A DNA stretch of 64,000 nucleotides from Eubacteriaceae bacterium CHKCI004 (GTDB lineage Bacteria > Bacillota > Clostridia > Lachnospirales > Lachnospiraceae): contig FCNR01000023.1 in NCBI GenBank assembly GCA_900016875.1, forward strand, positions 124,001-188,000, written 5' to 3'. The notes under the pieces are model-generated. The model was given only the letters and a program-made list of their open reading frames with translations, was not told the DNA's origin and made no database searches. The position numbers were made by a program, and so were the translations under genes. Positions 1 to 64,000 of the stretch are shown one piece after another (the stretch's first letter is position 1; each line of letters starts with the position of its first letter).

Positions 1-53
1 CCGCTGTCTGCGCTACGGTCCGGGCGGCGCGAACTCCGGCGCATTTGAGCCAT
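1..53 (-). CDS. Possible 5' end of an ORF leaving the window
   Basis: An open frame starts with ATG at 53 and reads off the window edge as an arginine-rich peptide (begins MAQMRRSSRRPDRS). It follows the small gene at 63-236 by 9 nt on the same strand. No clear ribosome binding site is seen and only 17 codons are visible, so this may be chance. Confidence 0.2.
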   Translation of the reverse strand, partial: MAQMRRSSRRPDRSADS

Positions 54-62
54 TTTTTTGTT

Positions 63-236
63 TTAATGCTTATTTTCATATACATCCTCCATATTCGTTA
101 CATTATTGTGCATATTTTGCCAAACTTCTTCCAGCATCTTGTAAAACTCTTCATTTTGTCCATTTCTTTTTATGAGAATATTTTCCGGTCTGTTTTGTTC
201 TTTGCCATCATGCGTCCGGATTATAATTTTAGCCAT
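63..236 (-). CDS. Small hypothetical protein, 57 aa, divergent from recombinase
   Basis: Not recognised. The ATG at 236 is preceded by a strong GGGGAGGGG about 7 nt upstream, which favours it over a longer frame starting at 326. The product begins MAKIIIRTHDGKEQ and is charged, with no signal peptide or membrane segment. It is transcribed away from the serine recombinase at 439, so it is probably cargo or an accessory gene of the same integrative element. No domain can be assigned. Confidence 0.55.
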   Translation of the reverse strand: MAKIIIRTHDGKEQNRPENILIKRNGQNEEFYKMLEEVWQNMHNNVTNMEDVYENKH

Positions 237-438
237 CGTGAATCCCCTCCCCTGTATCTGTATGCCGTAAGAATTGTCCATGTCCCTTTTTGTGAAAAAA
301 ATCCCCCTTTGCATTAAGCGGCGCAAAATAAATACTTATGAGAATGATTTGCCGGCTGAGTCATACTCTAAAAAAGAACACAGAAAAATCTGCGGCCACA
401 GACGCACAGCGCCATCTGCCGCAAAAGGAGGTCTCGTC

Positions 439-1608
439 ATGCCGACTGCCGCCTGTTATGTGCGGGTCTCCACAGAACATCAGCGGGAAAATTACAGTAT
501 TCAGGAACAGATATCACGCCTCCGGGCATTCTGCGAAGCCAAAGATATTACCATCGGGAAATTTTACACGGACGGTGGATATTCCGGCGGCAATCTGAAC
601 CGTCCGGCTCTTCAGGAAATGCTTGCTCACCTGACGGAGTATGATGTAGTCATCGTCTACAAGCTGGATCGGCTGTCCCGCAGTCAGAAAGATACGCTTC
701 TGCTGATTGAAGATTATTTTCTTGCCAAGAAAGTAGATTTTATCTCTGTGTGTGAGAATTTTGACACTTCGACGCCGCTGGGCCGCGCCATGATCGGCAT
801 GCTGTCTGTTTTTGCCCAGCTGGAAAAGGATCAGATTACAGAGCGTTTCACCATGGGCCGCATCGCCAGAGCAAAAAACGGATACTATCATGGCGGTTCC
901 ACCGCTCCAACCGGCTACGACTATGTCAATGGCCGGCTCATCGTAAACAAAGATGCGGCAATGCAGGTGCGGGAGCTGTTCAAACGATTCCGTCAGGGTC
1001 ATTCCATCCATGACTGCTGGTTATATATGCAGTCCCGCTACGGCGCCGGCCCCAGCGGCTGGAGCAGTGAAACTCTCGTAAGAAATGTACTGCGCAACGA
1101 GGTGTACATCGGAAAAGTAAAATTTCAGCAGCAGTCTTATCCCGGCCGCCACACACCGCTCATCGACGAATCTCTTTTTTATGAAGTACAGGAAATGCTC
1201 CGTCGTGGTTCCAGGAACAATTCCACATCCGGTTCTCATTCTTCAGGCCGTCCTTTCGCACCGAGAACCCTGCTCTCCGGTCTTCTATGGTGCGGCAGGT
1301 GCGGCGCCCGGTTTCACGGAGAACACGGCAGCTATTCCTGTTACAGCCGCAGCAAGGGATCAAAAAAATATATACGGGATCCCCATTGCCAAAACCGTAA
1401 ATGGAAGATTAGCGAACTGGACTCTCTCATCATTCATACAGTATGCCATATGCATTTTGAAAAAGACGATACCGCCGTTCTTTCTCCTGGCGATGCCCTT
1501 GAGCGTTTGCTGACAGAAGGCCCTCTCATCAGAAAACGTGCCTGCCTGTCTCTCCTCATCGAGAAAATATATCTGGATGACGATGAAATCACCATTTTTC
1601 TCCGGTAA
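439..1608 (+). CDS. Large serine recombinase (integrase), 389 aa
   Basis: Site-specific DNA recombinase that cuts and rejoins attachment sites through a phosphoserine intermediate. Residues 1-140 are the resolvase catalytic domain; the motif YVRVSTEHQ starting at residue 7 holds the catalytic serine (Ser11). Residues about 150-260 fit the Recombinase DNA-binding domain and about 275-330 a zinc ribbon with a CGRCG knuckle and later cysteines. It is short for the family (commonly 450-550 aa), with little after the ribbon. The start at 439 is chosen because AAAGGAGG lies 7 nt upstream; the frame extends further 5' without a comparable site. The gene reads into a truncated feoB 54 bp away, the expected position of an integrase at the end of an integrated element. 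Confidence 0.9.
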   Translation: MPTAACYVRVSTEHQRENYSIQEQISRLRAFCEAKDITIGKFYTDGGYSGGNLNRPALQEMLAHLTEYDVVIVYKLDRLSRSQKDTLLLIEDYFLAKKVDFISVCENFDTSTPLGRAMIGMLSVFAQLEKDQITERFTMGRIARAKNGYYHGGSTAPTGYDYVNGRLIVNKDAAMQVRELFKRFRQGHSIHDCWLYMQSRYGAGPSGWSSETLVRNVLRNEVYIGKVKFQQQSYPGRHTPLIDESLFYEVQEMLRRGSRNNSTSGSHSSGRPFAPRTLLSGLLWCGRCGARFHGEHGSYSCYSRSKGSKKYIRDPHCQNRKWKISELDSLIIHTVCHMHFEKDDTAVLSPGDALERLLTEGPLIRKRACLSLLIEKIYLDDDEITIFLR

Positions 1609-1618
1609 ACAGACTTTC

Positions 1619-1653
1619 ATATTATAGGAATTCCAGCAAAATTTCCTATCAAT
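1619..1653. repeat. Dispersed palindromic repeat, degenerate copy
   Basis: Imperfect inverted repeat built on ATAGGAATT...AATTTCCTAT. Its first 19 bases (ending TTCCAGC) are identical to the reverse complement of the palindrome at 15610-15647, and a further 10-base block matches after a 2-base difference. It lies between the recombinase stop and the feoB fragment. Confidence 0.7.
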
Positions 1654-1658
1654 TAAAA

Positions 1659-1680
1659 AAAGCCCATGTGCATGGGCTTT
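1659..1680. other. Perfect palindrome at the recombinase/feoB junction (candidate att core)
   Basis: A 10-bp perfect inverted repeat (AAAGCCCATG / CATGGGCTTT) around a central TG. The right half is feoB coding sequence for the conserved MCMGFGC motif; the left half is preceded by an A-run with no feoB coding sense. Serine integrases cross over at a central dinucleotide in quasi-palindromic sites, so this is a good candidate for one attachment site of the element. On the minus strand the same bases, followed by a T-run, also look like an intrinsic terminator. Confidence 0.5.
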
Positions 1681-2529
1681 GGCTGCAATGCGGCGGGCGT
1701 GGTAGGGTGCCGTATTATCGACTCGCCGCGGGAACGGCTGCTGGCCATACTGACAAACAGTTTCGTGCCGTGCAACGGACGCTTTCCGACTTTGATCGCT
1801 CTTATCACGATGTTTTTCGTGGGAACAGGAGGCTCATTCGGAGATTCTGTATTGTCATCCTTTATGCTCACCGGCGTGATCGTGTTCAGTGTCGGAATCA
1901 CTTTTTTTGTGACAAGATTTCTGTCCGGCACAATCCTGAAAGGAGTTCCCTCTTCTTTTACCCTGGAGCTGCCGCCTTACCGCTGTCCGCAGGTGGGCAA
2001 AGTTATCTTACGTTCCATCATGGAGCGCACGCTTTTTGTACTGGGCCGGGCGGCCGCCGTCGCCGCTCCCGCCGGCATGGTTTTGTGGATTCTTGCAAAT
2101 GTATCGGTGAACGGAGCAAGTCTGCTCGCCGTCTGCTCCGGTTTTCTTGACCCGTTTGCCCGGCTCATGGGGCTTGACGGCGTGATTCTGCTTGCATTCA
2201 TTCTGGGATTGCCAGCCAATGAAATTGTTTTGCCAATCATTGTCATGGCCTATCTGGCGGAAGGGAGCATAGCAGAGACCGGAAGTTTGCCGGAAATGAA
2301 AGCACTGTTCGTCTCCCACGGATGGACGATGACCACAGCGCTGTGCACCATGCTCTTTTCTCTCATGCACTGGCCGTGTTCCACCACGCTCCTGACCATC
2401 AAAAAAGAAACGGGAAGCTGGAAATGGACGATACTCGCCGCCCTTCTTCCGGCTTCCCTGGGAATAATCTCCTGTATGATTGTGAACCTCAGCAGCACGC
2501 TTATGAAAAGTCTTTCATTCTTCTTATGA
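1663..2529 (+). pseudogene. feoB: feoB 3' fragment (ferrous iron transporter, headless)
   Basis: The frame encodes the C-terminal ~288 residues of FeoB, the Fe(II) permease. It opens at the conserved gate motif MGFGCNAAG, continues through SPRERLLAILTNSFVPCNGR, and later carries the GLPANE motif typical of the second gate domain; several hydrophobic helices follow. The N-terminal G domain with its GTP-binding loops and the first gate segment are absent (full FeoB is usually 600-800 aa). The frame opens directly at the palindrome at 1659-1680, just after a serine recombinase gene. The likely cause is integration of an element into feoB, with the 5' part lying upstream of this window. It could be restored if the element excises. 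Confidence 0.8.
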
Positions 2530-2556
2530 AAATCGTCAGAAAATCGTGAGAAAAAA

Positions 2557-2588
2557 TTGACACAATCTATACAATTATCGTTTATACT
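2557..2588 (+). promoter_or_regulatory. Promoter of candidate small RNA 1
   Basis: TTGACA at 2557-2562 followed by TTTATACT at 2581-2588 (spacing 18 to TTTATA or 20 to TATACT). The expected start near 2594 coincides with the first hairpin of the candidate RNA. No coding sequence follows. Confidence 0.5.
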
Positions 2589-2594
2589 AAGACC

Positions 2595-2690
2595 ATCAAA
2601 ACAACAAGAGCTGTTTTGATAGTCATAGATTTTTTCATACTTTTCTCTCTTCAAAAAAGATACTGCCGGCGGGCAGTATCTTTTTATTTT
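2595..2690 (+). ncRNA. Candidate small RNA 1, paralogue of 15507-15610
   Basis: About 96 nt with three parts: a 5' hairpin (ATCAAAAC ... GTTTTGAT, 2595-2620), a U- and CU-rich unpaired stretch (2623-2651), and an intrinsic terminator (2654-2690). The stretch at 2623-2651 is identical at 28 of 29 positions to 15529-15557, which is flanked in the same order by a different 5' hairpin and a different terminator. A conserved loop between divergent hairpins argues for an RNA under selection rather than a copied DNA repeat. The CU-rich part could pair with purine-rich ribosome binding sites. It may be a known Rfam family; that could not be checked. Confidence 0.6.
2654..2690. terminator. Bidirectional intrinsic terminator
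   Basis: Stem AAAGATACTGCC / GGCAGTATCTTT with A-run on the left and T-run on the right. It ends the candidate RNA on the plus strand and can end the amino acid transporter operon on the minus strand. Confidence 0.85.
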
Positions 2691-2698
2691 ATGCAGAA

Positions 2699-3445
2699 TC
2701 AGAGATTTCTGAAACGGCTCAAAAATTCTTTTGTTTTTTCTTTCTTCGGGTTACGGAAGAGCTCTTCGCTGGTACCTTCCTCTTCGATGACGCCGTCGGC
2801 CATGAAAATGATATGGCTGGAGATGTCTCTGGCGAAGGCCATCTCGTGGGTGACAATGAGCATGGTCATGCCTTCCTCGGCAAGGGTGCTCATGACGTTC
2901 AGCACCTCGCCTACCATCTGCGGGTCAAGGGCGGAGGTCGGCTCGTCAAAGAGCAGCACTTCCGGCTCCATGGCGAGAGCTCTGGCGATGGCCACTCTCT
3001 GCTTCTGACCACCGGAAAGCTGACGAGGCTTTGCATTGATGAACTGCTCCATGCCTACCTTCTCCAGAAACTGCATGGCCAGTTTCTCCGCTTCTGCCTT
3101 ACTTTTTTTTGCCACCTTTTCCGGGCCGATCATACAGTTTTCCAATACCGTCAGATTATTAAACAGATTGAAGTTCTGGAACACCATGCCCACCTTCTCC
3201 CGGTATGCCGGCACTGACATTTTCGGATCGGTGATATCCTCCCCGTGATAGAGGATGCTGCCGCCTGTCGGATTCTCCAGCAGATTGATACAGCGCAGCA
3301 TGGTGGATTTGCCGGAGCCGGAGGCTCCGATGATGGAGATAACGTCTCCCTTTTTCACAGTAAAATCAATGTCTTTCAATACCTCGTGGGTACCGAAACT
3401 CTTCTCCAGATGGGAGATCTCCAGAATATTATTTGTGTTTTCCAT
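2699..3445 (-). CDS. Polar amino acid ABC transporter, ATP-binding protein
   Basis: Cytoplasmic ATPase (248 aa) of a GlnQ/HisP-type amino acid importer. It shows Walker [11 protein letters not shown]-loop region MVFQNFNLF, signature LSGGQKQR, Walker [13 protein letters not shown] and the switch histidine in VTHEMAFA. Length is typical. Its ATG overlaps the permease stop by one base (TAATG), so translation is coupled. Last gene of a binding protein-permease-ATPase operon on the minus strand, followed by the terminator at 2654-2690. Substrate is not readable from the ATPase. Confidence 0.93.
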
Positions 3446-4230
3446 TATAATCTCCCCTTTCCGTCCTGACCGAACTGGGTTCCCACACCCATAGTGTCTA
3501 CCAGCTCGTAATTATCATTGCCGTCCAGCTTTTTCTCCCAGAGCAGAAGCAGACGGGAGGAAATCAGCGTCATGACAAGGTAAATACACATAACAATAGT
3601 AGCGGATTCAAAGTAGGTGTACAGCGCTCCTGATACGCTCTTATGTACAAAGAACAGATCGACAACACCAATTACGGACAGCACGGAGGAGTCTTTGATA
3701 TTGATGATAAAGTTATTGCCGATCTGCGGAACGATGTTACGCAGTGCCTGTGGCAGAACCACATGGATCATTGCCTGAAAATGTGTCATACCAATGGCCT
3801 TTGCGCCTTCCATCTGTCCCGGATCCACGGAAATGATACCGCCGCGGACCGATTCGGCCATGTAGGCGCCGGTGTTGATGGAGACAACGAAGAAGGCTGC
3901 CTGCCACATACCCAGATGGATATCAAACACCTGAGCCGCGCCATAGTAGATAAATACGGCCTGTACCATCATTGGCGTTCCGCGGAAGATCTCCACATAC
4001 GCCTTGAAAATAATCTTTACAATTCTAAGCAGAACCCGTTTCGACAGGCTGTCTCTCTTCGTATCAACAGGAATAGTCTGCACAACGCCCACACCAAAAC
4101 CGATGATACATCCGACAATGGTGGAGACGACAGCGATGGCCAGCGTAGCGCCGGCTCCCTGCAAAAACGACATACCATAATTCTGGAGCAGGTAAACGAT
4201 CCTCTCCAGAAAGCTCATCTCGGAAATCAT
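3445..4230 (-). CDS. Polar amino acid ABC transporter, permease
   Basis: Inner-membrane permease (261 aa) of the HisM/GlnP type, with a long N-terminal helix region and the EAA-loop segment around [15 protein letters not shown] that contacts the ATPase. Start at 4230 (MISEMSF) is preferred to the upstream ATGs because GAAAGGA lies 7 nt before it. One permease gene is present, so the transporter is probably a homodimer. A hairpin between it and the upstream binding protein gene may lower permease expression relative to the binding protein. Confidence 0.9.
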
Positions 4231-4259
4231 TGTTTCATCCTTTCTCATACATAGCATAT

Positions 4260-4279
4260 GGGGCAAAATCCTTTGCCCC
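4260..4279 (-). terminator. Intercistronic hairpin between binding protein and permease
   Basis: Perfect 8-bp stem GGGGCAAA / TTTGCCCC with a 4-nt loop and no strong T-run. Such hairpins often cause partial termination or mRNA stabilisation, so the binding protein is made in excess. Confidence 0.55.
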
Positions 4280-4303
4280 GATACGCGAAATTATTTCTTA
4301 TCC

Positions 4304-5167
4304 TTATTCAGATAATGGCTGCACGGAAATCGCTTCCTGCATCATAGCGTCATAATCCTCTGTGGTCATGTTCGCCAGTACGGAGTTGATCTGATCCAGC
4401 AGCTCTGTGTTTCCTTTCTGTACAGAGATTCCGATGTTGATCTCTTCCTCAGATACTTCAAAATCATCGTCAGTTCCTGCGAAATCCAGAAGCTGGAAGT
4501 CCGGATAAGCAACCTGAGCTGCCATACCGGTCGGCATATCCGTTACGACCACGTCAGTACGTCCGCTCTCAAGGGCAACGAGCATGGCCGGTGCGGATTC
4601 CTGAGCCGGCAGAATGTTGGCGTCCTGAATCTGCGGCAGACATACGTCATACCAGATAGTTCCCAGCTGGGAAGTACATGTTGCGCCGGCAAGATCTGCC
4701 ACTCCTTTGGCATTGGCGTAAGGGCTGTCATTCTTCACCAGTGTAACGATGGAAGCGTAATAATAAGGTTCTGTAAAGTCTACCATCTGCAGTCTCTCGG
4801 AAGTGATGGACTGACCGGCGATCACGCAGTCCACACTGCCGGACTGTACCGCAGGAACAAGAGCATCCCAGTCAAGCTTTACGATCTCCAGATCATAGCC
4901 CAGCTCCTCGGCGATCTTCTTTGCCATCATGACGTCATATCCGTAGGCATAATCATTACTGTCCTTGATAGGCACAGCGCCGTTGGAATCATCGGACTGT
5001 GTCCAGTTGTACGGCGCATAGCCGCACTCCATGGCTACCGTAAGAGTTTTATCGCTGCTGCCTGCAGATCCTGTGGACTCCGCCGCATTGTCTCCGGAAC
5101 CGCCGCAGCCTGCCAGACCTACAGCCATGGTTGCTGCAAGAACCACACTTAATAATTTCTTCTTCAT
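4304..5167 (-). CDS. Amino acid ABC transporter, substrate-binding lipoprotein
   Basis: Extracellular solute-binding lipoprotein (287 aa, SBP_bac_3 family). The start at 5167 (MKKKLLSVV) follows GAAGGAGA; the signal peptide ends in the lipobox LAGC at about residue 21. The body carries the family layout: YAPYNW, later YGYDVMMAKKIAEELG, WDALVPAVQSG and the hinge region TSERLQMVDFTEPYY. First gene of the operon. Ligand is probably a polar amino acid; the exact one is unknown. Confidence 0.92.
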   Translation of the reverse strand: MKKKLLSVVLAATMAVGLAGCGGSGDNAAESTGSAGSSDKTLTVAMECGYAPYNWTQSDDSNGAVPIKDSNDYAYGYDVMMAKKIAEELGYDLEIVKLDWDALVPAVQSGSVDCVIAGQSITSERLQMVDFTEPYYYASIVTLVKNDSPYANAKGVADLAGATCTSQLGTIWYDVCLPQIQDANILPAQESAPAMLVALESGRTDVVVTDMPTGMAAQVAYPDFQLLDFAGTDDDFEVSEEEINIGISVQKGNTELLDQINSVLANMTTEDYDAMMQEAISVQPLSE

Positions 5168-5407
5168 ACCTATTCTCCTTCTCTTGTAAAAAGTAAAAAA
5201 CATCTTGTTTCTTTATGATATCTCTATGTCCTTTCTCAATTTTCCGGCATATTTCCGTTGTAAAAGAACATACATGCTCCTATGTTACCAGATTCTTCAG
5301 AACAAAGCAAACATTTTTGCAGGATAATCGACTAAAAATTGCAAAAAGAGGAAATTTCTTTGCGAAACTTCCCCTTCGAAACTGCAATTGCTTTTTTCTA
5401 TGTTTTA

Positions 5408-6721
5408 TTAAAAAGTGACGGTAATCTCTGTCCCTTTTCCTTCTTCACTCTCCAGAGAGAGGGATGCGTTGTGAATAGCAACAACATGCTTCACGATAGC
5501 AAGCCCCAGACCGGTGCCTCCAGTCTGTTTCGACCGGCTTTTATCCACCCGGTAGAATCGTTCAAACACCCTTTCCTGATGTTCCTTCGGGATACCGATG
5601 CCGGTATCCTTCACCCTCAGAAAAGCATGTCCTTCATGAGCGCCTACTTCTACCATAACGCTGCCGTTTTTATTATTATAACGAATGGCGTTATTACAGA
5701 GATTATCTATAAGTTCCGCTATCATTTCCTTATTGGCAGTAATACAGGTAGACACGCCAATACACGCGATATTTACCTCATTTTTGTGGGCATACATTTT
5801 CAGATTGTCCACGCATCGCTCTGCCAGCTCATTCAGATCAAATGTCTCCATAATATCCTGAGTCATTCCATTATCCAGTTCTGACAGCCGGATGGTATCG
5901 TTGATGAGCGATAATAACCGTTCCACATTCTGTCGGATCTTCGAAGAAAATGATGCAACTTCATCTGCTCCTACCATACCGTTTTCCATAAGCTCCGCAT
6001 AGCCGGAAATAGCCGTCAGCGGAGTTTTCAGCTCATGGGACACATTGGCGGTAAAATCCTGCCGCATTTTTGCAGCTCCCAGAATATCCGCATGCTGCTT
6101 GCGGATCAGCTGGGCGAAAGGCACCAGCTCTTTGTAGGCCGGCGCTATACTGTAATCATCAATATTTACAGCCATCTCCTCAATAGGATCGATAATACTT
6201 CTGGTCAGGATTCTTGCCAGAACAATACACAAGATCACCATAAAAGCCATCATGGCCGCAATGGCAGGAATCATATTATTGGCAATGCTCCACACATTTT
6301 CTTCATCCTGTGAAACCCGCAGTACAGAGCCGTCATCCAGACGCAGCGCATAATAATATGTACTCCGGTTCAGTGTCTCCGACTCCCGGACTGATTCTCC
6401 CGATCCATAACGAAATGCATCCCGGATCTCCGGCCGCGCGGCATGGTTCTCCATATTGGTCTCATCTGCGCTGTTATCATAGAGAACATTCCCGTCAGCG
6501 CCCACCCAGGTTACGCGGAGCGTGTCCGCATTAAAATAATAACCGGTCTGATTTCCCTCCTGAAAAATGTGCGTATCTTTCAGAGTCTGCGCCACCGTCT
6601 CCAGATCATCCCTCACCTGATCTCTGTACACATCGTAAAAAATGCGAAACATAACGAGGGTTGTCACCACTACCGCCAGCACAGAAATACCAATAAGCTG
6701 TAAATTTATTTTTTTCTTCAT
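5408..6721 (-). CDS. phoR: PhoR-type sensor histidine kinase
   Basis: Membrane histidine kinase, 437 aa. An N-terminal helix (~8-28) and a second at ~150-172 bracket an extracellular sensor domain; a short HAMP-like region follows. The phospho-accepting histidine is in FTANVSHELKTPL (about His229) and the ATP-binding domain has DNLCNNAIRYN (N box), VKDTGIGIP (G1) and GTGLGLAIVKH (G2). It begins 3 nt after the response regulator and lies downstream of the pst-phoU genes, so it is probably the phosphate sensor. No phosphate-specific residue is visible, so the role rests on context. Confidence 0.85.
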   Translation of the reverse strand: MKKKINLQLIGISVLAVVVTTLVMFRIFYDVYRDQVRDDLETVAQTLKDTHIFQEGNQTGYYFNADTLRVTWVGADGNVLYDNSADETNMENHAARPEIRDAFRYGSGESVRESETLNRSTYYYALRLDDGSVLRVSQDEENVWSIANNMIPAIAAMMAFMVILCIVLARILTRSIIDPIEEMAVNIDDYSIAPAYKELVPFAQLIRKQHADILGAAKMRQDFTANVSHELKTPLTAISGYAELMENGMVGADEVASFSSKIRQNVERLLSLINDTIRLSELDNGMTQDIMETFDLNELAERCVDNLKMYAHKNEVNIACIGVSTCITANKEMIAELIDNLCNNAIRYNNKNGSVMVEVGAHEGHAFLRVKDTGIGIPKEHQERVFERFYRVDKSRSKQTGGTGLGLAIVKHVVAIHNASLSLESEEGKGTEITVTF

Positions 6722-6724
6722 ACA

Positions 6725-7396
6725 CTACTCCATAACATAACCAACGTTACGAACAGTCTTGATATGCGCGCCGTTTTCACCCAGCTTTTTGCGAAGGGTC
6801 TTGATATGCATATCAACAGTTCTTGACTCGCCCTCAAACTCTGTATCCCACACCCTCTGCATGATCATCTCTCTTGTCATGACAATGCCGGCATTCCGCA
6901 TGAGAAGTTTTAAAAGCTCATACTCCTTATATGTAAGCTCCACGGCTTCATTCTGAGAATAGGCCATATGACGTTCGTCATCCAGAAATACATCGCCGAT
7001 GGTCATAAATTTATTCTCCGACTGCTCTACCGTCCGGCGGAGAACTGCTTTGACACGGGTAATAAATTCTATGATAGAGAACGGTTTCTTAATATAATCG
7101 TCTGCCCCGATGTCAAGTCCCCGAACCATGTCAATCTCCGAAGTTTTGGCTGTTACCATGATAACCGGCATCTTCTTTGTAATCGGATTCTGGCGGATCT
7201 TTTTTACAATCTCATATCCGTCTTCATCCGGAAGCATCACATCAAGAATCGCCAGATCAGGCACCTTTTCTTTGATTTTCTTGTAGAAATGCGCTGCATC
7301 ATCAAAAGTATACACCTTATGCCCGCTGTTTTTTAATGCAATCGCTTCAATTTCCTGAATATTTGTATCATCTTCCACTACATAAATTACTGCCAT
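6725..7396 (-). CDS. PhoP/PhoB-type response regulator
   Basis: OmpR/PhoB-family response regulator, 223 aa. Receiver domain with acidic pocket VVEDD and phospho-acceptor Asp in AILDVMLPDEDG (about residue 52), conserved VTAKTSE and KPF lysine, then a winged-helix DNA-binding domain ending RTVDMHIKTLRKKLG ... VRNVGYVM. The start at 7396 follows AGAAGGA; the longer frame from 7420 lacks a site. It is co-transcribed with the kinase and probably activates pst under phosphate limitation. Confidence 0.88.
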   Translation of the reverse strand: MAVIYVVEDDTNIQEIEAIALKNSGHKVYTFDDAAHFYKKIKEKVPDLAILDVMLPDEDGYEIVKKIRQNPITKKMPVIMVTAKTSEIDMVRGLDIGADDYIKKPFSIIEFITRVKAVLRRTVEQSENKFMTIGDVFLDDERHMAYSQNEAVELTYKEYELLKLLMRNAGIVMTREMIMQRVWDTEFEGESRTVDMHIKTLRKKLGENGAHIKTVRNVGYVME

Positions 7397-7502
7397 AATC
7401 TCATCCTTCTTTTGCTGCATTTTACATCATTGTTGCAAAATGTATAGAGCCCTGCGGAGAATGTTCCCCGCAGGCTGTGTTATATTATATCCTGATAAAG
7501 GC

Positions 7503-8519
7503 TCAATGGCAAGAAACATTGCCTTTTTTGCCCGTTTGTTCTTTTTTATCGGGAATCGTCAGAATTGCCAGCTTCTCAAGTCCTCCGGCAAAGGGAAGCA
7601 AGAGCATCGTTGCAGAAATATTAAACAGGCTGTGTATCGCCGCTATCCCCGCGGCATTTGCCGCCTCGCCCATAAAAGAAAAATGAAACGCTGCATTGCA
7701 CAGGTAAAATGTGATTAAAAAAATAGCGGTTCCGATTATATTAAAATACAGATGAACTGCCGCCGCTCTTCTGGCATTTTTCCCCGTTCCGATACTGGAC
7801 AAAATCGCTGTCACGCAGGTACCTATATTCTGCCCCATTATAATGGGAATCGCCGTATCATATCCGACAGCTCCCGTGGCGCACAGCGCCTGCAGTATGC
7901 CGATGGAGACAGACGAACTTTGAATCACCGCCGTGATAACCGTTCCTGCGGCCATTCCCAGCAGCGGATGAGAGAACATGGTAAGAAGCCCTGTAAATCT
8001 CTCATTATGCGCCAGCGGCTTCACTGCTCCACTCATGGTGTCCATACCCGTCATGAGAATCGCAAATCCGGTCAAAATCATTCCCAGTTCTTTTTTTCTC
8101 TGATTTTTTACAAAGAGAATCAAAAAAACGCCGATTATCGCAAGAACCGGCGCAAAAGATGATGGCTTCAGCATCCGGATCAGAAAACTGTCTCCCTCAA
8201 TTCCTGCAAGGCTAAGAAACCAGGAGGTAATCGTAGTGCCGATATTGGCTCCCATAATAACTCCTACTGCCTGAGACAGCTTCATAAGACCTGCATTCAC
8301 AAATCCGACAACCATCACGGTGGTAGCAGAAGAAGACTGAATGACCGCAGTCACACCAGTCCCCAACAACACCGCCATAATTTTATTAGAGGTGAGCTTC
8401 CCGAGAAGTCTCTTCATTTTTCCGCCGGACAGCCGGGATAATCCCTGTCCCATGGCATCCATTCCATAAAGGAATAATGCCAGACCTCCAAGCATCGTCA
8501 AAATACTGAAAAAATCCAT
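7503..8519 (-). CDS. Na/Pi cotransporter family protein (short form)
   Basis: Membrane protein of the NptA/YjbB family, 338 aa, with the diagnostic duplicated motif QSSSATT (first repeat) and QSSSVSIG (second repeat) and GANIGTT / GQNIGT. Many relatives continue into a C-terminal PhoU-like domain; this one ends after the second membrane repeat, and a separate phoU gene is encoded just upstream. Start at 8519 follows AAAGGAGA. It sits between phoU and the two-component system, so it is likely part of the phosphate regulon, either importing or exporting phosphate. Confidence 0.87.
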   Translation of the reverse strand: MDFFSILTMLGGLALFLYGMDAMGQGLSRLSGGKMKRLLGKLTSNKIMAVLLGTGVTAVIQSSSATTVMVVGFVNAGLMKLSQAVGVIMGANIGTTITSWFLSLAGIEGDSFLIRMLKPSSFAPVLAIIGVFLILFVKNQRKKELGMILTGFAILMTGMDTMSGAVKPLAHNERFTGLLTMFSHPLLGMAAGTVITAVIQSSSVSIGILQALCATGAVGYDTAIPIIMGQNIGTCVTAILSSIGTGKNARRAAAVHLYFNIIGTAIFLITFYLCNAAFHFSFMGEAANAAGIAAIHSLFNISATMLLLPFAGGLEKLAILTIPDKKEQTGKKGNVSCH

Positions 8520-8624
8520 ACACTCTCTCCTTTGTTATTTACATATTGATTGTATGTCAGTCATATATGCTTCTATGTAAATGAACAAAGGATTTTATAT
8601 GGATTCTATGCAGATTTTGCTGAT

Positions 8625-9266
8625 TTATTCATGCTTGCCGGTAACAGAAAAAATCGCCCACTCTGCGATATTTGTGGCGTGATCGCCGATTCTCTCCAGA
8701 TATTTGGCAACCATCAGAAGATCTGCTGCCTGATTGGCACATTCAGATTTATTTCTCATGATATCGATTAACTCGCCCTTTACCTCATCGAACAAATTGT
8801 CAATGACGTCATCTTTGGCAATAACCGCTTCCGCCTTGTCATAGTCTCTCTCCACATAGGCTTCCACACCCTGAATGAGCATGACCATCGTCTCCTTAGC
8901 CATACGCTCAATGTGGGTCAGCTGCTCGATATGCGGCAGGTCGGATAATACGATAGCTAACTCGGAAATATCCGTGGCATGGTCTCCGATTCTCTCCATA
9001 TCGGTGATCATCTTAAGCGCCGCGGAGATCACACGCAGGTCCCTTGCCACCGGCTGCTGCTGCAGAAGAAGACGAAGACAGAGATTCTCGATGGTCTTCT
9101 CCTTTGCATCCACTTCCTCATCAAACTCCATGGCCTGTTTTGCCTTCTCCACATCCTGTTTGATCAGAGCTTCGATGGCCATACCGATGGCCTGCTCCAC
9201 CAGAGTGCCCATATTGATAATTTCTTTATTCAGCAATTCCAGCTGTTCGTCAAAATGAAGTCTCAT
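8625..9266 (-). CDS. phoU: PhoU phosphate signalling protein
   Basis: Cytoplasmic helical protein, 213 aa, that links the Pst transporter to the PhoR kinase and represses the regulon when phosphate is ample. Both three-helix repeats are visible with their metal-binding signatures, MERIGDHATDISE and LERIGDHATNIAEW. The start at 9266 (MRLHFDEQ) is chosen because family members begin here; its GGAAGG overlaps the last codons of pstB, 4 nt away. Order pstSCAB-phoU is the classical one. Confidence 0.93.
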   Translation of the reverse strand: MRLHFDEQLELLNKEIINMGTLVEQAIGMAIEALIKQDVEKAKQAMEFDEEVDAKEKTIENLCLRLLLQQQPVARDLRVISAALKMITDMERIGDHATDISELAIVLSDLPHIEQLTHIERMAKETMVMLIQGVEAYVERDYDKAEAVIAKDDVIDNLFDEVKGELIDIMRNKSECANQAADLLMVAKYLERIGDHATNIAEWAIFSVTGKHE

Positions 9267-9270
9267 AACA

Positions 9271-10026
9271 TCAACCAAACCTTCCTGTAATATAATCTTC
9301 TGTTCTCTTGTCCTTTGGCATGGAGAACAGTTCTTCTGTCTTTCCAGTCTCGATAATCTCTCCCAGAAGGAAGAAGACGGTCTTATCGGAAACACGGGTT
9401 GCCTGCTGCATATTATGAGTCACCATGACGATGGTGTAATCCTTTTTCAGTTCCGTAGCCAGTTCCTCGATCTTGATGGTGGAAATCGGGTCCAGAGCGG
9501 AAGTCGGCTCATCCATCAGGAGAACCTCCGGCTGTACGGCCAGAGCACGGGCGATACAGAGTCTCTGCTGCTGTCCACCGGATAATCCCAACGCGCTTTT
9601 TCTCAGTCTGTCTTTTAACTCATCCCAGATGGCCGCCTTGCGCAGAGAATCCTCCACAATATCATCCAGTTTTGCCTTGGAATGGATACCGTGGGTTCTC
9701 GGACCGTATGCAATGTTGTCATATACACTCATCGGGAACGGATTCGGTTTCTGGAATACCATACCGACTCTTTTTCTTAAGAGATTTACATCCATATCTC
9801 TGTAAATATCTGTATCGTCAAGGGTAACTTTACCCGTGATCTTACAACCTTCTACAAGGTCGTTCATTCTGTTTAATGATTTTAATAATGTAGATTTTCC
9901 GCATCCGGAAGGTCCGATGAAAGCCGTGATTTCATTGGAATAGATATCTAAAGACATATCTTTTAATGCATGAAACTGGCCATAGTACAAATCAAGACCT
10001 TCGATTGCCATTTTTGCTGTACTCAA
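9271..10026 (-). CDS. pstB: Phosphate ABC transporter ATPase PstB
   Basis: ATPase of the high-affinity phosphate importer, 251 aa. Walker [10 protein letters not shown], signature LSGGQQQR, Walker [13 protein letters not shown], switch MVTHNMQQA and the PstB-typical [12 protein letters not shown]-terminus. The start codon is TTG at 10026, supported by GGAAGGAG 7 nt upstream; the next in-frame ATG (residue 6) has no site. Followed by phoU after 4 nt. Confidence 0.95.
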
Positions 10027-10053
10027 AGCTATACTCCTTCCACAATTCTTACG

Positions 10054-10974
10054 TTATGATTTCTGGATTTTCTTAGCCAGGAACGATGATAACGCATTTA
10101 TCACAATAACCAGTACCAGTAATACAACAGCCGTGGCGTAAGCCTGATCCACATGAAGTCCCTCACTGGCCAACACGTACATATGTACCGCCAGTGTTCT
10201 TCCTGAGGAGAACAGACTCTTTGGGATCGCTGCTACCGTACCCGCTGTATACATGAGGGCGGCCGTCTCACCGACAATACGTCCGATGGAAAGAATAACG
10301 CCCGAAAGAATGCCCGGCACAGCCGAAGGCAGAATAATCTTAAAGATCGTACGGAGCTTTCCTGCTCCAAGACCGAAGCTTCCCTCTCTGAAGGAATCCG
10401 GAACCGCCATGAGCGCTTCCTCTGTTGTTCTTAAGATGACCGGCAGGACCATGATTGCCAGGGTGCAGGCGCCGGCCAGAATGGAGAATCTCCAGTGCAG
10501 TGCCGTTACAAAAAACAGCATACCGAACAGGCCGTACACGATGGACGGAATACCTGTCAGCGTCTCGGCAGTCACACGGACTACCTTTACCAGTTTATTA
10601 CCCTTCTTCGCATACTCCACCAGATAGATGGCAGAACCGATTCCGAACGGAATGGCGAAGATCAGGGAAATCACAGCCATGATGACCGTATTAATCATAG
10701 CGGGCACCACGGATACATTTTCTGAGTTATACTCCCAGGAGAATAAGTCCGCGTTAAGATACGGAATACCATTAATCAATATATATACCAGAAGGAATAA
10801 CAGCGCGGCAATGGTCAGCGCCGCCGCCAGCAGGACCAGAATCATCACGATCAGAGATCCCGGTGTTCTTCTGTAGGAAAGAAGACGATCCTTTAGGGAC
10901 TGACGGTTCATGGCGTCAATATTCTCCGGAATAACTTCCTGTACATTTTCTTCAATATTATCTAAAACAGCCAT
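10054..10974 (-). CDS. pstA: Phosphate ABC transporter permease PstA
   Basis: Membrane permease, 306 aa, about six helices, with a ~45-residue cytoplasmic N-terminal extension before the first helix. Family features include SAIYLVEYAKKG, TLTGIPSIVYGLFGM and the EAA loop SFGLGAGKLRTIFKI. It starts 3 nt after the pstC stop, with AGAAAGGA inside the pstC end, so the two are translated together as the PstCA heterodimer. Confidence 0.94.
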   Translation of the reverse strand: MAVLDNIEENVQEVIPENIDAMNRQSLKDRLLSYRRTPGSLIVMILVLLAAALTIAALLFLLVYILINGIPYLNADLFSWEYNSENVSVVPAMINTVIMAVISLIFAIPFGIGSAIYLVEYAKKGNKLVKVVRVTAETLTGIPSIVYGLFGMLFFVTALHWRFSILAGACTLAIMVLPVILRTTEEALMAVPDSFREGSFGLGAGKLRTIFKIILPSAVPGILSGVILSIGRIVGETAALMYTAGTVAAIPKSLFSSGRTLAVHMYVLASEGLHVDQAYATAVVLLVLVIVINALSSFLAKKIQKS

Positions 10975-10977
10975 GTC

Positions 10978-11829
10978 CTAATTCCTTTCTCCACGCATCT
11001 TCACAATGGAAAATGCCAGGTTGATGATCAGAATAAATACGAAAAGCACCACGCCTGTCGCAATCAGCGCTTCTCTGTGGAGACCTTCTGCATATCCCAT
11101 CTCAATTACGATATTTGCCGTCATGGTACGAACGCCTTCTAAAATACTTCCCGGCATTCTCGCCTGGTTTCCAGCTACCATAATAACCGCCATGGTCTCG
11201 CCGATGGCACGTCCTACGCCTAAGATGATACCTGCCAGGATACCGGATTTGGCTGCAGGCAGAACCGCGCAGAATACGCTTCTCTCATGGGTGGCCCCCA
11301 GCGCCAGGGAGCCTTCATAATAGCTTTCCGGCACGGCACGAATGGATGCCTCGGACTGACTGATGATGGTCGGGAGAATCATCATACCCAGAAGGATGGA
11401 TGCAGCAAGGATACTGTTTCCACCTCCGAAATTACTTCTGATAAACGGTACGATCACGACCATACCGAAGAAACCATAGACAACAGACGGGATACCTGCC
11501 AGCAGTTCCACACCTGGTTTCACTACTTTATAAATGCCGGCCGGACAATATCTAGCCAGAAAAACTGCTGTGAGAAGTCCGATCGGCACACCAATCACAA
11601 TTGCTCCTGCCGTTACATAAATACTGCCGATAATCATCGGGAAAATGCCGTAAATATCATTTCCCGGTCTCCATTCTCTACCTAAAAGGAAATCGGCAAA
11701 GCCGATTTCCTTCATAGCCGGAACACCATTTGCAAATAAGAATACACAAATCAATGCGACAGCAAGGATAGAGACACAGGCAGCGACAAGGAAGACAACT
11801 TCCATTATTTTCTCTTTATACTTTGCCAT
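10978..11829 (-). CDS. pstC: Phosphate ABC transporter permease PstC
   Basis: Membrane permease, 283 aa, partner of PstA. It shows GIPSVVYGFFGM, the EAA loop SLALGATHERSVFC, GVGRAIGETMAVIMVAGN and about six helices. AAAGGAG precedes the ATG by 10 nt. It follows the binding protein gene by 21 nt. Confidence 0.94.
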   Translation of the reverse strand: MAKYKEKIMEVVFLVAACVSILAVALICVFLFANGVPAMKEIGFADFLLGREWRPGNDIYGIFPMIIGSIYVTAGAIVIGVPIGLLTAVFLARYCPAGIYKVVKPGVELLAGIPSVVYGFFGMVVIVPFIRSNFGGGNSILAASILLGMMILPTIISQSEASIRAVPESYYEGSLALGATHERSVFCAVLPAAKSGILAGIILGVGRAIGETMAVIMVAGNQARMPGSILEGVRTMTANIVIEMGYAEGLHREALIATGVVLFVFILIINLAFSIVKMRGERN

Positions 11830-11850
11830 GTGTCAAAAGCTCCTTTTATC

Positions 11851-12816
11851 TTACTGTGCTGCTGTAGTTGCCTCAGCTGCTGTGTCAGTGGAAACATCTG
11901 CCCAGTCTGTAGTCTCGCCTGTGAAGATACTCTTAACCTGATCGCTGGTCAGATCGCTGACTGCGTTGTCATTGTTTACGATAACTGCGATACCATCCTG
12001 TGCGATAGTAGTAGGAACTACGCCCTGAGCCAGCTCGTCCTCTTTTACTTCTCTGGAAGCCATACCGATATCGTAGCTGCCCTCTACAGTAGAGGAAACA
12101 CCTGTAGTACTGTCTGTGGTCTGAAGTTCAACTGTCACGTTCGGGTTAGCCTCGCCGTAAGCTTCGATGATTGCTTCCATAACCGGAGATACAGAAGAAG
12201 AACCGCCGATAACGATGTTACCCTCTGCTGCTGCGTCTGCTGCGTAAGCCGGAGCCTCGCCTACCGGGATGTAACCCTGCTCTTCTACAACTGCCTGTCC
12301 CTCAGCGCTCATGATGTAGTTTGTGAAGTCTGTGATGGCCGGGTTGGTGTTGCCTTCTTTTACCACAATGTTGAAAGGTCTTACTACTTTATAAGAACCG
12401 TTCTCTACGTTCTCAACAGATGCTGCGGCGCCGTCAATGTTGACTGCCTTTACAGAATCATCTAAAGAACCAAGGGAAATGTATCCGATAGCGTTCGGGT
12501 CGTTTGCAACGGAGGACATCATAACGGCTGTGCTGTTTGTGATGCTGGCGTCCACTGTGGTCATATCCACTTTCTCGCCGCTCTCGTCTTCCTGCTCGAT
12601 ACCGAACAGCTCGATGAAAGCTCCTCTTGTACCTGAACCATCCTCTCTGGATAATACGGTGATAGCTCCGCTTGCTCCGCCTGCGCTCTCATTAGCTGCT
12701 GCTTCTGTAGCGCCGCCTTCTGCGCCTCCATTCTCTGTTGTTGTGTTACCGCCGCAGCCTGCTAAACATGCTGCAGATAATGCTACTACCAATGCTGTAC
12801 CTAAAAACTTTCTCAT
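11851..12816 (-). CDS. pstS: Phosphate ABC transporter binding lipoprotein PstS
   Basis: Extracellular phosphate-binding lipoprotein, 321 aa, with lipobox CLAGC near residue 20. The body contains the phosphate-binding loops SREDGSGTRGAF and IGGSSSVSP ... DIGMASREV. The two lobes are in the order typical of Firmicute PstS proteins of the PBP-like type. First gene of the pst operon. An Ala/Gly/Glu-rich linker follows the lipid anchor and the protein ends in a Thr/Ala-rich tail. Confidence 0.93.
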   Translation of the reverse strand: MRKFLGTALVVALSAACLAGCGGNTTTENGGAEGGATEAAANESAGGASGAITVLSREDGSGTRGAFIELFGIEQEDESGEKVDMTTVDASITNSTAVMMSSVANDPNAIGYISLGSLDDSVKAVNIDGAAASVENVENGSYKVVRPFNIVVKEGNTNPAITDFTNYIMSAEGQAVVEEQGYIPVGEAPAYAADAAAEGNIVIGGSSSVSPVMEAIIEAYGEANPNVTVELQTTDSTTGVSSTVEGSYDIGMASREVKEDELAQGVVPTTIAQDGIAVIVNNDNAVSDLTSDQVKSIFTGETTDWADVSTDTAAEATTAAQ

Positions 12817-12893
12817 AATGAAATTTCCTTTCTTCTCTTTACTGAATTTTTTGAATTTTGTTTCTCAAAGCCTTACCTTTGCTTCCCCCATAG

Positions 12894-12935
12894 ATTATTA
12901 CCCTTTTGTAAAGTCCAAAACCCGAGTTATGTAAA
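12894..12935 (-). promoter_or_regulatory. Candidate pst promoter with Pho-box-like repeats
   Basis: On the minus strand TTTACA occurs twice, 23 bp start to start (12930-12935 and 12907-12912), just upstream of TAATAAT (12894-12900). PhoP of Bacillus binds TTAACA-like direct repeats with about 11-bp periodicity; this spacing is about two periods. Suggestive only. Confidence 0.4.
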
Positions 12936-13056
12936 ATCTGTGAAAAGTTTTTGTATATTATTTTACATTTCCTACACTTTTGTTTTTCTACAAGAACAAT
13001 GTGCAAAAATAAAAGGAACCCGCCGCCCATTCCCCAGGGAATGCCACGTCGGATTC

Positions 13057-13686
13057 TCATAATTTTTCAATCTGCTTTCTCAACTTTAAAAATCGCTTAT
13101 CAATCTCCGCAATATCAATAGAACATGCTTTGAGCTCTCTTCTGAGCTTCTCTGTTTCTTTCCTTTCATTTTTATAACAAAGCTGATGATCCAGAATCGC
13201 CCAATAATTCATAGCCACCGAGCGCACCTGAATCTCCACCCGCACTGTTTCTTCATTATGAAGCGCTTCTACGATCACATGAATACTGCGGTATCCACTG
13301 GCTTTGGGATGAGAAATATAATTCTTTACTTTGATCACCTTCAGCCCCGGCAGTTTCCGGATCGCTTTTGCCATCCGGTATACATCATCCTGAAACGGAC
13401 ACACTACCCGGATACCAGCCATATCATTTAATGTCCTCAGTGCACAGTCCAGAGAAATCTCCCGGTTTTTTCTCCGCAGTTTATTGGCGATGCTCTCCGG
13501 CGACTTTATACGCCAGGTAACATTATCCATGACCTGCCGCCCGCATTCCGCGGAAATCCGGCGGCTGACTTCATTTATCTCCGGAATAATATCCCATATG
13601 ACCTCCGAATAAATATTCTTAAGTCCGCTTTCCTCCAGTTCCTGCTCTATCTGCTTTTTCTTTTGTTCAAAAGAGTCTTCCTTCAC
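13057..13686 (-). CDS. Small alarmone synthetase (RelA/SpoT-domain GTP pyrophosphokinase)
   Basis: Cytoplasmic (p)ppGpp synthetase, 209 aa from the preferred GTG at 13686. Diagnostic motifs: RIKSPESIANKLRRK (ATP binding), DMAGIRVVCPF, the G-loop tyrosine segment SHPKASGYRSIH, and VEIQVRSVAMNYWA ending in DHQLCYK. No HD hydrolase, TGS or ACT domain is present, so it is a stand-alone synthetase (YjbM/YwaC class). The frame is open to a GTG at 13827, which would add 47 residues, but GGAGG upstream of 13686 (spacing 11) and family length favour the shorter form. Confidence 0.85.
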   Translation of the reverse strand: MKEDSFEQKKKQIEQELEESGLKNIYSEVIWDIIPEINEVSRRISAECGRQVMDNVTWRIKSPESIANKLRRKNREISLDCALRTLNDMAGIRVVCPFQDDVYRMAKAIRKLPGLKVIKVKNYISHPKASGYRSIHVIVEALHNEETVRVEIQVRSVAMNYWAILDHQLCYKNERKETEKLRRELKACSIDIAEIDKRFLKLRKQIEKL

Positions 13687-14044
13687 TAAATTACATTCCT
13701 CCTTCATTTTTCCTGTTTTTCTTTTTCTCATAAGTATATTTCCGGCAGTCACAAGAGCCTCCGTCCGTTTTTGTACATTTTCTACGAACACATCCTGTTT
13801 CTTTTTGTTTTCTTCATAAAAAACCACTTAAATCTCTGCCAGATGGCAATAGTATAGCTGTAGTATGTAAATTTTGTTCAATATTTATGAAATTTTTCTG
13901 TAAATATTATGAGAAAAAAGTGATGTTTTTTCAGACAAAAAAGCGCTTCATAAATACCATTCTTTCTTATATAATTAGGATAACGTTATCATGAGAATCG
14001 TACTCTGAAAACGCCCGAATTATATTTTGAAAGGACTGACTTTT
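13687..14044. other. Divergent intergenic region
   Basis: Holds the possible N-terminal extension of the alarmone synthetase (to 13827), then AT-rich DNA with the plus-strand promoter at 13947-13975 and the GATAACGTTATC palindrome. No other gene seen. Confidence 0.5.
13947..13990 (+). promoter_or_regulatory. Promoter and palindromic operator for the HD-domain gene
   Basis: TTCATA (13947-13952), 17-bp spacer, TATAAT (13970-13975). A perfect 12-bp palindrome GATAACGTTATC (13979-13990) lies at the expected transcription start, a position where a bound protein would repress. Confidence 0.6.
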
Positions 14045-14728
14045 ATGGATAAGAATCAACAAAATACCATCGCTCCGGAATCGACCGCCCGCACAGCCGG
14101 GGAAGCAGACGCCCATGCTGCCGCCCTGGAACGGCAAGACCGACTGCGCCGCCAGATGGCGTTCTGCCTGGAAATTGATAAGGAGAAATTTATCGGACGC
14201 CAGACATATCTGTCTGACGGAGAACGAAAGGAAAATGATGCGGAGCATGCCTGGCATATGGCTATCATGACGCTTCTTCTGAGTGAGTATGCCAACGAAG
14301 AGATTGACGTTTTAAAAACCATGGGTATGCTGCTGATTCACGATTTGGTGGAGATTGACGCCGGGGATACGTATGCTTACGATGAGGAAGGCAAGAAGAC
14401 CCAGCACGCCCGGGAAACAGCCGCCGCAGACCGGCTGTTCGGCATGCTGCCGGAGGATCAGGACAGCCGCCTGCGCTCCTGGTGGGAAGAATTTGAGTCC
14501 GGCGATACACCGGAGTCCCGGTTTGCCCGGGCCATGGATCACATCCAGCCGCTGATGCTCAACGCCGCCACCCACGGAAAAAGCTGGGAGGAGCACGGAG
14601 TGCATCTCTCGCAGATTCTGAACCGCAATAAAGAGACCTCCAAAGGCTCCTCCCAGCTTTGGGATTATGCTTATGAAAATTTTATTCTGCCGAATCTGGC
14701 AGCCGGAAAAATCACACCGGACGAGTAA
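14045..14728 (+). CDS. HD-domain hydrolase (YfbR-like 5'-nucleotidase family)
   Basis: Probable metal-dependent phosphohydrolase, 227 aa, of the HD family that includes YfbR deoxynucleoside-5'-monophosphatase. Metal ligands are in DAEHAWHMA (His) and LLIHDLVEIDAGD (His-Asp, then Asp). Residues 1-40 form a polar, Ala-rich extension before the HD core. ATG at 14045 has GAAAGGA 9 nt upstream; an in-frame TTG at 14027 is less likely. Monocistronic behind its own promoter. Confidence 0.82.
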   Translation: MDKNQQNTIAPESTARTAGEADAHAAALERQDRLRRQMAFCLEIDKEKFIGRQTYLSDGERKENDAEHAWHMAIMTLLLSEYANEEIDVLKTMGMLLIHDLVEIDAGDTYAYDEEGKKTQHARETAAADRLFGMLPEDQDSRLRSWWEEFESGDTPESRFARAMDHIQPLMLNAATHGKSWEEHGVHLSQILNRNKETSKGSSQLWDYAYENFILPNLAAGKITPDE

Positions 14729-14817
14729 CCGCGACATGGCCGGCGTCGGCGAAGCTGGGCGGCTGCCTCTTCCGCCGGGCAGTATAATCGCCGGCACTGC
14801 TTCGTCTATCCAGGCGA

Positions 14818-15354
14818 TTAATTATCCACCGGCAGTACCTGACAGCACGCCATAGTCGTCAGCGCAGCCTGATGATTCTCCGGCGTCGTGCCCGCGCAGC
14901 AGGAGGCGTCCACATAAACCGGCACCTCCGGCAGAGCGGCTTTTAACAGCAGCGCATTGGATACCACGCAGATATCTGTGCAAAGGCCGATACATTCAAT
15001 GCTCTCCAGCGGCTGTTCGCTGTGCATTTTTCTTACTGCTTCCATCAGCTCCATGGAACCGAAGGCTGGCTTTTCATAAACCGGCCACTCGTGTTCCTGC
15101 CGCAGCTGTTCCAGGCAGCCTGCCAGCTGCCATCCCTCGCTGCCGCGGATACAGTGCTCTACCGGAAGCAGTCCGCCCTCCTGCGTGGAGAGATAATCCT
15201 CTTCGTGGGTATCCTTGGTAAAAATCACCGTTCCCGGCCAGTTTTTCACCTTTTCTTCCACAGCCGGCAGAATCGCCTGCGCTTCAGCGGTTCCCAGCGC
15301 GCCGTCCACAAAATCCTTCTGCATGTCAATGACAATCAATACATTTCCTTTCAT
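14818..15354 (-). CDS. Cysteine hydrolase (isochorismatase/nicotinamidase family)
   Basis: Amidohydrolase, 178 aa, with the family catalytic triad: Asp in IDMQKDFVDGAL, Lys in YEKPAFGS and Cys in GLCTDICVVSN. The layout and the acidic/His segment FTKDTHEEDYLST, a likely metal site, fit nicotinamidase (PncA) in NAD salvage better than isochorismatase, but substrate is inferred. ATG preceded by AAAGGAGG. Monocistronic as far as seen. Confidence 0.82.
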   Translation of the reverse strand: MKGNVLIVIDMQKDFVDGALGTAEAQAILPAVEEKVKNWPGTVIFTKDTHEEDYLSTQEGGLLPVEHCIRGSEGWQLAGCLEQLRQEHEWPVYEKPAFGSMELMEAVRKMHSEQPLESIECIGLCTDICVVSNALLLKAALPEVPVYVDASCCAGTTPENHQAALTTMACCQVLPVDN

Positions 15355-15474
15355 GATAACCTCCTTTACTCATAAAATGTCTCTCTCACCCTGAGGGATA
15401 ATTTTTCCGACAAAAAAGTCTCGTCAGAATTTCTTCAGAAATCCTTCACGGAATTTTGATTTAGAATTCACAGG

Positions 15475-15503
15475 TTGTTCATACACTCCCTGTATAGTAT
15501 AAA
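15475..15503 (+). promoter_or_regulatory. Promoter of candidate small RNA 2
   Basis: TTGTTC (15475-15480), 17-bp spacer, TATAAA (15498-15503). It points at the hairpin-loop-terminator unit starting about 15507. No reading frame follows. Confidence 0.5.
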
Positions 15504-15506
15504 TCA

Positions 15507-15610
15507 CAAAACGAACAACGTTTTGGACTCATAAATTTTTTCATACTTTTCTCTCTTTTGTTGTGGAACCGCTGTCCCGGATATAGTATCCCGGACAGCG
15601 GTTCTTTTTT
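15507..15610 (+). ncRNA. Candidate small RNA 2, paralogue of 2595-2690
   Basis: About 100 nt: 5' hairpin CAAAACG-AACAA-CGTTTTG (15507-15525), the conserved unpaired 29-nt stretch (15529-15557; 28/29 identical to small RNA 1), and a strong terminator (15566-15610). The two RNAs share only the central stretch and the architecture; both hairpins differ in sequence yet keep pairing. It lies alone in a 415-bp gap between two minus-strand genes. Confidence 0.6.
15566..15610 (+). terminator. Intrinsic terminator of small RNA 2
   Basis: Twelve-bp stem GAACCGCTGTCC / GGACAGCGGTTC, one C.C mismatch, then a 5-bp inner stem with a TAG loop, followed by TTTTTT. Confidence 0.9.
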
Positions 15611-15778
15611 ATATTATAGGAAATTCCGCTGGAATTCCTATAATATAAAAGCCCTCCGGGCGGGATGCGCACTCGCGCGCAAACGAACTTTGTCGCTAAA
15701 GCGACCGCGCTCGGCGCGAGAGTTCTGCCGAGCAGAACTCTTTGTTCTTCTGCGCCGGACTTTCGCTGTCTACGAAAG
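15610..15778. repeat. Dispersed repeat: chain of small stem-loops
   Basis: Consecutive short inverted repeats: a 17-bp palindrome with one bulge (15610-15647), GCCC-TCC-GGGC (15651-15661), GCGC-ACTC-GCGC (15667-15678), GTCGCT-AA-AGCGAC (15692-15705), CTCG-GCG-CGAG, GAGTTCTGC-CGA-GCAGAACTC (15720-15740) and CTTTCG...CGAAAG (15760-15778). The first palindrome recurs inverted at 1619-1653. The last stem contains the stop codon of the nucleoside hydrolase gene, so the repeat reaches into that gene's 3' end. Confidence 0.75.
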
Positions 15779-16705
15779 ACTCCTGAGCTTCGCCAGCAAT
15801 ACCCACTGAAACTCCGGCAGATTCACCTGATCAAGAAGATAAACTTTCTGCTCCTGCCCGTCCGCTGTACATATCGTCCGTCCGCGTTCTTCGCCCCAGG
15901 AACAGTCCACGCTCACCGACACATTTCTTCCGGAGAACAGTTCCGGATTAGTGAGATAGAGGATGGTCACTGCGTCGTGGATGGCGACCATATTTTCTTC
16001 TCCTTCGTGTCTGGTGGTGTCCAGATAGAACGCAAGCATCTGTCCGCAGGCCTGTTCCACCTTGCGGCGGCTGCGGCAGAGTTCTTCAATCTGCCCGTTG
16101 TTCAGGCCGCTTTTCAGCGTCACATCCAGACCGCACATGACGGTGGGCAGGCCGGCAGCAAAGACCATCTGAGCCGCTTCGGGGTCAGCCCAGATATTAA
16201 ATTCCGCTGCCGGCGTCACATTTCCTCCTGAGGAGGAGCCTCCCATCAGCACGATCTTCTCAATGCGCGCCTGCACCTGAGGAAATGTACGAAGGAGCAG
16301 AGCAATATTGGTGAGCGGTCCCGTGGGAACCAGCGTCACCTTCTCCTCTTCCGGCAGCTCCATGATACGGGAATACATATAAAAGATGCCGCTCTCGGAT
16401 GCCGTCTGCTTCGTCGTCGCCGGCAGCTCGCAGTTTCCAAGACCGGTGGCTCCGTGGATATCGCCGGCCGGTTCTACCTCCCGGACCAGCGGGCCGCGCG
16501 CCCCGCGTACCACCGGCACGTCGTCCATACCGAGAAATGACGCCAACTTCAATGCATTTCCTGTCACCCTGTCGCTGGTCTGATTACCCGCCACCGTGGA
16601 TATGCCGAGAATATGCAGCCTGTCCCGGCTGGCCGCCGCCATGGCAAGGGCGACGGCGTCATCGATGCCCGGGTCGCAGTCAATCCAGATGTTTATCTTT
16701 TCCAT
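15770..16705 (-). CDS. Nucleoside hydrolase (inosine/uridine-preferring family)
   Basis: Ribonucleoside hydrolase, 311 aa, splitting nucleosides into base and ribose. The N-terminal calcium/ribose site DCDPGIDDAVA is intact, as are GATGLGNCELP, the LVPTGPLTNIALLL segment and the C-terminal IHDAVTI histidine/aspartate. AAGGAGG precedes the ATG; the gene follows prfC by 11 nt, so the two form an operon. The last residues (LRSLS) are encoded inside a stem-loop repeat, which may have replaced the original C-terminus. Confidence 0.92.
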   Translation of the reverse strand: MEKINIWIDCDPGIDDAVALAMAAASRDRLHILGISTVAGNQTSDRVTGNALKLASFLGMDDVPVVRGARGPLVREVEPAGDIHGATGLGNCELPATTKQTASESGIFYMYSRIMELPEEEKVTLVPTGPLTNIALLLRTFPQVQARIEKIVLMGGSSSGGNVTPAAEFNIWADPEAAQMVFAAGLPTVMCGLDVTLKSGLNNGQIEELCRSRRKVEQACGQMLAFYLDTTRHEGEENMVAIHDAVTILYLTNPELFSGRNVSVSVDCSWGEERGRTICTADGQEQKVYLLDQVNLPEFQWVLLAKLRSLS

Positions 16706-16716
16706 GTCTGCCCTCC

Positions 16717-18312
16717 TTATGACCGTCCGAACTCAGATAACTCCAGTCCCTCATTTCGCTCCAGGGTCATGCCGATACTCCAGCTGTTGATGAACAGCAG
16801 CAGCGGTCTTCCTTTCAGGTCTTTAATCTTCTTCATATCAGAGGTTCCGCGAATCTTATCCAGATCAATGTCCGGATTCTCAATCCAGCGGATGTATTCA
16901 TACGGAAGCCCCTCCATGATAATCTCCACGTTATATTCATGATTCAGCCGGTATTTCAGCACATCAAACTGCAGAGTTCCCACTACGCCGACTATGATCT
17001 CCTCCATACCGGTGTTGAACTCCTGGAAGATCTGGATAGCGCCCTCCTGGGCAATCTGATTGATACCCTTGATGAACTGTTTCCGTTTCATGGTGTTGAC
17101 CTGTCTTACCCGGGCAAAATGCTCCGGCGCAAAGGTCGGGATGCCTTCATAGGCAAACTTCTTCTCGGAAGTGGTCAAAGTATCACCGATGGAGAAAATG
17201 CCCGGATCAAAAATACCGATGATATCTCCGGCGTACGCTTCCTCAATCATCTTTCTTTCGCTGGCCATCATCTGCTGCGGCTGCGCCAGACGGACTTTTT
17301 TGCCGCCCTGCACATGGAAGGCGTCCATTCCCGCCTCAAATCGTCCGGAACAGATACGCATGAAGGCAATACGGTCCCGGTGCGCCTTATTCATATTGGC
17401 CTGGATCTTGAACACAAAGGCGGAGAAATCTTCCTCCTCCATCGGGTCCACCAGCCCCTGCTCGGTCATTCGCGGCAGCGGGGAGGTCGTCATATCGAGG
17501 AAGTAATTCAGGAAAGTCTCCACACCAAAGTTCATGAGGGCAGAGCCGAAGAACACCGGAGACAGTCGTCCCGCATCCACCTCGCTCTGGTCAAACTCGG
17601 CGCTGGCACCGTCCAGCAGCTCGATTTCCTCCTGCAGCACATCCAGCGCATCTTCGGATACATAAGAAGTCACCTCCGGTGCGTCCAGCGCCACCTCTTT
17701 CATGGTTCCCATGCGGGTTCCCTTCATGGTGTCCTCAAAGAGATCAATGACCTTTTTCTTCCGGTCATAAACTCCGGCAAACTGTTTACCGGAGCCGATA
17801 GGCCAGTTGACCGGGCAGGTCGGAATCCCCAGCTCCTTCTCGATCTCATCCAGCAGGTCAAAGGTATCCCTCGCCTCCCGGTCCATTTTATTAATAAATG
17901 TAAAGATAGGGATATGGCGCATGGCACAGACTTTAAAAAGCTTTCTGGTCTGCGCCTCCACGCCCTTGGAAGCGTCGATGACCATGACGGCGGAATCTGC
18001 CGCCATCAGCGTCCGGTAGGTATCCTCCGAGAAATCCTGATGACCCGGCGTATCCAGAATGTTGATGCAGCATCCGCCGTACTCAAACTGTAATACGGAA
18101 GAGGTTACCGAGATACCTCTCTCTTTTTCAATATCCATCCAGTCGGATACCGCGTGCTTCGCCGTAGCCTTTCCTTTAACGGAACCTGCCTGATTAATAG
18201 CTCCTCCATATAAAAGAAACTTCTCCGTCAGCGTCGTCTTTCCGGCGTCCGGATGGGAAATAATCGCAAAGGTCCGTCGTTTTCTGATTGCCTCTGTCAT
18301 GCTCTTGTTCAT
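16717..18312 (-). CDS. prfC: Peptide chain release factor 3
   Basis: Translational GTPase, 531 aa, that removes RF1/RF2 from the ribosome after termination. G1 SHPDAGKTTLTE, switch II DTPGHQDFSEDTYR, G4 NKMDRE. The domain order (G domain, beta-barrel with SGRFEAGM, C-terminal domain) and length match RF3 rather than EF-G. AAGGAG upstream. Co-transcribed with the nucleoside hydrolase. Confidence 0.96.
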   Translation of the reverse strand: MNKSMTEAIRKRRTFAIISHPDAGKTTLTEKFLLYGGAINQAGSVKGKATAKHAVSDWMDIEKERGISVTSSVLQFEYGGCCINILDTPGHQDFSEDTYRTLMAADSAVMVIDASKGVEAQTRKLFKVCAMRHIPIFTFINKMDREARDTFDLLDEIEKELGIPTCPVNWPIGSGKQFAGVYDRKKKVIDLFEDTMKGTRMGTMKEVALDAPEVTSYVSEDALDVLQEEIELLDGASAEFDQSEVDAGRLSPVFFGSALMNFGVETFLNYFLDMTTSPLPRMTEQGLVDPMEEEDFSAFVFKIQANMNKAHRDRIAFMRICSGRFEAGMDAFHVQGGKKVRLAQPQQMMASERKMIEEAYAGDIIGIFDPGIFSIGDTLTTSEKKFAYEGIPTFAPEHFARVRQVNTMKRKQFIKGINQIAQEGAIQIFQEFNTGMEEIIVGVVGTLQFDVLKYRLNHEYNVEIIMEGLPYEYIRWIENPDIDLDKIRGTSDMKKIKDLKGRPLLLFINSWSIGMTLERNEGLELSEFGRS

Positions 18313-18624
18313 ACCGATTCTCCTTATCTCTTATCTTACTCTAAATATTTTTCATACTCAAATCTTCTGCCAAAAGATCCTTTATTTCACGAAGATTCCA
18401 ATAATCTCCGCAGAGGGCTTTTTGTTTTACAGAAATGCAGTTTCCTACACAGCAAAAAAGGAACACCGTTTCCGGCGTTCCCCCTTAAGCGGCAGAAACA
18501 ACACATTCCTAATTATATCTGCTTTTTGCAAAAAATCAATCGCTTCTGCCATTTTTCCTCAGTGATTTTCCACGGACGCGGCTTCGTCCTCAGACAATGT
18601 GCGCCCCTTCGACTGATGTTTTAC
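18313..18624. other. Gene-free stretch upstream of prfC
   Basis: Contains the terminator of the P-II/DUF1538 operon at 18454-18482 and presumably the prfC promoter. No reading frame with a convincing start is visible. Confidence 0.5.
18454..18482 (-). terminator. Terminator of the P-II/DUF1538 operon
   Basis: On the minus strand a 9-bp stem GGAACGCCG / CGGTGTTCC closed by a GAAA tetraloop, followed by TTTTTT. It lies about 140 nt past the P-II gene. Confidence 0.85.
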
Positions 18625-19356
18625 TCACTGTTCATCCAGACCGATGGCCTCGTCCACAGCCAACGCTACCATCACACCATGAGCCGGCGTGCACAAACCG
18701 CAGGACTTTCCGATAGCTGCCATGACTTCGCTCTTTTTCTCTGTCGGCGTCACGATCATCACAAACTCCTGCTCATCCTGCATGGCAATACCCAGATGCT
18801 GCCCTGCCCGCTCAGAGCTTCTTCTGCGCCCTTTCATAACTGTGCCGCCGCGGGCGCCTGCCTCCCTTGCCACATCAACCACATCATCACTGTATCCGCT
18901 GGCAACAGAGACCCATATCACCGTATACTTTGATTTTTTACGCACTTCGCTCATATCCTTCCTCACCCTTTCTTTTATTTTGTCTTCCATGGAGACTTCC
19001 GGCGCCCCGGATTCCTCGCCGATCATACGCGCCACAAGATTCTGCAGTCCGGTCACCGGCAGACTGATGGCGATACCGCCTCCCTTATGCCGATAGGAAA
19101 GCCTTCTGCTCATCTCAGAAAAGAGCTCCTGCACTTTGCATTTCGGAAGAATAGCGAGCGTCAGCAGGCGGGTGGAACCTCCCAGGCCGAAAATGTCCAT
19201 GAGTTCCGAAGGAGCCGTTCCCTTACCGCGGCACTGATAAAAAATCGGCAGATGCATTTCATCAAATATTTTTTCCAGCTTTTTGCCATCCTTTACGTCT
19301 GTGACAGAGAGCAGAATACGTGGAAAAAATTGTTTATCTTCCTGTATTATTTTCAT
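18625..19356 (-). CDS. Tandem P-II-like regulatory protein, 243 aa
   Basis: Two P-II-like halves are visible. The first (about residues 8-110) is divergent; the second (about 140-240) carries the P-II-type segment REAGARGGTVMKGRR, close to the GARGGT phosphate/ATP loop of GlnK, and ends VMVALAVDEAIGL. Canonical P-II proteins are ~112 aa trimers, so this is a double-length version. Its ATG overlaps the stop of the DUF1538 membrane protein by 4 nt, so it is probably that protein's dedicated cytoplasmic regulator, by analogy with GlnK and AmtB. Ligand unknown. Confidence 0.75.
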   Translation of the reverse strand: MKIIQEDKQFFPRILLSVTDVKDGKKLEKIFDEMHLPIFYQCRGKGTAPSELMDIFGLGGSTRLLTLAILPKCKVQELFSEMSRRLSYRHKGGGIAISLPVTGLQNLVARMIGEESGAPEVSMEDKIKERVRKDMSEVRKKSKYTVIWVSVASGYSDDVVDVAREAGARGGTVMKGRRRSSERAGQHLGIAMQDEQEFVMIVTPTEKKSEVMAAIGKSCGLCTPAHGVMVALAVDEAIGLDEQ

Positions 19357-20870
19357 TCCTTCTCCTCCTCAAACTCAACGACAATATCATCCGACAGCTC
19401 TTCTGCCAGCTGCGGCACTGTTCCCGACCTGTGTTCATACATTACTCCCATAAGCTGAACGGCAATTAACGGCGCCAGCGCTACCAAAGCAACGATACCA
19501 AAAGCGTCCGTCACTACGTTTCCTCCGATGGCGGTGCTGGCTCCCATGGCCAGGGGCAGCAAAAAGGTGGAGGTCATAGGGCCGCTGGCAACTCCGCCGG
19601 AGTCAAAAGCAATACCCACGAAGACCTTCGGCACAAAATGGCTGAGCGCAAGGGCGATAATATAACCGGGGATAACGACCCAGTAAATATTGATCCCCGT
19701 AAGCACTCGCACCATGGCAAGAGCCACCGCTCCAGCCACGCCCACAGACAGCGCTACGTTCATTATTCCCCGGGAAACAGCGCCTCCCGTAAGATCTTCT
19801 ACCTGCTCGTTCAGCACCTGCACCGCCGGCTCCGCTTTTACAATATAATAGCCGATGACAATTCCAATGGGCACCAGCAGCCACTGAAATGTACTTTCCG
19901 CCAATCCGGTTCCCAGCAGATTGCCCACTGGCGCAAAGCCTACATTGACGCCGGTCAAAAACAAAATAAGCCCGATGATCGTATATACAAATCCGATACT
20001 CATACGAATTAATTGCCTTTTTCTGTAATTACCTGTCAATATCTGAAATACTACAAGCACACCTATCACAGGAAGCATACTATAAATCACTTCTTTTGTA
20101 TAGTCCGGAAATGCTTCCACAAACTGGTAGACCACATCTCTCGTTGTTATAACAGGAGTTATCTCCACCGCGGTATACACTGCCTCCGTGGGATGATAAA
20201 AAATTCCCAAAAGAAGCACCATCATGATTGGCCCGATGCTGCACAGCGCGATCAGCCCGAAACTGTCGCCTTCTCCCTCTTTATCGCTTCTCGCCGCCGA
20301 TAAACCGATACCGACAGCCATGATAAAAGGAACAGTCATGGGACCTGTGGTAACGCCCCCGGCATCAAAGGCAACCGATGTAAATTCAGATGGAGAAAAA
20401 AAAGATAAAATAAATAACAGAATATACAGAACCATCAGCAGTCTCGAAAGACTGACCCGGAACAAGATACGAAGCACCGCCGCGGCAAGAAAAATACCCA
20501 CACCCACGGCAACTGTCCAAATTAGCACATTATTGGGGATGGAAGCCACCTGATTAGCAAGCACCTGCAGATCCGGCTCTGAAATCGTGATGATCGCTCC
20601 CATCAGAAAACATACCACAACAATCACTGGCAGCCGTTTACCTTTCACCAGTCTGCCGCCGACGCCCTGTCCCAGCGGGGTCATTGACATTTCAGCTCCC
20701 AGCTGGAAGAAACCCATACCCACGATCAGCAGTACCGCTCCCGCAAGAAACAATGCCAGCGTTCCGATCTCCATGGGAACAAGCGTAATACTCAATACGA
20801 GTACAATGATTGTTATCGGCAATACACTTGATAACGATTCCCTTATTTTTTCTTTTAACTTTTCATTCAT
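19353..20870 (-). CDS. DUF1538 family membrane protein (putative transporter)
   Basis: Polytopic membrane protein, 505 aa, about 12 helices, built from two homologous halves. Each half carries a signature in the same position: FDAGGVTTGPMT (first) and FDSGGVASGPMT (second), followed by a glycine/alanine-rich helix and a DSFG or DAFG motif. This duplicated re-entrant-like pattern suggests a transporter or channel, but the substrate is unknown. The ATG at 20870 lies 16 nt from the GGAGG, longer than usual, with no alternative start between. It is preceded by a structured leader and coupled to the P-II-like gene. Confidence 0.82.
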   Translation of the reverse strand: MNEKLKEKIRESLSSVLPITIIVLVLSITLVPMEIGTLALFLAGAVLLIVGMGFFQLGAEMSMTPLGQGVGGRLVKGKRLPVIVVVCFLMGAIITISEPDLQVLANQVASIPNNVLIWTVAVGVGIFLAAAVLRILFRVSLSRLLMVLYILLFILSFFSPSEFTSVAFDAGGVTTGPMTVPFIMAVGIGLSAARSDKEGEGDSFGLIALCSIGPIMMVLLLGIFYHPTEAVYTAVEITPVITTRDVVYQFVEAFPDYTKEVIYSMLPVIGVLVVFQILTGNYRKRQLIRMSIGFVYTIIGLILFLTGVNVGFAPVGNLLGTGLAESTFQWLLVPIGIVIGYYIVKAEPAVQVLNEQVEDLTGGAVSRGIMNVALSVGVAGAVALAMVRVLTGINIYWVVIPGYIIALALSHFVPKVFVGIAFDSGGVASGPMTSTFLLPLAMGASTAIGGNVVTDAFGIVALVALAPLIAVQLMGVMYEHRSGTVPQLAEELSDDIVVEFEEEKE

Positions 20871-21005
20871 AACAGAGGTCTGCCTTCCTCCTTTCTACTA
20901 CTTTTTACCGGATGTCCCGGACATCCAGGAAACCTGCGGGATTCAGTGTAAGAGCACTCACCCTTCCCCCAAACAGAACCATCCGGAGATTTACGGATTA
21001 CCATT
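20871..21005 (-). promoter_or_regulatory. Structured 5' leader of the DUF1538 operon
   Basis: About 135 nt between the promoter at 21012-21041 and the gene. It can form ATCCG...CGGAT near the 5' end and a tight GGATGTCC / GGACATCC hairpin about 35 nt before the start codon. No known riboswitch consensus was recognised. Confidence 0.35.
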
Positions 21006-21011
21006 TTTTAT

Positions 21012-21041
21012 ATTCTACCATTTTAGTATGTTTTTTGTAAA
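21012..21041 (-). promoter_or_regulatory. Promoter of the DUF1538/P-II operon
   Basis: On the minus strand TTTACA (21036-21041), 18-bp spacer, TAGAAT (21012-21017). Confidence 0.5.
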
Positions 21042-21098
21042 CCTTTCCTTTTCCTTTTTTATTTGCGGAGATTCTTTACATTTTTATGTATTCGTTCA

Positions 21099-21655
21099 AT
21101 CGGGTAGGAGGTAGATAATTATTTTATCTACCGACCTCCCACAGCACCGTACGTACGGTTCCGTATACGGCGCTTCTCTAGTTTTCACATATTTTCAAAT
21201 AGAACTCTGTGAATGTCGGGTATCCTAATTCACGGAGTTTCTTGTTGTTAAATGCAGTCTGCAATACAAAATATCCACTACAATACCAGTTTCCATTTCG
21301 CATGTTTGCGCATATCCACGCCTTTTCTTGTTCTACACCTACACTTCCATCCGCTGACGAGACCTCCCCGGGTACCACACGTTTCTTTCTCTCCATCCAT
21401 CTGCCACATTTACCACAGTTAATTCCGAGTAGTTATTGGACTTTAGTTTGTTAGGCAACCTTATCCTTAACTGTAGCCTGATGTGATTTCTGTTCGTCAG
21501 ATCAGAGATTTGCCTACACCTTCCTTCAGATTCCCCTCACGTTAATCATAATCTTTGTTATGAATAGGACACCCTTGGTGTTCAGCTATATCCTTCCCAC
21601 TACCAGGGCGGATTGGGGACTTTCACCCGTTAGAAACGTGCGCCGCCAGGCGCAC
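21099..21655 (-). mobile_element. Internally deleted group II intron (class C type)
   Basis: Both ends of a group II intron are present. The 5' end reads GTGCGCC at 21655 and the GTGAAAGTCCC segment of domain I follows. At the 3' end, domain V forms the canonical hairpin (21144-21173: lower stem GCGCCGTA / TACGGTGC, upper stem TACGG-AAC-CGTA) and domain VI is the stem at 21110-21132; the 3' splice site is near 21099. Total length ~560 bp, against about 1.9-2.5 kb for an intact copy, because most of the reverse transcriptase ORF is missing. The 5' end lies directly after the T-run of an intrinsic terminator (21657-21692), the known insertion preference of class C introns. Confidence 0.82.
21178..21396 (-). 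pseudogene. ltrA: C-terminal remnant of group II intron reverse transcriptase/maturase
   Basis: The frame encodes the end of an intron-encoded protein: KAWICANMRNGNWYCSG, then FNNKKLRELGYPTF, matching the conserved C-terminal segment (WxxxRxGxW ... LxxxGYP) of LtrA-type maturases. About 70 of the usual ~400-600 residues remain; the RT catalytic domain is gone. It sits just before domain V, its normal place within domain IV. Confidence 0.75.
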
Positions 21656-21656
21656 C

Positions 21657-21692
21657 TAAAAAAGGCATCCGATAAAAAATATTCGGATGCCG
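21657..21692 (-). terminator. Intrinsic terminator used as group IIC intron target
   Basis: On the minus strand stem GGCATCCGA / TCGGATGCC with a 10-nt loop and TTTTTT, following the small membrane protein gene. The intron begins immediately after the T-run. Confidence 0.88.
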
Positions 21693-21733
21693 GGAACACA
21701 TTTCCATTGTATTTCGAACGACGTGCCATTTTA

Positions 21734-21838
21734 TCAATAGTAGATTTCCTGCTTGTCTTCCTTTATTAATGTTTTCACGCAGTAAGCAATCAATCCTATA
21801 ATCGAAGCGCCCGCCACCAGTTTCAACAGTAATTTCAT
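21734..21838 (-). CDS. Small membrane protein, 34 aa
   Basis: A short frame starting MKLLLKLVAGASIIGLIAYC and ending KEDKQEIYY. One hydrophobic helix (about residues 3-20) is followed by a short charged tail. GAGG lies about 8 nt before the ATG, and a strong terminator starts 42 bp after the stop, so it behaves like a complete small transcription unit. The family is not recognised. The aldo/keto reductase gene ends 148 bp upstream on the same strand. Confidence 0.55.
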   Translation of the reverse strand: MKLLLKLVAGASIIGLIAYCVKTLIKEDKQEIYY

Positions 21839-21985
21839 AAGCCCTACCTCACTTTCTTCAAACCACAGTCTGTTGTCTTATCACCTTCTTATTGTACCGC
21901 TTCGCTGTCAAAATGTGTCTGTCGATATTTCTACGATTCTTCTACATTTTCTTACTGCTTTCTTATTTTTCGTCTATGTCCCCCG

Positions 21986-22984
21986 TTATTTTTTTGTCGG
22001 CGTTCCTCCAAATACGTCGGACATCTCCATGGAAGAAAGAGCCTGATCCAGCGCTTCCACTTCTTCTTTCGTAAGAAAAATCTCCGAAGCGCCTGCATTT
22101 TCTTCCAATCGGTTTAGTTTTCTGGTGCCCGGAATCGGCACAATGTACGGCTTCTTGCAAAGCATCCACGCCAGAGAAATCTGCGCCGGAGTGGCCTGTT
22201 TTTCTTCCGCCATGCCTTGCAGCAACGCCAGCAGCGATGCATTTTTATCAATGCCCTCCGTCGTAAACTGCGGCATCACGCTGCGGTAATCGGTTCCCGC
22301 CTCAAAAACGGAATCTTTTCCATATTTTCCGGAAAGAAATCCGTTGGCCAGCGGCGAAAAGGCCACATAACCAATGTTCAGCTCTTCCAGCATCGGAAAC
22401 AGCTCTTCATACCATCTTGCCATCATGGAATAACGATTCTGAATGGCCGTCACCGGGCAGACTTTATGGGCGCGACGAATCATTTCTTCATCAGCCTCTG
22501 ACAATCCCCAGTGGGTAATTTTTCCCTCCTGTATCAGCTCCGTCATGACGCCTGCCACTTCCTCCACCGGCACATCCGGGTCCGGGCGGTGCTGGTAATA
22601 CAGGTCAATGTGATCCGTGCCCAGTCTCTTCAAAGACGCCTCCACCGACGCCCGGATAACCTCCGGCCGGGAATCCGGCACCAACGGCTTATTGACCTGC
22701 GGACTTTCCATATCAAAATGAATTCCGAATTTGGTGGCAATCTTTACCTGATTTCTGTAAGGCGCCAGCGCAGCGCCCACCAGTTCCTCATTGTCATGAG
22801 GATGTTCCGGCGTGCCGTATACTTCCGCCGTATCAAAAAATGTGTAGCCCATATCCACTGCCTGCACCAGCAGCTCCGTCATCTCTTTTTTGTCCGCCGG
22901 AGCACCGTAAGCGTGGCTCATGCCCATACATCCAAGGCCTACGGCCGATACTGTTAAATCATTTCCCAATGTTCTGTATTTCAT
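21986..22984 (-). CDS. Aldo/keto reductase
   Basis: NADPH-dependent oxidoreductase, 332 aa, of the Tas/AKR13-like group. Catalytic residues are visible: Asp and Tyr in FFDTAEVYG, Lys in KIATKFG and His in DLYYQHRPDP. The C-terminal cofactor segment IPGTRKLNRLEENAGA is typical of the family. AGGAGG precedes the ATG. Divergent from the DeoR regulator across 313 bp. Substrate unknown. Confidence 0.92.
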   Translation of the reverse strand: MKYRTLGNDLTVSAVGLGCMGMSHAYGAPADKKEMTELLVQAVDMGYTFFDTAEVYGTPEHPHDNEELVGAALAPYRNQVKIATKFGIHFDMESPQVNKPLVPDSRPEVIRASVEASLKRLGTDHIDLYYQHRPDPDVPVEEVAGVMTELIQEGKITHWGLSEADEEMIRRAHKVCPVTAIQNRYSMMARWYEELFPMLEELNIGYVAFSPLANGFLSGKYGKDSVFEAGTDYRSVMPQFTTEGIDKNASLLALLQGMAEEKQATPAQISLAWMLCKKPYIVPIPGTRKLNRLEENAGASEIFLTKEEVEALDQALSSMEMSDVFGGTPTKK

Positions 22985-23297
22985 ATTTTCCTCCTGATAT
23001 AGTGTCGATGCCGCTGCAAAGCGATTTTATATCTTCCGGCACACTGCTGCGCTTCCTGCGTTTATTACGGCTGCGCGGCAGTCTGCCTGTTCGTTGCTGT
23101 ACAGGGCAGATTTTCTGTTCTTTTCTAAGTATACGGAAAATATGCGCCGCGCAGAAGTCTCCGTTTCTTTGGAGGTTGAAACCCGAAAGTTATAAGTATT
23201 TTATGATACAGTTTCTCTGCTTTTTATGATATGATAGAAAAAATACTATAAACATTTCATCCATGCACTGTGGATTTATAAATAATGGAGGATTATT
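22985..23297. other. Divergent region between aldo/keto reductase and DeoR gene
   Basis: Should hold both promoters. TATGAT lies at about 23226-23231 on the plus strand ahead of the DeoR gene. No reading frame with a ribosome binding site is seen. Confidence 0.4.
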
Positions 23298-24065
23298 GTG
23301 TTAAGCGCAGACAGACAAAGAATTATTTTAGATCAGCTATATGAGAAAGGTTCCGTCAAAGTATCTGAACTGAGTCAGGAACTGGGCGTCCATGAGGAGA
23401 CCATCCGCCGGGACTTAAAGGCTCTGGCACAGAAATGGGACATCGATATCGTTTACGGCGGCGCCGTTCTGGAAACCCAGATCACAACCCCGCCCGTACC
23501 GGAAATCAATATGCAGTTAAAACGAAATAAAAATTACGAAGAAAAACAGATCGTGGCCCAGAAAGCCGCCGCTCTCATCGAGCCCGGCGAAACCATAGGC
23601 TTAAACTCCGGCAGCACTGTGGAATACATCCTCGATTATATCGGAGACAAAAAGCCACTGAATATCATCACCCTAAATGTACACATCGCCTCCAAAGCGC
23701 TGCTTCTGGATGGCGTGGACGTCTACATTCCCGGCGGCAAACTCCGCTCCAAATCCGGTTCCGTCATCGGTACCGAGGCAGCGGAATTCATCCGCTCCTT
23801 CACCATTGACAAATGCTTCTGCGGCGTCTCCGCTGTCAATTTAAGCAAAGGCATCTGCCACCCGAACTTCGAAGAAATCGCCGGCAACAAGGCCATGGTC
23901 GCCGCCTCCCGGCAGCGCTACATCGTCTCTGACTCCAGCAAGATGAACCAGAGCGCTCCCTTCAAGATGATCGATCTCTCCGATGTGGGAGGTTTCATCG
24001 TCGACACTCATTTTCCTGAAGAATATCGGGAATATATGGAGCTTCACGGGATAGCGGTGATTTAA
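23298..24065 (+). CDS. DeoR-family transcriptional regulator
   Basis: Sugar-metabolism type repressor, 255 aa. N-terminal helix-turn-helix with the family pattern VSELSQELGVHEETIRRDL, then a phosphosugar-binding (DeoRC) domain with LNSGSTVEYI and a SDSSKMNQSAPF segment. The start codon is GTG at 23298, supported by GGAGG 7 nt upstream. It stands alone between the reductase and PadR genes, so its target is not obvious; autoregulation or control of the divergent reductase is possible. Its 3' end overlaps the convergent PadR gene by 4 nt. Confidence 0.9.
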   Translation: MLSADRQRIILDQLYEKGSVKVSELSQELGVHEETIRRDLKALAQKWDIDIVYGGAVLETQITTPPVPEINMQLKRNKNYEEKQIVAQKAAALIEPGETIGLNSGSTVEYILDYIGDKKPLNIITLNVHIASKALLLDGVDVYIPGGKLRSKSGSVIGTEAAEFIRSFTIDKCFCGVSAVNLSKGICHPNFEEIAGNKAMVAASRQRYIVSDSSKMNQSAPFKMIDLSDVGGFIVDTHFPEEYREYMELHGIAVI

Positions 24066-24424
24066 ACCTGCCCGTCTTCCCATGCAGGCTCCACCTGATT
24101 GGCGGTCAGCACCTTCCGAACCCCTTCCTGCACTTTAAAATAATCTTCCAGCAGAGAATCCAGATACTCGCTGCCCGCCTCCTCCAGATGATAATAGACT
24201 CTCGTCAGCCGTTTCCCCACCAGCTTCTTATAATCACTCACATATCCTTTGTCAGACAGCTTATAGAGAATCGGGTACAACGCCCCTTCTGTCACGGTGA
24301 TGGCTCCCTCCGACTGCTCTTTGATCTTCTGGGTGATCTGATATCCATAACAATCTTCCACCCGGAGAATCGATAATAATAATAATTCAATTGTTCCTTT
24401 TTTAAATGAATTCCTATTTGCCAT
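24062..24424 (-). CDS. PadR-family transcriptional regulator
   Basis: Winged-helix repressor, 120 aa, with the PadR core LLLSILRVEDCYGYQITQ, EGALYPILYKLSDKGYV and RVYYHLEEAG, and a short C-terminal dimerisation helix. PadR genes in this family often sit beside a small membrane protein and control transporter genes. Here the membrane protein lies just upstream on the same strand and an ABC system lies 1.5 kb away. Confidence 0.9.
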   Translation of the reverse strand: MANRNSFKKGTIELLLLSILRVEDCYGYQITQKIKEQSEGAITVTEGALYPILYKLSDKGYVSDYKKLVGKRLTRVYYHLEEAGSEYLDSLLEDYFKVQEGVRKVLTANQVEPAWEDGQV

Positions 24425-24497
24425 GTATGTATATATATCCTTCCGTCATTTACCTTATCGTAAAAATGTGGCAAAATCAATATCTTTTCTTCATAAC

Positions 24498-24878
24498 TTA
24501 ATTCTCCTCGATAATGATTTCTTTATACATGATATGCTGATCCTGTGCGTTCAAATAATCCTGATACGCCCAATAATAGCAATACCCATTGAAAGCCAGA
24601 AAAGCAATCACTACAAATATCAAAAACTTCTTCACATATCCCCTGATTCTTAACTGCCGAAACAAATACTCTTCATCCACTTCTGAAAAATACTCCGATA
24701 TCACATGAGACGGCGTTCCGAACTCTTCCGTCAGCTCTTCATAGGACAAGTCCTCTTTCTCCTCTGCATACTCCTGCAATGGCGTCTGCAGGTTTTTGAT
24801 ATATTGTCTCTCCATTTTTCCATAGATAGGAAATAGCTTTTTTACTGATTTTAAATATTTTTGGGTAATATCTTTCAT
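24498..24878 (-). CDS. Small membrane protein of the DUF1700/DUF6120-like type
   Basis: Protein of 126 aa with a soluble N-terminal helical domain (QKYLKSVKKLFP ... EYAEEKEDLSYEELTEEFG) and one membrane helix near residues 83-105. The pattern of an HAAS-like helical head with TPSHVISEYF followed by a transmembrane segment is what PadR-linked DUF1700/DUF6120 proteins show. Start at 24878 follows GAAAGGGG; the longer frame to 24980 has no site. Function unknown; probably acts with the PadR regulator. Confidence 0.7.
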   Translation of the reverse strand: MKDITQKYLKSVKKLFPIYGKMERQYIKNLQTPLQEYAEEKEDLSYEELTEEFGTPSHVISEYFSEVDEEYLFRQLRIRGYVKKFLIFVVIAFLAFNGYCYYWAYQDYLNAQDQHIMYKEIIIEEN

Positions 24879-25057
24879 ACTGCTTCCCCTTTCGCGCTTT
24901 TTTTCATTTACAGCCAATTCATATATATTTTCCCAGGAATTATTAAGCATCCTTCCTTCATTTAAACATAACAAACTCAAATTCCAAATATATTATTTTC
25001 TTTTGTTTATTATAACCAATTAAATTTAATTTTCAATATATTTGATTCAAATATATA

Positions 25058-25086
25058 TTGACACATTTATCATTTTAATATATGAT
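25058..25086 (+). promoter_or_regulatory. Promoter of the secreted-protein gene
   Basis: TTGACA (25058-25063), 17-bp spacer, TATGAT (25081-25086): near-consensus. The start codon is ~145 nt downstream, leaving a long leader. Confidence 0.75.
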
Positions 25087-25153
25087 GATTATATTAAATT
25101 TATTACTTTTTATTGCTAAAACAATGTGGCTTTTCCTTCTGAATTGGTACTTA

Positions 25154-25177
25154 TATAATAGATGGCCATCTATTATA
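25154..25177. promoter_or_regulatory. 24-bp perfect palindrome, candidate operator
   Basis: Half-site TATAATAGATGG followed by its exact complement, with no loop, 60 bp upstream of the start codon at 25238. As RNA it cannot form a normal hairpin loop, so a dimeric protein site is more likely. The owner is unknown; the nearby PadR is one candidate. Confidence 0.5.
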
Positions 25178-25237
25178 CACTTGTTTATTTAGTCACCAAT
25201 CAATCATATCTATTGTATTTGCAAAGGAGGTTTTTTC

Positions 25238-25864
25238 ATGAAAACTAAAAAAATCACATCGTTTCTTTTTACATTTACTATGGCCCTGCTGCTGCTTTTC
25301 ACCACCGTGCCGACACAGGCCGCGAAGGAAAAGACACAGACGCCGGAACAGGCTTATGAGCAGTTTCTGTCTGAGAAAATCGGGCAGAACAAGTATTTCC
25401 AGATTGTAAATATCGGACACAAAAATGCCCCTGTTCTGATTATCGGAAAAGGGCAAAAAGAAGTCGTAAACGGTAAAACCTGTTTCAGGGACTGCAAGGT
25501 ATATGCATTTTCTGACGGACAGATAAAAAAGATGAAAGCCTTCAGAGATTATGGCGGACGGCTCATCAGTCTGAAAGAAAAGAATGGAAAATATTATCTT
25601 TGTAACGGCGGTTCCGATTACTCTTCTCTTTACACCATAAAGAAGGGAAAAGTAATCACCCACGAATATTTCAACTGTCACAGCGCCAAAGGTGCAGACC
25701 GCACAGACTGGTCTGTCTTTAAAAAAGAGGGAAAGATAATCAAAAATCTTGGTTATTTAAAGGCTTCAAAATATGAAAAACGAAGAGATTCTTATAAAAC
25801 CATAGAATCCGCAATTAACTTTATACAAAACACAGCTGCTAACAGAAATTCTATCACAAAATAA
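25238..25864 (+). CDS. Secreted protein of unknown function, 208 aa
   Basis: Signal peptide with a long hydrophobic core (FLFTFTMALLLLF) and a likely cleavage after TQA near residue 28. The mature part is lysine-rich and opens EQAYEQFLSEK, followed by beta-strand-rich sequence (YFQIVNIGHKNAPVLIIG, KVYAFSDGQIKKMKAF). Layout resembles the protein at 32301-32870 (Y..FL..K, then a short domain around a possible calcium loop, then KVKK). AAAGGAGG precedes the ATG. Not assigned to a named family. Confidence 0.8.
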   Translation: MKTKKITSFLFTFTMALLLLFTTVPTQAAKEKTQTPEQAYEQFLSEKIGQNKYFQIVNIGHKNAPVLIIGKGQKEVVNGKTCFRDCKVYAFSDGQIKKMKAFRDYGGRLISLKEKNGKYYLCNGGSDYSSLYTIKKGKVITHEYFNCHSAKGADRTDWSVFKKEGKIIKNLGYLKASKYEKRRDSYKTIESAINFIQNTAANRNSITK

Positions 25865-25879
25865 TACCAAAATTTCACA

Positions 25880-25909
25880 CAGCAGGCACAGTAATTTCTG
25901 CGCCTGCTG
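25880..25909 (+). terminator. Possible terminator hairpin after the secreted-protein gene
   Basis: Stem CAGCAGGC / GCCTGCTG with a 14-nt loop, 16 nt after the stop. There is no T-run, so termination may be weak. Confidence 0.4.
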
Positions 25910-25944
25910 TACGTTAATAGCCATGATGATATTGAAGGAGAAAT

Positions 25945-27080
25945 ATGAAAAAATCAATTTTTATTCTAAGCATGTTTCTTTGTGTTTTCGCTGTATCTGC
26001 CTGTAGTCAGTCCGGACAAAGGGAAGCAGTTCCTTCTGCAAGCGGAACGGAAGGTATACATACACCCTCCCAGGATTCGGCAATGAACACGGACAGTATC
26101 GTATTATCTCTGGACGAAAATACGCAGGTGAACGCAGAAGCATCAACACCGGAATCTTTGCAAAATATGAAAATGAATCTGGTAAAGGCCCATCGTCCAA
26201 CGATGAAGGAAGAGGATATTCAAAAGCTTTTTGCCACCGAGATGCATGTTGACAAAAAAGTGATGGACAAAGGCTATAAATCCCGGGAACTGGGGGAATA
26301 TGATATCTCTTTATTGTATGGTAAAGAGGGAGAATTTATGGAAGTTTCCCCAACCGATATTTATTTTCAGATCCCTGACTATGAATATTACCTGAATTGC
26401 CTGTTTACAGATCCTCTCTTTGAATCTTATAATCTCCCTCATTTTTCTCTATCAAAAGATTTATCTTTTGCATCGCGGGAAGATGTGTTTCAGATTCTCA
26501 AAGGATACTTTGACGCCTTTGGCATCAATATATCGGATGATTACGAAGCCTATGCCTTAAATCACAAAAAGCTTCAAAAAGAAGAACAGCCGACAGACTC
26601 TGATGGAAACATTATAGAAGAATATAGAAACGCAAGCTAGACAAAAGAAGACGATGCCTACTACTTTATCCTCCATCAGGAGGTTGACGGCGTTCCTATC
26701 CGGCAGGTAGCGTATGGAGATGGTTTTCAGGGAACCGGTATTGAACAGACGGAGCTGATGGCCGTTTACGGCGCCAGAGGTCTGATCGCTTTCCGGGAAT
26801 ATTGGGGATATGTACTGGAAGAAACTACGGAAGAACGGGAAATCATCTCTTTGGATCAGGCGCTGGAATCCCTGCAAAAAAATACGATATGCTGCTCACA
26901 GAGGATTCCACCCTGTTTGATGAAATCGCTCTGGAACTGATGCCGGTGTTTATCAGAGATAACGAGTATGAGATTCATCCGGTCTGGGCATTTCGGGGAC
27001 AGATTCAGGTTGAGGACTGGGGAAGTAGTGATATAGAGCTATTCTTTGATGGATTCAGCGGAAAAGAAATCACATCATAA
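25945..27080 (+). pseudogene. Lipoprotein gene with stop codon and frameshift
   Basis: Starts as a lipoprotein (MKKSIFILSMFLCV... lipobox AVSAC near residue 20; AAGGAG upstream). The frame is stopped by TAG at 26638-26640 but continues in the same frame as plausible protein (DDAYYFILHQEVDG ... EYWGYVLEET). It then shifts by one base at a run of seven A's (26876-26882), after which the -1 frame reads KYDMLLTEDSTLFDEIALEL to a stop at 27078. One more A would restore the frame. The intact product would be ~378 aa. It precedes two permease genes and an ABC ATPase, so it was probably a surface component of that system. Family not recognised. Confidence 0.75.
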
Positions 27081-27122
27081 TTTGTATATACAATGAATAT
27101 AACGGACAGGAGATTTATCGTG

Positions 27123-27962
27123 ATGAAACTTTTTCATATTTTGCGGGCTGATGGCACGCGATGGTTCGGACGCCGGAAAATGTGGGCTGCTATCATCGGA
27201 ATTGCTGCAGCTGATTATCTGATGTTAGGACAGGACGCCTCTGCTATTTCCGTCTCTTCTGTACTGGACATGGTTTATTTATATATCGGCGATCCATTTT
27301 TTATTCTTTGTCTCATGTTATCTGCCACTGTGATGGGAACTTCTTATTGTGATGAAAGAGAAACCGGCTGCTTCTTTCTTTTGATGAATAGATGCAGCCG
27401 AAAAAAATATATCATTTCAAAGATTATACATACGTTTTTCAGCGCTTTGTTTGTTCTGACTGCCGGAACGTTTCTCTGGATCTGCAGTATGCGGCTTTTT
27501 ATGCCCTGGGCCAACCCTCAGGAAGATTCATTTCGTTCTATAGCGTCAAATGGGATGGGCGAACTTTTACTCAGACAGAATTATCCTCTTTATTTTTTTC
27601 TTCATTCCCTTGGATATGGAATGACAGCAGGAATAGTATCCGCAGCAACTTTTCTAATCTCTATGATATTAAAAGACAAGATGTTGGTGCAGGTTTTACC
27701 AGTATTACTGTACTATATCAATACCATTTTCTTTCCGTCATATTCGGAACGGTGCTATACTTACAGTTTATCAAATATCTTTTATTTTATAGATAACAGT
27801 ATTTCTTCCACAAAATTACTCTTAGCCAGAGGCATCGGCATCTGTATCTTCCTGCTTTTCATTTTTGGTTCAATTTCTTACTGGATACTGGGGAGGAATT
27901 TTTATGGGACTTTACCCCGGAGGAAGCGCTTGCCATTACTTTTGTCATTTCTGTTTTACTAA
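27123..27962 (+). CDS. ABC-2-type membrane permease, 279 aa
   Basis: Membrane protein with about six to seven hydrophobic helices and a conserved-looking cytoplasmic segment DERETGCFFLLMNRCSRKKY, typical of small ABC-2 permeases of antibiotic or bacteriocin-type exporters. The start at 27123 (MKLFHILRADG) is chosen because AGGAG lies ~9 nt upstream; an ATG at 27093 is in frame but lacks a site. The C-terminal ~20 residues (RRKRLPLLLSF) run through sequence that also encodes the next permease in another frame, so the natural end may be altered. Confidence 0.75.
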   Translation: MKLFHILRADGTRWFGRRKMWAAIIGIAAADYLMLGQDASAISVSSVLDMVYLYIGDPFFILCLMLSATVMGTSYCDERETGCFFLLMNRCSRKKYIISKIIHTFFSALFVLTAGTFLWICSMRLFMPWANPQEDSFRSIASNGMGELLLRQNYPLYFFLHSLGYGMTAGIVSAATFLISMILKDKMLVQVLPVLLYYINTIFFPSYSERCYTYSLSNIFYFIDNSISSTKLLLARGIGICIFLLFIFGSISYWILGRNFYGTLPRRKRLPLLLSFLFY

Positions 27963-28264
27963 ATATACTCAGTGGATTATTTTTATATTTTTGCAGCCTT
28001 CTTGGACAGAAAACCACAGGAATGTGCATTGCCACCGTGTTTGCCGTACTTCCTCATATTGTGAACTGGCTGGATTTCACAACTTTTTATTGGCTTTCTC
28101 CGTATTCCTGGCTTTGTCTGGATACCACTATGAGGAATTATAATGGTTCCCTGCCGTCTTTGTCCTATGCGTTTTTTGTTCTGATTCTTCTAAATATAAT
28201 TTTGACAACAGCTATTTTTATCCGGATATGGTGGAAAAAAGATATGGAGGAATACATTTCATGA
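27797..28264 (+). pseudogene. N-terminally truncated second ABC-2 permease
   Basis: In the frame ending at 28264 the sequence is open from 27797 without a credible start. The recognisable part begins EEFLWDFTPEEALAITF and continues through three to four hydrophobic helices to IRIWWKKDMEEYIS. Full permeases of this kind are 230-280 aa, so about the first half is missing or fused out of frame onto the upstream permease gene. Its stop overlaps the ATPase start (ATGA-like, 28261-28264). An internal ATG at 28022 could give a short product but has no clear ribosome site. Confidence 0.6.
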
Positions 28265-28893
28265 AAATCATCGAAGTAGAAAATGTATCAAAAAGTTTTT
28301 CCGACAGGAAAGTTCTTGATAGTGTGTCTTTTACAATAGAAAAAGAAACCATCTGCGGACTCATCGGCAGAAACGGCTCGGGAAAGACAGTATTGATGAA
28401 ATGCATCTGCGGTTTTCTTACGCCGGATTCCGGCAGTATTCGCATTCGTGGTCGGTTACAGAACCGAAAGCAAGATGTATCCGGAAATATGGGAATTATC
28501 ATCGAATCTCCCGGCTTCCTGGAAAATGAATCTGCTTACGGTAATCTTCTTTATCTGGCGCGTTTGCGCGGGCTGATCGGCAAATCAGAAGTAAAAGAAG
28601 CCATCCGGCAAGCGGGCCTTTCTCCCGATGACCACAAAAAAGTAAAAAAATATTCCATGGGGATGCGCCAGCGTCTGGGTATCGCGCAGGCCATCATGGA
28701 AAAACCGGACATCCTGCTCCTGGACGAACCAATGAACGGCCTGGACGAACAAGGTGTCACCGACATGAGAACGCTTTTTCTCTCTCTGAAAGAAAACGGC
28801 GTAACTATCCTTCTGGCAAGTCATAATACAGAGGATATCGCGCTTCTCTGTGACAACGTATATCGTATTGACGGGGGAAAAATTCATATTTAA
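28261..28893 (+). CDS. ABC transporter ATP-binding protein, 210 aa
   Basis: Cytoplasmic ATPase of an exporter of the bacitracin/lantibiotic-immunity type. Walker A GRNGSGKTVL, signature YSMGMRQRLG (the usual LSGG is replaced by YSMG, as is common in this subgroup), Walker B ILLLDEPMNGLDE and switch ASHNTEDIA. ATG at 28261 has GGAGG 10 nt upstream. Complete, although its lipoprotein and one permease partner are damaged. Confidence 0.88.
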   Translation: MKIIEVENVSKSFSDRKVLDSVSFTIEKETICGLIGRNGSGKTVLMKCICGFLTPDSGSIRIRGRLQNRKQDVSGNMGIIIESPGFLENESAYGNLLYLARLRGLIGKSEVKEAIRQAGLSPDDHKKVKKYSMGMRQRLGIAQAIMEKPDILLLDEPMNGLDEQGVTDMRTLFLSLKENGVTILLASHNTEDIALLCDNVYRIDGGKIHI

Positions 28894-28964
28894 CTACAGT
28901 GGGAAATCTTCTTTCAACGATGTATTTACGCGATTTTCAAAAAAATTTGAATTTTTTTGTCACA

Positions 28965-29005
28965 AAACCCCTTTTTTAAACGTTTATATAATAAAGGGGT
29001 TTTTA
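28965..29005 (+). terminator. Intrinsic terminator of the ABC gene cluster
   Basis: Stem AAACCCCTTT / AAAGGGGTTT with an 18-nt loop and T-run, 72 bp after the ATPase stop. Confidence 0.75.
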
Positions 29006-29134
29006 TCTTTTTCCTGAAAAATATGTGAAAGAATTATGACCAAAATCATTGACTGTCCATTTACCAACTGATATTATATATTACAATATATTAGTACAAA
29101 AGGTATGTTTTCATGAACAGGGGGAGGTGTTGTC

Positions 29135-29965
29135 ATGAAAAACAGACAAACAAATCATGTACCTTTTTATATTTTGATTGTTCTGACGTTGCTGGTTTCG
29201 GCAATATATATCGTCATTGCCTTGAAGCAGAACGGCAGCAATGCATGGAATCCTGCCTTTTCTGCGGAGAACGGAGAGGTAACCGCCGGAGAAGGAGCGT
29301 CTTACATGCAGAATATCCGGGAACACCGGAACCGTTACTCACTTACCAGCGTTCCCTGGAATCAGAAGCTTTCATTCACAGTGCATATCGCGTCGGATTC
29401 TCCGGATATTGGAAAAGTATTGTATGAAGATGACTATGGTGTCATCTCTGTGGGTGATATTATTTTGAATGGTTACCAATGGTGGATATATTTTGATTTT
29501 ACCGGTAAAAAAGCAGGCGAGACATTTTCTCTCTTATCTCTGGACGTGGACGACCGTTATCTGCGCGAACAGGAAGAAGAACCGATGAGTGCGGAAAACG
29601 GCACCGATGTATCCGTATCAGAAGAGACTTCCGGCACAGAAAATACATCCAGCAACGAATCGGCTTTTGTTAAAACAGCCGGAATCGCAGAGGTACAGGA
29701 GTTATCTAAAAAAGAGAAGTCCAAAGACTGGCGGGTAAAAATCAGCTATCCTTATCAGGATGTAACAGCCTGGCATAAGGAATACTGGAATTCTGAGGAT
29801 CATCTTCCAAATGGAGAACGAATCGGATACATCGTTTTTCACAGCACCGATGAACAGGTAGCCGCTGAAACTTCCGGAGAGATGGATGTCACCTTTACCA
29901 TGAAGGGACTAAAACGCCTGATCTGGCAATCCAAAACTGCCGGGAACACACAGACATCTTTTTAA
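29135..29965 (+). CDS. Membrane-anchored hypothetical protein, 276 aa
   Basis: One N-terminal membrane helix (about residues 10-30, FYILIVLTLLVSAIYIVIAL) and no lipobox, so an anchored extracellular protein. A Ser/Thr/Glu-rich linker (about 150-185) separates two beta-rich parts. GGGGGAGG precedes the ATG by 7 nt. Followed after 41 bp by another small anchored protein, probably in one operon. Family not recognised. Confidence 0.75.
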   Translation: MKNRQTNHVPFYILIVLTLLVSAIYIVIALKQNGSNAWNPAFSAENGEVTAGEGASYMQNIREHRNRYSLTSVPWNQKLSFTVHIASDSPDIGKVLYEDDYGVISVGDIILNGYQWWIYFDFTGKKAGETFSLLSLDVDDRYLREQEEEPMSAENGTDVSVSEETSGTENTSSNESAFVKTAGIAEVQELSKKEKSKDWRVKISYPYQDVTAWHKEYWNSEDHLPNGERIGYIVFHSTDEQVAAETSGEMDVTFTMKGLKRLIWQSKTAGNTQTSF

Positions 29966-30006
29966 AGCTGATACGCCGGAGACGATATCAGCAGAAATGA
30001 GGCGCT

Positions 30007-30444
30007 ATGAGCACAACCAGAAAACATTTTTTTATCATGCTTCTTTTTATTGCCATAATCGCTGTATGTGCGACCGGTTTTACCCTGCACCATTTCGCAG
30101 AGGAAGGTCAGAACGATTACATCAGCGCTAAAACCATTTTCACTGACAAATTACAGGACAACTCAACAGAGCTTAATTTCTGGCTGGGCGACAGATGTTA
30201 CACCAGCACCGACAAAGAAATTATCCATTCTGTTTTCACATTGCTGCAGTCATTAAATGTACGGAAAAGCAGCGAAGAACCGCCGGAAGGAGGCTATCTT
30301 CTGGAACTGACCACAAAAAACAGGATGATTTCCTTCTCGGTTTCCAGCCACCAGCTGAGCATCTGCAATAAACGATATGAGACAGACGAAGATATTTCTC
30401 GTCAGATTTATGAAACGTTCTTTGGGGAGGAGCCGGCGTTTTGA
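30007..30444 (+). CDS. Membrane-anchored hypothetical protein, 145 aa
   Basis: N-terminal helix (FFIMLLFIAIIAVCATGFTL) then a ~110-residue extracellular domain with LNFWLGDRCYTSTDKEII and a GGYLLELTTKNRMISFSV strand pair. ATG preceded by GAGG at short spacing (4 nt). Not recognised. It is the last gene before a 667-bp gene-poor stretch. Confidence 0.7.
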   Translation: MSTTRKHFFIMLLFIAIIAVCATGFTLHHFAEEGQNDYISAKTIFTDKLQDNSTELNFWLGDRCYTSTDKEIIHSVFTLLQSLNVRKSSEEPPEGGYLLELTTKNRMISFSVSSHQLSICNKRYETDEDISRQIYETFFGEEPAF

Positions 30445-30595
30445 GAGTCTTCCTTCGCAAAATGGAAATTCGTAAATCTCTGTGCAGTACATAGAAGGCT
30501 GGCTACTGTGGCAAAACCGACGGTTGTGGCAATCTTTGACTGTTGAACGGTTCTGTCATAGGAAATTAAAATTTCAGCGGTACTTTTCGCTTGGT

Positions 30596-30801
30596 AAAAC
30601 GGTTATTTACAAATTGTTGTGATTTCAACCGTGACTTTACTATGATTAGCCTATATTAAAACGGTTATTTTATAGACTATTGTGATTTTAACCGTGATTA
30701 CGCCATAAAAAAACGGTTATTTCATGAACTATTGCATTATTAACCGTGTTTTCAGCCAAAAAATAACGGTTATTTCATAGACTATGGCGATTTTAACCGC
30801 A
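30596..30801. repeat. Array of four 38-39 bp inverted-repeat units
   Basis: Units at 30596-30633, 30658-30696, 30710-30748 and 30763-30801. Each starts with ACGGTTATTT and ends with its near complement (TTTTAACCGT in unit 2), with a partly conserved middle (ACTATTG.GATT). Gaps are 24, 13 and 14 bp, too short and irregular for CRISPR spacers. Each unit can fold into a hairpin or act as a binding site. Confidence 0.85.
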
Positions 30802-30893
30802 ATTTTTGTTTTTTATGATAGCAACTCTCTCCTGCCCTCTAATCAATCGCCATGATTTTTGTACATAGCATTAAAAAGTCAGGAGGGAAGTTG

Positions 30894-30953
30894 ATGACCC
30901 CGGTAAGCCAGCCGCTCTGGTACAGATTTCGTCGGTTTGCAGGCGTCATGTAG
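30894..30953 (+). CDS. Very short ORF, 19 aa, with strong ribosome binding site
   Basis: AGGAGG lies 8 nt before an ATG that opens MTPVSQPLWYRFRRFAGVM and stops. Aromatic and arginine-rich. It could be a leader peptide or the remnant of a lost gene; no downstream gene on this strand makes use of it. Confidence 0.25.
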   Translation: MTPVSQPLWYRFRRFAGVM

Positions 30954-31111
30954 ATGTTTTAATAAATATTTCCACAATCAGCCTGCCGAGGTGGAGGAGA
31001 AGAGCTTCCCGACTGCGTTTTTCTATGATGTATACAGCATCGCAAATCTCGTCTGCTCATATCTCCTCTGATTTTCTCAATGTCCACAGTTTCAATCGAC
31101 GGATTCCGCCT

Positions 31112-32014
31112 CTACCGGATCACATCCAGATAATAAACCATCTTTCCTTTCGGATATCCATGTTCCTGTAATGCTTTATAGGCAAACGGGTCGCAGACCA
31201 GGAGTGTTCCGAAGGATGCTTCCTTGATGGCAGCGAGGCTGTCGGCGTAGATCTGTTCTTGTAATGCTTTCTGGTCGGCTGCTTTCTGGCTGTCGGTACT
31301 GTGGGCGAGGGTGTTGTATTCCGCGCACAGCGGCGGCGTCCAGATGCCCACCACGTTCCGGCGTTTGTCGGCGCAAAGTTCCGGCAGAAATTCCGGTGCG
31401 CTTAAAAGGGTTTCTTCTTCTGTGTTGACAAGCAGGTTGTTCAGGGCTCCGTTCACAGACACGTTGGAATAGCTGATTGTATGACGTTTTCCTCCGGTCA
31501 GCTTCCATACCAGCCAGGTATCAATGGTTCCGAACAGAGCGCTTCCGTCCCGCAGCTTGCGGTTGACTTCCTCGTTATTTTTCATCAGCCACTCTACCAT
31601 CAGGGAAGAATATACCGGAGCCACCGTCCAGCCTGTTGCCTGTTTACATTTCTTACCCCACTCGCTGTCATTGATCTGCGCACAGCGGTCTGCGGTACGG
31701 TTATCCTGCCATACGATAGCCTTGCACAGCGGAACGCCGGTCTCTTTATCCCAGATAACCGTTGTCGCTCTCTGATTGGTGATACCGATACCGGAGATCT
31801 CCTCCGGAGCAGCCCCCGCCTGCGCCATAGCCTTCTTACACATGTCTATAGTCTTATCATAGATCTCCATGGCATCGTGCTCGACCTTGTCTTCCGACGG
31901 CGTATACTGTGTGAACTCTTCATAGCTCTGCGATACGATATTAAAATCCTTGTCAAACAATAATGCCCGTGTTCCTGTTGTCCCCTCATCAATAACCATT
32001 ATGTACTTTTCCAC
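31112..32014 (-). CDS. glpK: Chimeric glycerol kinase: FGGY N-half fused to unrelated tail
   Basis: Residues 1-~187 match the N-terminal domain of glycerol kinase: IDEGTTGTRALLF (phosphate loop), GIGITNQRATTVIWD, IVWQDNRTADRC and FGTIDTWLVWKLTGGK up to SYSNVS. After that the sequence departs from FGGY kinases; the last ~113 residues (LCAEYNTLAHSTDSQ ... GKMVYYLDVIR) are not recognised. The catalytic aspartate and the whole C-terminal ATP domain of a ~500-aa GlpK are missing, so kinase activity is unlikely. GTG at 32014 follows AAAGGAG. It looks like a recombination product about 31450. Confidence 0.7.
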   Translation of the reverse strand: MEKYIMVIDEGTTGTRALLFDKDFNIVSQSYEEFTQYTPSEDKVEHDAMEIYDKTIDMCKKAMAQAGAAPEEISGIGITNQRATTVIWDKETGVPLCKAIVWQDNRTADRCAQINDSEWGKKCKQATGWTVAPVYSSLMVEWLMKNNEEVNRKLRDGSALFGTIDTWLVWKLTGGKRHTISYSNVSVNGALNNLLVNTEEETLLSAPEFLPELCADKRRNVVGIWTPPLCAEYNTLAHSTDSQKAADQKALQEQIYADSLAAIKEASFGTLLVCDPFAYKALQEHGYPKGKMVYYLDVIR

Positions 32015-32071
32015 TTGACCTTCTCCTTTCATGAAAGTGAATTCTTGCATTTTCATGTTACGTTTTGTTTA

Positions 32072-32100
32072 ATACTATCACTCTGTCAATCTTATATCAA
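32072..32100 (-). promoter_or_regulatory. Promoter of the chimeric glpK gene
   Basis: On the minus strand TTGATA (32095-32100), 17-bp spacer, TAGTAT (32072-32077). Confidence 0.5.
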
Positions 32101-32223
32101 CAAAATACCACATTTATTTTTATATATATGTTGTTTTTTGTGGTTTTTGTTTGTTCATAAAAAGCAGGGGAAACTCCGCCTCCCTATTCTGCATTTTCTT
32201 TCTGCCCGGTATATGGTAAACTA

Positions 32224-32253
32224 TTGACAACCGCAAAGTAACTTGCAGATATT
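32224..32253 (+). promoter_or_regulatory. Possible promoter of the secreted-protein gene at 32301
   Basis: TTGACA (32224-32229) and, 18 bp on, GATATT (32248-32253). The -10 is weak. Confidence 0.4.
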
Positions 32254-32300
32254 TTGTCGAGGAATCTGATATGACTCCACGACAGCGAAAGGAGAAAAAT

Positions 32301-32870
32301 ATGAAAAAGAAATGGTATGCGATCCCTTTATCAGCCGCTCTGTGCCTGAGTATGATGCTGGCGACGGGCAGCAGCTCCGCTGCAGATGCCAGTACGAAGG
32401 CAGACCGCGCCAGAGCCTGCTATTCCGCCTTTTTAAACCGAAAACTTGTTGCTTCTTCTTATAACCGCTATGGCTATGACATTGTGGATATTAACGGCGA
32501 CCAGGTGCCGGAACTTCTTTTATCACAGATGATCGGCGGCAAATCTTATATGTACACTTATGACGTTTCCGTCGACAAAGTTAAAAAACTTAAAGGAAGC
32601 ACTCTCGGAAAGGCCGCTCCCGGCATGTATTATTCTGTCAAAAAGCATCAAGTCTGTTTCATTCAGGCGGATACCGGAGGAGGATCCTACACAATCTGGC
32701 AGTATAAAGGGAAAAAATTAAAGAAAAAAATGAAACTTAAATATTATAACGGTAAGTTCAGGACAAGAGGATATACCTGCAACGGCAAGTCTATCTCTTT
32801 TAAGAAAGGAAATAAAAAGATACAGAAAATCCTCCGGACTTTTCAATCCCTGCGCAATACAAATTTCTAA
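32301..32870 (+). CDS. Secreted protein with calcium-loop-like motif, 189 aa
   Basis: Signal peptide (IPLSAALCLSMMLATG, likely cut after SSAADA). The mature part has CYSAFLNRKL, then DIVDINGDQVPELLL, which resembles the D-x-N-x-D loop of calcium-binding FG-GAP/EF-hand-like repeats, then YTYDVSVDKVKKLKG. It ends lysine-rich (KGKKLKKKMKLKYYNGKF). AAAGGAG precedes the ATG at 32301. Similar in plan to the protein at 25238. Function unknown; probably a cell-surface protein. Confidence 0.8.
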   Translation: MKKKWYAIPLSAALCLSMMLATGSSSAADASTKADRARACYSAFLNRKLVASSYNRYGYDIVDINGDQVPELLLSQMIGGKSYMYTYDVSVDKVKKLKGSTLGKAAPGMYYSVKKHQVCFIQADTGGGSYTIWQYKGKKLKKKMKLKYYNGKFRTRGYTCNGKSISFKKGNKKIQKILRTFQSLRNTNF

Positions 32871-32913
32871 AAATTATGCACGGCAGGATCAGTTCCCGCC
32901 TGCATCTTAAACC

Positions 32914-32952
32914 GCTCTCCTCCTATCAGAAAAAAGCTGATGCGAGGAGAGC
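32914..32952. terminator. Two-tier hairpin between convergent genes
   Basis: Outer stem GCTCTCCTC / GAGGAGAGC, inner stem ATCAG / CTGAT. It lies between the secreted-protein gene and the GH3 gene and can serve both; a short T-rich stretch follows on the plus strand. Confidence 0.65.
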
Positions 32953-32976
32953 AATTCATTTTTCATACATTTCCTG

Positions 32977-35430
32977 TCAGTCTATTTTCAGAATCATCTC
33001 AAGAATCCGGCGTGCATCACGTTCCATCTCTTCTCTGGAAAGCAGCCCTTCCTCAAAAGCTTTTTTCAGTTCTTTTGGGAAACCGCAGCCCATTTTAATG
33101 TCGTTGCCGGCTTTTGCTTCCATCACATGACTGCCGTGACTGTACCAATCGGAGGTCACAACGCCGTCAAATCCCCATTCTTCTCTCAAAATGTTTGTCA
33201 GCAGTTCAGGATTCTCAGAAGCACGAACGCCATTAATCAGATTATAGGATGACATGATAAGATATGGCCCGGCCTCTTTCACTACTATTTCAAAGCCTTT
33301 CAGATAAATTTCCCGCAGCGCGCGCTCAGATACCCGGGAATCACTTTCTTTCCGGTTTGTCTCTTTATTATTGCAGGCGAAATGTTTCACTGTGGCGCCG
33401 ATATGCATGGACTGGATGCCCCGCACCAGAGCTGCGCCGGTTTTGCCGGACAGCAGGGGATCCTCAGAATAATATTCGAAGTTCCGTCCGCACAGAGGAC
33501 TTCTGTGGATGTTCATGGCCGGAGTCAGCCAGATGCCCAGATTGTTTTCCTTCACTTCCTCTGCTCCTGCGCGCCCAGTCTGCTCCACCAGTTCTGTGTT
33601 CCAGGTACAGGCAAGCAAGGTAGCACACGGCCATGCCGTGGTAGTCACACCGCACTCCGGACGGATACGAAGGCCCGCAGGTCCGTCTGCCGTCATAACA
33701 TTCGGAATCCCATGGTGAGAAAGATTACCCATACCGAAAGTATTTGCCACTCCGGTATTCGGCTGCCCTCCAAGAAGAGCGGCCAGCTCGTCTTCATTGA
33801 GCTGCGCCAGGAGCTCTGAAAGTTTTTCTGTTCCTTTCGCCACGTTTTCCAGCAAAATAACTTTTCCCTCTTTTCCGGAAAACGTACGCTCGTCCGGCAC
33901 ATAAGCGCGGGGAATAAGCCCCTCGAAAGCGTTGTAATCTGTGACGCTGTTCATCTGCTCATCCGGCAGCTGCTTTGGATGATTCCTGTCTGCCGGCAAA
34001 GCTGTCTCTTTCACCGGCAGCTCTTCATAGCTGCCATCCGCCAGCAGGCGAGTCCGAAGAGATTCCGGCGCGCACTGGCTGCTTAACTGCTCAGTTACCA
34101 TATCTTTGCTCAGGATATAAGCTTCCTCCAGTTTACGGGCGTTTTCCACGGAGGTTCCAATATAAAAATCATACTCTCCCGCTTCCAGCACCCAGGCAGA
34201 TTTCCTGATTTTTCCAAGATCGTCAAAGGAGGCCATAGCAGTATATGGAATCTTGAAAAAAATGCTCTGAGATTCTCCCGGCTGAAGCAGCCTTGTCTTC
34301 TCAAAAGCCGCCAGTTCCTTCGACGGTTTACCCAGGCATCCCTGCGGAGCGCTGTAATAAACCTGCACCACTTCCTTGCCTGCAAATTTTCCCACATTAG
34401 TCACCTGCACGGAAAGCAGCGCCATTTTGCTGCCATAAACAACTTTTCTGTTCTCCAGAATAAAGTCCGTGTAAGATAAACCGAAGCCAAACGGATAATT
34501 TACTTTTTCTTTTGCTCCCGTTATGGTCTCAAAATAACGGTAACCCACATAAATATCTTCTGTATAATCTACATAATCGACGGAATCATGAAAGCCTTCC
34601 GAAGACGGGTAGTCCTCCAGAGACGCCGCAAATGTATCAGCAAGTTTGCCGGACGGATTCACATCGCCGCAGAGAATGTCGGCTTCCGCCAGTCCGCCTT
34701 CCATGCCTGCCTGCCATGCCATGAGAACACTGTCGATTCTCTCGTCGCTCTTAAACCAGGAACTGTCCACTACGCCTCCCGCATTCAAAACAACAACGAC
34801 TTTTGCAAAGTTCTCTTTCACTGTGTTGACCAATGCTTCTTCCGCTCTGCTCAGATAGAAGTCGCCCCTCTCAAAAAGAGTGCTGCTGCGTTCGATCTGC
34901 CGTCTTTCCTCCTCCGGGAAATTATCAAGTTCCTCATGGAAAACCGCTTTCCGATCCCATCCTTCACCGGAAAAGCGACAGATGGAAATAACTGCCGTAT
35001 CCGTAAAGCTTCTGGCTTCACGAAGCAGCTCTTCCGGAAGCTCCGGCTCTTCAGTCATGCCTGGAACAAAACCTTCCCCGTACTGTTTTTCCACATTTTT
35101 TCTATAAAACTCTTCAAGCTCCGGCATCAGAAAAACCCGGCCTTCTTTTTCTTTCTCCTTCATGCCGTCCCAGAGATTTCTCACATAGGCAGTAGTGACG
35201 TCCCCGCTGCCGCCTCCTCCTTTTACATAATCCACGCCTGCCTTTCCAAAGAGGGCGACTTTCGTCCCCCGGGCAAAAGGCAGGACTCCATTTTCATTTT
35301 TCAGCAGAACCATTCCCTCTCCTGCTGCCTTCCGTGACAATTCAATGTGCTCCCTGCTCCCGGTGACACGTTCCCTGTCGGGATAGAGCGGCTGGTTAGG
35401 CTGATACTGGATTCTTCTCCATTTATCCAT
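32977..35430 (-). CDS. GH3 beta-glucosidase with reversed domain order, 817 aa
   Basis: Glycoside hydrolase family 3, no signal peptide, so cytoplasmic. The order is reversed: the alpha/beta sandwich domain comes first (AAGEGMVLLKNENGVLPF, residues ~40-300), then an Fn3-like domain (NYPFGFGLSYTDF, ~320-440), and the catalytic barrel last (~560-810) with KHFACNNKE and the nucleophile Asp in GFDGVVTSDW. This permuted arrangement is known from rumen and gut Firmicutes. Start at 35430 follows GAAAGGA. Last gene of the galactoside/sucrose operon; it would release glucose from beta-glucosides. Confidence 0.9.
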   Translation of the reverse strand: MDKWRRIQYQPNQPLYPDRERVTGSREHIELSRKAAGEGMVLLKNENGVLPFARGTKVALFGKAGVDYVKGGGGSGDVTTAYVRNLWDGMKEKEKEGRVFLMPELEEFYRKNVEKQYGEGFVPGMTEEPELPEELLREARSFTDTAVISICRFSGEGWDRKAVFHEELDNFPEEERRQIERSSTLFERGDFYLSRAEEALVNTVKENFAKVVVVLNAGGVVDSSWFKSDERIDSVLMAWQAGMEGGLAEADILCGDVNPSGKLADTFAASLEDYPSSEGFHDSVDYVDYTEDIYVGYRYFETITGAKEKVNYPFGFGLSYTDFILENRKVVYGSKMALLSVQVTNVGKFAGKEVVQVYYSAPQGCLGKPSKELAAFEKTRLLQPGESQSIFFKIPYTAMASFDDLGKIRKSAWVLEAGEYDFYIGTSVENARKLEEAYILSKDMVTEQLSSQCAPESLRTRLLADGSYEELPVKETALPADRNHPKQLPDEQMNSVTDYNAFEGLIPRAYVPDERTFSGKEGKVILLENVAKGTEKLSELLAQLNEDELAALLGGQPNTGVANTFGMGNLSHHGIPNVMTADGPAGLRIRPECGVTTTAWPCATLLACTWNTELVEQTGRAGAEEVKENNLGIWLTPAMNIHRSPLCGRNFEYYSEDPLLSGKTGAALVRGIQSMHIGATVKHFACNNKETNRKESDSRVSERALREIYLKGFEIVVKEAGPYLIMSSYNLINGVRASENPELLTNILREEWGFDGVVTSDWYSHGSHVMEAKAGNDIKMGCGFPKELKKAFEEGLLSREEMERDARRILEMILKID

Positions 35431-35509
35431 GCTTTTAAATCCTTTCTTCCTGATTTGAAAACCCGGGCCCAGGGAGATTGCTCCCTTCGGGTCCGGGTCT
35501 AGCTGCATG

Positions 35510-36463
35510 CTACAGCATTGCTTCTACTTCTTCTTTTGTCGGCATTACGCGAAGCGCGCCTTTTCTTGTGGTCACAATAGAAGCCGCTGCATTTGCAAAG
35601 GTAAGCATTTCTTTCAGTTCTTCCTCGCTGTATTCTTTCCATCCGTGCTCCAGTACATAATGTAAGATACATGCGCCGAAAGTGTCGCCAGCTCCGGTAG
35701 TCTCGATGGTGTTCTCCTGAATGAACGCCGGAACTTCCACGCGGCAGTTTTTGGTGTAGGCACGGCTGCCTGTCTTGCCGAGGGAGAGAAGAATTAACGG
35801 GATATTGTATTTTTCCTGTACCATGGCGATACCTTCGTCATAGTCTTCCCTGCCTGTGAGCCACTGAATCTCGTTATCGGAAATCTTCAAAATATTGCAG
35901 TGCTCCAGTCCATAGGAAATCTGCTCTTTTGCCAGATCCATGGACTTCCACAACGGCTCACGCAGGTTCGGGTCATAGGACATGAGGATGCCGGCTTCCT
36001 CAGCAATGGCGATGGCCTTTCTTGTGGCTTTGCGGCACACCTCGTCTGTCATGGACAGGGAACCGAAGTGGAAAATCGTGCTGTTTTTGATCTGCTCCGC
36101 ATCCACATCATTCTCAGAGAGCATCATATCTGCACCCGGGTTCCGGTAGAACGAAAATTCACGGTCTCCATCCGGAGCGGTGTGAACAAATGCGAGAGTT
36201 GTGTGCACCTCGTCATCTCTCTTCAGACCGTCAGTTCCGATCCCCACTTCTTTCAGCGCTGCTTCCAGCTGGTCGCCAAACATATCTTTTCCAATTTTGC
36301 CGATGAAATTCGTCTTATGTCCCAGACGGTTCAGCATGGAAAGCACGTTACACGGCGCTCCGCCCGGATTTGCTTCCAGAACCGGGTTCCCCTGTGCACT
36401 GGTTCCATTTTCTGTAAAATCAATCAATAATTCTCCCAGGGCAGTTACATCATATTTGCTCAT
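35510..36463 (-). CDS. PfkB-family fructokinase
   Basis: Sugar kinase, 317 aa. N-terminal substrate segment GELLIDFT and PGGAPCNVL, phosphate motif GAGDTFGACI with the catalytic Asp near the C-terminus, and the TTRKGALRVMPT end typical of fructokinases. AAAAGGAGA precedes the ATG. It lies between a sucrose-active GH13 gene and the GH3 gene, so it probably phosphorylates the fructose released from sucrose. Confidence 0.9.
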   Translation of the reverse strand: MSKYDVTALGELLIDFTENGTSAQGNPVLEANPGGAPCNVLSMLNRLGHKTNFIGKIGKDMFGDQLEAALKEVGIGTDGLKRDDEVHTTLAFVHTAPDGDREFSFYRNPGADMMLSENDVDAEQIKNSTIFHFGSLSMTDEVCRKATRKAIAIAEEAGILMSYDPNLREPLWKSMDLAKEQISYGLEHCNILKISDNEIQWLTGREDYDEGIAMVQEKYNIPLILLSLGKTGSRAYTKNCRVEVPAFIQENTIETTGAGDTFGACILHYVLEHGWKEYSEEELKEMLTFANAAASIVTTRKGALRVMPTKEEVEAML

Positions 36464-36483
36464 AATTTTCTTCTCCTTTTAAA

Positions 36484-38859
36484 TCAAATCTTCTTAAGCC
36501 AGCAGAAGCCGTAACCCGGAATATCCACACCGGCGGCCTTACGCACTTCGCCGGTCAGCATATTTTTGTACATGCCGTCTGTCTCATTGATCCATGCGGT
36601 CTTGTCGTACTCGCTGAAATTAAACAATCCAAACATTTTTTCGCCTTCATAGTAACGTCCGATACACAGAACAGACGGATCGTAAGTCTCCACAGTCCAC
36701 ATGTCCGCATTGGTCATGAACACTTTCTCCGATCTGCGTATTTTCTCCAGTTCAGACAGACGCTGAAAGATTTTGCCCTCTACTGTATCTGCATCGTCTG
36801 CGTTTGCCGCCAGATCCCAGCGCATTGCCCCACGATGGATGTAACGGGAATCATGAGCTTTGGTCGGATCGTTTTTGTAAGTATAATCATTAACCTGACC
36901 AATCTCATCACCGCTGTAGATCACAGGAATACCAGACTGCGTAAACATGTAAGCATGAAGCATCACATCAAGCTGAATGGCCTTGTCCATAGCTGCGGCG
37001 TCCTGCTCGAAGCCAGCTTTTTCCACACCGCACATGGATGCGGTTGTCGCACAGAACCGGGCATCCTGTGTATTCGGATCGTATTCGTACAGCTCGCCCC
37101 TGCTGACACTGTTTTCTGTATATCCCTGGAAATAATCATTTAAGAACTTCTTATGCGGCACTTCTTCCTGTCCGCGTGCGCGCAGGAAATCGTAATCCAG
37201 TCCCCAGCCGATATCATCATGGCAGCGCAGATAGTTGAGGAATACATATTCCTTCGGAAGTCCGGCGACAATATCAAGCTGTCTCTTAAGGAGACTTACA
37301 TCTCTCGTAGCCACAGTATGCCAGGTTGTCGCCATCGTCGTTACGTTATAAAGCATATGACATTCCGGCTTTTCCACAGTGCCAAAATACGGAACTACTT
37401 TCTCCGGCTCCATGACCACTTCGCCAAGCAGAAGAACAGACGGACATACAATCTCTCCGATAATCCGCATCATTCGGACGATGGTGTGAACCCGGCGCAG
37501 GTTCCGGCATGGGGTTCCCAGTTCTTTCCAGATATACGGCACTGCGTCAATACGGATAACATCAATACCCTTATTGGCAAGGAAAAGGAAATTGTACATC
37601 ATTTCGTTAAATACCCGCGGATTCAGATAATTTAAATCCCACTGATATGGGTAAAATGTAGTCATTACATAATGACCGCAGTCCGGCAGCCATGTAAAAT
37701 TACCCGGCGCGGTTCTCGGAAATACCTGCGGTACAGTCTGTTCAAACTGGTTTGGAATCTCCGGATTATCAAAGAAGAAGTAGCGGCTCATGTACTCGCC
37801 TTCTCCTGCACGTGCGCGTCTTGCCCATTCATGATCTTCGGAAGTATGGTTCATGACAAAGTCCATACACACGTTCATTTTCTTCTTGTGGCAGGCTGCC
37901 GTCAAATGCTCCAGATCTTCCATAGTTCCCAAATCTTCTCTTACCTTGCGGAAATCCTTCACTGCGTAACCGCCGTCGGATTTGCCCGGTACAGTATCCA
38001 GAAACGGCATCAGATGGATGTAATTGACATTGCTCTTCTCAATATAATCAAGTTTAGATTCCACTCCTTTGATATTGCCGGCAAAATTATCTATATAAAG
38101 CATCATGCCCAGCATATCGTTGGATTTGTACCATTCCGGATCTTTCTCCCGCTCAAGATCCATGGCCTTCAGGTCTTTATTTCTTTCCATATAGAACCGG
38201 TGAAGATTATCACAAAGCTCAGCGTACATGGAATCATTGCCGTACATTTCCATGTAAAGCCAGCGGAGCTCATCATTTCTCTTCTCCATTCTGTAATAAA
38301 ACTCTTCATCTACCGCTGCTCTGGCTGCTTTGGCAGCCGCTTCCGCTGCCTTTTTTGCTGTTTCTGCCGCAGCTTTCTTGGCTGCCGCAGCCGTTTTAGC
38401 AACCGCTTCCGTTGCTTTCTTCGCTGCCGTCTTCTTTGTGGTGGTTTTCTTCGCAGGCGCTTTGGTTTCAGATGCGGCCGGCTTGTCCGCTGCGGTTTCT
38501 TTCACAGGCGCCTCTTTAGCTGCTACTGGTTTTTTCGCGGCAGTTGCCACTTCTTTTGCAGCTGCTTTAACTTTCGTCTCTACTGCCGGGGACGCTGCCG
38601 CCTCAGTTTTAGTTGCCGCCGTCTTAACTTCCGCTTCTGCCGCCGGGGACGCTGCTGTCTCAGCTTTGGTTGCCGCTTCCTTAGATTCCGCCTCGACTGC
38701 CGGTGCCTCAGTCACAGATGCAGTTGCCGCTGCCTTAGCTGCGGCCGGTTCGGATGCTGCTTCGCCTGCCGCGGCCGGTGCCGGTGTCGTCGGTGTCGCT
38801 GTCGCGGCTGTTACTTTCTTTTTACGGCTTTTCTTTTTGCTTGTATTCGTACGTTTCAT
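36484..38859 (-). CDS. Amylosucrase-like GH13_4 enzyme with Ala/Lys-rich N-terminal tail
   Basis: 791 aa. Residues ~190-791 are a GH13 enzyme of the amylosucrase/sucrose hydrolase subfamily: LHRFYMERNKDLKAMD, MMLYIDNFAGN, LHLMPF-like barrel start, MDFVMNHTS, nucleophile Asp in VIRIDAVPY, acid/base Glu in LLGEVVM and RCHDDIGW. It would split sucrose and may build short alpha-glucans. Residues 1-~182 are low-complexity Ala/Lys/Glu/Thr with clusters such as AKKTTTKKTAAKKAT, resembling histone H1 tails, and include near-repeats of ~20 residues. No signal peptide. It follows the alpha-galactosidase gene by 81 bp. Confidence 0.88.
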   Translation of the reverse strand: MKRTNTSKKKSRKKKVTAATATPTTPAPAAAGEAASEPAAAKAAATASVTEAPAVEAESKEAATKAETAASPAAEAEVKTAATKTEAAASPAVETKVKAAAKEVATAAKKPVAAKEAPVKETAADKPAASETKAPAKKTTTKKTAAKKATEAVAKTAAAAKKAAAETAKKAAEAAAKAARAAVDEEFYYRMEKRNDELRWLYMEMYGNDSMYAELCDNLHRFYMERNKDLKAMDLEREKDPEWYKSNDMLGMMLYIDNFAGNIKGVESKLDYIEKSNVNYIHLMPFLDTVPGKSDGGYAVKDFRKVREDLGTMEDLEHLTAACHKKKMNVCMDFVMNHTSEDHEWARRARAGEGEYMSRYFFFDNPEIPNQFEQTVPQVFPRTAPGNFTWLPDCGHYVMTTFYPYQWDLNYLNPRVFNEMMYNFLFLANKGIDVIRIDAVPYIWKELGTPCRNLRRVHTIVRMMRIIGEIVCPSVLLLGEVVMEPEKVVPYFGTVEKPECHMLYNVTTMATTWHTVATRDVSLLKRQLDIVAGLPKEYVFLNYLRCHDDIGWGLDYDFLRARGQEEVPHKKFLNDYFQGYTENSVSRGELYEYDPNTQDARFCATTASMCGVEKAGFEQDAAAMDKAIQLDVMLHAYMFTQSGIPVIYSGDEIGQVNDYTYKNDPTKAHDSRYIHRGAMRWDLAANADDADTVEGKIFQRLSELEKIRRSEKVFMTNADMWTVETYDPSVLCIGRYYEGEKMFGLFNFSEYDKTAWINETDGMYKNMLTGEVRKAAGVDIPGYGFCWLKKI

Positions 38860-38940
38860 TGCTATCTCCCTTTTTATTTTAAATGTTAGTATGCATCAAC
38901 AAATTGCTGTCAGTGATAAAATGAGTGGTACGGCCGCCGG

Positions 38941-41121
38941 CTACTCTGCGATAAGATGAATCTGGTATGCCCGGTACGCTTTGTACTCTACCGGAATCGG
39001 CATTCCGGTCTCCATCAGGGCATCAGCCGGGTACAGTCTTCCGCTCTCTTCCGACCGGTACATGCGGCCCGGAATCAAACCTTGTAAGCGGACATAATCC
39101 ACGGTCATGTTTCCGTGAATATCCTGCATGACCACATTGAGAAGCGCCTCGCTGCCGTCCTCGGCGACGAACTCCCAGGCTGCCGCTTCCTCCTCAAATG
39201 GATTGGTCAGGCGATAATATATTCCGTAATTGATGAGCTGCGCGTATTTGCGGTACTCCTTAATCTGCTTCCGCACGATGTCTTTCGCCTCATCGGACAG
39301 CGTGCTCAGATCAAGCTCATAGCCGAAGGTTCCGGCCATGGCGACCACGCTTCTCACCTGAAGGGTCGTGCTCCTTCCAGTCTGGTGGTTCGGCACCGCG
39401 GATACATGGGAACCCATGGCGGATACCGGATAACCGAAGGAAGTGCCGTACTGAATCTTGATTCTGTCCAGAGCATCGGTGTTATCACTGCACCAAATCT
39501 GCGGCGTATAGTATAACATGCCTGCGTCAAAACGTCCACCGCCGCCGCTGCAACCCTCGATGAGAATATTCGGATATCTCTGAATGAGACGCTCCAGAAA
39601 ATCATAAAGTCCCAGCACATAATCGTAGGCAACGGCTCCCTGCTCTTTTGCCGCGCGGGAAAATGCCACGTCCAGGCTGCGGTTCATATCCCATTTGACA
39701 TACTCGATATTGCCCTGATCAAGAACCTTGCATATCATATCGAAGATGGTGTCCACCACTTCTTTCCGGGAGAAGTCAAGCACAAGCTGGCTTCTCGCCC
39801 GAATCGGATTCCGTCCCGGAACGGTGAGCGCCCAGTCCGGATGCTCTCTGTAAAGCTGACTGTCCTCATTGACACATTCCGGCTCGATCCAGATACCGAA
39901 CTTCACGCCCAGAGCGTTGATCCGCTCAATGAGATGTCCCAGAGACCCGCCCAGCTTCTCTTCGTTGACATACCAGTCGCCCAGTCCGCTGAAGTCGTCA
40001 TCCCTTTTTCCAAACCAGCCGTCATCCATAACGACCATGTCGATGCCCAGCTCTTTGGCATGGACGGCAAGCTGATAGATGGTCTCGCCATTAAAATCAA
40101 AATAAGCCCCTTCCCAGCTGTTGACAAGGATCGGGCGGATGGCATTTTTATATTTTCCTCTGCATACGTGATTCCGGATGCAGGCATGAAGATTCTGAGA
40201 AAGGCGGTTAAGGCCATTGGCGCTGAAGGACAGAATCACCTCCGGAGCAGTAAATGTATCGCCCGGCTCCATCGGATAATAGAATCCGTCCTGCTGCAGG
40301 CCGATGAGCGCGCGGACCTGATTAAACTGGTCCTTCTCCACCTCTGCCTGAAAGCTTCCGCTGTACATAAATGTCATACTCCAGCAGCTTCCTGTTTCCT
40401 CCGTGGTCTTCGGGTCCGCCAGAATCATCATCGGATTATACTGGTGACTGGAAGTTCCTCTGCGGCTTCCAAATTTCATGGTTCCATGGGACAGAGACTG
40501 TCTCTGATACATCCGGTCCATACAGTGTCTTCCATGGAAAGAGATCAGATCATAATCGCCGGCCACAAAATCCAGGCAGGCGCTCATGACTTTGTCAAGA
40601 TAAATCCGGTCACTGCCGCCATTTTTAATGAGCACGCTGCGGGTGATCACATCCGCTTCCGGAAGCACGCCGTACAGCAGTCTGGCTTCCACCTGGTTCA
40701 CGGCGTCTTTCAGTACGATCTCCAGAGTCTCGGCCTCCGCCTCATCGGCGTAAACAGCCGGCAGACGGTCAAGGGCGTACTTGCCCTTCCGGATCTCGTG
40801 CCCTGCATAGCGAAGGTCACAGCAGCGGGACTGGTCTGCATTTACTACGGTGCAGGCCACATTTCGATAATCGCCAAGTCCGGTGTGCGGAAATTCCTGC
40901 GGCAGAGCGTCCATGGAATAGGTCCGGTCCACTCCGGTATCATAAGGGTTACCGGAAAAACCCCGGTCTGCGTATGTCAAAAGATAGTCCATACACCCTT
41001 CTGTTCTCCGTCCGTAATATAAATGAAGGAGAAATCCATACGGGTCAATCTGCATCTGATAGGAAGAACTATTGGTGTGTAATGTAAATGTTTTGTTATT
41101 TTTGTCAAAAATTATACTCAT
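38941..41121 (-). CDS. GH36 alpha-galactosidase
   Basis: Cytoplasmic alpha-galactosidase, 726 aa, full length for the bacterial GH36 group. Conserved elements: WEGAYFDFN, MVVMDDGWFGKRDDD, the nucleophile Asp in KWDMNRS and the acid/base region GCSGGGGRFD ... WCSDNTDA. It releases galactose from raffinose, stachyose or melibiose. It lies after the MsmEFG transporter genes and before the sucrose-splitting enzyme, the logical order for raffinose use. Confidence 0.94.
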   Translation of the reverse strand: MSIIFDKNNKTFTLHTNSSSYQMQIDPYGFLLHLYYGRRTEGCMDYLLTYADRGFSGNPYDTGVDRTYSMDALPQEFPHTGLGDYRNVACTVVNADQSRCCDLRYAGHEIRKGKYALDRLPAVYADEAEAETLEIVLKDAVNQVEARLLYGVLPEADVITRSVLIKNGGSDRIYLDKVMSACLDFVAGDYDLISFHGRHCMDRMYQRQSLSHGTMKFGSRRGTSSHQYNPMMILADPKTTEETGSCWSMTFMYSGSFQAEVEKDQFNQVRALIGLQQDGFYYPMEPGDTFTAPEVILSFSANGLNRLSQNLHACIRNHVCRGKYKNAIRPILVNSWEGAYFDFNGETIYQLAVHAKELGIDMVVMDDGWFGKRDDDFSGLGDWYVNEEKLGGSLGHLIERINALGVKFGIWIEPECVNEDSQLYREHPDWALTVPGRNPIRARSQLVLDFSRKEVVDTIFDMICKVLDQGNIEYVKWDMNRSLDVAFSRAAKEQGAVAYDYVLGLYDFLERLIQRYPNILIEGCSGGGGRFDAGMLYYTPQIWCSDNTDALDRIKIQYGTSFGYPVSAMGSHVSAVPNHQTGRSTTLQVRSVVAMAGTFGYELDLSTLSDEAKDIVRKQIKEYRKYAQLINYGIYYRLTNPFEEEAAAWEFVAEDGSEALLNVVMQDIHGNMTVDYVRLQGLIPGRMYRSEESGRLYPADALMETGMPIPVEYKAYRAYQIHLIAE

Positions 41122-41230
41122 ATTTCTTTTCCTCGACCTTCACAATTGCGGTACAAATTTAATAAAATGTTGCCGGACGGACGAATCTCTCCCGGAGGCT
41201 CCTCCGTCAGCATTTCCCAGTTATATGCAA

Positions 41231-41264
41231 ATTACTGCCTTCCGAATACAGGGAAGACAGTAAT
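41231..41264 (-). terminator. Intercistronic hairpin before the alpha-galactosidase gene
   Basis: Stem ATTACTG / CAGTAAT plus inner CTTCC / GGAAG. No T-run on the minus strand, so an attenuator or mRNA-processing hairpin in the 219-bp gap is more likely than a full stop. Confidence 0.45.
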
Positions 41265-41340
41265 TGCCGGTTGATACTATATCTTGCAATATTCCCGCAC
41301 CCTGTTGCTAGCATCTGATACAGGAATAAAAGCTATTAAA

Positions 41341-42198
41341 TTATTTGACAGCGCCGGAAGTAACACCTTCCACGATAAAACGCTGCAGGAACAGATACAG
41401 AATCAGAATAGGCAGCATAGCCAGCAGCAGAGCCGCCATGATCAGACCGATATCTGTGGAGAATGTACCGTAGAACATCTGTGTGGCAATTGGAATAGTA
41501 TACAATTCCTTCTTGGCCAGAACCAGACTCGGCAGCAGGTAGTCGTTCCAGAACGCCATAGCCTCAATGATCGCTACCGTTGCGATGGTTGGCTTTAACA
41601 GAGGAAATACAACCTTCCAATAAGTCTGCCAACGGGTACATCCATCAATAGTCGCCGCTTCCTCAAGGGAAACAGGAACGTTGGTCTTGATCGCTCCGTG
41701 GAACATGAACGTCGCCATGGATAACGAAAAACCTACGTGCATGAATATCAACGTTGCTCTGTGATTCAGGATACCAAGGATACCACCGTACAGAGATACC
41801 AACGGAATCATCAATACCTGGAACGGGATAACCATGGATGCAATCATCAAAGAGAATAATAATGCTGTGAGCTTCCAATTATTCCGGACGATAACAAAAG
41901 CTGCCATGGAAGACAAAAGCAGTGTAAATATTGTTGAGAAAATTGTAACAATCGCTGAGTTAGCGAATACCTTCCAGAACTCCATCTTCTCCATGGCTTC
42001 CGGGAAGTTCTCAAGGGTGAATCCGTGGGCTCCCACAAGAGCCAGCGGGTCTACCGTAATATCCGCTTTTACCTTGAACACATTGATGATAACAAGGATA
42101 AACGGAAAGATGAATAACAAGAATAAGATTACTAAGAGAACCAGCATCAGTGCATGCCGGATCTTCTTATTACGAGCCGCCTGTGCATTTTTATCCAT
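41341..42198 (-). CDS. Sugar ABC transporter permease (MsmG type)
   Basis: Membrane permease, 285 aa, six helices, MalG/MsmG type. The EAA loop reads VSLEEAATIDGCTRWQTYWK and is complete. It starts within the stop of the upstream permease (TAATG, one-base overlap), so the two are coupled and form the heterodimeric channel. Its ATPase is not in this operon. Confidence 0.93.
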   Translation of the reverse strand: MDKNAQAARNKKIRHALMLVLLVILFLLFIFPFILVIINVFKVKADITVDPLALVGAHGFTLENFPEAMEKMEFWKVFANSAIVTIFSTIFTLLLSSMAAFVIVRNNWKLTALLFSLMIASMVIPFQVLMIPLVSLYGGILGILNHRATLIFMHVGFSLSMATFMFHGAIKTNVPVSLEEAATIDGCTRWQTYWKVVFPLLKPTIATVAIIEAMAFWNDYLLPSLVLAKKELYTIPIATQMFYGTFSTDIGLIMAALLLAMLPILILYLFLQRFIVEGVTSGAVK

Positions 42199-43079
42199 TA
42201 TGCTGATACCTCCGCTTTCTTACCAATGTAAACCTGAAGAACACCAATTACCGCGCAGACAACAAACAGAACGAGCGCCTCAGCCTGGCCGGTACCATAA
42301 TTCTTATAGGTAAATGCCTGATTATACACATGCATGGCGGCCATAACGGAGCTGTTGAACGGTTCTCCCTTTGTCAAGGACAGGTTCACATCGTAAACCA
42401 TGAAACATCTGGTGATGGTCAGGAACAGACACTGTACAAATGAGGATACCATCAGTGGTACAGAGATGTGTACGATGGTCTGGAAATCGGTACAGCCATC
42501 AATCTTCGCTGCTTCCAGAACGTCATTTGATACGCTCATGAATCCTGCCACGTAAATTAACATCATATATCCTGCATACTGCCATACGGCAACGATGATC
42601 AAACATACCATAGCCCCCCCTGAGGTAGCCAGCCATGATGTAGATAACGCGCCAATGGAGAAAGATTCTCCAAGTGCAACTAATGCACGGTTAAATACGA
42701 ACTTCCAAACATAACCAAGAACGATACCGCCGATCAGGTTCGGTACGAAAAATCCTGCGCGGAAGAAGTTCTGTCCTTTTACTCCTCTCGTTACCAGATA
42801 CGCCAGAATAAACGCCACAACGTTTACGAGAATAACGGCAACGAAGGAATAAATAAATGTTCTGCCCAGCGCCGCCCAGAATGCAGAATCCTGGAAGGTT
42901 GCAATATAATTGGCAAAACCTACGAACGGCTTGCTCCTGGATACGCCATCCCAACTTGTAAAAGTCAGATACAGACCGTAAATGAAAGGTACGATAACTA
43001 CTGCGGCAAAAATCAGGGTAGTAACTCCGGCAAACATTATGTACTGTTTTGTTTTATAAGACATACTGTTTGTATTCAT
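42198..43079 (-). CDS. Sugar ABC transporter permease (MsmF type)
   Basis: Membrane permease, 293 aa, MalF/MsmF type without a long periplasmic insert. EAA loop LEAAKIDGCTDFQTIV. A cytoplasmic N-terminus is followed by six helices. Partner of the MsmG-type permease. Confidence 0.93.
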   Translation of the reverse strand: MNTNSMSYKTKQYIMFAGVTTLIFAAVVIVPFIYGLYLTFTSWDGVSRSKPFVGFANYIATFQDSAFWAALGRTFIYSFVAVILVNVVAFILAYLVTRGVKGQNFFRAGFFVPNLIGGIVLGYVWKFVFNRALVALGESFSIGALSTSWLATSGGAMVCLIIVAVWQYAGYMMLIYVAGFMSVSNDVLEAAKIDGCTDFQTIVHISVPLMVSSFVQCLFLTITRCFMVYDVNLSLTKGEPFNSSVMAAMHVYNQAFTYKNYGTGQAEALVLFVVCAVIGVLQVYIGKKAEVSA

Positions 43080-43220
43080 ACTGTTTTAACTCTCCCTTCT
43101 TTTGTGCGCATCCCGGCAGATGCAGTACTTATACCAAACTCCCCAGTCAGTTAAAGGTTCGCCGCCACGGCATACCGGACAACAAATAGAAAGCGTCCGC
43201 CGGAATACTTGGTTCAAAAA

Positions 43221-44501
43221 TTAGTGAGCGATTACCTGTGCTGTCTTCCAGTAATCTGCAACATCCTGAGCGAACTGCGTACGGTCAATCTGTCCGGCCA
43301 GATATTCCTGCATGTTTGCGCCGAGAACGGAATAATGGTCATCCGGCAGGAAGTTGTAGTTAGGAATCAGGTTACCTGCGTCTGCGTAAGCCTTAACAGA
43401 TGCGCCCAGCGGGTCAAGGTTATCAGCAGGAATGTTGCTGAATGCCGGTACAAGCTGACAATCTTCTGTCAGGAATGCGTTACCTGCTTCATCGTTTACT
43501 AACCAGTTCAGGAAATCTTTTGCTGCCTGACGCTGCTCGTCAGATGTATTCTCGGAAGAATCAATGAAGAAATACTTGGAACCGCCGCCAACTAACTTGG
43601 TGTTTGTTCCGTCATCTGTGTTCTGAGGAACAGGCATGATACCCATGTTCTCGCTGTAGTCATATGCGGAAAGCACTGCCCAATCCCAGTTGCCGCCGAA
43701 CATAAACGCGATCTCGCCTTCTGCCAGTTTCTGCTCTGTCACTTCACGCTCTGCAGAAATCGGAGATTCTTTTGCGTAGTTGTACTGCGTCAGAGTCTCG
43801 AAAGTATCCATTAAGGAATTGTATTTTGCATCGTTAGCAAGATCTACAGTTCCTTCTGTCAGTCCGGTAACGAATGCTTCCGGATCAGCCTGCTCTTCAT
43901 ATACCTGTGGCAGATAATGACCTGCCAGAGACCAGTCTTCCTTCATGATACCTACAGGAGATTCCATACCGCCTGCTACTAACTGTTCAAGGAGTCCTTT
44001 GAATGCATCCAGTGTCTGATAATTTGCCGGATCGAATGTTTCGCCGGTGATTGCTTCAATGGCATCTGCATTGTAGATAACGCCACGTGCCTCTACACAA
44101 ACAGGGAAGCCGACAACCTTATCATTTATAGAAATTGCATATGGAGTCTGGCTAACCCATTCCTGGTCGCTCAGATCAACTGCATGTTCTTCTGCCAGAT
44201 TGTAAACATCCTTCGCATCTACCATGGAAAGAGTATACGGATCATTGGAAGAATATTTGGTAGCCATATGAGCTGCTACAGTATCGCTGGAGTAGTAAAC
44301 CTCTACGTCCACGCCTGTTGCTTCGCTGTACTCTTCAGCCGCCTGCTCAAACTGATCCTGAATCTCCATCTTAGAGTTAAAGACAGTAATGGAAGTACCT
44401 GTACTCTCTGCTCCCCCCTCATCTCCTGAGCCGCCACATGCAGCAAGAGATAATGTCATCAGTGCTGCTAATGAAAGAGCTGCCACTTTTTTTAATCTCA
44501 T
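43221..44501 (-). CDS. Sugar-binding lipoprotein (MsmE type)
   Basis: Extracellular solute-binding protein, 426 aa, family 1. Lipobox SLAAC near residue 22, then GGSGDEGG linker. Family features include FMFGGNWDWAV and DFLNWLVNDE. GAGGAGG precedes the ATG. It heads the operon, behind a promoter that carries a LacI-type operator. The enzymes downstream suggest raffinose-family or related alpha-galactosides as ligand. Confidence 0.92.
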   Translation of the reverse strand: MRLKKVAALSLAALMTLSLAACGGSGDEGGAESTGTSITVFNSKMEIQDQFEQAAEEYSEATGVDVEVYYSSDTVAAHMATKYSSNDPYTLSMVDAKDVYNLAEEHAVDLSDQEWVSQTPYAISINDKVVGFPVCVEARGVIYNADAIEAITGETFDPANYQTLDAFKGLLEQLVAGGMESPVGIMKEDWSLAGHYLPQVYEEQADPEAFVTGLTEGTVDLANDAKYNSLMDTFETLTQYNYAKESPISAEREVTEQKLAEGEIAFMFGGNWDWAVLSAYDYSENMGIMPVPQNTDDGTNTKLVGGGSKYFFIDSSENTSDEQRQAAKDFLNWLVNDEAGNAFLTEDCQLVPAFSNIPADNLDPLGASVKAYADAGNLIPNYNFLPDDHYSVLGANMQEYLAGQIDRTQFAQDVADYWKTAQVIAH

Positions 44502-44916
44502 GTTTTTTTCCTCCTCTTAGAATAAAATGTCAAGCCGGAAATTCCTTCTCCTTTTCCGCCTTTTTTAACGTCCGTACTATGTGTCCCTCTTGTACCGAAA
44601 TTAAGGATGCTAGCAATCTTAATTCTCCGTGAAAAACAACATACACATCAGTTAATGAAAATATATCACCTAAAAGCCGTTATGTCAATCGTTTATCATA
44701 AATTTTATCATTTTTCTTTACGAAATCTTCATAAAATCTGTCATTTGTTTTACTTTTTATTGAAAAACCTGTGTTTAATTGGTGAAAACCCCCTTCTTTT
44801 TCTCATAATATTCATGTCAAACCCTTAATATTTTAGGGTTGAAATATCATGGTAGATTTGATACAATCTTTTTCAACATTAATTCGGTGATTTCAACAGG
44901 AAAGGAGTACATTTAC
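44502..44916. other. Divergent regulatory region of the sugar operon
   Basis: Holds the msmE promoter/operator (44660-44698) and, on the plus strand, the promoter of the DUF624 gene. AT-rich; no gene seen. Confidence 0.5.
44660..44698 (-). promoter_or_regulatory. Promoter with LacI/cre-type operator for the msmE operon
   Basis: On the minus strand TTGACA (44683-44688), 17-bp spacer, TATATT (44660-44665). The 16-bp near-palindrome TGATAAACGATTGACA (44683-44698) with central CG includes the -35 box. Its form fits a LacI-family repressor or CcpA; the LacI gene at 46617 is the nearest candidate. Confidence 0.65.
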
Positions 44917-45615
44917 ATGAAAAAAATATTTAATATGGACAATCCCTTCTGGGTGGCCATGGGCAGAGTTTTTGACATCTTTGTTCTGAACTGTCTGTGG
45001 CTTCTGTGTTGTCTTCCGGTTTTTACCATAGGACCTGCCACCACAGGACTTTATTATGGTATGTTCGGAATCCTGCGCGGCGACGGCGGTTATCCCTCCA
45101 GAGATTTTTTCAAATCCTTCAAATTGAATTTTAAGCAGGGGCTGCAACTGGGCATCCCCCTCACCCTGATCGGTGCTTTCCTGGCGCTGGACATTTATCT
45201 GTGCTACCAGTCCGGACGGGGAATATACACATTTTTCCTGTTTTTCTTTGCAGTTTTGTTTATTGTCTGGCTGGCGGTCACTTTATATACTTTCCCCCTG
45301 CTCGCCAAATTCGAACGAACTAACAAACAAATCCTGATCTGGGCTTTTACCCTGTGTATTAAGAATTTTCCGCGTACACTTTACATGTTTTTCTCACTTG
45401 CTCTCGGTTTATGGCTCTGCCATCTGCTGCCGGGCCTGCTTTTCATCGCGCCGGCTTTTATTGCGGAAAACCATACCGCCATCCTGCTCACAGTTCTCGA
45501 TCCTTATCTTCCAAAGCCTTTCGAGGATGATGAGACGGAGGATAACGGCGGCAGCGAACATGACGCAGAGGATAAAATCGTTCCACCAGATGACGATATG
45601 AAATGGCTGCTGTAA
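44917..45615 (+). CDS. DUF624 (YesL-like) membrane protein
   Basis: Membrane protein, 232 aa, about five helices, with the YesL-type pattern VAMGRVFDIFVLNCLWLLCC, then PVFTIGPATTGLYY and RDFFKSFKLNFKQG. Members are commonly found beside MsmE-type sugar transporters; the exact role is not known. Start at 44917 follows AAAGGAG; an in-frame ATG at 44839 has no site. An acidic C-terminal tail (DDETEDNGGSEHD) is unusual. Divergent from msmE. Confidence 0.87.
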   Translation: MKKIFNMDNPFWVAMGRVFDIFVLNCLWLLCCLPVFTIGPATTGLYYGMFGILRGDGGYPSRDFFKSFKLNFKQGLQLGIPLTLIGAFLALDIYLCYQSGRGIYTFFLFFFAVLFIVWLAVTLYTFPLLAKFERTNKQILIWAFTLCIKNFPRTLYMFFSLALGLWLCHLLPGLLFIAPAFIAENHTAILLTVLDPYLPKPFEDDETEDNGGSEHDAEDKIVPPDDDMKWLL

Positions 45616-45706
45616 ATGCAGCGAGACTTGAAGTACCGTATAAATATGAAAAAACAGCCGCCGCAATTTTGAGGTAAACTTAGAACAGAAAGGAATTATC
45701 TTCATT

Positions 45707-46483
45707 ATGACAAAAAACAAAAAGCCGAAAAAAGACAAAGAGCCCTCCATCTTCCGACAGGAACTTAAGAGGGACTGGAATACATTTAAAAGTCTGAAAG
45801 GCACTAAAAAGCTGGGATTCCTCTGGGATTATTACAAGCTTCCCGCCACGATCATCGTGACCCTTGTAGTCGTGGTCTGTGTTTTCGCCAACATGCTCTG
45901 GGAGGGACAAAAACCGCGCCGCCTGCAGGTTTACGCCGTTCTGAATACCGAGGACAGCTGTGTATACTGGTTCCGGCAGTTTGAACAGGAACTGACCGCC
46001 GATGGCAAACCGGGACTGGTGGAAATGAATGAAGATCAGCCTTTTGATTACGACAGCCCTTATTATTATCTGCAGGAGATTGAGGTCATGACTACAGTTT
46101 CTTCTCAGCGTATGGATGTGGCCATCTGTAACGCCGACATGTATGACTACCTTCTTGCCATCAACGCCTGCATGCCCCTTGATACAGCGCTGCCGGAAGA
46201 TCTCTACACAGATTTGTCCAACCGCGGCATGATTGACGCCAACACCGCCAATCTTCAGATAGACGAAAATGGAGAAATCGATGAATCTGCCGGTATTGAC
46301 GGGTATTATGCTGTTAATCTGGAAGGCACAGAATTCGAAAAACGTTACAACAAGCCTGAAGACCAGGTCAACACCGAAGGAGACGAACCTCTTTACGCCG
46401 TTATCATTTCCAACACGGAACATCTGGATGACAGCATTTCTTTCATCCGGGCACTGACCCAGGAGGATTTTCTTCCGGAGTAA
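45707..46483 (+). CDS. Membrane-anchored hypothetical protein, 258 aa
   Basis: A basic cytoplasmic N-terminus (KKPKKDKEPSIFRQ), one helix (LPATIIVTLVVVVCVFANML, ~46-65) and an extracellular part with YVYWF-like and DVAICNADMYDYLLAINA segments. The latter resembles part of a solute-binding protein fold, but no family is recognised. It follows the YesL-like gene by 91 bp, probably same operon, and is closed by a long terminator. Confidence 0.75.
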   Translation: MTKNKKPKKDKEPSIFRQELKRDWNTFKSLKGTKKLGFLWDYYKLPATIIVTLVVVVCVFANMLWEGQKPRRLQVYAVLNTEDSCVYWFRQFEQELTADGKPGLVEMNEDQPFDYDSPYYYLQEIEVMTTVSSQRMDVAICNADMYDYLLAINACMPLDTALPEDLYTDLSNRGMIDANTANLQIDENGEIDESAGIDGYYAVNLEGTEFEKRYNKPEDQVNTEGDEPLYAVIISNTEHLDDSISFIRALTQEDFLPE

Positions 46484-46503
46484 TACCTTTTTCTGTGAAT
46501 CAT

Positions 46504-46586
46504 AAAAAAGCTGTCATACTGATTGAATCGTCCGGAACCAGATTGAAAAATCTTTCCCGGACGTCAATTTTGTATGACAGCTTTTT
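46504..46586. terminator. Long bidirectional terminator
   Basis: Outer stem AAAAAGCTGTCATAC / GTATGACAGCTTTTT (15 bp) with an inner CGTCCGG / CCGGACG stem. It separates the convergent gene at 45707 and the LacI gene. Confidence 0.9.
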
Positions 46587-46616
46587 ATTTTTAATATTAT
46601 TTATCTTTGCCTGATA

Positions 46617-47594
46617 TCACGTACTCTCCCGCTCCACCAGATACACAGGCAGAACGGTGCGTTTTGCCACCAGCTGTCCAGCCGCTGCTTTATCCAGCAG
46701 ATCCACGGCGATGGTCGCCATCTCCTTGATAGGCTGATGTACACTGGTAAGCTGCGGGGCTGTGATCGGCGCTATCATGGAATCGTCAAATCCTATGATC
46801 TTGATCTGATCCGGCACGCTGATTCCCAGCTTCCGGCATACCTGAAGGGCCTGTGCGGCAATGACGTCGCTGTTGGCGAAGAGGCCGTCGATATCCGGGT
46901 GCTCCCGCAGCGTCTTCTCAATCATCTCACTGTAATTCATAGAATCGAACTGTACTACCTCTGTCATGATCTCCAGAAATGGAATCCCATATTCGGCGCA
47001 CACCTGACGGAAACCTACCACGCGGCTGTCCGCTGGCATCGGCGTATCTGTAAAACTTCCGATGTGAAGCAGGTGTTTACATCCTAACGAGATGAGCTTC
47101 TTCGCCACCAGGGCTCCTCCCTGTATGTTATCACATTCCACGGAAGCTGTGGCAAAATCCACATACCTCTCTACAGTGACGATTGGTATATCCATTTTTT
47201 CAAAAACAGAGGCATCCACAGTTCCACTGAACAAGATAACTCCCGCTACCCGGTTGCTGTAGCACATTTCCACATATTCAAGCATTTTCTCATCTCTGCC
47301 CTGAGAATTACAGAGCAGAATCTTATACCCCTTTTTATGTCCCTCATTTTCAAGATTACTGATCATCTCGGCGAAATACGGATGCCTGATATGAGGAACG
47401 ATCACTCCTATTGTATTCGAACTTTTATTCTGCAAAGAACGCGCCAGCTCATTGGGCCGATAGTTCAGCTTTTTCATTGCCTGCGCCACCCGCTCGCGGG
47501 CATTATCGCTGATATATCCTCTGTTATTCAGTACCCGGGATACCGTCGTCACCGTCAAACCGGCTTCCCTCGCAACGTCCTTCAAAGTTGCCAT
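46617..47594 (-). CDS. LacI-family transcriptional regulator
   Basis: Repressor, 325 aa. N-terminal helix-turn-helix ATLKDVAREAGLTVTTVSRVLNN with hinge RPNELARSLQNK, then a periplasmic-binding-like sensor domain ending VDLLDKAAAGQ. Start at 47594 follows AAGGAGA; the longer frame to 47657 lacks a site. It is downstream of the GH32 gene on the same strand, so it probably controls sucrose/fructoside genes and perhaps the msmE operator. Confidence 0.93.
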   Translation of the reverse strand: MATLKDVAREAGLTVTTVSRVLNNRGYISDNARERVAQAMKKLNYRPNELARSLQNKSSNTIGVIVPHIRHPYFAEMISNLENEGHKKGYKILLCNSQGRDEKMLEYVEMCYSNRVAGVILFSGTVDASVFEKMDIPIVTVERYVDFATASVECDNIQGGALVAKKLISLGCKHLLHIGSFTDTPMPADSRVVGFRQVCAEYGIPFLEIMTEVVQFDSMNYSEMIEKTLREHPDIDGLFANSDVIAAQALQVCRKLGISVPDQIKIIGFDDSMIAPITAPQLTSVHQPIKEMATIAVDLLDKAAAGQLVAKRTVLPVYLVEREST

Positions 47595-47708
47595 TTTATT
47601 TCTCCTTCGTCCGTTTCTGACTCGCAGATACCTCCTCTGTTCATTCAGCCTGCCCATATATTTCTTCCTTACATTCCCAGCTTATCATTATTCAACAAAA
47701 AATATCCG

Positions 47709-49277
47709 CTAATCGATCTCAAAAATATCATACTCTTTCACATGGTCAAGCGGCATCTCCAGAGATATTTCCGGGTCGCGCAGCTCGAAGGTTCCCATCT
47801 GCTCACCGTTGTCAAAAAATACTTCCAGAATCCTGTCGTCAATGACAAACAGCAGCTCATGGCGCCATGCCTTTGCCTGGAAAGCATCACGGTCCACAGT
47901 GAAGCTGCCCACCTCCGGGCTGTACTCAATCCAGCTTCCGTTTATCTTCCAGCGAAGATCATCCAGCAGATTCTCCTCCACGTTCATACGAATAAGAACT
48001 GCCTTTTTCTTTTCTTCCTGCTGATAAAAAATCGTGTGATTCTCGTCAGGCTGCACCTTGTCCGTAATCCGCTCCGCCTGCTCCCAGAGCTCACGCACCG
48101 GCTTCTGCACAATAATAAAGCCGTCGTCGGTACGTTTGCAGGATAATTCCACCGGAATGCCATATGCTCCCGTATAGTTTCTTCCATCGTTTTTCAGCCG
48201 CAGCCACGGAATGGAGATGACGCGCCCTTCCACGCCGGAGAAAGTCTGAGCGGCATACGGAACCCCCGTCAGATACGCCCATTTTTTCTCTCCGTCCGTC
48301 TTAAAATCCCTGCCGTCAAACTGTCCCTCGTAATAAAAACCATCTGCAGACCAGAAGAACCAGCATTTTTCCCCCTGATCTGAAGTCAGTTCAAAAATAT
48401 CCGGGCATTCCCAGCCATCCTTCAGAGTAAACTCTTCCATCAGTTCCCAGTCTTTCAGATTCTCTGAACGAAGGATGCCAAAATCGTTGCCTCTGAGCCA
48501 GAGCGCCATAATATAGGCGCCGGACTCCTCATGCCAGTACACCTTCGGATCGCGGCTGTCCCGGTAAATCACCGGAACACACGGTTCCTTTATCTTCCGG
48601 AGAGTCATGCCGCCATCCAGACTGTAGGCGATCTTCTGGGTAAACTGCTGTCCCTTGCTCCACTCGTCATTGCCTCCGGCTGCCGTATAGAAAAACAAAA
48701 GCGCATCTTCCGGCAAATCCAGAAGTCCCCGCTCATTCTTGATGGCGCATCCGGAGTATATCGTACCATTCTCATCCGGAAACATCACGGAATCCACCTG
48801 CTCCCAGTGCAGAAGGTCACGGCTCACCGCATGTCCCCAACTCATATTGTTCCACTGGATGCCAAAGGGATTATACTGGAAATACAAATGATAGACCCCA
48901 TTATCATATATCATACCGTTGGGATCATTGGTCCAGCCGCTGTCAGCGGCAAAATGGATGACCGGATGAGTATCGGCAGCCTCCTCCCGTTCATCGGAAA
49001 GGCAGACGCTTTCCGAAAAGATATCCGGCGCTTCTTCCAAAGACACTCTTATTTCTTTTCCCCTGTACGCCTCCACCGGAATCTGCGCGCAAAAATCAGC
49101 AGTATACTTCCCGTCCTGTTCTTCGTCCACCGGTACCATAACTTCTGTCATTTTTTCCTGTGTCCCGTTCTCTCGATCCAGAAGAAAAATTTTCAAAAGT
49201 CTCTCTTCTTTCTGTGCACAGATCGGAATATTTAAATATTTTTTATCGACCAGAAAATCTTTTTCCATCATTTCCAT
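47709..49277 (-). CDS. GH32 beta-fructosidase (sucrose hydrolase)
   Basis: Glycoside hydrolase family 32, 522 aa, no signal peptide, so intracellular. Catalytic triad visible: nucleophile Asp in WTNDPNGMIY, the transition-state stabiliser in YRDSRDPKVYW and acid/base Glu in WECPDIFEL. A C-terminal beta-sandwich is present. An N-terminal ~90-residue extension precedes the blade domain. It splits sucrose, sucrose-6-phosphate or short fructans. TAGAGGAG precedes the ATG. Forms a unit with the LacI gene. Confidence 0.93.
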   Translation of the reverse strand: MEMMEKDFLVDKKYLNIPICAQKEERLLKIFLLDRENGTQEKMTEVMVPVDEEQDGKYTADFCAQIPVEAYRGKEIRVSLEEAPDIFSESVCLSDEREEAADTHPVIHFAADSGWTNDPNGMIYDNGVYHLYFQYNPFGIQWNNMSWGHAVSRDLLHWEQVDSVMFPDENGTIYSGCAIKNERGLLDLPEDALLFFYTAAGGNDEWSKGQQFTQKIAYSLDGGMTLRKIKEPCVPVIYRDSRDPKVYWHEESGAYIMALWLRGNDFGILRSENLKDWELMEEFTLKDGWECPDIFELTSDQGEKCWFFWSADGFYYEGQFDGRDFKTDGEKKWAYLTGVPYAAQTFSGVEGRVISIPWLRLKNDGRNYTGAYGIPVELSCKRTDDGFIIVQKPVRELWEQAERITDKVQPDENHTIFYQQEEKKKAVLIRMNVEENLLDDLRWKINGSWIEYSPEVGSFTVDRDAFQAKAWRHELLFVIDDRILEVFFDNGEQMGTFELRDPEISLEMPLDHVKEYDIFEID

Positions 49278-49608
49278 TATCTCCTCTATTTCTTATTCTT
49301 ATATTTTTACCACAGTTTCTGTTCGGTTTATGTAAAAACACTAAAAAATTACTTGTTTTTTTCCATTCTTTCATAAAAAGAACATCTGCCCTATCCTTAT
49401 ATGTCATTCGATTGATACATTTTGTTCATTATAACAAAAACCTATCTGTTATACAAGTAGAAATTTCCCGGCGAATTACCCCCGAAATCCATACAAAAAT
49501 AACCAACTTCTCATTGACAAAGTTTTCCCTGCGCGAGTATCATAGGCTCAGGAAAACAGGTTAAACCTTTGACATATTTGTCGCCAGAATGATTGAGGAG
49601 AATTTACA
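49278..49608. other. Divergent region between GH32 and the ParB-BMP gene
   Basis: Carries the GH32 promoter/operator (49402-49433) and presumably the promoter for the gene at 49609. No gene seen. Confidence 0.5.
49402..49433 (-). promoter_or_regulatory. GH32 promoter with operator-like site
   Basis: On the minus strand an extended -10 TGTTATAAT (49428-49433 for TATAAT) is followed at about +2 to +19 by TGTATCAATCGAATGACA (49402-49419), a CG-centred imperfect palindrome sharing TCAATCG with the msmE operator. Confidence 0.5.
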
Positions 49609-51588
49609 ATGATCACAACAAAAGCAGATGCAAAAATGAATTATGAAAAAGCCTGTCACCTCGGCAAAAAAGAGGGCGGCTCGCCTGCTGTTCTGGACGC
49701 CATTCTTCAGGAACGACACATAACCGCTCCGGCAGAAGTCTCTCTCGGCCTCGTATCCATACCTGTCGAGCGTATTGTCGGAACCAAAAGCAAGGGGCGA
49801 AGTCAGTCTTTCAGCAAGAACTTTTATCCTGTCCTGAAAGAGAATACCGAGTTTGCTTCCAAATGGATCTCTCTGTGCAGCGCCCATCTCAATGAAGGTA
49901 TCCGCGACCCCATCAAGGCATACGAATTCATGAATCAATTTTATGTGGAGGAAGGCAACAAAAGGGTCAGCGTGCTGAAATATTTTGGTGCGGTTTCTAT
50001 CCCTGCCAATGTCATCCGCATCATTCCGCCGCAGAATGACGACAAGGAAACGCGCATTTATTACGAATTCATGGATTTTTACAGTCTGTCACAGATCAAC
50101 GACATCTGGTTTTCCCGCACAGGCAGCTTTGCGCGCCTGCAGCGTCTGGTCGGAAAACTGCCCAACGAGTCCTGGAGCAACGAAGACAGAAAGACTTTTC
50201 ACTCTTCCTATGCTCTTTTTCAGGAAGTATTTGATTCTTTAAACGAAAAGAAATCTTCGCTCCTTTCCGGGAACACCGTACTGAATTCTCTGGAAGACGC
50301 CGCAGATAAAAAGAAGCCTTCCGTTCTTCCGGGAGACGCCTTTCTCTATTATATTGACCTGTACGGATACGACTCTCTGCAGACGGACAGCACTGCAGAG
50401 CTCAAGAGGAAACTTAAGAAAACGAGAGACGAGTTTCAGCTGCTGCAGTCTGAGCAGTCCGTGGCCCTGCAGATGGATCCGGGCGAAGGCAAGAAGAAGA
50501 ATCTTCTGCTGCGGCTGATTCCGGCAGGCACCAAAAAAGTCCGCGTCTGCTTTATCTATGCCAGAACCATTGATAAATCCGGCTGGTCTTACTCCCATGA
50601 TCTGGGCCGGGCGCATCTGCAGCAGACCTTCTCCGATCAGGTGATCACTTCCTACTACGAAAATGTCACGCAGGAAAATATCGCAGAATATTTACAGAAG
50701 GCCATCGACGCCGGTAATGATCTTATCTTTACCACCTCGCCGATTTTTCTGCGGGAGAGTCTGAAAGCCGCCATCGATCATCCGGAAGTCAAGATATTAA
50801 ACTGTTCGCTGAACACGTCCTACAAACACATCCGCACCTACTACGCGCGGATGCACGAAGCCAAGTTTCTCATGGGCGCGGTGGCTGGCGCCATGGCCGA
50901 CAATGACCGCATCGGCTATGTCGCCGATTATCCTATTTACGGCAACATCGCAGGCATCAACGCCTTCGCCCTGGGCGCGCAGATGGTAAATCCCCGGGCG
51001 ACTGTTTATCTGGAATGGTCCAGGCGCACTCACCCGATACCGCAGTCTTTTTTTACTGAGCACGGAATCTCCATTATCTGCGGCAAAGATTCCACCGCTC
51101 CGGGTATGTATGACCAGCAGTTCGGTCTTTACCGGCGCGATGGTGATGCTATCTGGAATATGGCAATGCCCGTCCGGAACTGGGGACGTTTTTATGAACA
51201 TATGATCCGGAATGTTATGAACGGAAGCTGGAAACTGGATGATGAAAAAGACACCACAAAGGGACTGAACTACTGGTGGGGCATGTCCTCCGGCATCGTC
51301 GACGTCATCTGCTCCCACCGGCTTCCAATCGGTACTTCCCGCCTGATTGCTCTGCTGAAAGATACCATCTGCCGCGGAGGTTTCAATCCATTTTCCGGCA
51401 TCATGTATTCCCAGAACGGCGTGATCAAGGACAACTCTTCCGACACGCTGACGCCGGAGGAGATCATTACCATGGACTGGCTGGCAAGCAATATCGTTGG
51501 CTCCATTCCATCCAAAGACGATCTGGACGAACCCGCACGGGACCTGACCGCCATTCAGGGCGTGAAGGAGGAGGACCGCCTGCCATGA
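49609..51588 (+). CDS. ParB-like domain fused to cytoplasmic BMP-type binding domain, 659 aa
   Basis: No signal peptide or lipobox, so cytoplasmic. Residues ~45-140 look like a ParB/sulfiredoxin-fold domain: IPVERIVGTKSKGRSQSF, then DPIKAYEF and YVEEGNKRVSVLKYFGA, where EGNKR matches the ParB nucleotide-binding box. A helical linker follows (~150-300). Residues ~310-600 match the BMP/PnrA nucleoside-binding family (VCFIYARTIDKSGWSY; FLMGAVAGAM; GYVADYPIYGNIAGINAFA). BMP domains are normally exported lipoproteins. GAGGAGA precedes the ATG. The stop overlaps the next start by 4 nt. Possibly a nucleoside or nucleotide sensor; function is inferred. Confidence 0.75.
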   Translation: MITTKADAKMNYEKACHLGKKEGGSPAVLDAILQERHITAPAEVSLGLVSIPVERIVGTKSKGRSQSFSKNFYPVLKENTEFASKWISLCSAHLNEGIRDPIKAYEFMNQFYVEEGNKRVSVLKYFGAVSIPANVIRIIPPQNDDKETRIYYEFMDFYSLSQINDIWFSRTGSFARLQRLVGKLPNESWSNEDRKTFHSSYALFQEVFDSLNEKKSSLLSGNTVLNSLEDAADKKKPSVLPGDAFLYYIDLYGYDSLQTDSTAELKRKLKKTRDEFQLLQSEQSVALQMDPGEGKKKNLLLRLIPAGTKKVRVCFIYARTIDKSGWSYSHDLGRAHLQQTFSDQVITSYYENVTQENIAEYLQKAIDAGNDLIFTTSPIFLRESLKAAIDHPEVKILNCSLNTSYKHIRTYYARMHEAKFLMGAVAGAMADNDRIGYVADYPIYGNIAGINAFALGAQMVNPRATVYLEWSRRTHPIPQSFFTEHGISIICGKDSTAPGMYDQQFGLYRRDGDAIWNMAMPVRNWGRFYEHMIRNVMNGSWKLDDEKDTTKGLNYWWGMSSGIVDVICSHRLPIGTSRLIALLKDTICRGGFNPFSGIMYSQNGVIKDNSSDTLTPEEIITMDWLASNIVGSIPSKDDLDEPARDLTAIQGVKEEDRLP

Positions 51589-52196
51589 AGATTCTAGCAA
51601 TATCAGACATCGAATCTCCCTACTTCTGGGATTATTATGAGAAAAAGAAGCTGGCAGACATCGACCTCATCCTGTCCGCGGGTGACCTACGGTCCGAGTA
51701 TCTCTCTTTCCTGGTCACCATGTCCAGCGCCCCGGTACTCTACGTCCACGGCAACCATGATACAGAGTACAAACGCAAACCGCCGGAGGGCTGCATCTGC
51801 GTGGACGACAAGCTCTACGTTCACGAGGGCATCCGGATTCTGGGTCTTGGCGGCTCCATGAATTACAACGACGGAGAATATCAGTACGAGGAGAAGGAAA
51901 TGCAGCGCCGCGCCAAAAAACGTACGCTGTCCCTCATGCGCCACGGCGGCATGGACATTCTGCTGACCCACGCTCCCGCCCGCAATATCAACGACGGGGA
52001 AGACCTGCCCCACCGGGGCTTTGAGACCTTCTGCCACCTGCTGGACCGCTACCAGCCCCGTTATTTCATCCACGGGCATGTGCACAAAAATTATGGCTGT
52101 GATTTTCACCGTTATGATAAATACAAAGATACGGAAATCATCAACGCTTACGAATACTGTATTTTTGAATATGGCGGCGGCACAGCCGGAAAGTAG
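51585..52196 (+). CDS. Metallophosphoesterase (YfcE-like), coupled to ParB-BMP
   Basis: Calcineurin-like phosphoesterase, 203 aa. Metal motifs: SDIESPYF, SAGDLRSEY, HGNHDTEY, LLTHAPARN and IHGHVHKNYG. The first motif is D-I-E where D-x-H is usual, so one metal ligand differs. ATG at 51585 overlaps the upstream stop (ATGA), which ties its translation to the ParB-BMP protein. Substrate is probably a small phosphodiester or nucleotide, but nothing in the sequence fixes it. Confidence 0.82.
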   Translation: MKILAISDIESPYFWDYYEKKKLADIDLILSAGDLRSEYLSFLVTMSSAPVLYVHGNHDTEYKRKPPEGCICVDDKLYVHEGIRILGLGGSMNYNDGEYQYEEKEMQRRAKKRTLSLMRHGGMDILLTHAPARNINDGEDLPHRGFETFCHLLDRYQPRYFIHGHVHKNYGCDFHRYDKYKDTEIINAYEYCIFEYGGGTAGK

Positions 52197-52435
52197 GGCG
52201 GCGTTGCCCGGCAATTCCGACAAAGTGTTGTCTTTAACCATAAATCCGGAGAATTTTTAGTTATTTGTGTCATTGCTCATTTTATTCGTTTAGTTTACAC
52301 TAAGGAAGACAGCAAAAACGGTTACTCATATATGAATACATACAGCATTTTCTATCAGCACACGTACCAGGCGGTATCTATTCATATATTCACATAGTCG
52401 TACAGACATTCATTTTTTAAGGAGGATACATTTCT

Positions 52436-53545
52436 ATGGCAACATTATCTTTAAAGGGAATTCAGAAAGTTTACCCGAACGGTTACCATGCCGTAACAGA
52501 CTTCAATCTGGAGATTGCAGATAAAGAGTTTATCATCTTCGTTGGACCATCCGGATGTGGTAAGTCCACCACACTTCGTATGATTGCCGGTCTGGAAGAC
52601 ATTTCCGACGGTGAGTTCCGTATCGACGGCAAGCTGATGAACAACATCGAACCAAAGGACCGTGACATCGCCATGGTTTTCCAGAACTACGCTCTGTATC
52701 CGCATATGACCGTATATGACAACATGGCATTCAGCTTAAAGCTCCGCAAGGTGCCAAAGGATGAGATTGACAAGAAGGTTCGTGAAGCTGCCAAGATTCT
52801 TGACCTTGACAAACTTCTTGACCGTAAGCCAAACGCTCTTTCCGGTGGTCAGAGACAGCGTGTTGCCATGGGACGTGCTATCGTCCGTAATCCGAAAGTA
52901 TTCCTGATGGACGAACCTCTTTCCAATCTGGATGCAAAACTGAGAGTTCAGATGCGTATTGAGATCTCCAAACTGCATCAGAACCTGGGCGCTACCATCA
53001 TTTACGTAACCCATGACCAGACAGAAGCTATGACTCTTGGTACAAGAATCGTCGTTATGAAAGACGGTATCATGCAGCAGGTAGATACGCCTCAGAACCT
53101 GTATGATAAGCCATGCAACCTGTTCGTAGCAGGATTTATCGGATCTCCTCAGATGAACTTCATGGATGCACAGGTTAAGGTTTCCGGCAACGATGTAACC
53201 CTGAAGGTTGGACACAGCGAAATGAAAGTTCCTGATTCCAAGAAACAGGCTCTGATCGATGGAAACTACAACGGCAAGACCGTTATCCTTGGTATCCGTC
53301 CGGAAGATATCTACGAGGCAGATGACGCCGGCGCTCCGGTTGGCCTTAACATTAACTCCAAGATTAAGTTCTACGAGCTGCTGGGTGCAGAGGTTTATCT
53401 GTACTTCGATATGGAAGGCACACAGATGACAGCACGTGTAAGCTCCAGCACCAAGCTGAAATCCGGCATGGATGCTAAGTTTACATTAGACATGGAAAAA
53501 ATTCATTTATTCGATAAAGAAACAGAAGTTACCATCACCAATTAG
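52436..53545 (+). CDS. msmK: MsmK/UgpC-type sugar ABC transporter ATPase
   Basis: ATPase, 369 aa, of the kind shared by several CUT1 sugar importers. Walker [10 protein letters not shown], signature LSGGQRQRVAMGRA, Walker B FLMDEPLSNLD, switch VTHDQTEAMTL, and C-terminal OB/TOBE regulatory domains (~240-369). AAGGAGG upstream. Codon use is strikingly uniform and favours codons of highly expressed genes. MsmEFG at 41-44 kb lacks its own ATPase, so this orphan gene is the natural partner and may serve other importers in the genome. Confidence 0.93.
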   Translation: MATLSLKGIQKVYPNGYHAVTDFNLEIADKEFIIFVGPSGCGKSTTLRMIAGLEDISDGEFRIDGKLMNNIEPKDRDIAMVFQNYALYPHMTVYDNMAFSLKLRKVPKDEIDKKVREAAKILDLDKLLDRKPNALSGGQRQRVAMGRAIVRNPKVFLMDEPLSNLDAKLRVQMRIEISKLHQNLGATIIYVTHDQTEAMTLGTRIVVMKDGIMQQVDTPQNLYDKPCNLFVAGFIGSPQMNFMDAQVKVSGNDVTLKVGHSEMKVPDSKKQALIDGNYNGKTVILGIRPEDIYEADDAGAPVGLNINSKIKFYELLGAEVYLYFDMEGTQMTARVSSSTKLKSGMDAKFTLDMEKIHLFDKETEVTITN

Positions 53546-53635
53546 AAGCCTGCAGATGGCATGCGGCAGGCTGTCCGGCAAAAGACAGAGCTGCCGGCAT
53601 GACAATGCGGCATTAACAGTTTTTCTCTTTTTCTA

Positions 53636-53693
53636 AAGAACGCATGCCCTGGGTCCTCCTCATTTCACCCAGGGCTCTGCTCGTTCTTTTTTT
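53636..53693 (+). terminator. Intrinsic terminator after msmK
   Basis: Outer stem AAGAACG / CGTTCTT and inner stem CCCTGGGT / ACCCAGGG followed by a T-run. Confidence 0.85.
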
Positions 53694-53757
53694 CTTTTTC
53701 CATACAATTTTGCAAATTCTCACTTTTGTTTTTCCGCAAAATTTTACATTTCGTCTC

Positions 53758-53786
53758 TTGGTTTTTCTCCCATAAAAGTGTACAAT
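53758..53786 (+). promoter_or_regulatory. Promoter of the PucR-like regulator
   Basis: TTGGTT (53758-53763), 17-bp spacer, TACAAT (53781-53786), 38 bp before the start codon. Confidence 0.6.
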
Positions 53787-53823
53787 TTACCATAGAATCA
53801 CTGACAAAACAGGAGGATATCCC

Positions 53824-54756
53824 ATGGGCAACGCAGAGCAGAAAAATGTTAAGAGAAAACTTGATGAACTGAAACGGATTACCGGGCTGTCCTTTCATAT
53901 GGATCTGCCGGACACGGAAGGACTGTCGGACTCCGAGGCGGAAGAAGCTGCCTCCTACGTGCTGCATCAGCTTGACGCCCTGATTTCTTCCTATAAAGAA
54001 ACAAACAGCAAGGAAGCTATCTACAAACGGTGGATTACCGGCGACATCGAGACCCATGAGCTCATCCACACGGCCAAACGTTTTCATGTGCCACTTTCTG
54101 CCCGGCGCGCCGTTTTTCTCGTGGAAACGAAAGAGACCATGGACAGTTCCGTCATGACCATCTTAAAACACGCTTTTCCGGATACCGTCCATATCTGGTT
54201 CGTTCCCATGTCCTCCTGCCAGATGGCGATCGTCTATACATTTACAGAAGAACCTACCGAGGATGAACTGCACTCCACCGCCTATCTCGTGATGGACCTT
54301 CTCAACACGGAGGCCCTTGTCCGGGTCAAAGTATCCTACAGCGCTGTCACAGAGCACCTCAACCAGCTTCCGGGTGCTTATCAGGAAGCCGGCCTCGCCC
54401 TGAACGTCGGCAAGATCTTCTATCCCGGCCAGTATGTCTATCCATATAATAAGCTGGGCATCGGCCGCCTCATCTACGGTCTCTCCCGGGAACGGTGCAG
54501 CGCGTATCTGAAAGAAGTGCTGGGCACAGACTCTCCTGACTTTTTCCAGCCGGAAACAGTCCACGTCATCAACTGTTTTCTGGACAACAATCTCAATATC
54601 GCCGAGACCACCCGCCGGCTGCACATGCACCGTAACACGCTCATCTACCGCCTGGAGCAGATACAAAAAGAGACCGGTCTGGATATCCGGCAGTTCCACG
54701 ACGCCATGACACTCAAAACGGTCCTTTTTGTTATAAATTATATGAAAAATCTCTGA
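53824..54756 (+). CDS. PucR/CdaR-type helix-turn-helix regulator
   Basis: 310 aa. The C-terminal domain has the PucR pattern FLDNNLNIAETTRRLHMHRNT ending LIYRLEQIQKETGLDIR, a helix-turn-helix of the sugar-diacid regulator type. The middle part resembles the GGDEF-like CdaR region without catalytic motifs. The N-terminal ~100 residues are not assigned. AGGAGG precedes the ATG. Stands alone between msmK and galT (convergent, 2 bp apart), so it may regulate msmK or the galactose genes. Confidence 0.82.
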   Translation: MGNAEQKNVKRKLDELKRITGLSFHMDLPDTEGLSDSEAEEAASYVLHQLDALISSYKETNSKEAIYKRWITGDIETHELIHTAKRFHVPLSARRAVFLVETKETMDSSVMTILKHAFPDTVHIWFVPMSSCQMAIVYTFTEEPTEDELHSTAYLVMDLLNTEALVRVKVSYSAVTEHLNQLPGAYQEAGLALNVGKIFYPGQYVYPYNKLGIGRLIYGLSRERCSAYLKEVLGTDSPDFFQPETVHVINCFLDNNLNIAETTRRLHMHRNTLIYRLEQIQKETGLDIRQFHDAMTLKTVLFVINYMKNL

Positions 54757-54758
54757 TG

Positions 54759-56255
54759 TTACAGTACGGCGATGAACCGGTCGAAGGCCGCTCTGCCCTC
54801 TTCTGTACATTTATACACGCCGGCGTCCTCCAGCACTCCCACGAATACCTGTCCGATTTCTTCTTTCAGAATATCCATCACATTGGAATCGTTGATGTCC
54901 GGATATTTCGCCTGAATCTTCTCCGCCCACTCTTTGTGCTTGATGAGCTCCTCATGATCTTCGATCGGCGTCTTCTTCACCAGACAATCGGCCAGCAGTT
55001 CCATCTCGCCTTTCAGTCTTGATGGCAGCACGGCCAGTCCCATCACCTCAATGAGACCGATATTTTCCTTCTTGATATGATGATATTCACTGTGCGGATG
55101 ATACAGTCCCAGCGGACACTCCTCCGTGGTGATATTATTGCGCAGCGTCAGATCCAACTCGAACACTTCGCCATTCTTTCTGGCGATCGGCGTGATGGTA
55201 TTATGCGGTTCGCCGTCGGTCTCTGCAAAAATGTATGCTTCCTCATCGGTATAGCCTCTCCATTTTTCGAGAATATGATCTGCCAGCTCAATGAGCCGTT
55301 TCTCATCCTGGTGACGGATTCGGATGACAGACAGCGGCCAGTGAAGGATACCCACCTGCACATCTTCATAACCCGGAATCGTCACTGTTTTCTCCATGTC
55401 CGCATCTGCCATGGCAAAACGATACCGTCCGCCCTGGAAATGATCATGACTCAGAATGGAACCGCCCACGATCGGAAGGTCGGCGTTGGAGCCCAGGAAA
55501 TAATGCGGGAACTGTTTGATAAAGTCAAACAGCTTCACAAATGCATTGTGATCGATCTTCATCGGAACGTGCTGTCCGTTAAATACGATACAGTGCTCAT
55601 TGTAGTACACATACGGCGAATACTGGAATCCCCAGCGGCTCCCGTTAATCTGAATCGGGATAATTCGGTGATTCTGTCTTGCCGGATGATTCATCCTGCC
55701 TGCATAGCCTTCATTTTCCATGCAGAGCTGACACTTCGGATAAGCGCTCTGCGGCGCATTCTTTGCCGCAGCAATGGCCTTCGGGTCCTTTTCCGGCTTG
55801 GACAGGTTGATGGTGATATCAATCTTTCCGTACGGGCTGTCCACCTTCCAGCGGATATCTTTCTTAATCCGGTCTCTGCGGATATAGTTATTATCCTGGC
55901 TGAACTTGTAGAAAGCATCCGTAGCCTTCTGCGGATTCTCGCCATATATATCTTCAAATTCTTCAATGATTTTAGATGGAGGCGGCGTCAAAACACCCAT
56001 GAGCTTTGTATCGAACAAATCTCTCGTGACGATATCATTGCTGTCGATGATTCCACGCTCAAAGGCAATATCTGTCAGAGCGTCAAGTACTTCCGGCAGC
56101 GCGATCTCCTCACCGGAGACCTCCTGCTCCTCGTATTCATCCTCTTTAAATATCTCCAGAAGCTGATTGATGGTATATCTTATATCTGCCGACACCACAA
56201 GTCCTGTCTGCAGTCCGTATTCTACCAGTTTCGCAATTTCTCTGTATAAGCCCAT
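54759..56255 (-). CDS. galT: UTP-hexose-1-phosphate uridylyltransferase (class II GalT)
   Basis: 498 aa, the long Firmicute class. The active-site HxHxQ reads SHDHFQGG, and NHRIIPIQINGSRWGFQYSP and YNEHCIVFNGQHVPM are family features. It transfers UMP between UDP-glucose and galactose-1-phosphate in the Leloir pathway. It follows galK by 34 bp in the same operon. No galE was seen in the window. Confidence 0.95.
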   Translation of the reverse strand: MGLYREIAKLVEYGLQTGLVVSADIRYTINQLLEIFKEDEYEEQEVSGEEIALPEVLDALTDIAFERGIIDSNDIVTRDLFDTKLMGVLTPPPSKIIEEFEDIYGENPQKATDAFYKFSQDNNYIRRDRIKKDIRWKVDSPYGKIDITINLSKPEKDPKAIAAAKNAPQSAYPKCQLCMENEGYAGRMNHPARQNHRIIPIQINGSRWGFQYSPYVYYNEHCIVFNGQHVPMKIDHNAFVKLFDFIKQFPHYFLGSNADLPIVGGSILSHDHFQGGRYRFAMADADMEKTVTIPGYEDVQVGILHWPLSVIRIRHQDEKRLIELADHILEKWRGYTDEEAYIFAETDGEPHNTITPIARKNGEVFELDLTLRNNITTEECPLGLYHPHSEYHHIKKENIGLIEVMGLAVLPSRLKGEMELLADCLVKKTPIEDHEELIKHKEWAEKIQAKYPDINDSNVMDILKEEIGQVFVGVLEDAGVYKCTEEGRAAFDRFIAVL

Positions 56256-56289
56256 AGATCGCTTACTCCCTTTCCTCTGTTTATTACAA

Positions 56290-57573
56290 TTACAGTACCT
56301 TCATTCCGCCGTATTTTCTTACTTTCAGGACGTGGCAGCTGCCCTCGCCGAATACTTTATCCAGCGCTTCTCTGTACTCCTCTACCACGTCGCCCGGCAC
56401 GAACGCCTGGATGGTTCCGGCAAATCCGCCGCCGTGTACACGGCTGACTCCTCTTTCTCCGAGCACCGCGTCGCTGACAGCAAGTCCCACGGAAAGTCCC
56501 TGGCCGTCCAGATCTTTTACAGTAAATACATTCTGCAGGTACTGGAAGGAAGAAGCGCCGGATGCTTTCACCCATTTCTTAAATGCATCGAAGTCGCCTC
56601 TTTCCAGAGCTGCGATCTCCTCGTCCACTCTCTTCTCTTCCTCAAAGAAATGGATGGCACGGAGAACGGAACGGTCGCCCAGTTTCTCGCGAAGCTCTGC
56701 CAGTCTGCCGTAGAATTCTTTCTCATCCACCTCACGAAGCACCTCTTTGCCAAAATATAACGCTGCCTTCTTCATATCGGCCGGAATGGCTGCGTAGTCG
56801 TCGGTCAGGTCCGCATGGGAGCCCTTGGTATCTGTGATACACAGGCAGTGTCCGTAAGCTTCAAAGTCCACGTCAATTTTCTTTACATAGGTGTGGGCCG
56901 GATCTGCAAAGTCAATGTGAATGAGACCGCCCACGGAAGAAGCTGTCTGATCCATCAGTCCGCATGGTTTGCCAAAATATACATTTTCTGCATACTGTCC
57001 AAACTTGGCGATATCCACCGCATCAAGCTGCATGTCATTGTATAAACCGGAAAGAACTGTTCCGATCATAACCTCATAAGCTGCGGAGGAGGACATACCG
57101 GAACCGCTCAGCACATCGCTGGTGGCGTATGCCTGAAAACCGCCGATCTTATGTCCCATCTCTTTGATTCTTGCAGCCACGCCGCGGATCAATGCTGTAG
57201 AAGTTCCCTCTTCCTTCTTGTCCACTTCCAGAGAAGAAAGCTCCACTACGGTCTTCGGATATCCCTCGGATTTTACCTCGATCACGCCGTCCTCTCTAGG
57301 GGAAACCACAGCGATGATATCCAGATTGATAGAGGCTGCCAGCACCTTGCCGTGCTGATGATCTGTGTGGTTGCCGCCCACTTCGCTTCGTCCCGGTGCG
57401 CTGTAAATCTCTACTTCCTGCTCGCCGTACAGCTCCTCGTAGCTCTCCAGCGCCTTGATATAACGTTCTGTCTGATATTCCAGAACATTTTCATCCAGAT
57501 AAATGTCCATCAGCAGATCCTTATGTACTCCGTTTCTGAACTCTTCCTTTAATACCCCTGTTTTCTTCGCCAT
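56290..57573 (-). CDS. galK: Galactokinase
   Basis: GHMP kinase, 427 aa. Galactose-binding signature GRSEVGGNHTDHQHG, ATP-binding loop VLSGSGMSSSAAYEV and C-terminal RVHGGGFAGTIQAF. It phosphorylates galactose released by the alpha-galactosidase. AAAAGGAGA precedes the ATG. Operator-like AGTAAA boxes overlap its promoter. Confidence 0.95.
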   Translation of the reverse strand: MAKKTGVLKEEFRNGVHKDLLMDIYLDENVLEYQTERYIKALESYEELYGEQEVEIYSAPGRSEVGGNHTDHQHGKVLAASINLDIIAVVSPREDGVIEVKSEGYPKTVVELSSLEVDKKEEGTSTALIRGVAARIKEMGHKIGGFQAYATSDVLSGSGMSSSAAYEVMIGTVLSGLYNDMQLDAVDIAKFGQYAENVYFGKPCGLMDQTASSVGGLIHIDFADPAHTYVKKIDVDFEAYGHCLCITDTKGSHADLTDDYAAIPADMKKAALYFGKEVLREVDEKEFYGRLAELREKLGDRSVLRAIHFFEEEKRVDEEIAALERGDFDAFKKWVKASGASSFQYLQNVFTVKDLDGQGLSVGLAVSDAVLGERGVSRVHGGGFAGTIQAFVPGDVVEEYREALDKVFGEGSCHVLKVRKYGGMKVL

Positions 57574-57689
57574 TGTCGTCTTCTCCTTTTCGTTTTATGA
57601 TTGATTGCCGGCCTTAAGTTTCTTTCCCGGCTGCTGCGCCGTTCCGCTCTCCGGAGCAGCACTCTGTTCTCACGGTTTCTTATGGCTCT

Positions 57690-57800
57690 ATAGTAAATTA
57701 TTTTAGTAAATTTGTCAATCATTTTTACTCTTATTTTACTATAAAATTTACTTATTTTTTAGTAAAAAACCCTTCCTTTTTTTACTGATTTTGTTATAAT
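57690..57800. promoter_or_regulatory. Divergent galK/regulator promoters with AGTAAA boxes
   Basis: galK promoter on the minus strand: TTGACA (57713-57718), 17-bp spacer, TACTAT (57690-57695). Regulator promoter on the plus strand: extended -10 TGTTATAAT (TATAAT at 57795-57800). AGTAAA or its complement TTTACT occurs seven times between 57692 and 57786, covering both promoters. The adjacent LacI-family gene is the likely binder. Confidence 0.7.
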
Positions 57801-57863
57801 GTTTTATAGCAAAAATCAGACCATTTAATATAAGCGTACCATACAGTCAAAATAAAGTAATAG

Positions 57864-58890
<1,027 letters not shown>

Positions 58891-58892
<2 letters not shown>

Positions 58893-58915
58893 AGCTGCGC
58901 AACGCAGCTTTTTTT
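58891..58915 (+). terminator. Intrinsic terminator after the LacI-family gene
   Basis: Stem AAGCTGCG / CGCAGCTT with a 3-nt loop and seven T's. It begins at the stop codon itself. Confidence 0.92.
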
Positions 58916-58976
58916 ATGATAATTTTTTGTTCTTTTTTTCAGGAAAGAAATACAAAAAAAGGATAGGAAAAGGGGC

Positions 58977-59005
58977 TTTACATATCCTCCCGACGGTAGT
59001 ATAAA
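58977..59005 (+). promoter_or_regulatory. Promoter of the GH13_31 gene
   Basis: TTTACA (58977-58982), 17-bp spacer, TATAAA (59000-59005), 44 bp before the start codon. Confidence 0.65.
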
Positions 59006-59049
59006 AATGTTGAAATAAAAAAATATGAACAGCAGAAAGGATTATACAT

Positions 59050-60669
59050 ATGGACAACAAATGGTGGAAAAAAGCAGTCATCTATCAGATTTATCCGAAG
59101 AGTTTTCAGGATACCAACGGAGACGGTATCGGCGATATCCCGGGAATCATCAGCCGTCTGGACTACCTGGAAGACCTGGGTATTGACGCCATCTGGCTCT
59201 CCCCGGTTTATCGTTCTCCACAGGATGATAACGGCTACGACATCTCCGACTACCAGGATATTGACCCGATCTTCGGAAGTCTGGAAGATATGGACCGCCT
59301 GATCTCTGAAGCCAAAAAGCATCGCATCCGTATCATCATGGATCTGGTACTGAATCACACCTCCGATGAACATTACTGGTTCCAGGAAGCTCTGAAAGGC
59401 AAAGATAATCCTTATCATGATTACTATGTATGGCGGGACGGCGAGGAAGGATGCCCTCCGAACGACCTGACTTCCGGTTTCGGCGGCTCCATCTGGCAGT
59501 GGGTTCCGGAGCTTAATCAGTTCTATATGCATCAGTTCTCCAAAAAACAGCCGGATCTCAACTGGCAGAATCCGAAAGTCCGCCAGGAACTTTATAAAAT
59601 GATCAACTGGTGGATTGACCGCGGCATAGAAGGCTTCCGCCTTGACGTTATCGACCATGTCGGCAAACTTCCGGATGAGAAGATTATGGTGAACGGTCCT
59701 GATCTTCATAAATTTATCCGCGAATTAAGCCAGAATACCTTCGGCAAAGCCGGTCTGGTCAGCGTCGGAGAGGCTTGGAGCGCAACACCGGAGAACGCCC
59801 TCCTCTACAGCAATCCGGACGGAAGCGAGTTGTCCATGGTATTCCAGTTTGAACATATCTCCCTCGACCAGCAGCCGGACGGAGACAAATGGGATCTGAT
59901 GCCGCTGCCATTCCTTCAGTTCAAGGATGTCATGAACAAATGGCAGACGAGCCTTCACGGTGTAGGCTGGAACAGCCTTTTCTGGGACAACCACGACCTG
60001 CCGCGAATCGTCTCCCGCTGGGGCAACGACAGTGAAGAATACCGCGTAATCTCCGCCAAAATGCTCGCCACCCTGCTGCACGGTATGGAAGGCACTCCGT
60101 ACATTTACCAGGGCGAAGAGCTTGGTATGACCAACACCCGCCTGTCCCTCGACGAGTATAACGATCTGGAGACTCTGAACGCCTATAAAGAGCGGATTGC
60201 CGCCGGCCATCCGGAGGAGGAAGTCATGGAATCCCTCTACGCCAAGAGCCGCGACAACGCCCGTACCCCGATGCATTGGGACGACGCCGCACAGGCCGGT
60301 TTCACCACCGGAACACCGTGGCTGCCGGTTAATCCGAATTACCCGACGATCAACGCCGCTTCTCAGATTCACGATGAAGACTCCGTCTTCTCCTATTATA
60401 AGAAGCTCATCCGGCTCCGCAAAGAGACTCCTGTCATCGTGGACGGCGTATTCGAGATGCTCCTGCCGGACGATGAAGAGATCTTCGCTTACCGCAGAAC
60501 TAACGACAGCCAGACTCTGACCGTCATCTGCAACTTCTACGGCAACGAGCGCAGCATCGACGCCGCTTCCCTGATTCCGGAAGGCAGCAAGCTGCTCATC
60601 TCAAACTATGCAGATGTGGCAGACGCCAATGTACTGCGTCCGTATGAGGCGAGAATGTACTTAAAATAA
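59050..60669 (+). CDS. GH13_31 alpha-glucosidase (oligo-1,6-glucosidase/dextran glucosidase type)
   Basis: Cytoplasmic enzyme, 539 aa. GH13 regions: WWKKAVIYQIYPKSF at the start, MDLVLNHTSDEH, nucleophile Asp in EGFRLDVIDHVGK, acid/base Glu in VSVGEAWSA, and FWDNHDLPRIVSRWG. The VIDHV signature after the nucleophile fits enzymes acting on alpha-1,6 or alpha-1,4 short glucosides. AGAAAGGA precedes the ATG. It is monocistronic between its own promoter and terminator. Confidence 0.94.
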   Translation: MDNKWWKKAVIYQIYPKSFQDTNGDGIGDIPGIISRLDYLEDLGIDAIWLSPVYRSPQDDNGYDISDYQDIDPIFGSLEDMDRLISEAKKHRIRIIMDLVLNHTSDEHYWFQEALKGKDNPYHDYYVWRDGEEGCPPNDLTSGFGGSIWQWVPELNQFYMHQFSKKQPDLNWQNPKVRQELYKMINWWIDRGIEGFRLDVIDHVGKLPDEKIMVNGPDLHKFIRELSQNTFGKAGLVSVGEAWSATPENALLYSNPDGSELSMVFQFEHISLDQQPDGDKWDLMPLPFLQFKDVMNKWQTSLHGVGWNSLFWDNHDLPRIVSRWGNDSEEYRVISAKMLATLLHGMEGTPYIYQGEELGMTNTRLSLDEYNDLETLNAYKERIAAGHPEEEVMESLYAKSRDNARTPMHWDDAAQAGFTTGTPWLPVNPNYPTINAASQIHDEDSVFSYYKKLIRLRKETPVIVDGVFEMLLPDDEEIFAYRRTNDSQTLTVICNFYGNERSIDAASLIPEGSKLLISNYADVADANVLRPYEARMYLK

Positions 60670-60685
60670 AAAATATAAAACAAAT

Positions 60686-60741
60686 GCCTGCCGGTTCATG
60701 GAGAGCGTCCTGCTTCTTCCATAAACCGGCAGGCTGTTTTT
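60686..60741. terminator. Terminator between GH13_31 and MerR-like genes
   Basis: Stem GCCTGCCGGTT / AACCGGCAGGC with inner ATGGA / TCCAT and a T-run on the plus strand. It overlaps the stop codon of the convergent MerR-like gene. Confidence 0.85.
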
Positions 60742-61114
60742 ATTTGGGGTCACCGGGCCGCCGCTCCGACTGCTCCTTCTGCTCTTTCTGCATCCGGAAC
60801 CGCAGGTAATCGAGCTGCTCAAGCTTCTGCTCCCTCCGGTGAATCTCATCGAGAGCTTCAACTCTTCTCTCTTCAAGCATCCTCATCCTTCTTTCTCTTG
60901 TTGTCTCTCCTTCCAGAACAAGGCGCATGTACTCCTCCACCTCATCTTTCCGAAATCCAACATCATGAAGAACCATAATCAGGCTCAGGCGTTCCAGATC
61001 CTGCTTCTCACACTGCCACGAAGCAGAATCAGCGCCGCACAATCCCCATCCCTCATACTCTCGCAAAATCTCTGCTGGTATCTGATATCTTTCACTGGCC
61101 TCATCAATCGTCAT
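60740..61114 (-). CDS. MerR-like transcriptional regulator, 124 aa
   Basis: N-terminal winged helix of MerR type (TIDEASERYQIPAEILREYEGWG, then LERLSLIMVLHDVGF and DEVEEYM) followed by a long C-terminal coiled coil (ERRMRMLEERRVEAL ... QKLEQLDYLRFRMQK). No effector-binding domain. GGAGG precedes the ATG. Target unknown. Confidence 0.82.
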   Translation of the reverse strand: MTIDEASERYQIPAEILREYEGWGLCGADSASWQCEKQDLERLSLIMVLHDVGFRKDEVEEYMRLVLEGETTRERRMRMLEERRVEALDEIHRREQKLEQLDYLRFRMQKEQKEQSERRPGDPK

Positions 61115-61274
61115 TCTCTCGCCTCCGGTTTATATTTGAATACTTTTTACAGATGACTTCAATATAGCACGGTTCACGAGCACCGTCTAATGCCTGTTTT
61201 CGATTGTCAGAAATGCGGATTGGGTATATTATCTTGTGGAGCACAAATCCCTGCTCCCTTATTTCAGTCTCAGC

Positions 61275-63197
61275 TTACTTCAGTCTGACCTTCTTTTTCG
61301 CAGACCATTTTGAATATACCTTTGTCTGCTTTCCGTTTTTCTTCCCCTTTTTATAAGTTCGAATCTTCACGTAATAGGTTTTCTTTCTTTTCAGACCCTT
61401 GATTACCCTGGCAGTAGTTGCTGACTTTTTGATGGTGATCTTTTTGGACTTCCTGAAGTTTTTGTTCGACGCATAGCAGATCTGATATCCTGTCACACCT
61501 TTTTTCTTCTTCCAGGTGACCTTCATTGCCTTTTTGCCTTTTGGACTTAGCCTGGTAATGGCGGTTTTAGCCGGTTTTTTGGCTGCCTTATTTTTCTTTG
61601 AAGCTTTTACCTTGACCTTTACCTTGATCTTTCTTGTTTTATCGCCAATCTGACAGGTAACCGTTACCTTCCCGGACTTTCTCGCCTTCACTCTTGTGGA
61701 GACAATCTGCGCCGGTTCGCCATATCTTAGAACAGAATCATTGAGCATCTTCTCCTCATCAAGAATCTCCAGCACCTTCGGATTCGAAGACGTCCACACA
61801 GCAGGGGTAATGGCAGGGCCATCTTTCAGAACATCCGAATACACAGTCATCAGCAGCGAAGTTACTTTTTTAGAGGTAATGGTATGTTTCTTTTTACTGT
61901 CCAACTTACTGATGTTAGACTTTATCCCGGTATCCAGATTGCGAACCGAAAACTCTCCCGTCGCGATATTCCAGCGATTCATAATAAGGAAATGTCCCAG
62001 CTTTGATTCCACGTAATGGCACCAGGTCAGTACATCTCCATTGAGAGATGGCTCGGAGCTGCAGAAAAACGTTCTCGCTATGCTGCCGGTGCGCTGTACA
62101 TTTCCTCTCGAATCTATCATCATATAGCAGGTCTTCTGATTCCCGGACACATCTTCCGTACCATAAAGAAGAAGAAACCGGTCGCCATTTATTCTGATAC
62201 ATTCCAGATTTCTGACCTGTGTATCGCTGTAGGAAGTGAGCCATTTGAACGTTGATCCCTGCAGATTCTTATCAATGAGGCTCACATAAATATTATTACC
62301 TCCCTGGTATGCCGAAAATGCACTGTCGGAAGCAAAAGTATCGTGCGGAATGGATGTTCCCACAACCACATGGTTACTGCTTCCCAGCTCAAATCCATCC
62401 ACAGTCACACCCGTGTGCGAATTGCCGTTGCCACCCTTAATATCAATCAGCGAAAAGCGTCGGTAATTCTGGGCATCCTTATTGTACACGGCATCCGTCC
62501 GCAGCGTATACGTCTGAAAAAGAACATCCCTCGGACTGCCGTCTCCCAGATCGACCATCATCACCTGATTACCATCGCTTCTGACAAACTGCGTCAGGCT
62601 GTGACTGACATAGTTAAATCCGGTCTCCACCGTAATAGGACGCATTGTATTTTTGTCAATATAAAATGTGGCGTTGGCCTGATGTCCGCTCATCATCTGC
62701 CTGGACGTGTGAACGATCAGGGTATTGCCAACCAGTGTCATATCACTGTTTCCGGCCTCAAAAGCCAGGGAAGTGTAAACGTCTTTCTTACCAATGCTCG
62801 CCACTCCCATCTGCCTCCAGTCGGCGCTGTATTTTGAAATATAAAATGCAATGTCTGAGCCATTGCCGGTAGCCACATAATAGCAGCCGTCCGGCCCATG
62901 ATACACCGTGCCGCCCCAGCTCTTTCCCGGAAGCGGAACACTTCTGTGGCTGAGCCTGCTTCCCGAGGCAGAAAAACGGTCCACATACAAAGAAAGCTGC
63001 GTACCGTTCCACACCGAATACATCACCGTCGTGCTCCCATCGCCATTCGGTACGGTATGACATTTGACCGCATACCCGTAATCAGCAATCTTCGTTGATC
63101 CTGACTCCGTAAAACTTCCCGCCGCATGACCAGTCGCCGTAAATGTAATGCAGACCAGAAATACAGCCAGCAACAGAAAAATCCCTCTTTTTTTCAT
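61275..63197 (-). CDS. Large secreted protein with Ig-like and Fn3 C-terminal domains, 640 aa
   Basis: Signal peptide (GIFLLLAVFLVCITFTATGHA). Residues ~25-430 are beta-rich with repeated bladed segments (YAVKCHTVPNGDGSTTVMYS; HGPDGCYYVATGNGSD; NRFLLLYGTED-like), which could be a beta-propeller. Residues ~440-535 look like a bacterial Ig-like domain (KVTSLLMTVYSD ... GKVTVTCQIGD), and the last ~90 are an Fn3 repeat (VTGYQICYASNKNF; LKRKKTYYVKIRTYKKG), very lysine-rich. No sortase motif, so attachment is probably through charge. AAGGAGA upstream. Role at the surface unknown. Confidence 0.85.
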   Translation of the reverse strand: MKKRGIFLLLAVFLVCITFTATGHAAGSFTESGSTKIADYGYAVKCHTVPNGDGSTTVMYSVWNGTQLSLYVDRFSASGSRLSHRSVPLPGKSWGGTVYHGPDGCYYVATGNGSDIAFYISKYSADWRQMGVASIGKKDVYTSLAFEAGNSDMTLVGNTLIVHTSRQMMSGHQANATFYIDKNTMRPITVETGFNYVSHSLTQFVRSDGNQVMMVDLGDGSPRDVLFQTYTLRTDAVYNKDAQNYRRFSLIDIKGGNGNSHTGVTVDGFELGSSNHVVVGTSIPHDTFASDSAFSAYQGGNNIYVSLIDKNLQGSTFKWLTSYSDTQVRNLECIRINGDRFLLLYGTEDVSGNQKTCYMMIDSRGNVQRTGSIARTFFCSSEPSLNGDVLTWCHYVESKLGHFLIMNRWNIATGEFSVRNLDTGIKSNISKLDSKKKHTITSKKVTSLLMTVYSDVLKDGPAITPAVWTSSNPKVLEILDEEKMLNDSVLRYGEPAQIVSTRVKARKSGKVTVTCQIGDKTRKIKVKVKVKASKKNKAAKKPAKTAITRLSPKGKKAMKVTWKKKKGVTGYQICYASNKNFRKSKKITIKKSATTARVIKGLKRKKTYYVKIRTYKKGKKNGKQTKVYSKWSAKKKVRLK

Positions 63198-63354
63198 ATT
63201 GTTCTCTCCTTATCTACTTCACAGTTTTCTTTTATATTTATCTCCAACTTTTTATAAAATAATTATATCTTCTTTTGTGCTCAAAAACAAGGATTTCCTG
63301 GAGAATTATCAGAAAGACAGATTAGGTATGCTCTTCACATTTTAAACAGAAAGA

Positions 63355-63384
63355 CAGCGCAGCAATCACAAAACTGCTGCGCTG
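63355..63384 (-). terminator. Terminator after the Rpn-type pseudogene
   Basis: Ten-bp stem CAGCGCAGCA / TGCTGCGCTG with a 10-nt loop; T-rich (TCTTTCTGTTT) on the minus strand. Confidence 0.75.
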
Positions 63385-63392
63385 AAAAAATA

Positions 63393-63942
63393 TCATTTGT
63401 CAATACTATCCTCGTAACTCTCTGCCAGCCACTCCTTCACCTGCTCCTCCGGCATATCCACAATCTCAGCGATAGCTTCCGCATCATATCCCATCCGGCA
63501 CAAACGCAGCGCTGTCTCTCTGGCCTTTTTTATCTGCCCCTGTTTTTCTCCTTTGATTGTTCCTATGGCAATCCCGCGTGCTTCTCCTCGGGCCTCTCCT
63601 CTGGCTTCCCCTCGAGCTTCTCCTCTGGCTTCCCCGCGGGCCTCTGCCTCTTCCTGCATCCTCTGTCTGTGAATGGTATCATCAAAAATTACTCCAATCA
63701 TACTCGTCACCTCTTCCTTCTTCCTGTTCAGATACTCTGTTAAAATATTATGCGCAATGCAGTATTCCACCAGTTTTTCCGCCGCTTCTTTTGTTCTTCC
63801 ATATTCTTTATGAAAACAGATTGCGGAAAACGCTGTCTTTGATTGTTCGCTTTGGTTTTTCGTTATCTTCAATCTTTATCGGTGTGGTGTTTTGGGATTT
63901 TTTTCGTTCTGGTTCATTCTCCTTCGAATGTTTATGATTCAA
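63393..63942 (-). pseudogene. Rpn/PD-(D/E)XK transposase-like gene with internal deletion
   Basis: The N-terminal frame starts with TTG at 63942 (GAGGTGA upstream) and reads PIKIEDNEKPKRTIKDSVFRNLF, the conserved opening of Rpn-family nuclease/transposase proteins, then stops at 63808. The C-terminal frame (open from 63872 to 63393) reads HKEYGRTKEAAEKLVEY ... EYLNRKKEEVTSMIG and ends EEQVKEWLAESY, matching the family C-terminus. The middle ~200 residues with the PD-(D/E)XK catalytic core are missing and the two ends are out of frame, so the gene is dead. The C-terminal part contains an ARGE repeat. Confidence 0.75.
63580..63639 (-). repeat. 12-bp tandem repeat encoding ARGE units
   Basis: Five consecutive 12-bp units (such as GCTTCTCCTCGG) encode Ala-Arg-Gly-Glu repeats in the C-terminal part of the Rpn-type pseudogene. 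Units differ only at third codon positions and the like. Copy number in such repeats is prone to change. Confidence 0.85.
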
Positions 63943-64000
63943 CACCTTCACCTCATATATTATATTATCACAATTGCAATTGTATTTTTATTATACAAAC

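Follow-up and report, generated by a model that had tools for sequence, protein, structure and literature searches.

Why a BMP-type Venus-flytrap domain should lie inside the cell, fused to a putative ParB-fold domain and encoded by a gene that overlaps a metallophosphoesterase (MPE) gene, is the question raised by this locus. It was found in a window of 64,000 nucleotides of Eubacteriaceae bacterium CHKCI004 (contig FCNR01000023.1, forward strand). The initial annotation had placed the pair at 49609-52196, with the stop of the fusion overlapping the MPE start; this proved correct, the two open reading frames being 49609-51588 (659 residues) and 51585-52196 (203 residues), which overlap at ATGA.

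Architecture of the fusion protein

The larger protein and its surroundings comprise the following features:

49609..51588, plus strand: fusion open reading frame, ATG start, 659 residues, with a ParB-fold-like N-domain, a helical linker and a BMP (Venus-flytrap) domain
49732..50028, plus strand: putative ParB-fold-like domain, residues ~42-140, based on the A3-A4-ParB profile chain and the alignment with standalone relatives
49849..49914, plus strand: Box I-like segment of residues 81-102, in which a helix (81-96 in the model) is followed by a loop with GIRDPI
49951..49965, plus strand: EGNKR, corresponding to Box II (P motif, GxxR), residues 115-119
50044..50523, plus strand: helical linker, residues ~146-305, with low model confidence at 214-237 and 281-307
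50530..51510, plus strand: BMP/PnrA-like domain (residues 308-634), with AtzT and 3s99 as its nearest relatives
51585..51588, plus strand: ATGA overlap of the fusion stop and the MPE start, four bases common to both
49514..49543, plus strand: promoter-like TTGACA-18-TATCAT, 65 bases upstream of the fusion start

The label Box I follows the naming of PMC12704722 and was assigned in the present analysis; within this segment E96, G97, I98 and P101 are invariant among the aligned fusions. Promoter-like sites number six in the whole window compared to 4.1 in shuffles (sd 2.2), which is not above shuffles.

Sequence alignment of 77 fusions (the window protein and loci from the best 80, leaving out L011, L020, L029 and L051, for which no reading from a start codon was obtained) revealed no hydrophobic N-terminus, the maximal 19-residue hydropathy being 1.67. 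A lipobox-like motif near the N-terminus was found in 0/77 fusions, compared to 16/18 lone BMP relatives with a narrow pattern and 17/18 with a wider one. The intracellular location first suggested for the BMP domain is thus confirmed at the level of sequence, and the fusion is predicted to be cytosolic, without an export signal.

Probable link of the N-domain to the ParB fold

Searches of Pfam, NCBIfam and PDB sequences with the N-domain gave nothing useful, and PF02195 matched neither the window protein nor any of 40 N-domains in Pfam at E up to 10. Profile comparison, by contrast, connected the N-domain (A3) to a bridging family (A4; 98%, 1.3e-13), this family to ParB (92%, 6.4e-7), and the combination of A3 and A4 to ParB (70%, 4.1e-5). 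Direct comparison with ParB gave 0.51% for the N-domain and 0.22% for the whole fusion (A1), probabilities no better than those of the controls (A2-ParB, 0.48%; A5-ParB, 0.31%; A3-A2, 0.33%). The direct A3-ParB alignment covers 77 columns and places GNKR on GERR, the ParB-type profile being composed of 27 rows chosen from PF02195 loci by a GERR-like motif. The EGNKR box pointed out in the initial annotation is present and is invariant in 77/77 fusions, its GNKR conforming to GxxR; in a wider set of 32 sense rows (the antisense L090 row being excluded) EGNKR occurs in 31 and EGHKR in one. Altogether, the N-domain is probably related to the ParB fold via the bridging family and not directly, so that the ParB/Srx-like N-terminus claimed earlier stands on the profile chain, whereas a direct Pfam or profile match was not found.

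The predicted structure of the fusion is of middling quality overall (mean pLDDT 70.0, pTM 0.63) and of low quality near Box II, and structural similarity search with the full model returned rows that cover only residues 306-618, namely the BMP part. The helix-turn-helix (HTH) and the C-terminal dimerisation domain of canonical ParABS ParB were not found, Bmp alone exceeding the Pfam cut-off. The counterpart of the linker in the bridging family has a weak DUF4032 match.

These properties resemble those of ParB-CTPase-fold proteins outside segregation (PMC12704722, 2025; SerK, SbnI, Srx, DndB-like proteins and fusions), which likewise have a Box II GxxR, are fused and lack an HTH. However, the domain search reported for that survey used PF02195, by which the present N-domain is not found; and neither a BMP fusion partner nor a constant neighboring MPE gene, as seen here, figures in its main text, where the words BMP, periplasmic and phosphoesterase have no occurrence.

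As SerK, SbnI and Srx are named in PMC12704722 as ATP-using members of the fold, a SerK/SbnI-like ParB-fold kinase might phosphorylate a metabolite, with the MPE removing the phosphate or clearing the product and the BMP domain tuning the kinase. A bridging-family member, L169, indeed weakly matches NF053625 SerK (6.5e-4), and a lone relative of 125 residues, L174, has a weak PDB match to SbnI (0.21). Yet the L169 match of 18.9 bits falls far below the curated cut-off of 380, and for other members ParB models match about equally or better than SerK, leaving this kinase-phosphatase pair rather improbable. The window protein itself does not match the SerK model of NCBIfam.

The partner phosphoesterase has an altered metal motif

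The downstream gene has the following features:

51585..52196, plus strand: calcineurin-like MPE, 203 residues, partner gene of the fusion
51565..51571, plus strand: AAGGAGG, Shine-Dalgarno-like, 13 bases upstream of the MPE start
51606..51614, plus strand: metal motif I, altered to D8-I9-E10 where D-x-H is canonical, from the sequence and alignment

The protein matches Metallophos (PF00149) in Pfam at 2.4e-12, with 48.1 bits against a cut-off of 21.5, and has all of the motifs GD, GNHD, H and GHxH. It is encoded by the only match to the MPE family profile in the window genome (E up to 0.001). The altered first metal motif D-I-E, as initially reported, was seen, and the 79 aligned partners have D-x-E in 78 cases and D-I-K in one. 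The motif-I His is thus missing in 79/79 paired MPEs, and in 17/17 of a second set of paired MPEs, one standalone subgroup having D-T-V. The altered metal motif is a trait of the family and not peculiar to this genome; as 3/5 unpaired MPE relatives lack the His as well, its absence does not depend on pairing.

The missing His might indicate that the MPE is catalytically dead and that its role beside the ParB-fold protein is structural, to which the D-T-V subgroup would add some weight. This reading is very unlikely, given that seven other residues (D8, D34, N57, H58, H129, H165 and H167) are invariant in 79/79 MPE rows, which would be unusual for a dead enzyme, and that the His loss extends to unpaired relatives. 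Moreover, Glu is able to bind metal.

Structural alignment of the predicted MPE model yielded Z-scores of 18.5 for aq_1956 (PDB 2yvt) and 17.7 for MPPED2 (PDB 3rl3), and of 15.0 for Mre11 and 13.5 for Dbr1. The predicted fold is common to aq_1956, MPPED2 and TT1561 (PDB 1uf3), with Z-scores of 17.1-18.5 along almost the entire chain, but the sequence identity is 17-20%, and the present MPE differs in its pairing with a ParB-like protein; its own motif I is D-x-E. A nucleic-acid module, in which ParB-like DNA or RNA binding is combined with an Mre11- or Dbr1-like phosphoesterase, would be in line with the latter two model alignments and with an endonuclease III gene that adjoins the standalone pair in L170. 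Nevertheless, aq_1956 and MPPED2 outscore Mre11 and Dbr1, no HTH was found in the fusion by Pfam and the endonuclease III neighbor is not constant, all of which makes such a module highly improbable.

A role in defence was considered on account of the PADLOC candidate PDC-S10, which matches the window MPE at 2.4e-18. It was rejected because four unpaired MPEs match too, the one of Ruegeria better (4e-28), and the model seems to be a general MPE model.

The fusion and the phosphoesterase form a conserved unit

The MPE gene lies downstream of the fusion in 80/80 of the best loci, although in two of them (L069 and L080) it is cut by the contig end. Among 393 genomes of the window's class, 46 encode full-length fusion relatives, defined by a match that begins no later than model position ~6 and reaches at least 544; both proteins occur in 45 genomes, the fusion alone in one, the MPE alone in two and neither in 345. 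These counts, 46 for the fusion and 47 for the MPE, were read from match lists, and the Fisher value ignores kinship. The two genes are on different contigs in 2/45 genomes with both. In the class-wide loci the MPE is adjacent in 29/30, the window's own included, and the 30th lies at a contig end. The two genes share a strand in 19 of these 29 loci and are convergent in 10; in one subclade the MPE is turned toward the fusion with adjacency kept, and in L129 the MPE comes first. As the arrangement varies while adjacency persists, the link is not only one of co-transcription. By contrast, no MPE was found beside the fusion paralogues in genomes G343 and G223 within the 16-19 kb examined.

The distribution across genomes thus bears out the conserved neighborhood that the initial annotation had presupposed, and strongly supports a conserved two-protein unit, predicted to be cytosolic. 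A comparison of co-evolution gave no clear preference of the MPE for the ParB part over the BMP domain (76% of bootstraps, for 67/75 pairs after near-identical ones were dropped). A search of titles and the beginnings of abstracts found no literature on the fusion-MPE pair.

The BMP pocket of most fusions differs from a guanine-type site

The fusion matches PF02608 over residues 310-472 (5.4e-18; 65.5 bits against a cut-off of 24.1). The best PDB sequence matches of residues 308-634 are AtzT (PDB 6pi5, 4.1e-35), which was reported with guanine (PMC6834077), and the Brucella BMP protein 3s99 (1.1e-34); a more distant solved relative is Lbp, with guanosine. Despite the same fold, the BMP domain studied here differs from AtzT and 3s99 in being fused, in lacking an export signal and in four pocket positions, which are changed in most members.

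Pocket residues were compared in 102 non-redundant fusions, left after eight near-identical ones were dropped from 110 rows, to which the antisense L090 does not belong; the 110 rows comprise 77 from the first 80 loci and the window, 30 copies from the 46 class-wide genomes, two paralogues and Collinsella. Phe98 of the guanine-type site is replaced by Pro in 99 fusions, Glu165 by Gly in 89 and Trp194 by Lys in 80, and position 218 is Gly in 81; the window protein has Pro378, Gly445, Thr474 and Gly492. All of 18 lone BMP relatives, chosen among ~70 shorter matches, retain an aromatic residue at 98, Glu165, Trp194 and His218. One aromatic wall of the pocket is retained in the fusions. Within the main clade the pocket shows conserved residues, which differ from those of the guanine-type site.

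Most fusions, therefore, do not have the AtzT guanine-type pocket, and as the guanine contacts lost from them are kept in 18/18 lone relatives, the description of the domain as nucleoside-binding is at most putative. The first reading takes the BMP domain for a purine sensor, with guanine, adenine or a nucleoside as ligand, and the MPE for an enzyme that would hydrolyse a nucleotide signal. It draws on the ligands of AtzT and Lbp and on a subclade (L101 and L103-L112) that partly keeps the purine-site residues, position 165 being Glu or Asp in 11/11 and position 194 Trp in 7/11. The altered positions in most fusions, the window protein included, make it quite improbable.

The ParB-like domain and the MPE also pair without the BMP domain

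In other Bacillota, Fusobacteriota and Actinomycetes, a homologous ParB-like domain and a homologous MPE are encoded by adjacent genes, with the BMP domain absent. An MPE accompanies 13/13 long standalone ParB-like (DUF4032-like) proteins and 2/2 of ~200 residues, as well as the named pairs of Cetobacterium and Tsukamurella. These pairs also differ from the fusion pair in gene order, the MPE coming first in 13/15 and in the Cetobacterium and Tsukamurella cases. Around five lone small N-domain relatives no MPE was found in the flanks examined. One of 16 genomes in a relative search, L179 (E 0.008), encodes an unrelated enzyme by its letters.

The C-terminal parts among the family are a BMP domain, a Cys-rich or 4Fe-4S region, an unassigned segment or a short one, a variety that fits with exchangeable sensors. 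This pairing without BMP, which is new here, suggests that the core consists of a putative ParB-fold protein plus the MPE, the BMP domain being one of several C-terminal parts. The BMP-ParB fusion seen at the outset as the heart of the unit is real, but would not be its core.

Proposed mechanism

We propose that the pair constitutes a two-protein cytosolic regulatory module, in which a ligand-gated ParB-fold NTP switch works with a dedicated phosphoesterase, a reading that we consider credible, if slightly short of probable. The ParB-fold domain would function as an NTP-binding switch, whereas the C-terminal partner domain, here the BMP Venus flytrap, would sense a small cytosolic ligand and bias the switch, the state of which would control, or be read out by, the phosphoesterase encoded by the overlapping gene. 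That an NTP and a ligand are bound and that the two proteins touch is inferred, as is the direction of control. ParB-fold proteins fused to varied domains are reported to bind CTP, ATP or GTP, a binding abolished by a change of the GxxR arginine (PMC12704722); counting against a switch, 17/28 purified ParB-fold proteins in the same report bound no NTP.

A broader and somewhat unlikely version of this proposal is a widespread NTP-switch signalling system, in which a ParB-fold protein with exchangeable sensors (Venus flytrap, Fe-S and others) is combined with the same motif-I-altered phosphoesterase family, the latter making, removing or reading a nucleotide-type signal. The survey of ParB-fold NTP switches that act outside chromosome segregation is recent, and many of them lack a known output. 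A constant enzyme partner, as found here beside a ParB-fold-like protein in at least three phyla, makes the question of what the switch controls testable with two purified proteins. In addition, a transport-protein sensor that has moved into the cytosol and acquired an altered pocket would illustrate the recruitment of sensors.

Genomic context

A pathway assignment from the gene neighborhood was rejected, as the commonest neighbor family besides the fusion and the MPE occurs in only 17/101 loci, and in 18 loci with standalone or named pairs the neighbors differ between lineages. A UgpC-like ABC ATPase gene lies downstream of the window pair and ugpC upstream of the Tsukamurella pair; a carbohydrate link was rejected as this neighbor is not constant. 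The single hit in a phage collection is an unverified, unannotated 10-kb faecal scaffold with the fusion and MPE adjacent, which may be bacterial DNA; a phage origin was rejected. Lachnospiraceae of the gut commonly encode the unit.

Conservation of the fusion-phosphoesterase pair

The window spans bases 124001-188000 of contig C60 in a 3.99-Mb genome and encodes a fusion protein (a ParB-fold-like N-domain, a helical linker and a C-terminal BMP domain) together with a calcineurin-like metallophosphoesterase (MPE).

49609-51588, +, fusion ORF, 659 residues
51585-52196, +, MPE ORF, 203 residues, starting inside the fusion end (overlap ATGA), with AAGGAGG 13 bases 5' of its ATG
52436-53545, +, UgpC/MsmX-like sugar ABC ATPase, as judged from its residues, 239 bases 3' of the MPE

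The source bacterium is close to Eubacterium sp. An11 and Candidatus Anaerobutyricum avicola, which carry fusion copies 89% and 83% identical to that of the window. The fusion-MPE pair is real: in the best 80 of 461 genome stretches encoding a relative, the MPE lies downstream on the same strand in all 80, two MPEs being cut by a contig end. Among the 77 loci with a readable fusion, window included, the spacing ranges from a 4-base overlap, seen in the window, L003, L004, L006 and L073, to a 329-base gap, and is at most 60 bases in 65.

Some match to the fusion profile was found in 118 of 393 genomes of the window's class; 46, spread over 13 families, carry a full-length fusion, and the remaining matches are shorter and mostly cover the BMP half. 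The MPE profile matched 47 class genomes (E up to 1e-20). Both proteins occur in 45 genomes, the fusion only in one, the MPE only in two (G184 and G070) and neither in 345 (Fisher p = 1.5e-55, uncorrected for kinship). The sole genome with a fusion but no MPE (G088) has its fusion at a contig end, and in two genomes (G366 and G150) the two genes are on different contigs. Among the 30 best class-wide loci, which include the window's own and a few that nearly duplicate loci counted above, the MPE adjoins the fusion in 29 (19 on the same strand, 10 convergent); in L129 the order is reversed, with the MPE first and overlapping the fusion. On the opposing side, two fusion paralogues, L231 (G223:C30) and L232 (G343:C29), have no MPE within the stretch fetched, and each of these genomes carries a second fusion copy that is paired with an MPE.

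No third constant gene was found in the neighborhood of the pair. The UgpC-type neighbor is not constant across the other loci; a ugpC gene lies directly 5' of the MPE in Tsukamurella.

ParB-like N-terminal domain

By profile comparison, the first half of the fusion is ParB-like, only via a bridging family. None of 40 aligned N-domains matched PF02195. The N-domain profile matched 16 of 398 phylum genomes (E up to 0.01), of which five carry the fusion and six encode proteins of 308-325 residues that share this N-domain but lack BMP; the others gave shorter or weaker matches, one of them spurious. This profile matched that of the six-row bridging family at 98% (1.3e-13), which in turn matched 27 ParB-type proteins at 92% (6.4e-7) and a ParB_N protein (L206) at 3.6e-6; the two profiles combined matched ParB at 70% (4.1e-5). 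Direct comparison of ParB with the N-domain (0.51%) or whole-fusion profile (0.22%) was no better than the MPE-profile controls (0.31-0.48%), the former alignment spanning 77 columns and placing GNKR on GERR. Box II, with the pattern GxxR in the available text of PMC12704722, reads GNKR in 77/77 fusions. Glu96-Gly97-Ile98 and Pro101 of the Box I-like loop are also invariant, and the structure model places the Box I-like helix at residues 81-96. Model confidence is poor near Box II, with block means of 49 for residues 101-110 and 62 for 111-120.

BMP domain and its altered pocket

The second half matches Pfam Bmp with 65.5 bits (cut-off 24.1). Among solved proteins, residues 308-634 are closest in sequence to AtzT (6pi5, 4.1e-35) and Brucella 3s99 (1.1e-34). 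Predicted structure likewise gave AtzT (Z 24.1 over 299 residues, RMSD 3.9) and 3s99 (Z 23.7), followed by Lbp (Z 18.4), BmpD (17.6) and PnrA (16.7), the whole-fusion model being middling (mean pLDDT 70.0, pTM 0.63). A lipobox-like motif is present in 0/77 fusions, whereas among 18 lone BMP relatives 16 or 17 carry one, depending on which of two patterns is applied, and the peak 19-residue hydropathy across the 77 fusions is 1.67. The lack of an export signal, the pairing, the homologies and the varied C-terminal parts are established.

As described in the available text of PMC6834077, the guanine in AtzT is sandwiched by Tyr45 and Trp194 and contacted by Ser97, Phe98 N, Glu165, Asn218 and Asn220.

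Table. Pocket positions (AtzT numbering) in 102 non-redundant fusions and 18 lone BMP relatives
Tyr45: fusions Trp 102; lone relatives Tyr 13, Trp 5
Ser97: fusions Thr 55, Ser 41; lone relatives Ser 18
Phe98: fusions Pro 99; lone relatives aromatic 18
Glu165: fusions Gly 89; lone relatives Glu 18
Trp194: fusions Lys 80 (Thr in the window protein); lone relatives Trp 18
218: fusions Gly 81; lone relatives His 18
220: fusions Asp 89; lone relatives Asp 18

Eleven members (L101 and L103-L112) retain an acidic residue, Glu or Asp, at position 165, seven of them with Trp194 preserved as well. The putative sensor may accordingly have started as purine-type and been altered in the main clade. In this subclade the MPE is convergent in ten, and L111 lies at a contig end. 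The Gly and Lys substitutions suggest a larger or charged ligand for the changed pocket. The two paralogues without a neighboring MPE retain an intact EGNKR and differ in the pocket, with Thr or Ile at the Glu165 position.

The phosphoesterase and a proposed mechanism

The MPE model is good (pLDDT 88.8) and most closely resembles aq_1956 (Z 18.5) and MPPED2 (Z 17.7). The third residue of motif I (canonical D-x-H; Asp8-Ile9-Glu10 in the window) is Glu in 78 of 79 fusion-partner MPEs and Lys in the other, and the remaining metal residues are invariant in the 79 aligned partners. Seventeen further MPEs, Collinsella and Cetobacterium included, have Glu (8), Val (4), Ile (3), Arg (1) or Ala (1), and that of Tsukamurella has Glu; the 21 of 30 class-wide loci whose MPE start was caught by the motif search, which overlap these sets, have Glu (20) or Pro (1). 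No paired MPE inspected has His. Five more remotely related MPEs, whose 1.5-kb flanks gave no ParB-like match, have His (2), Gln (2) or Thr (1), hence the loss of His is not exclusive to paired MPEs.

We propose that the ParB-fold domain probably serves as an NTP-dependent switch, that the domain attached to it would act as the sensor, and that the MPE is probably the enzyme governed by this switch; NTP and ligand binding, fusion-MPE contact, the direction of control and the sensor role of the C-terminal parts are what we infer. According to the available text of PMC12704722, 11 of 28 purified ParB-fold proteins bound CTP, ATP or GTP, and changing the GxxR arginine abolished NTP binding. Since the same text states that there is no reliable rule for telling the nucleotide from sequence, we leave that of the fusion unnamed.

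Pairing without the BMP domain

The bridging-family profile matched 30 of 398 genomes (E up to 1e-4). An MPE of the same family lies directly upstream of the long standalone ParB-like proteins (13/13) and directly downstream of those of about 200 residues (2/2). Against the profile of the fusion partners, six MPEs from these standalone pairs reach 166-217 bits and four fusion partners 356-404 bits. No MPE was present in the fetched flanks of five lone ParB-like proteins of 125-169 residues (L193-L197), kin of the N-domain, or of five more distant matches.

Collinsella aerofaciens has the fusion and MPE with a 4-base overlap. In Cetobacterium somerae, the MPE is followed by a 562-residue ParB-like protein (L211, 4905-6593), whose long C-terminal part matches no Pfam family above its cut-off; in Tsukamurella tyrosinosolvens, sugar-transporter genes, the MPE and a 288-residue "ParB" follow each other on the same strand. 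The ParB-like C-termini vary: BMP, Cys-rich or 4Fe-4S (the latter in L173, L175 and L187), no assigned family (Cetobacterium) or short (Tsukamurella). Judging by this distribution, the ParB-like/MPE core probably predates its fusion to BMP, the pair coming first and BMP later.

A glycogen phosphorylase gene also precedes the ParB-like gene in the Cetobacterium locus, along with the MPE. The standalone ParB-like proteins of L169-L173, L175 and L180-L192 have DUF4032-like helices, each is preceded by an MPE, and the members looked at have a Cys-rich or 4Fe-4S end; these pairs are possibly a redox- or iron-sensing version. The fusion and MPE also stand side by side (L254, 1615-4245) on MT836456.1, a scaffold of human faecal origin whose "Bacteriophage sp." record is unverified and which may be bacterial DNA deposited under a phage name.
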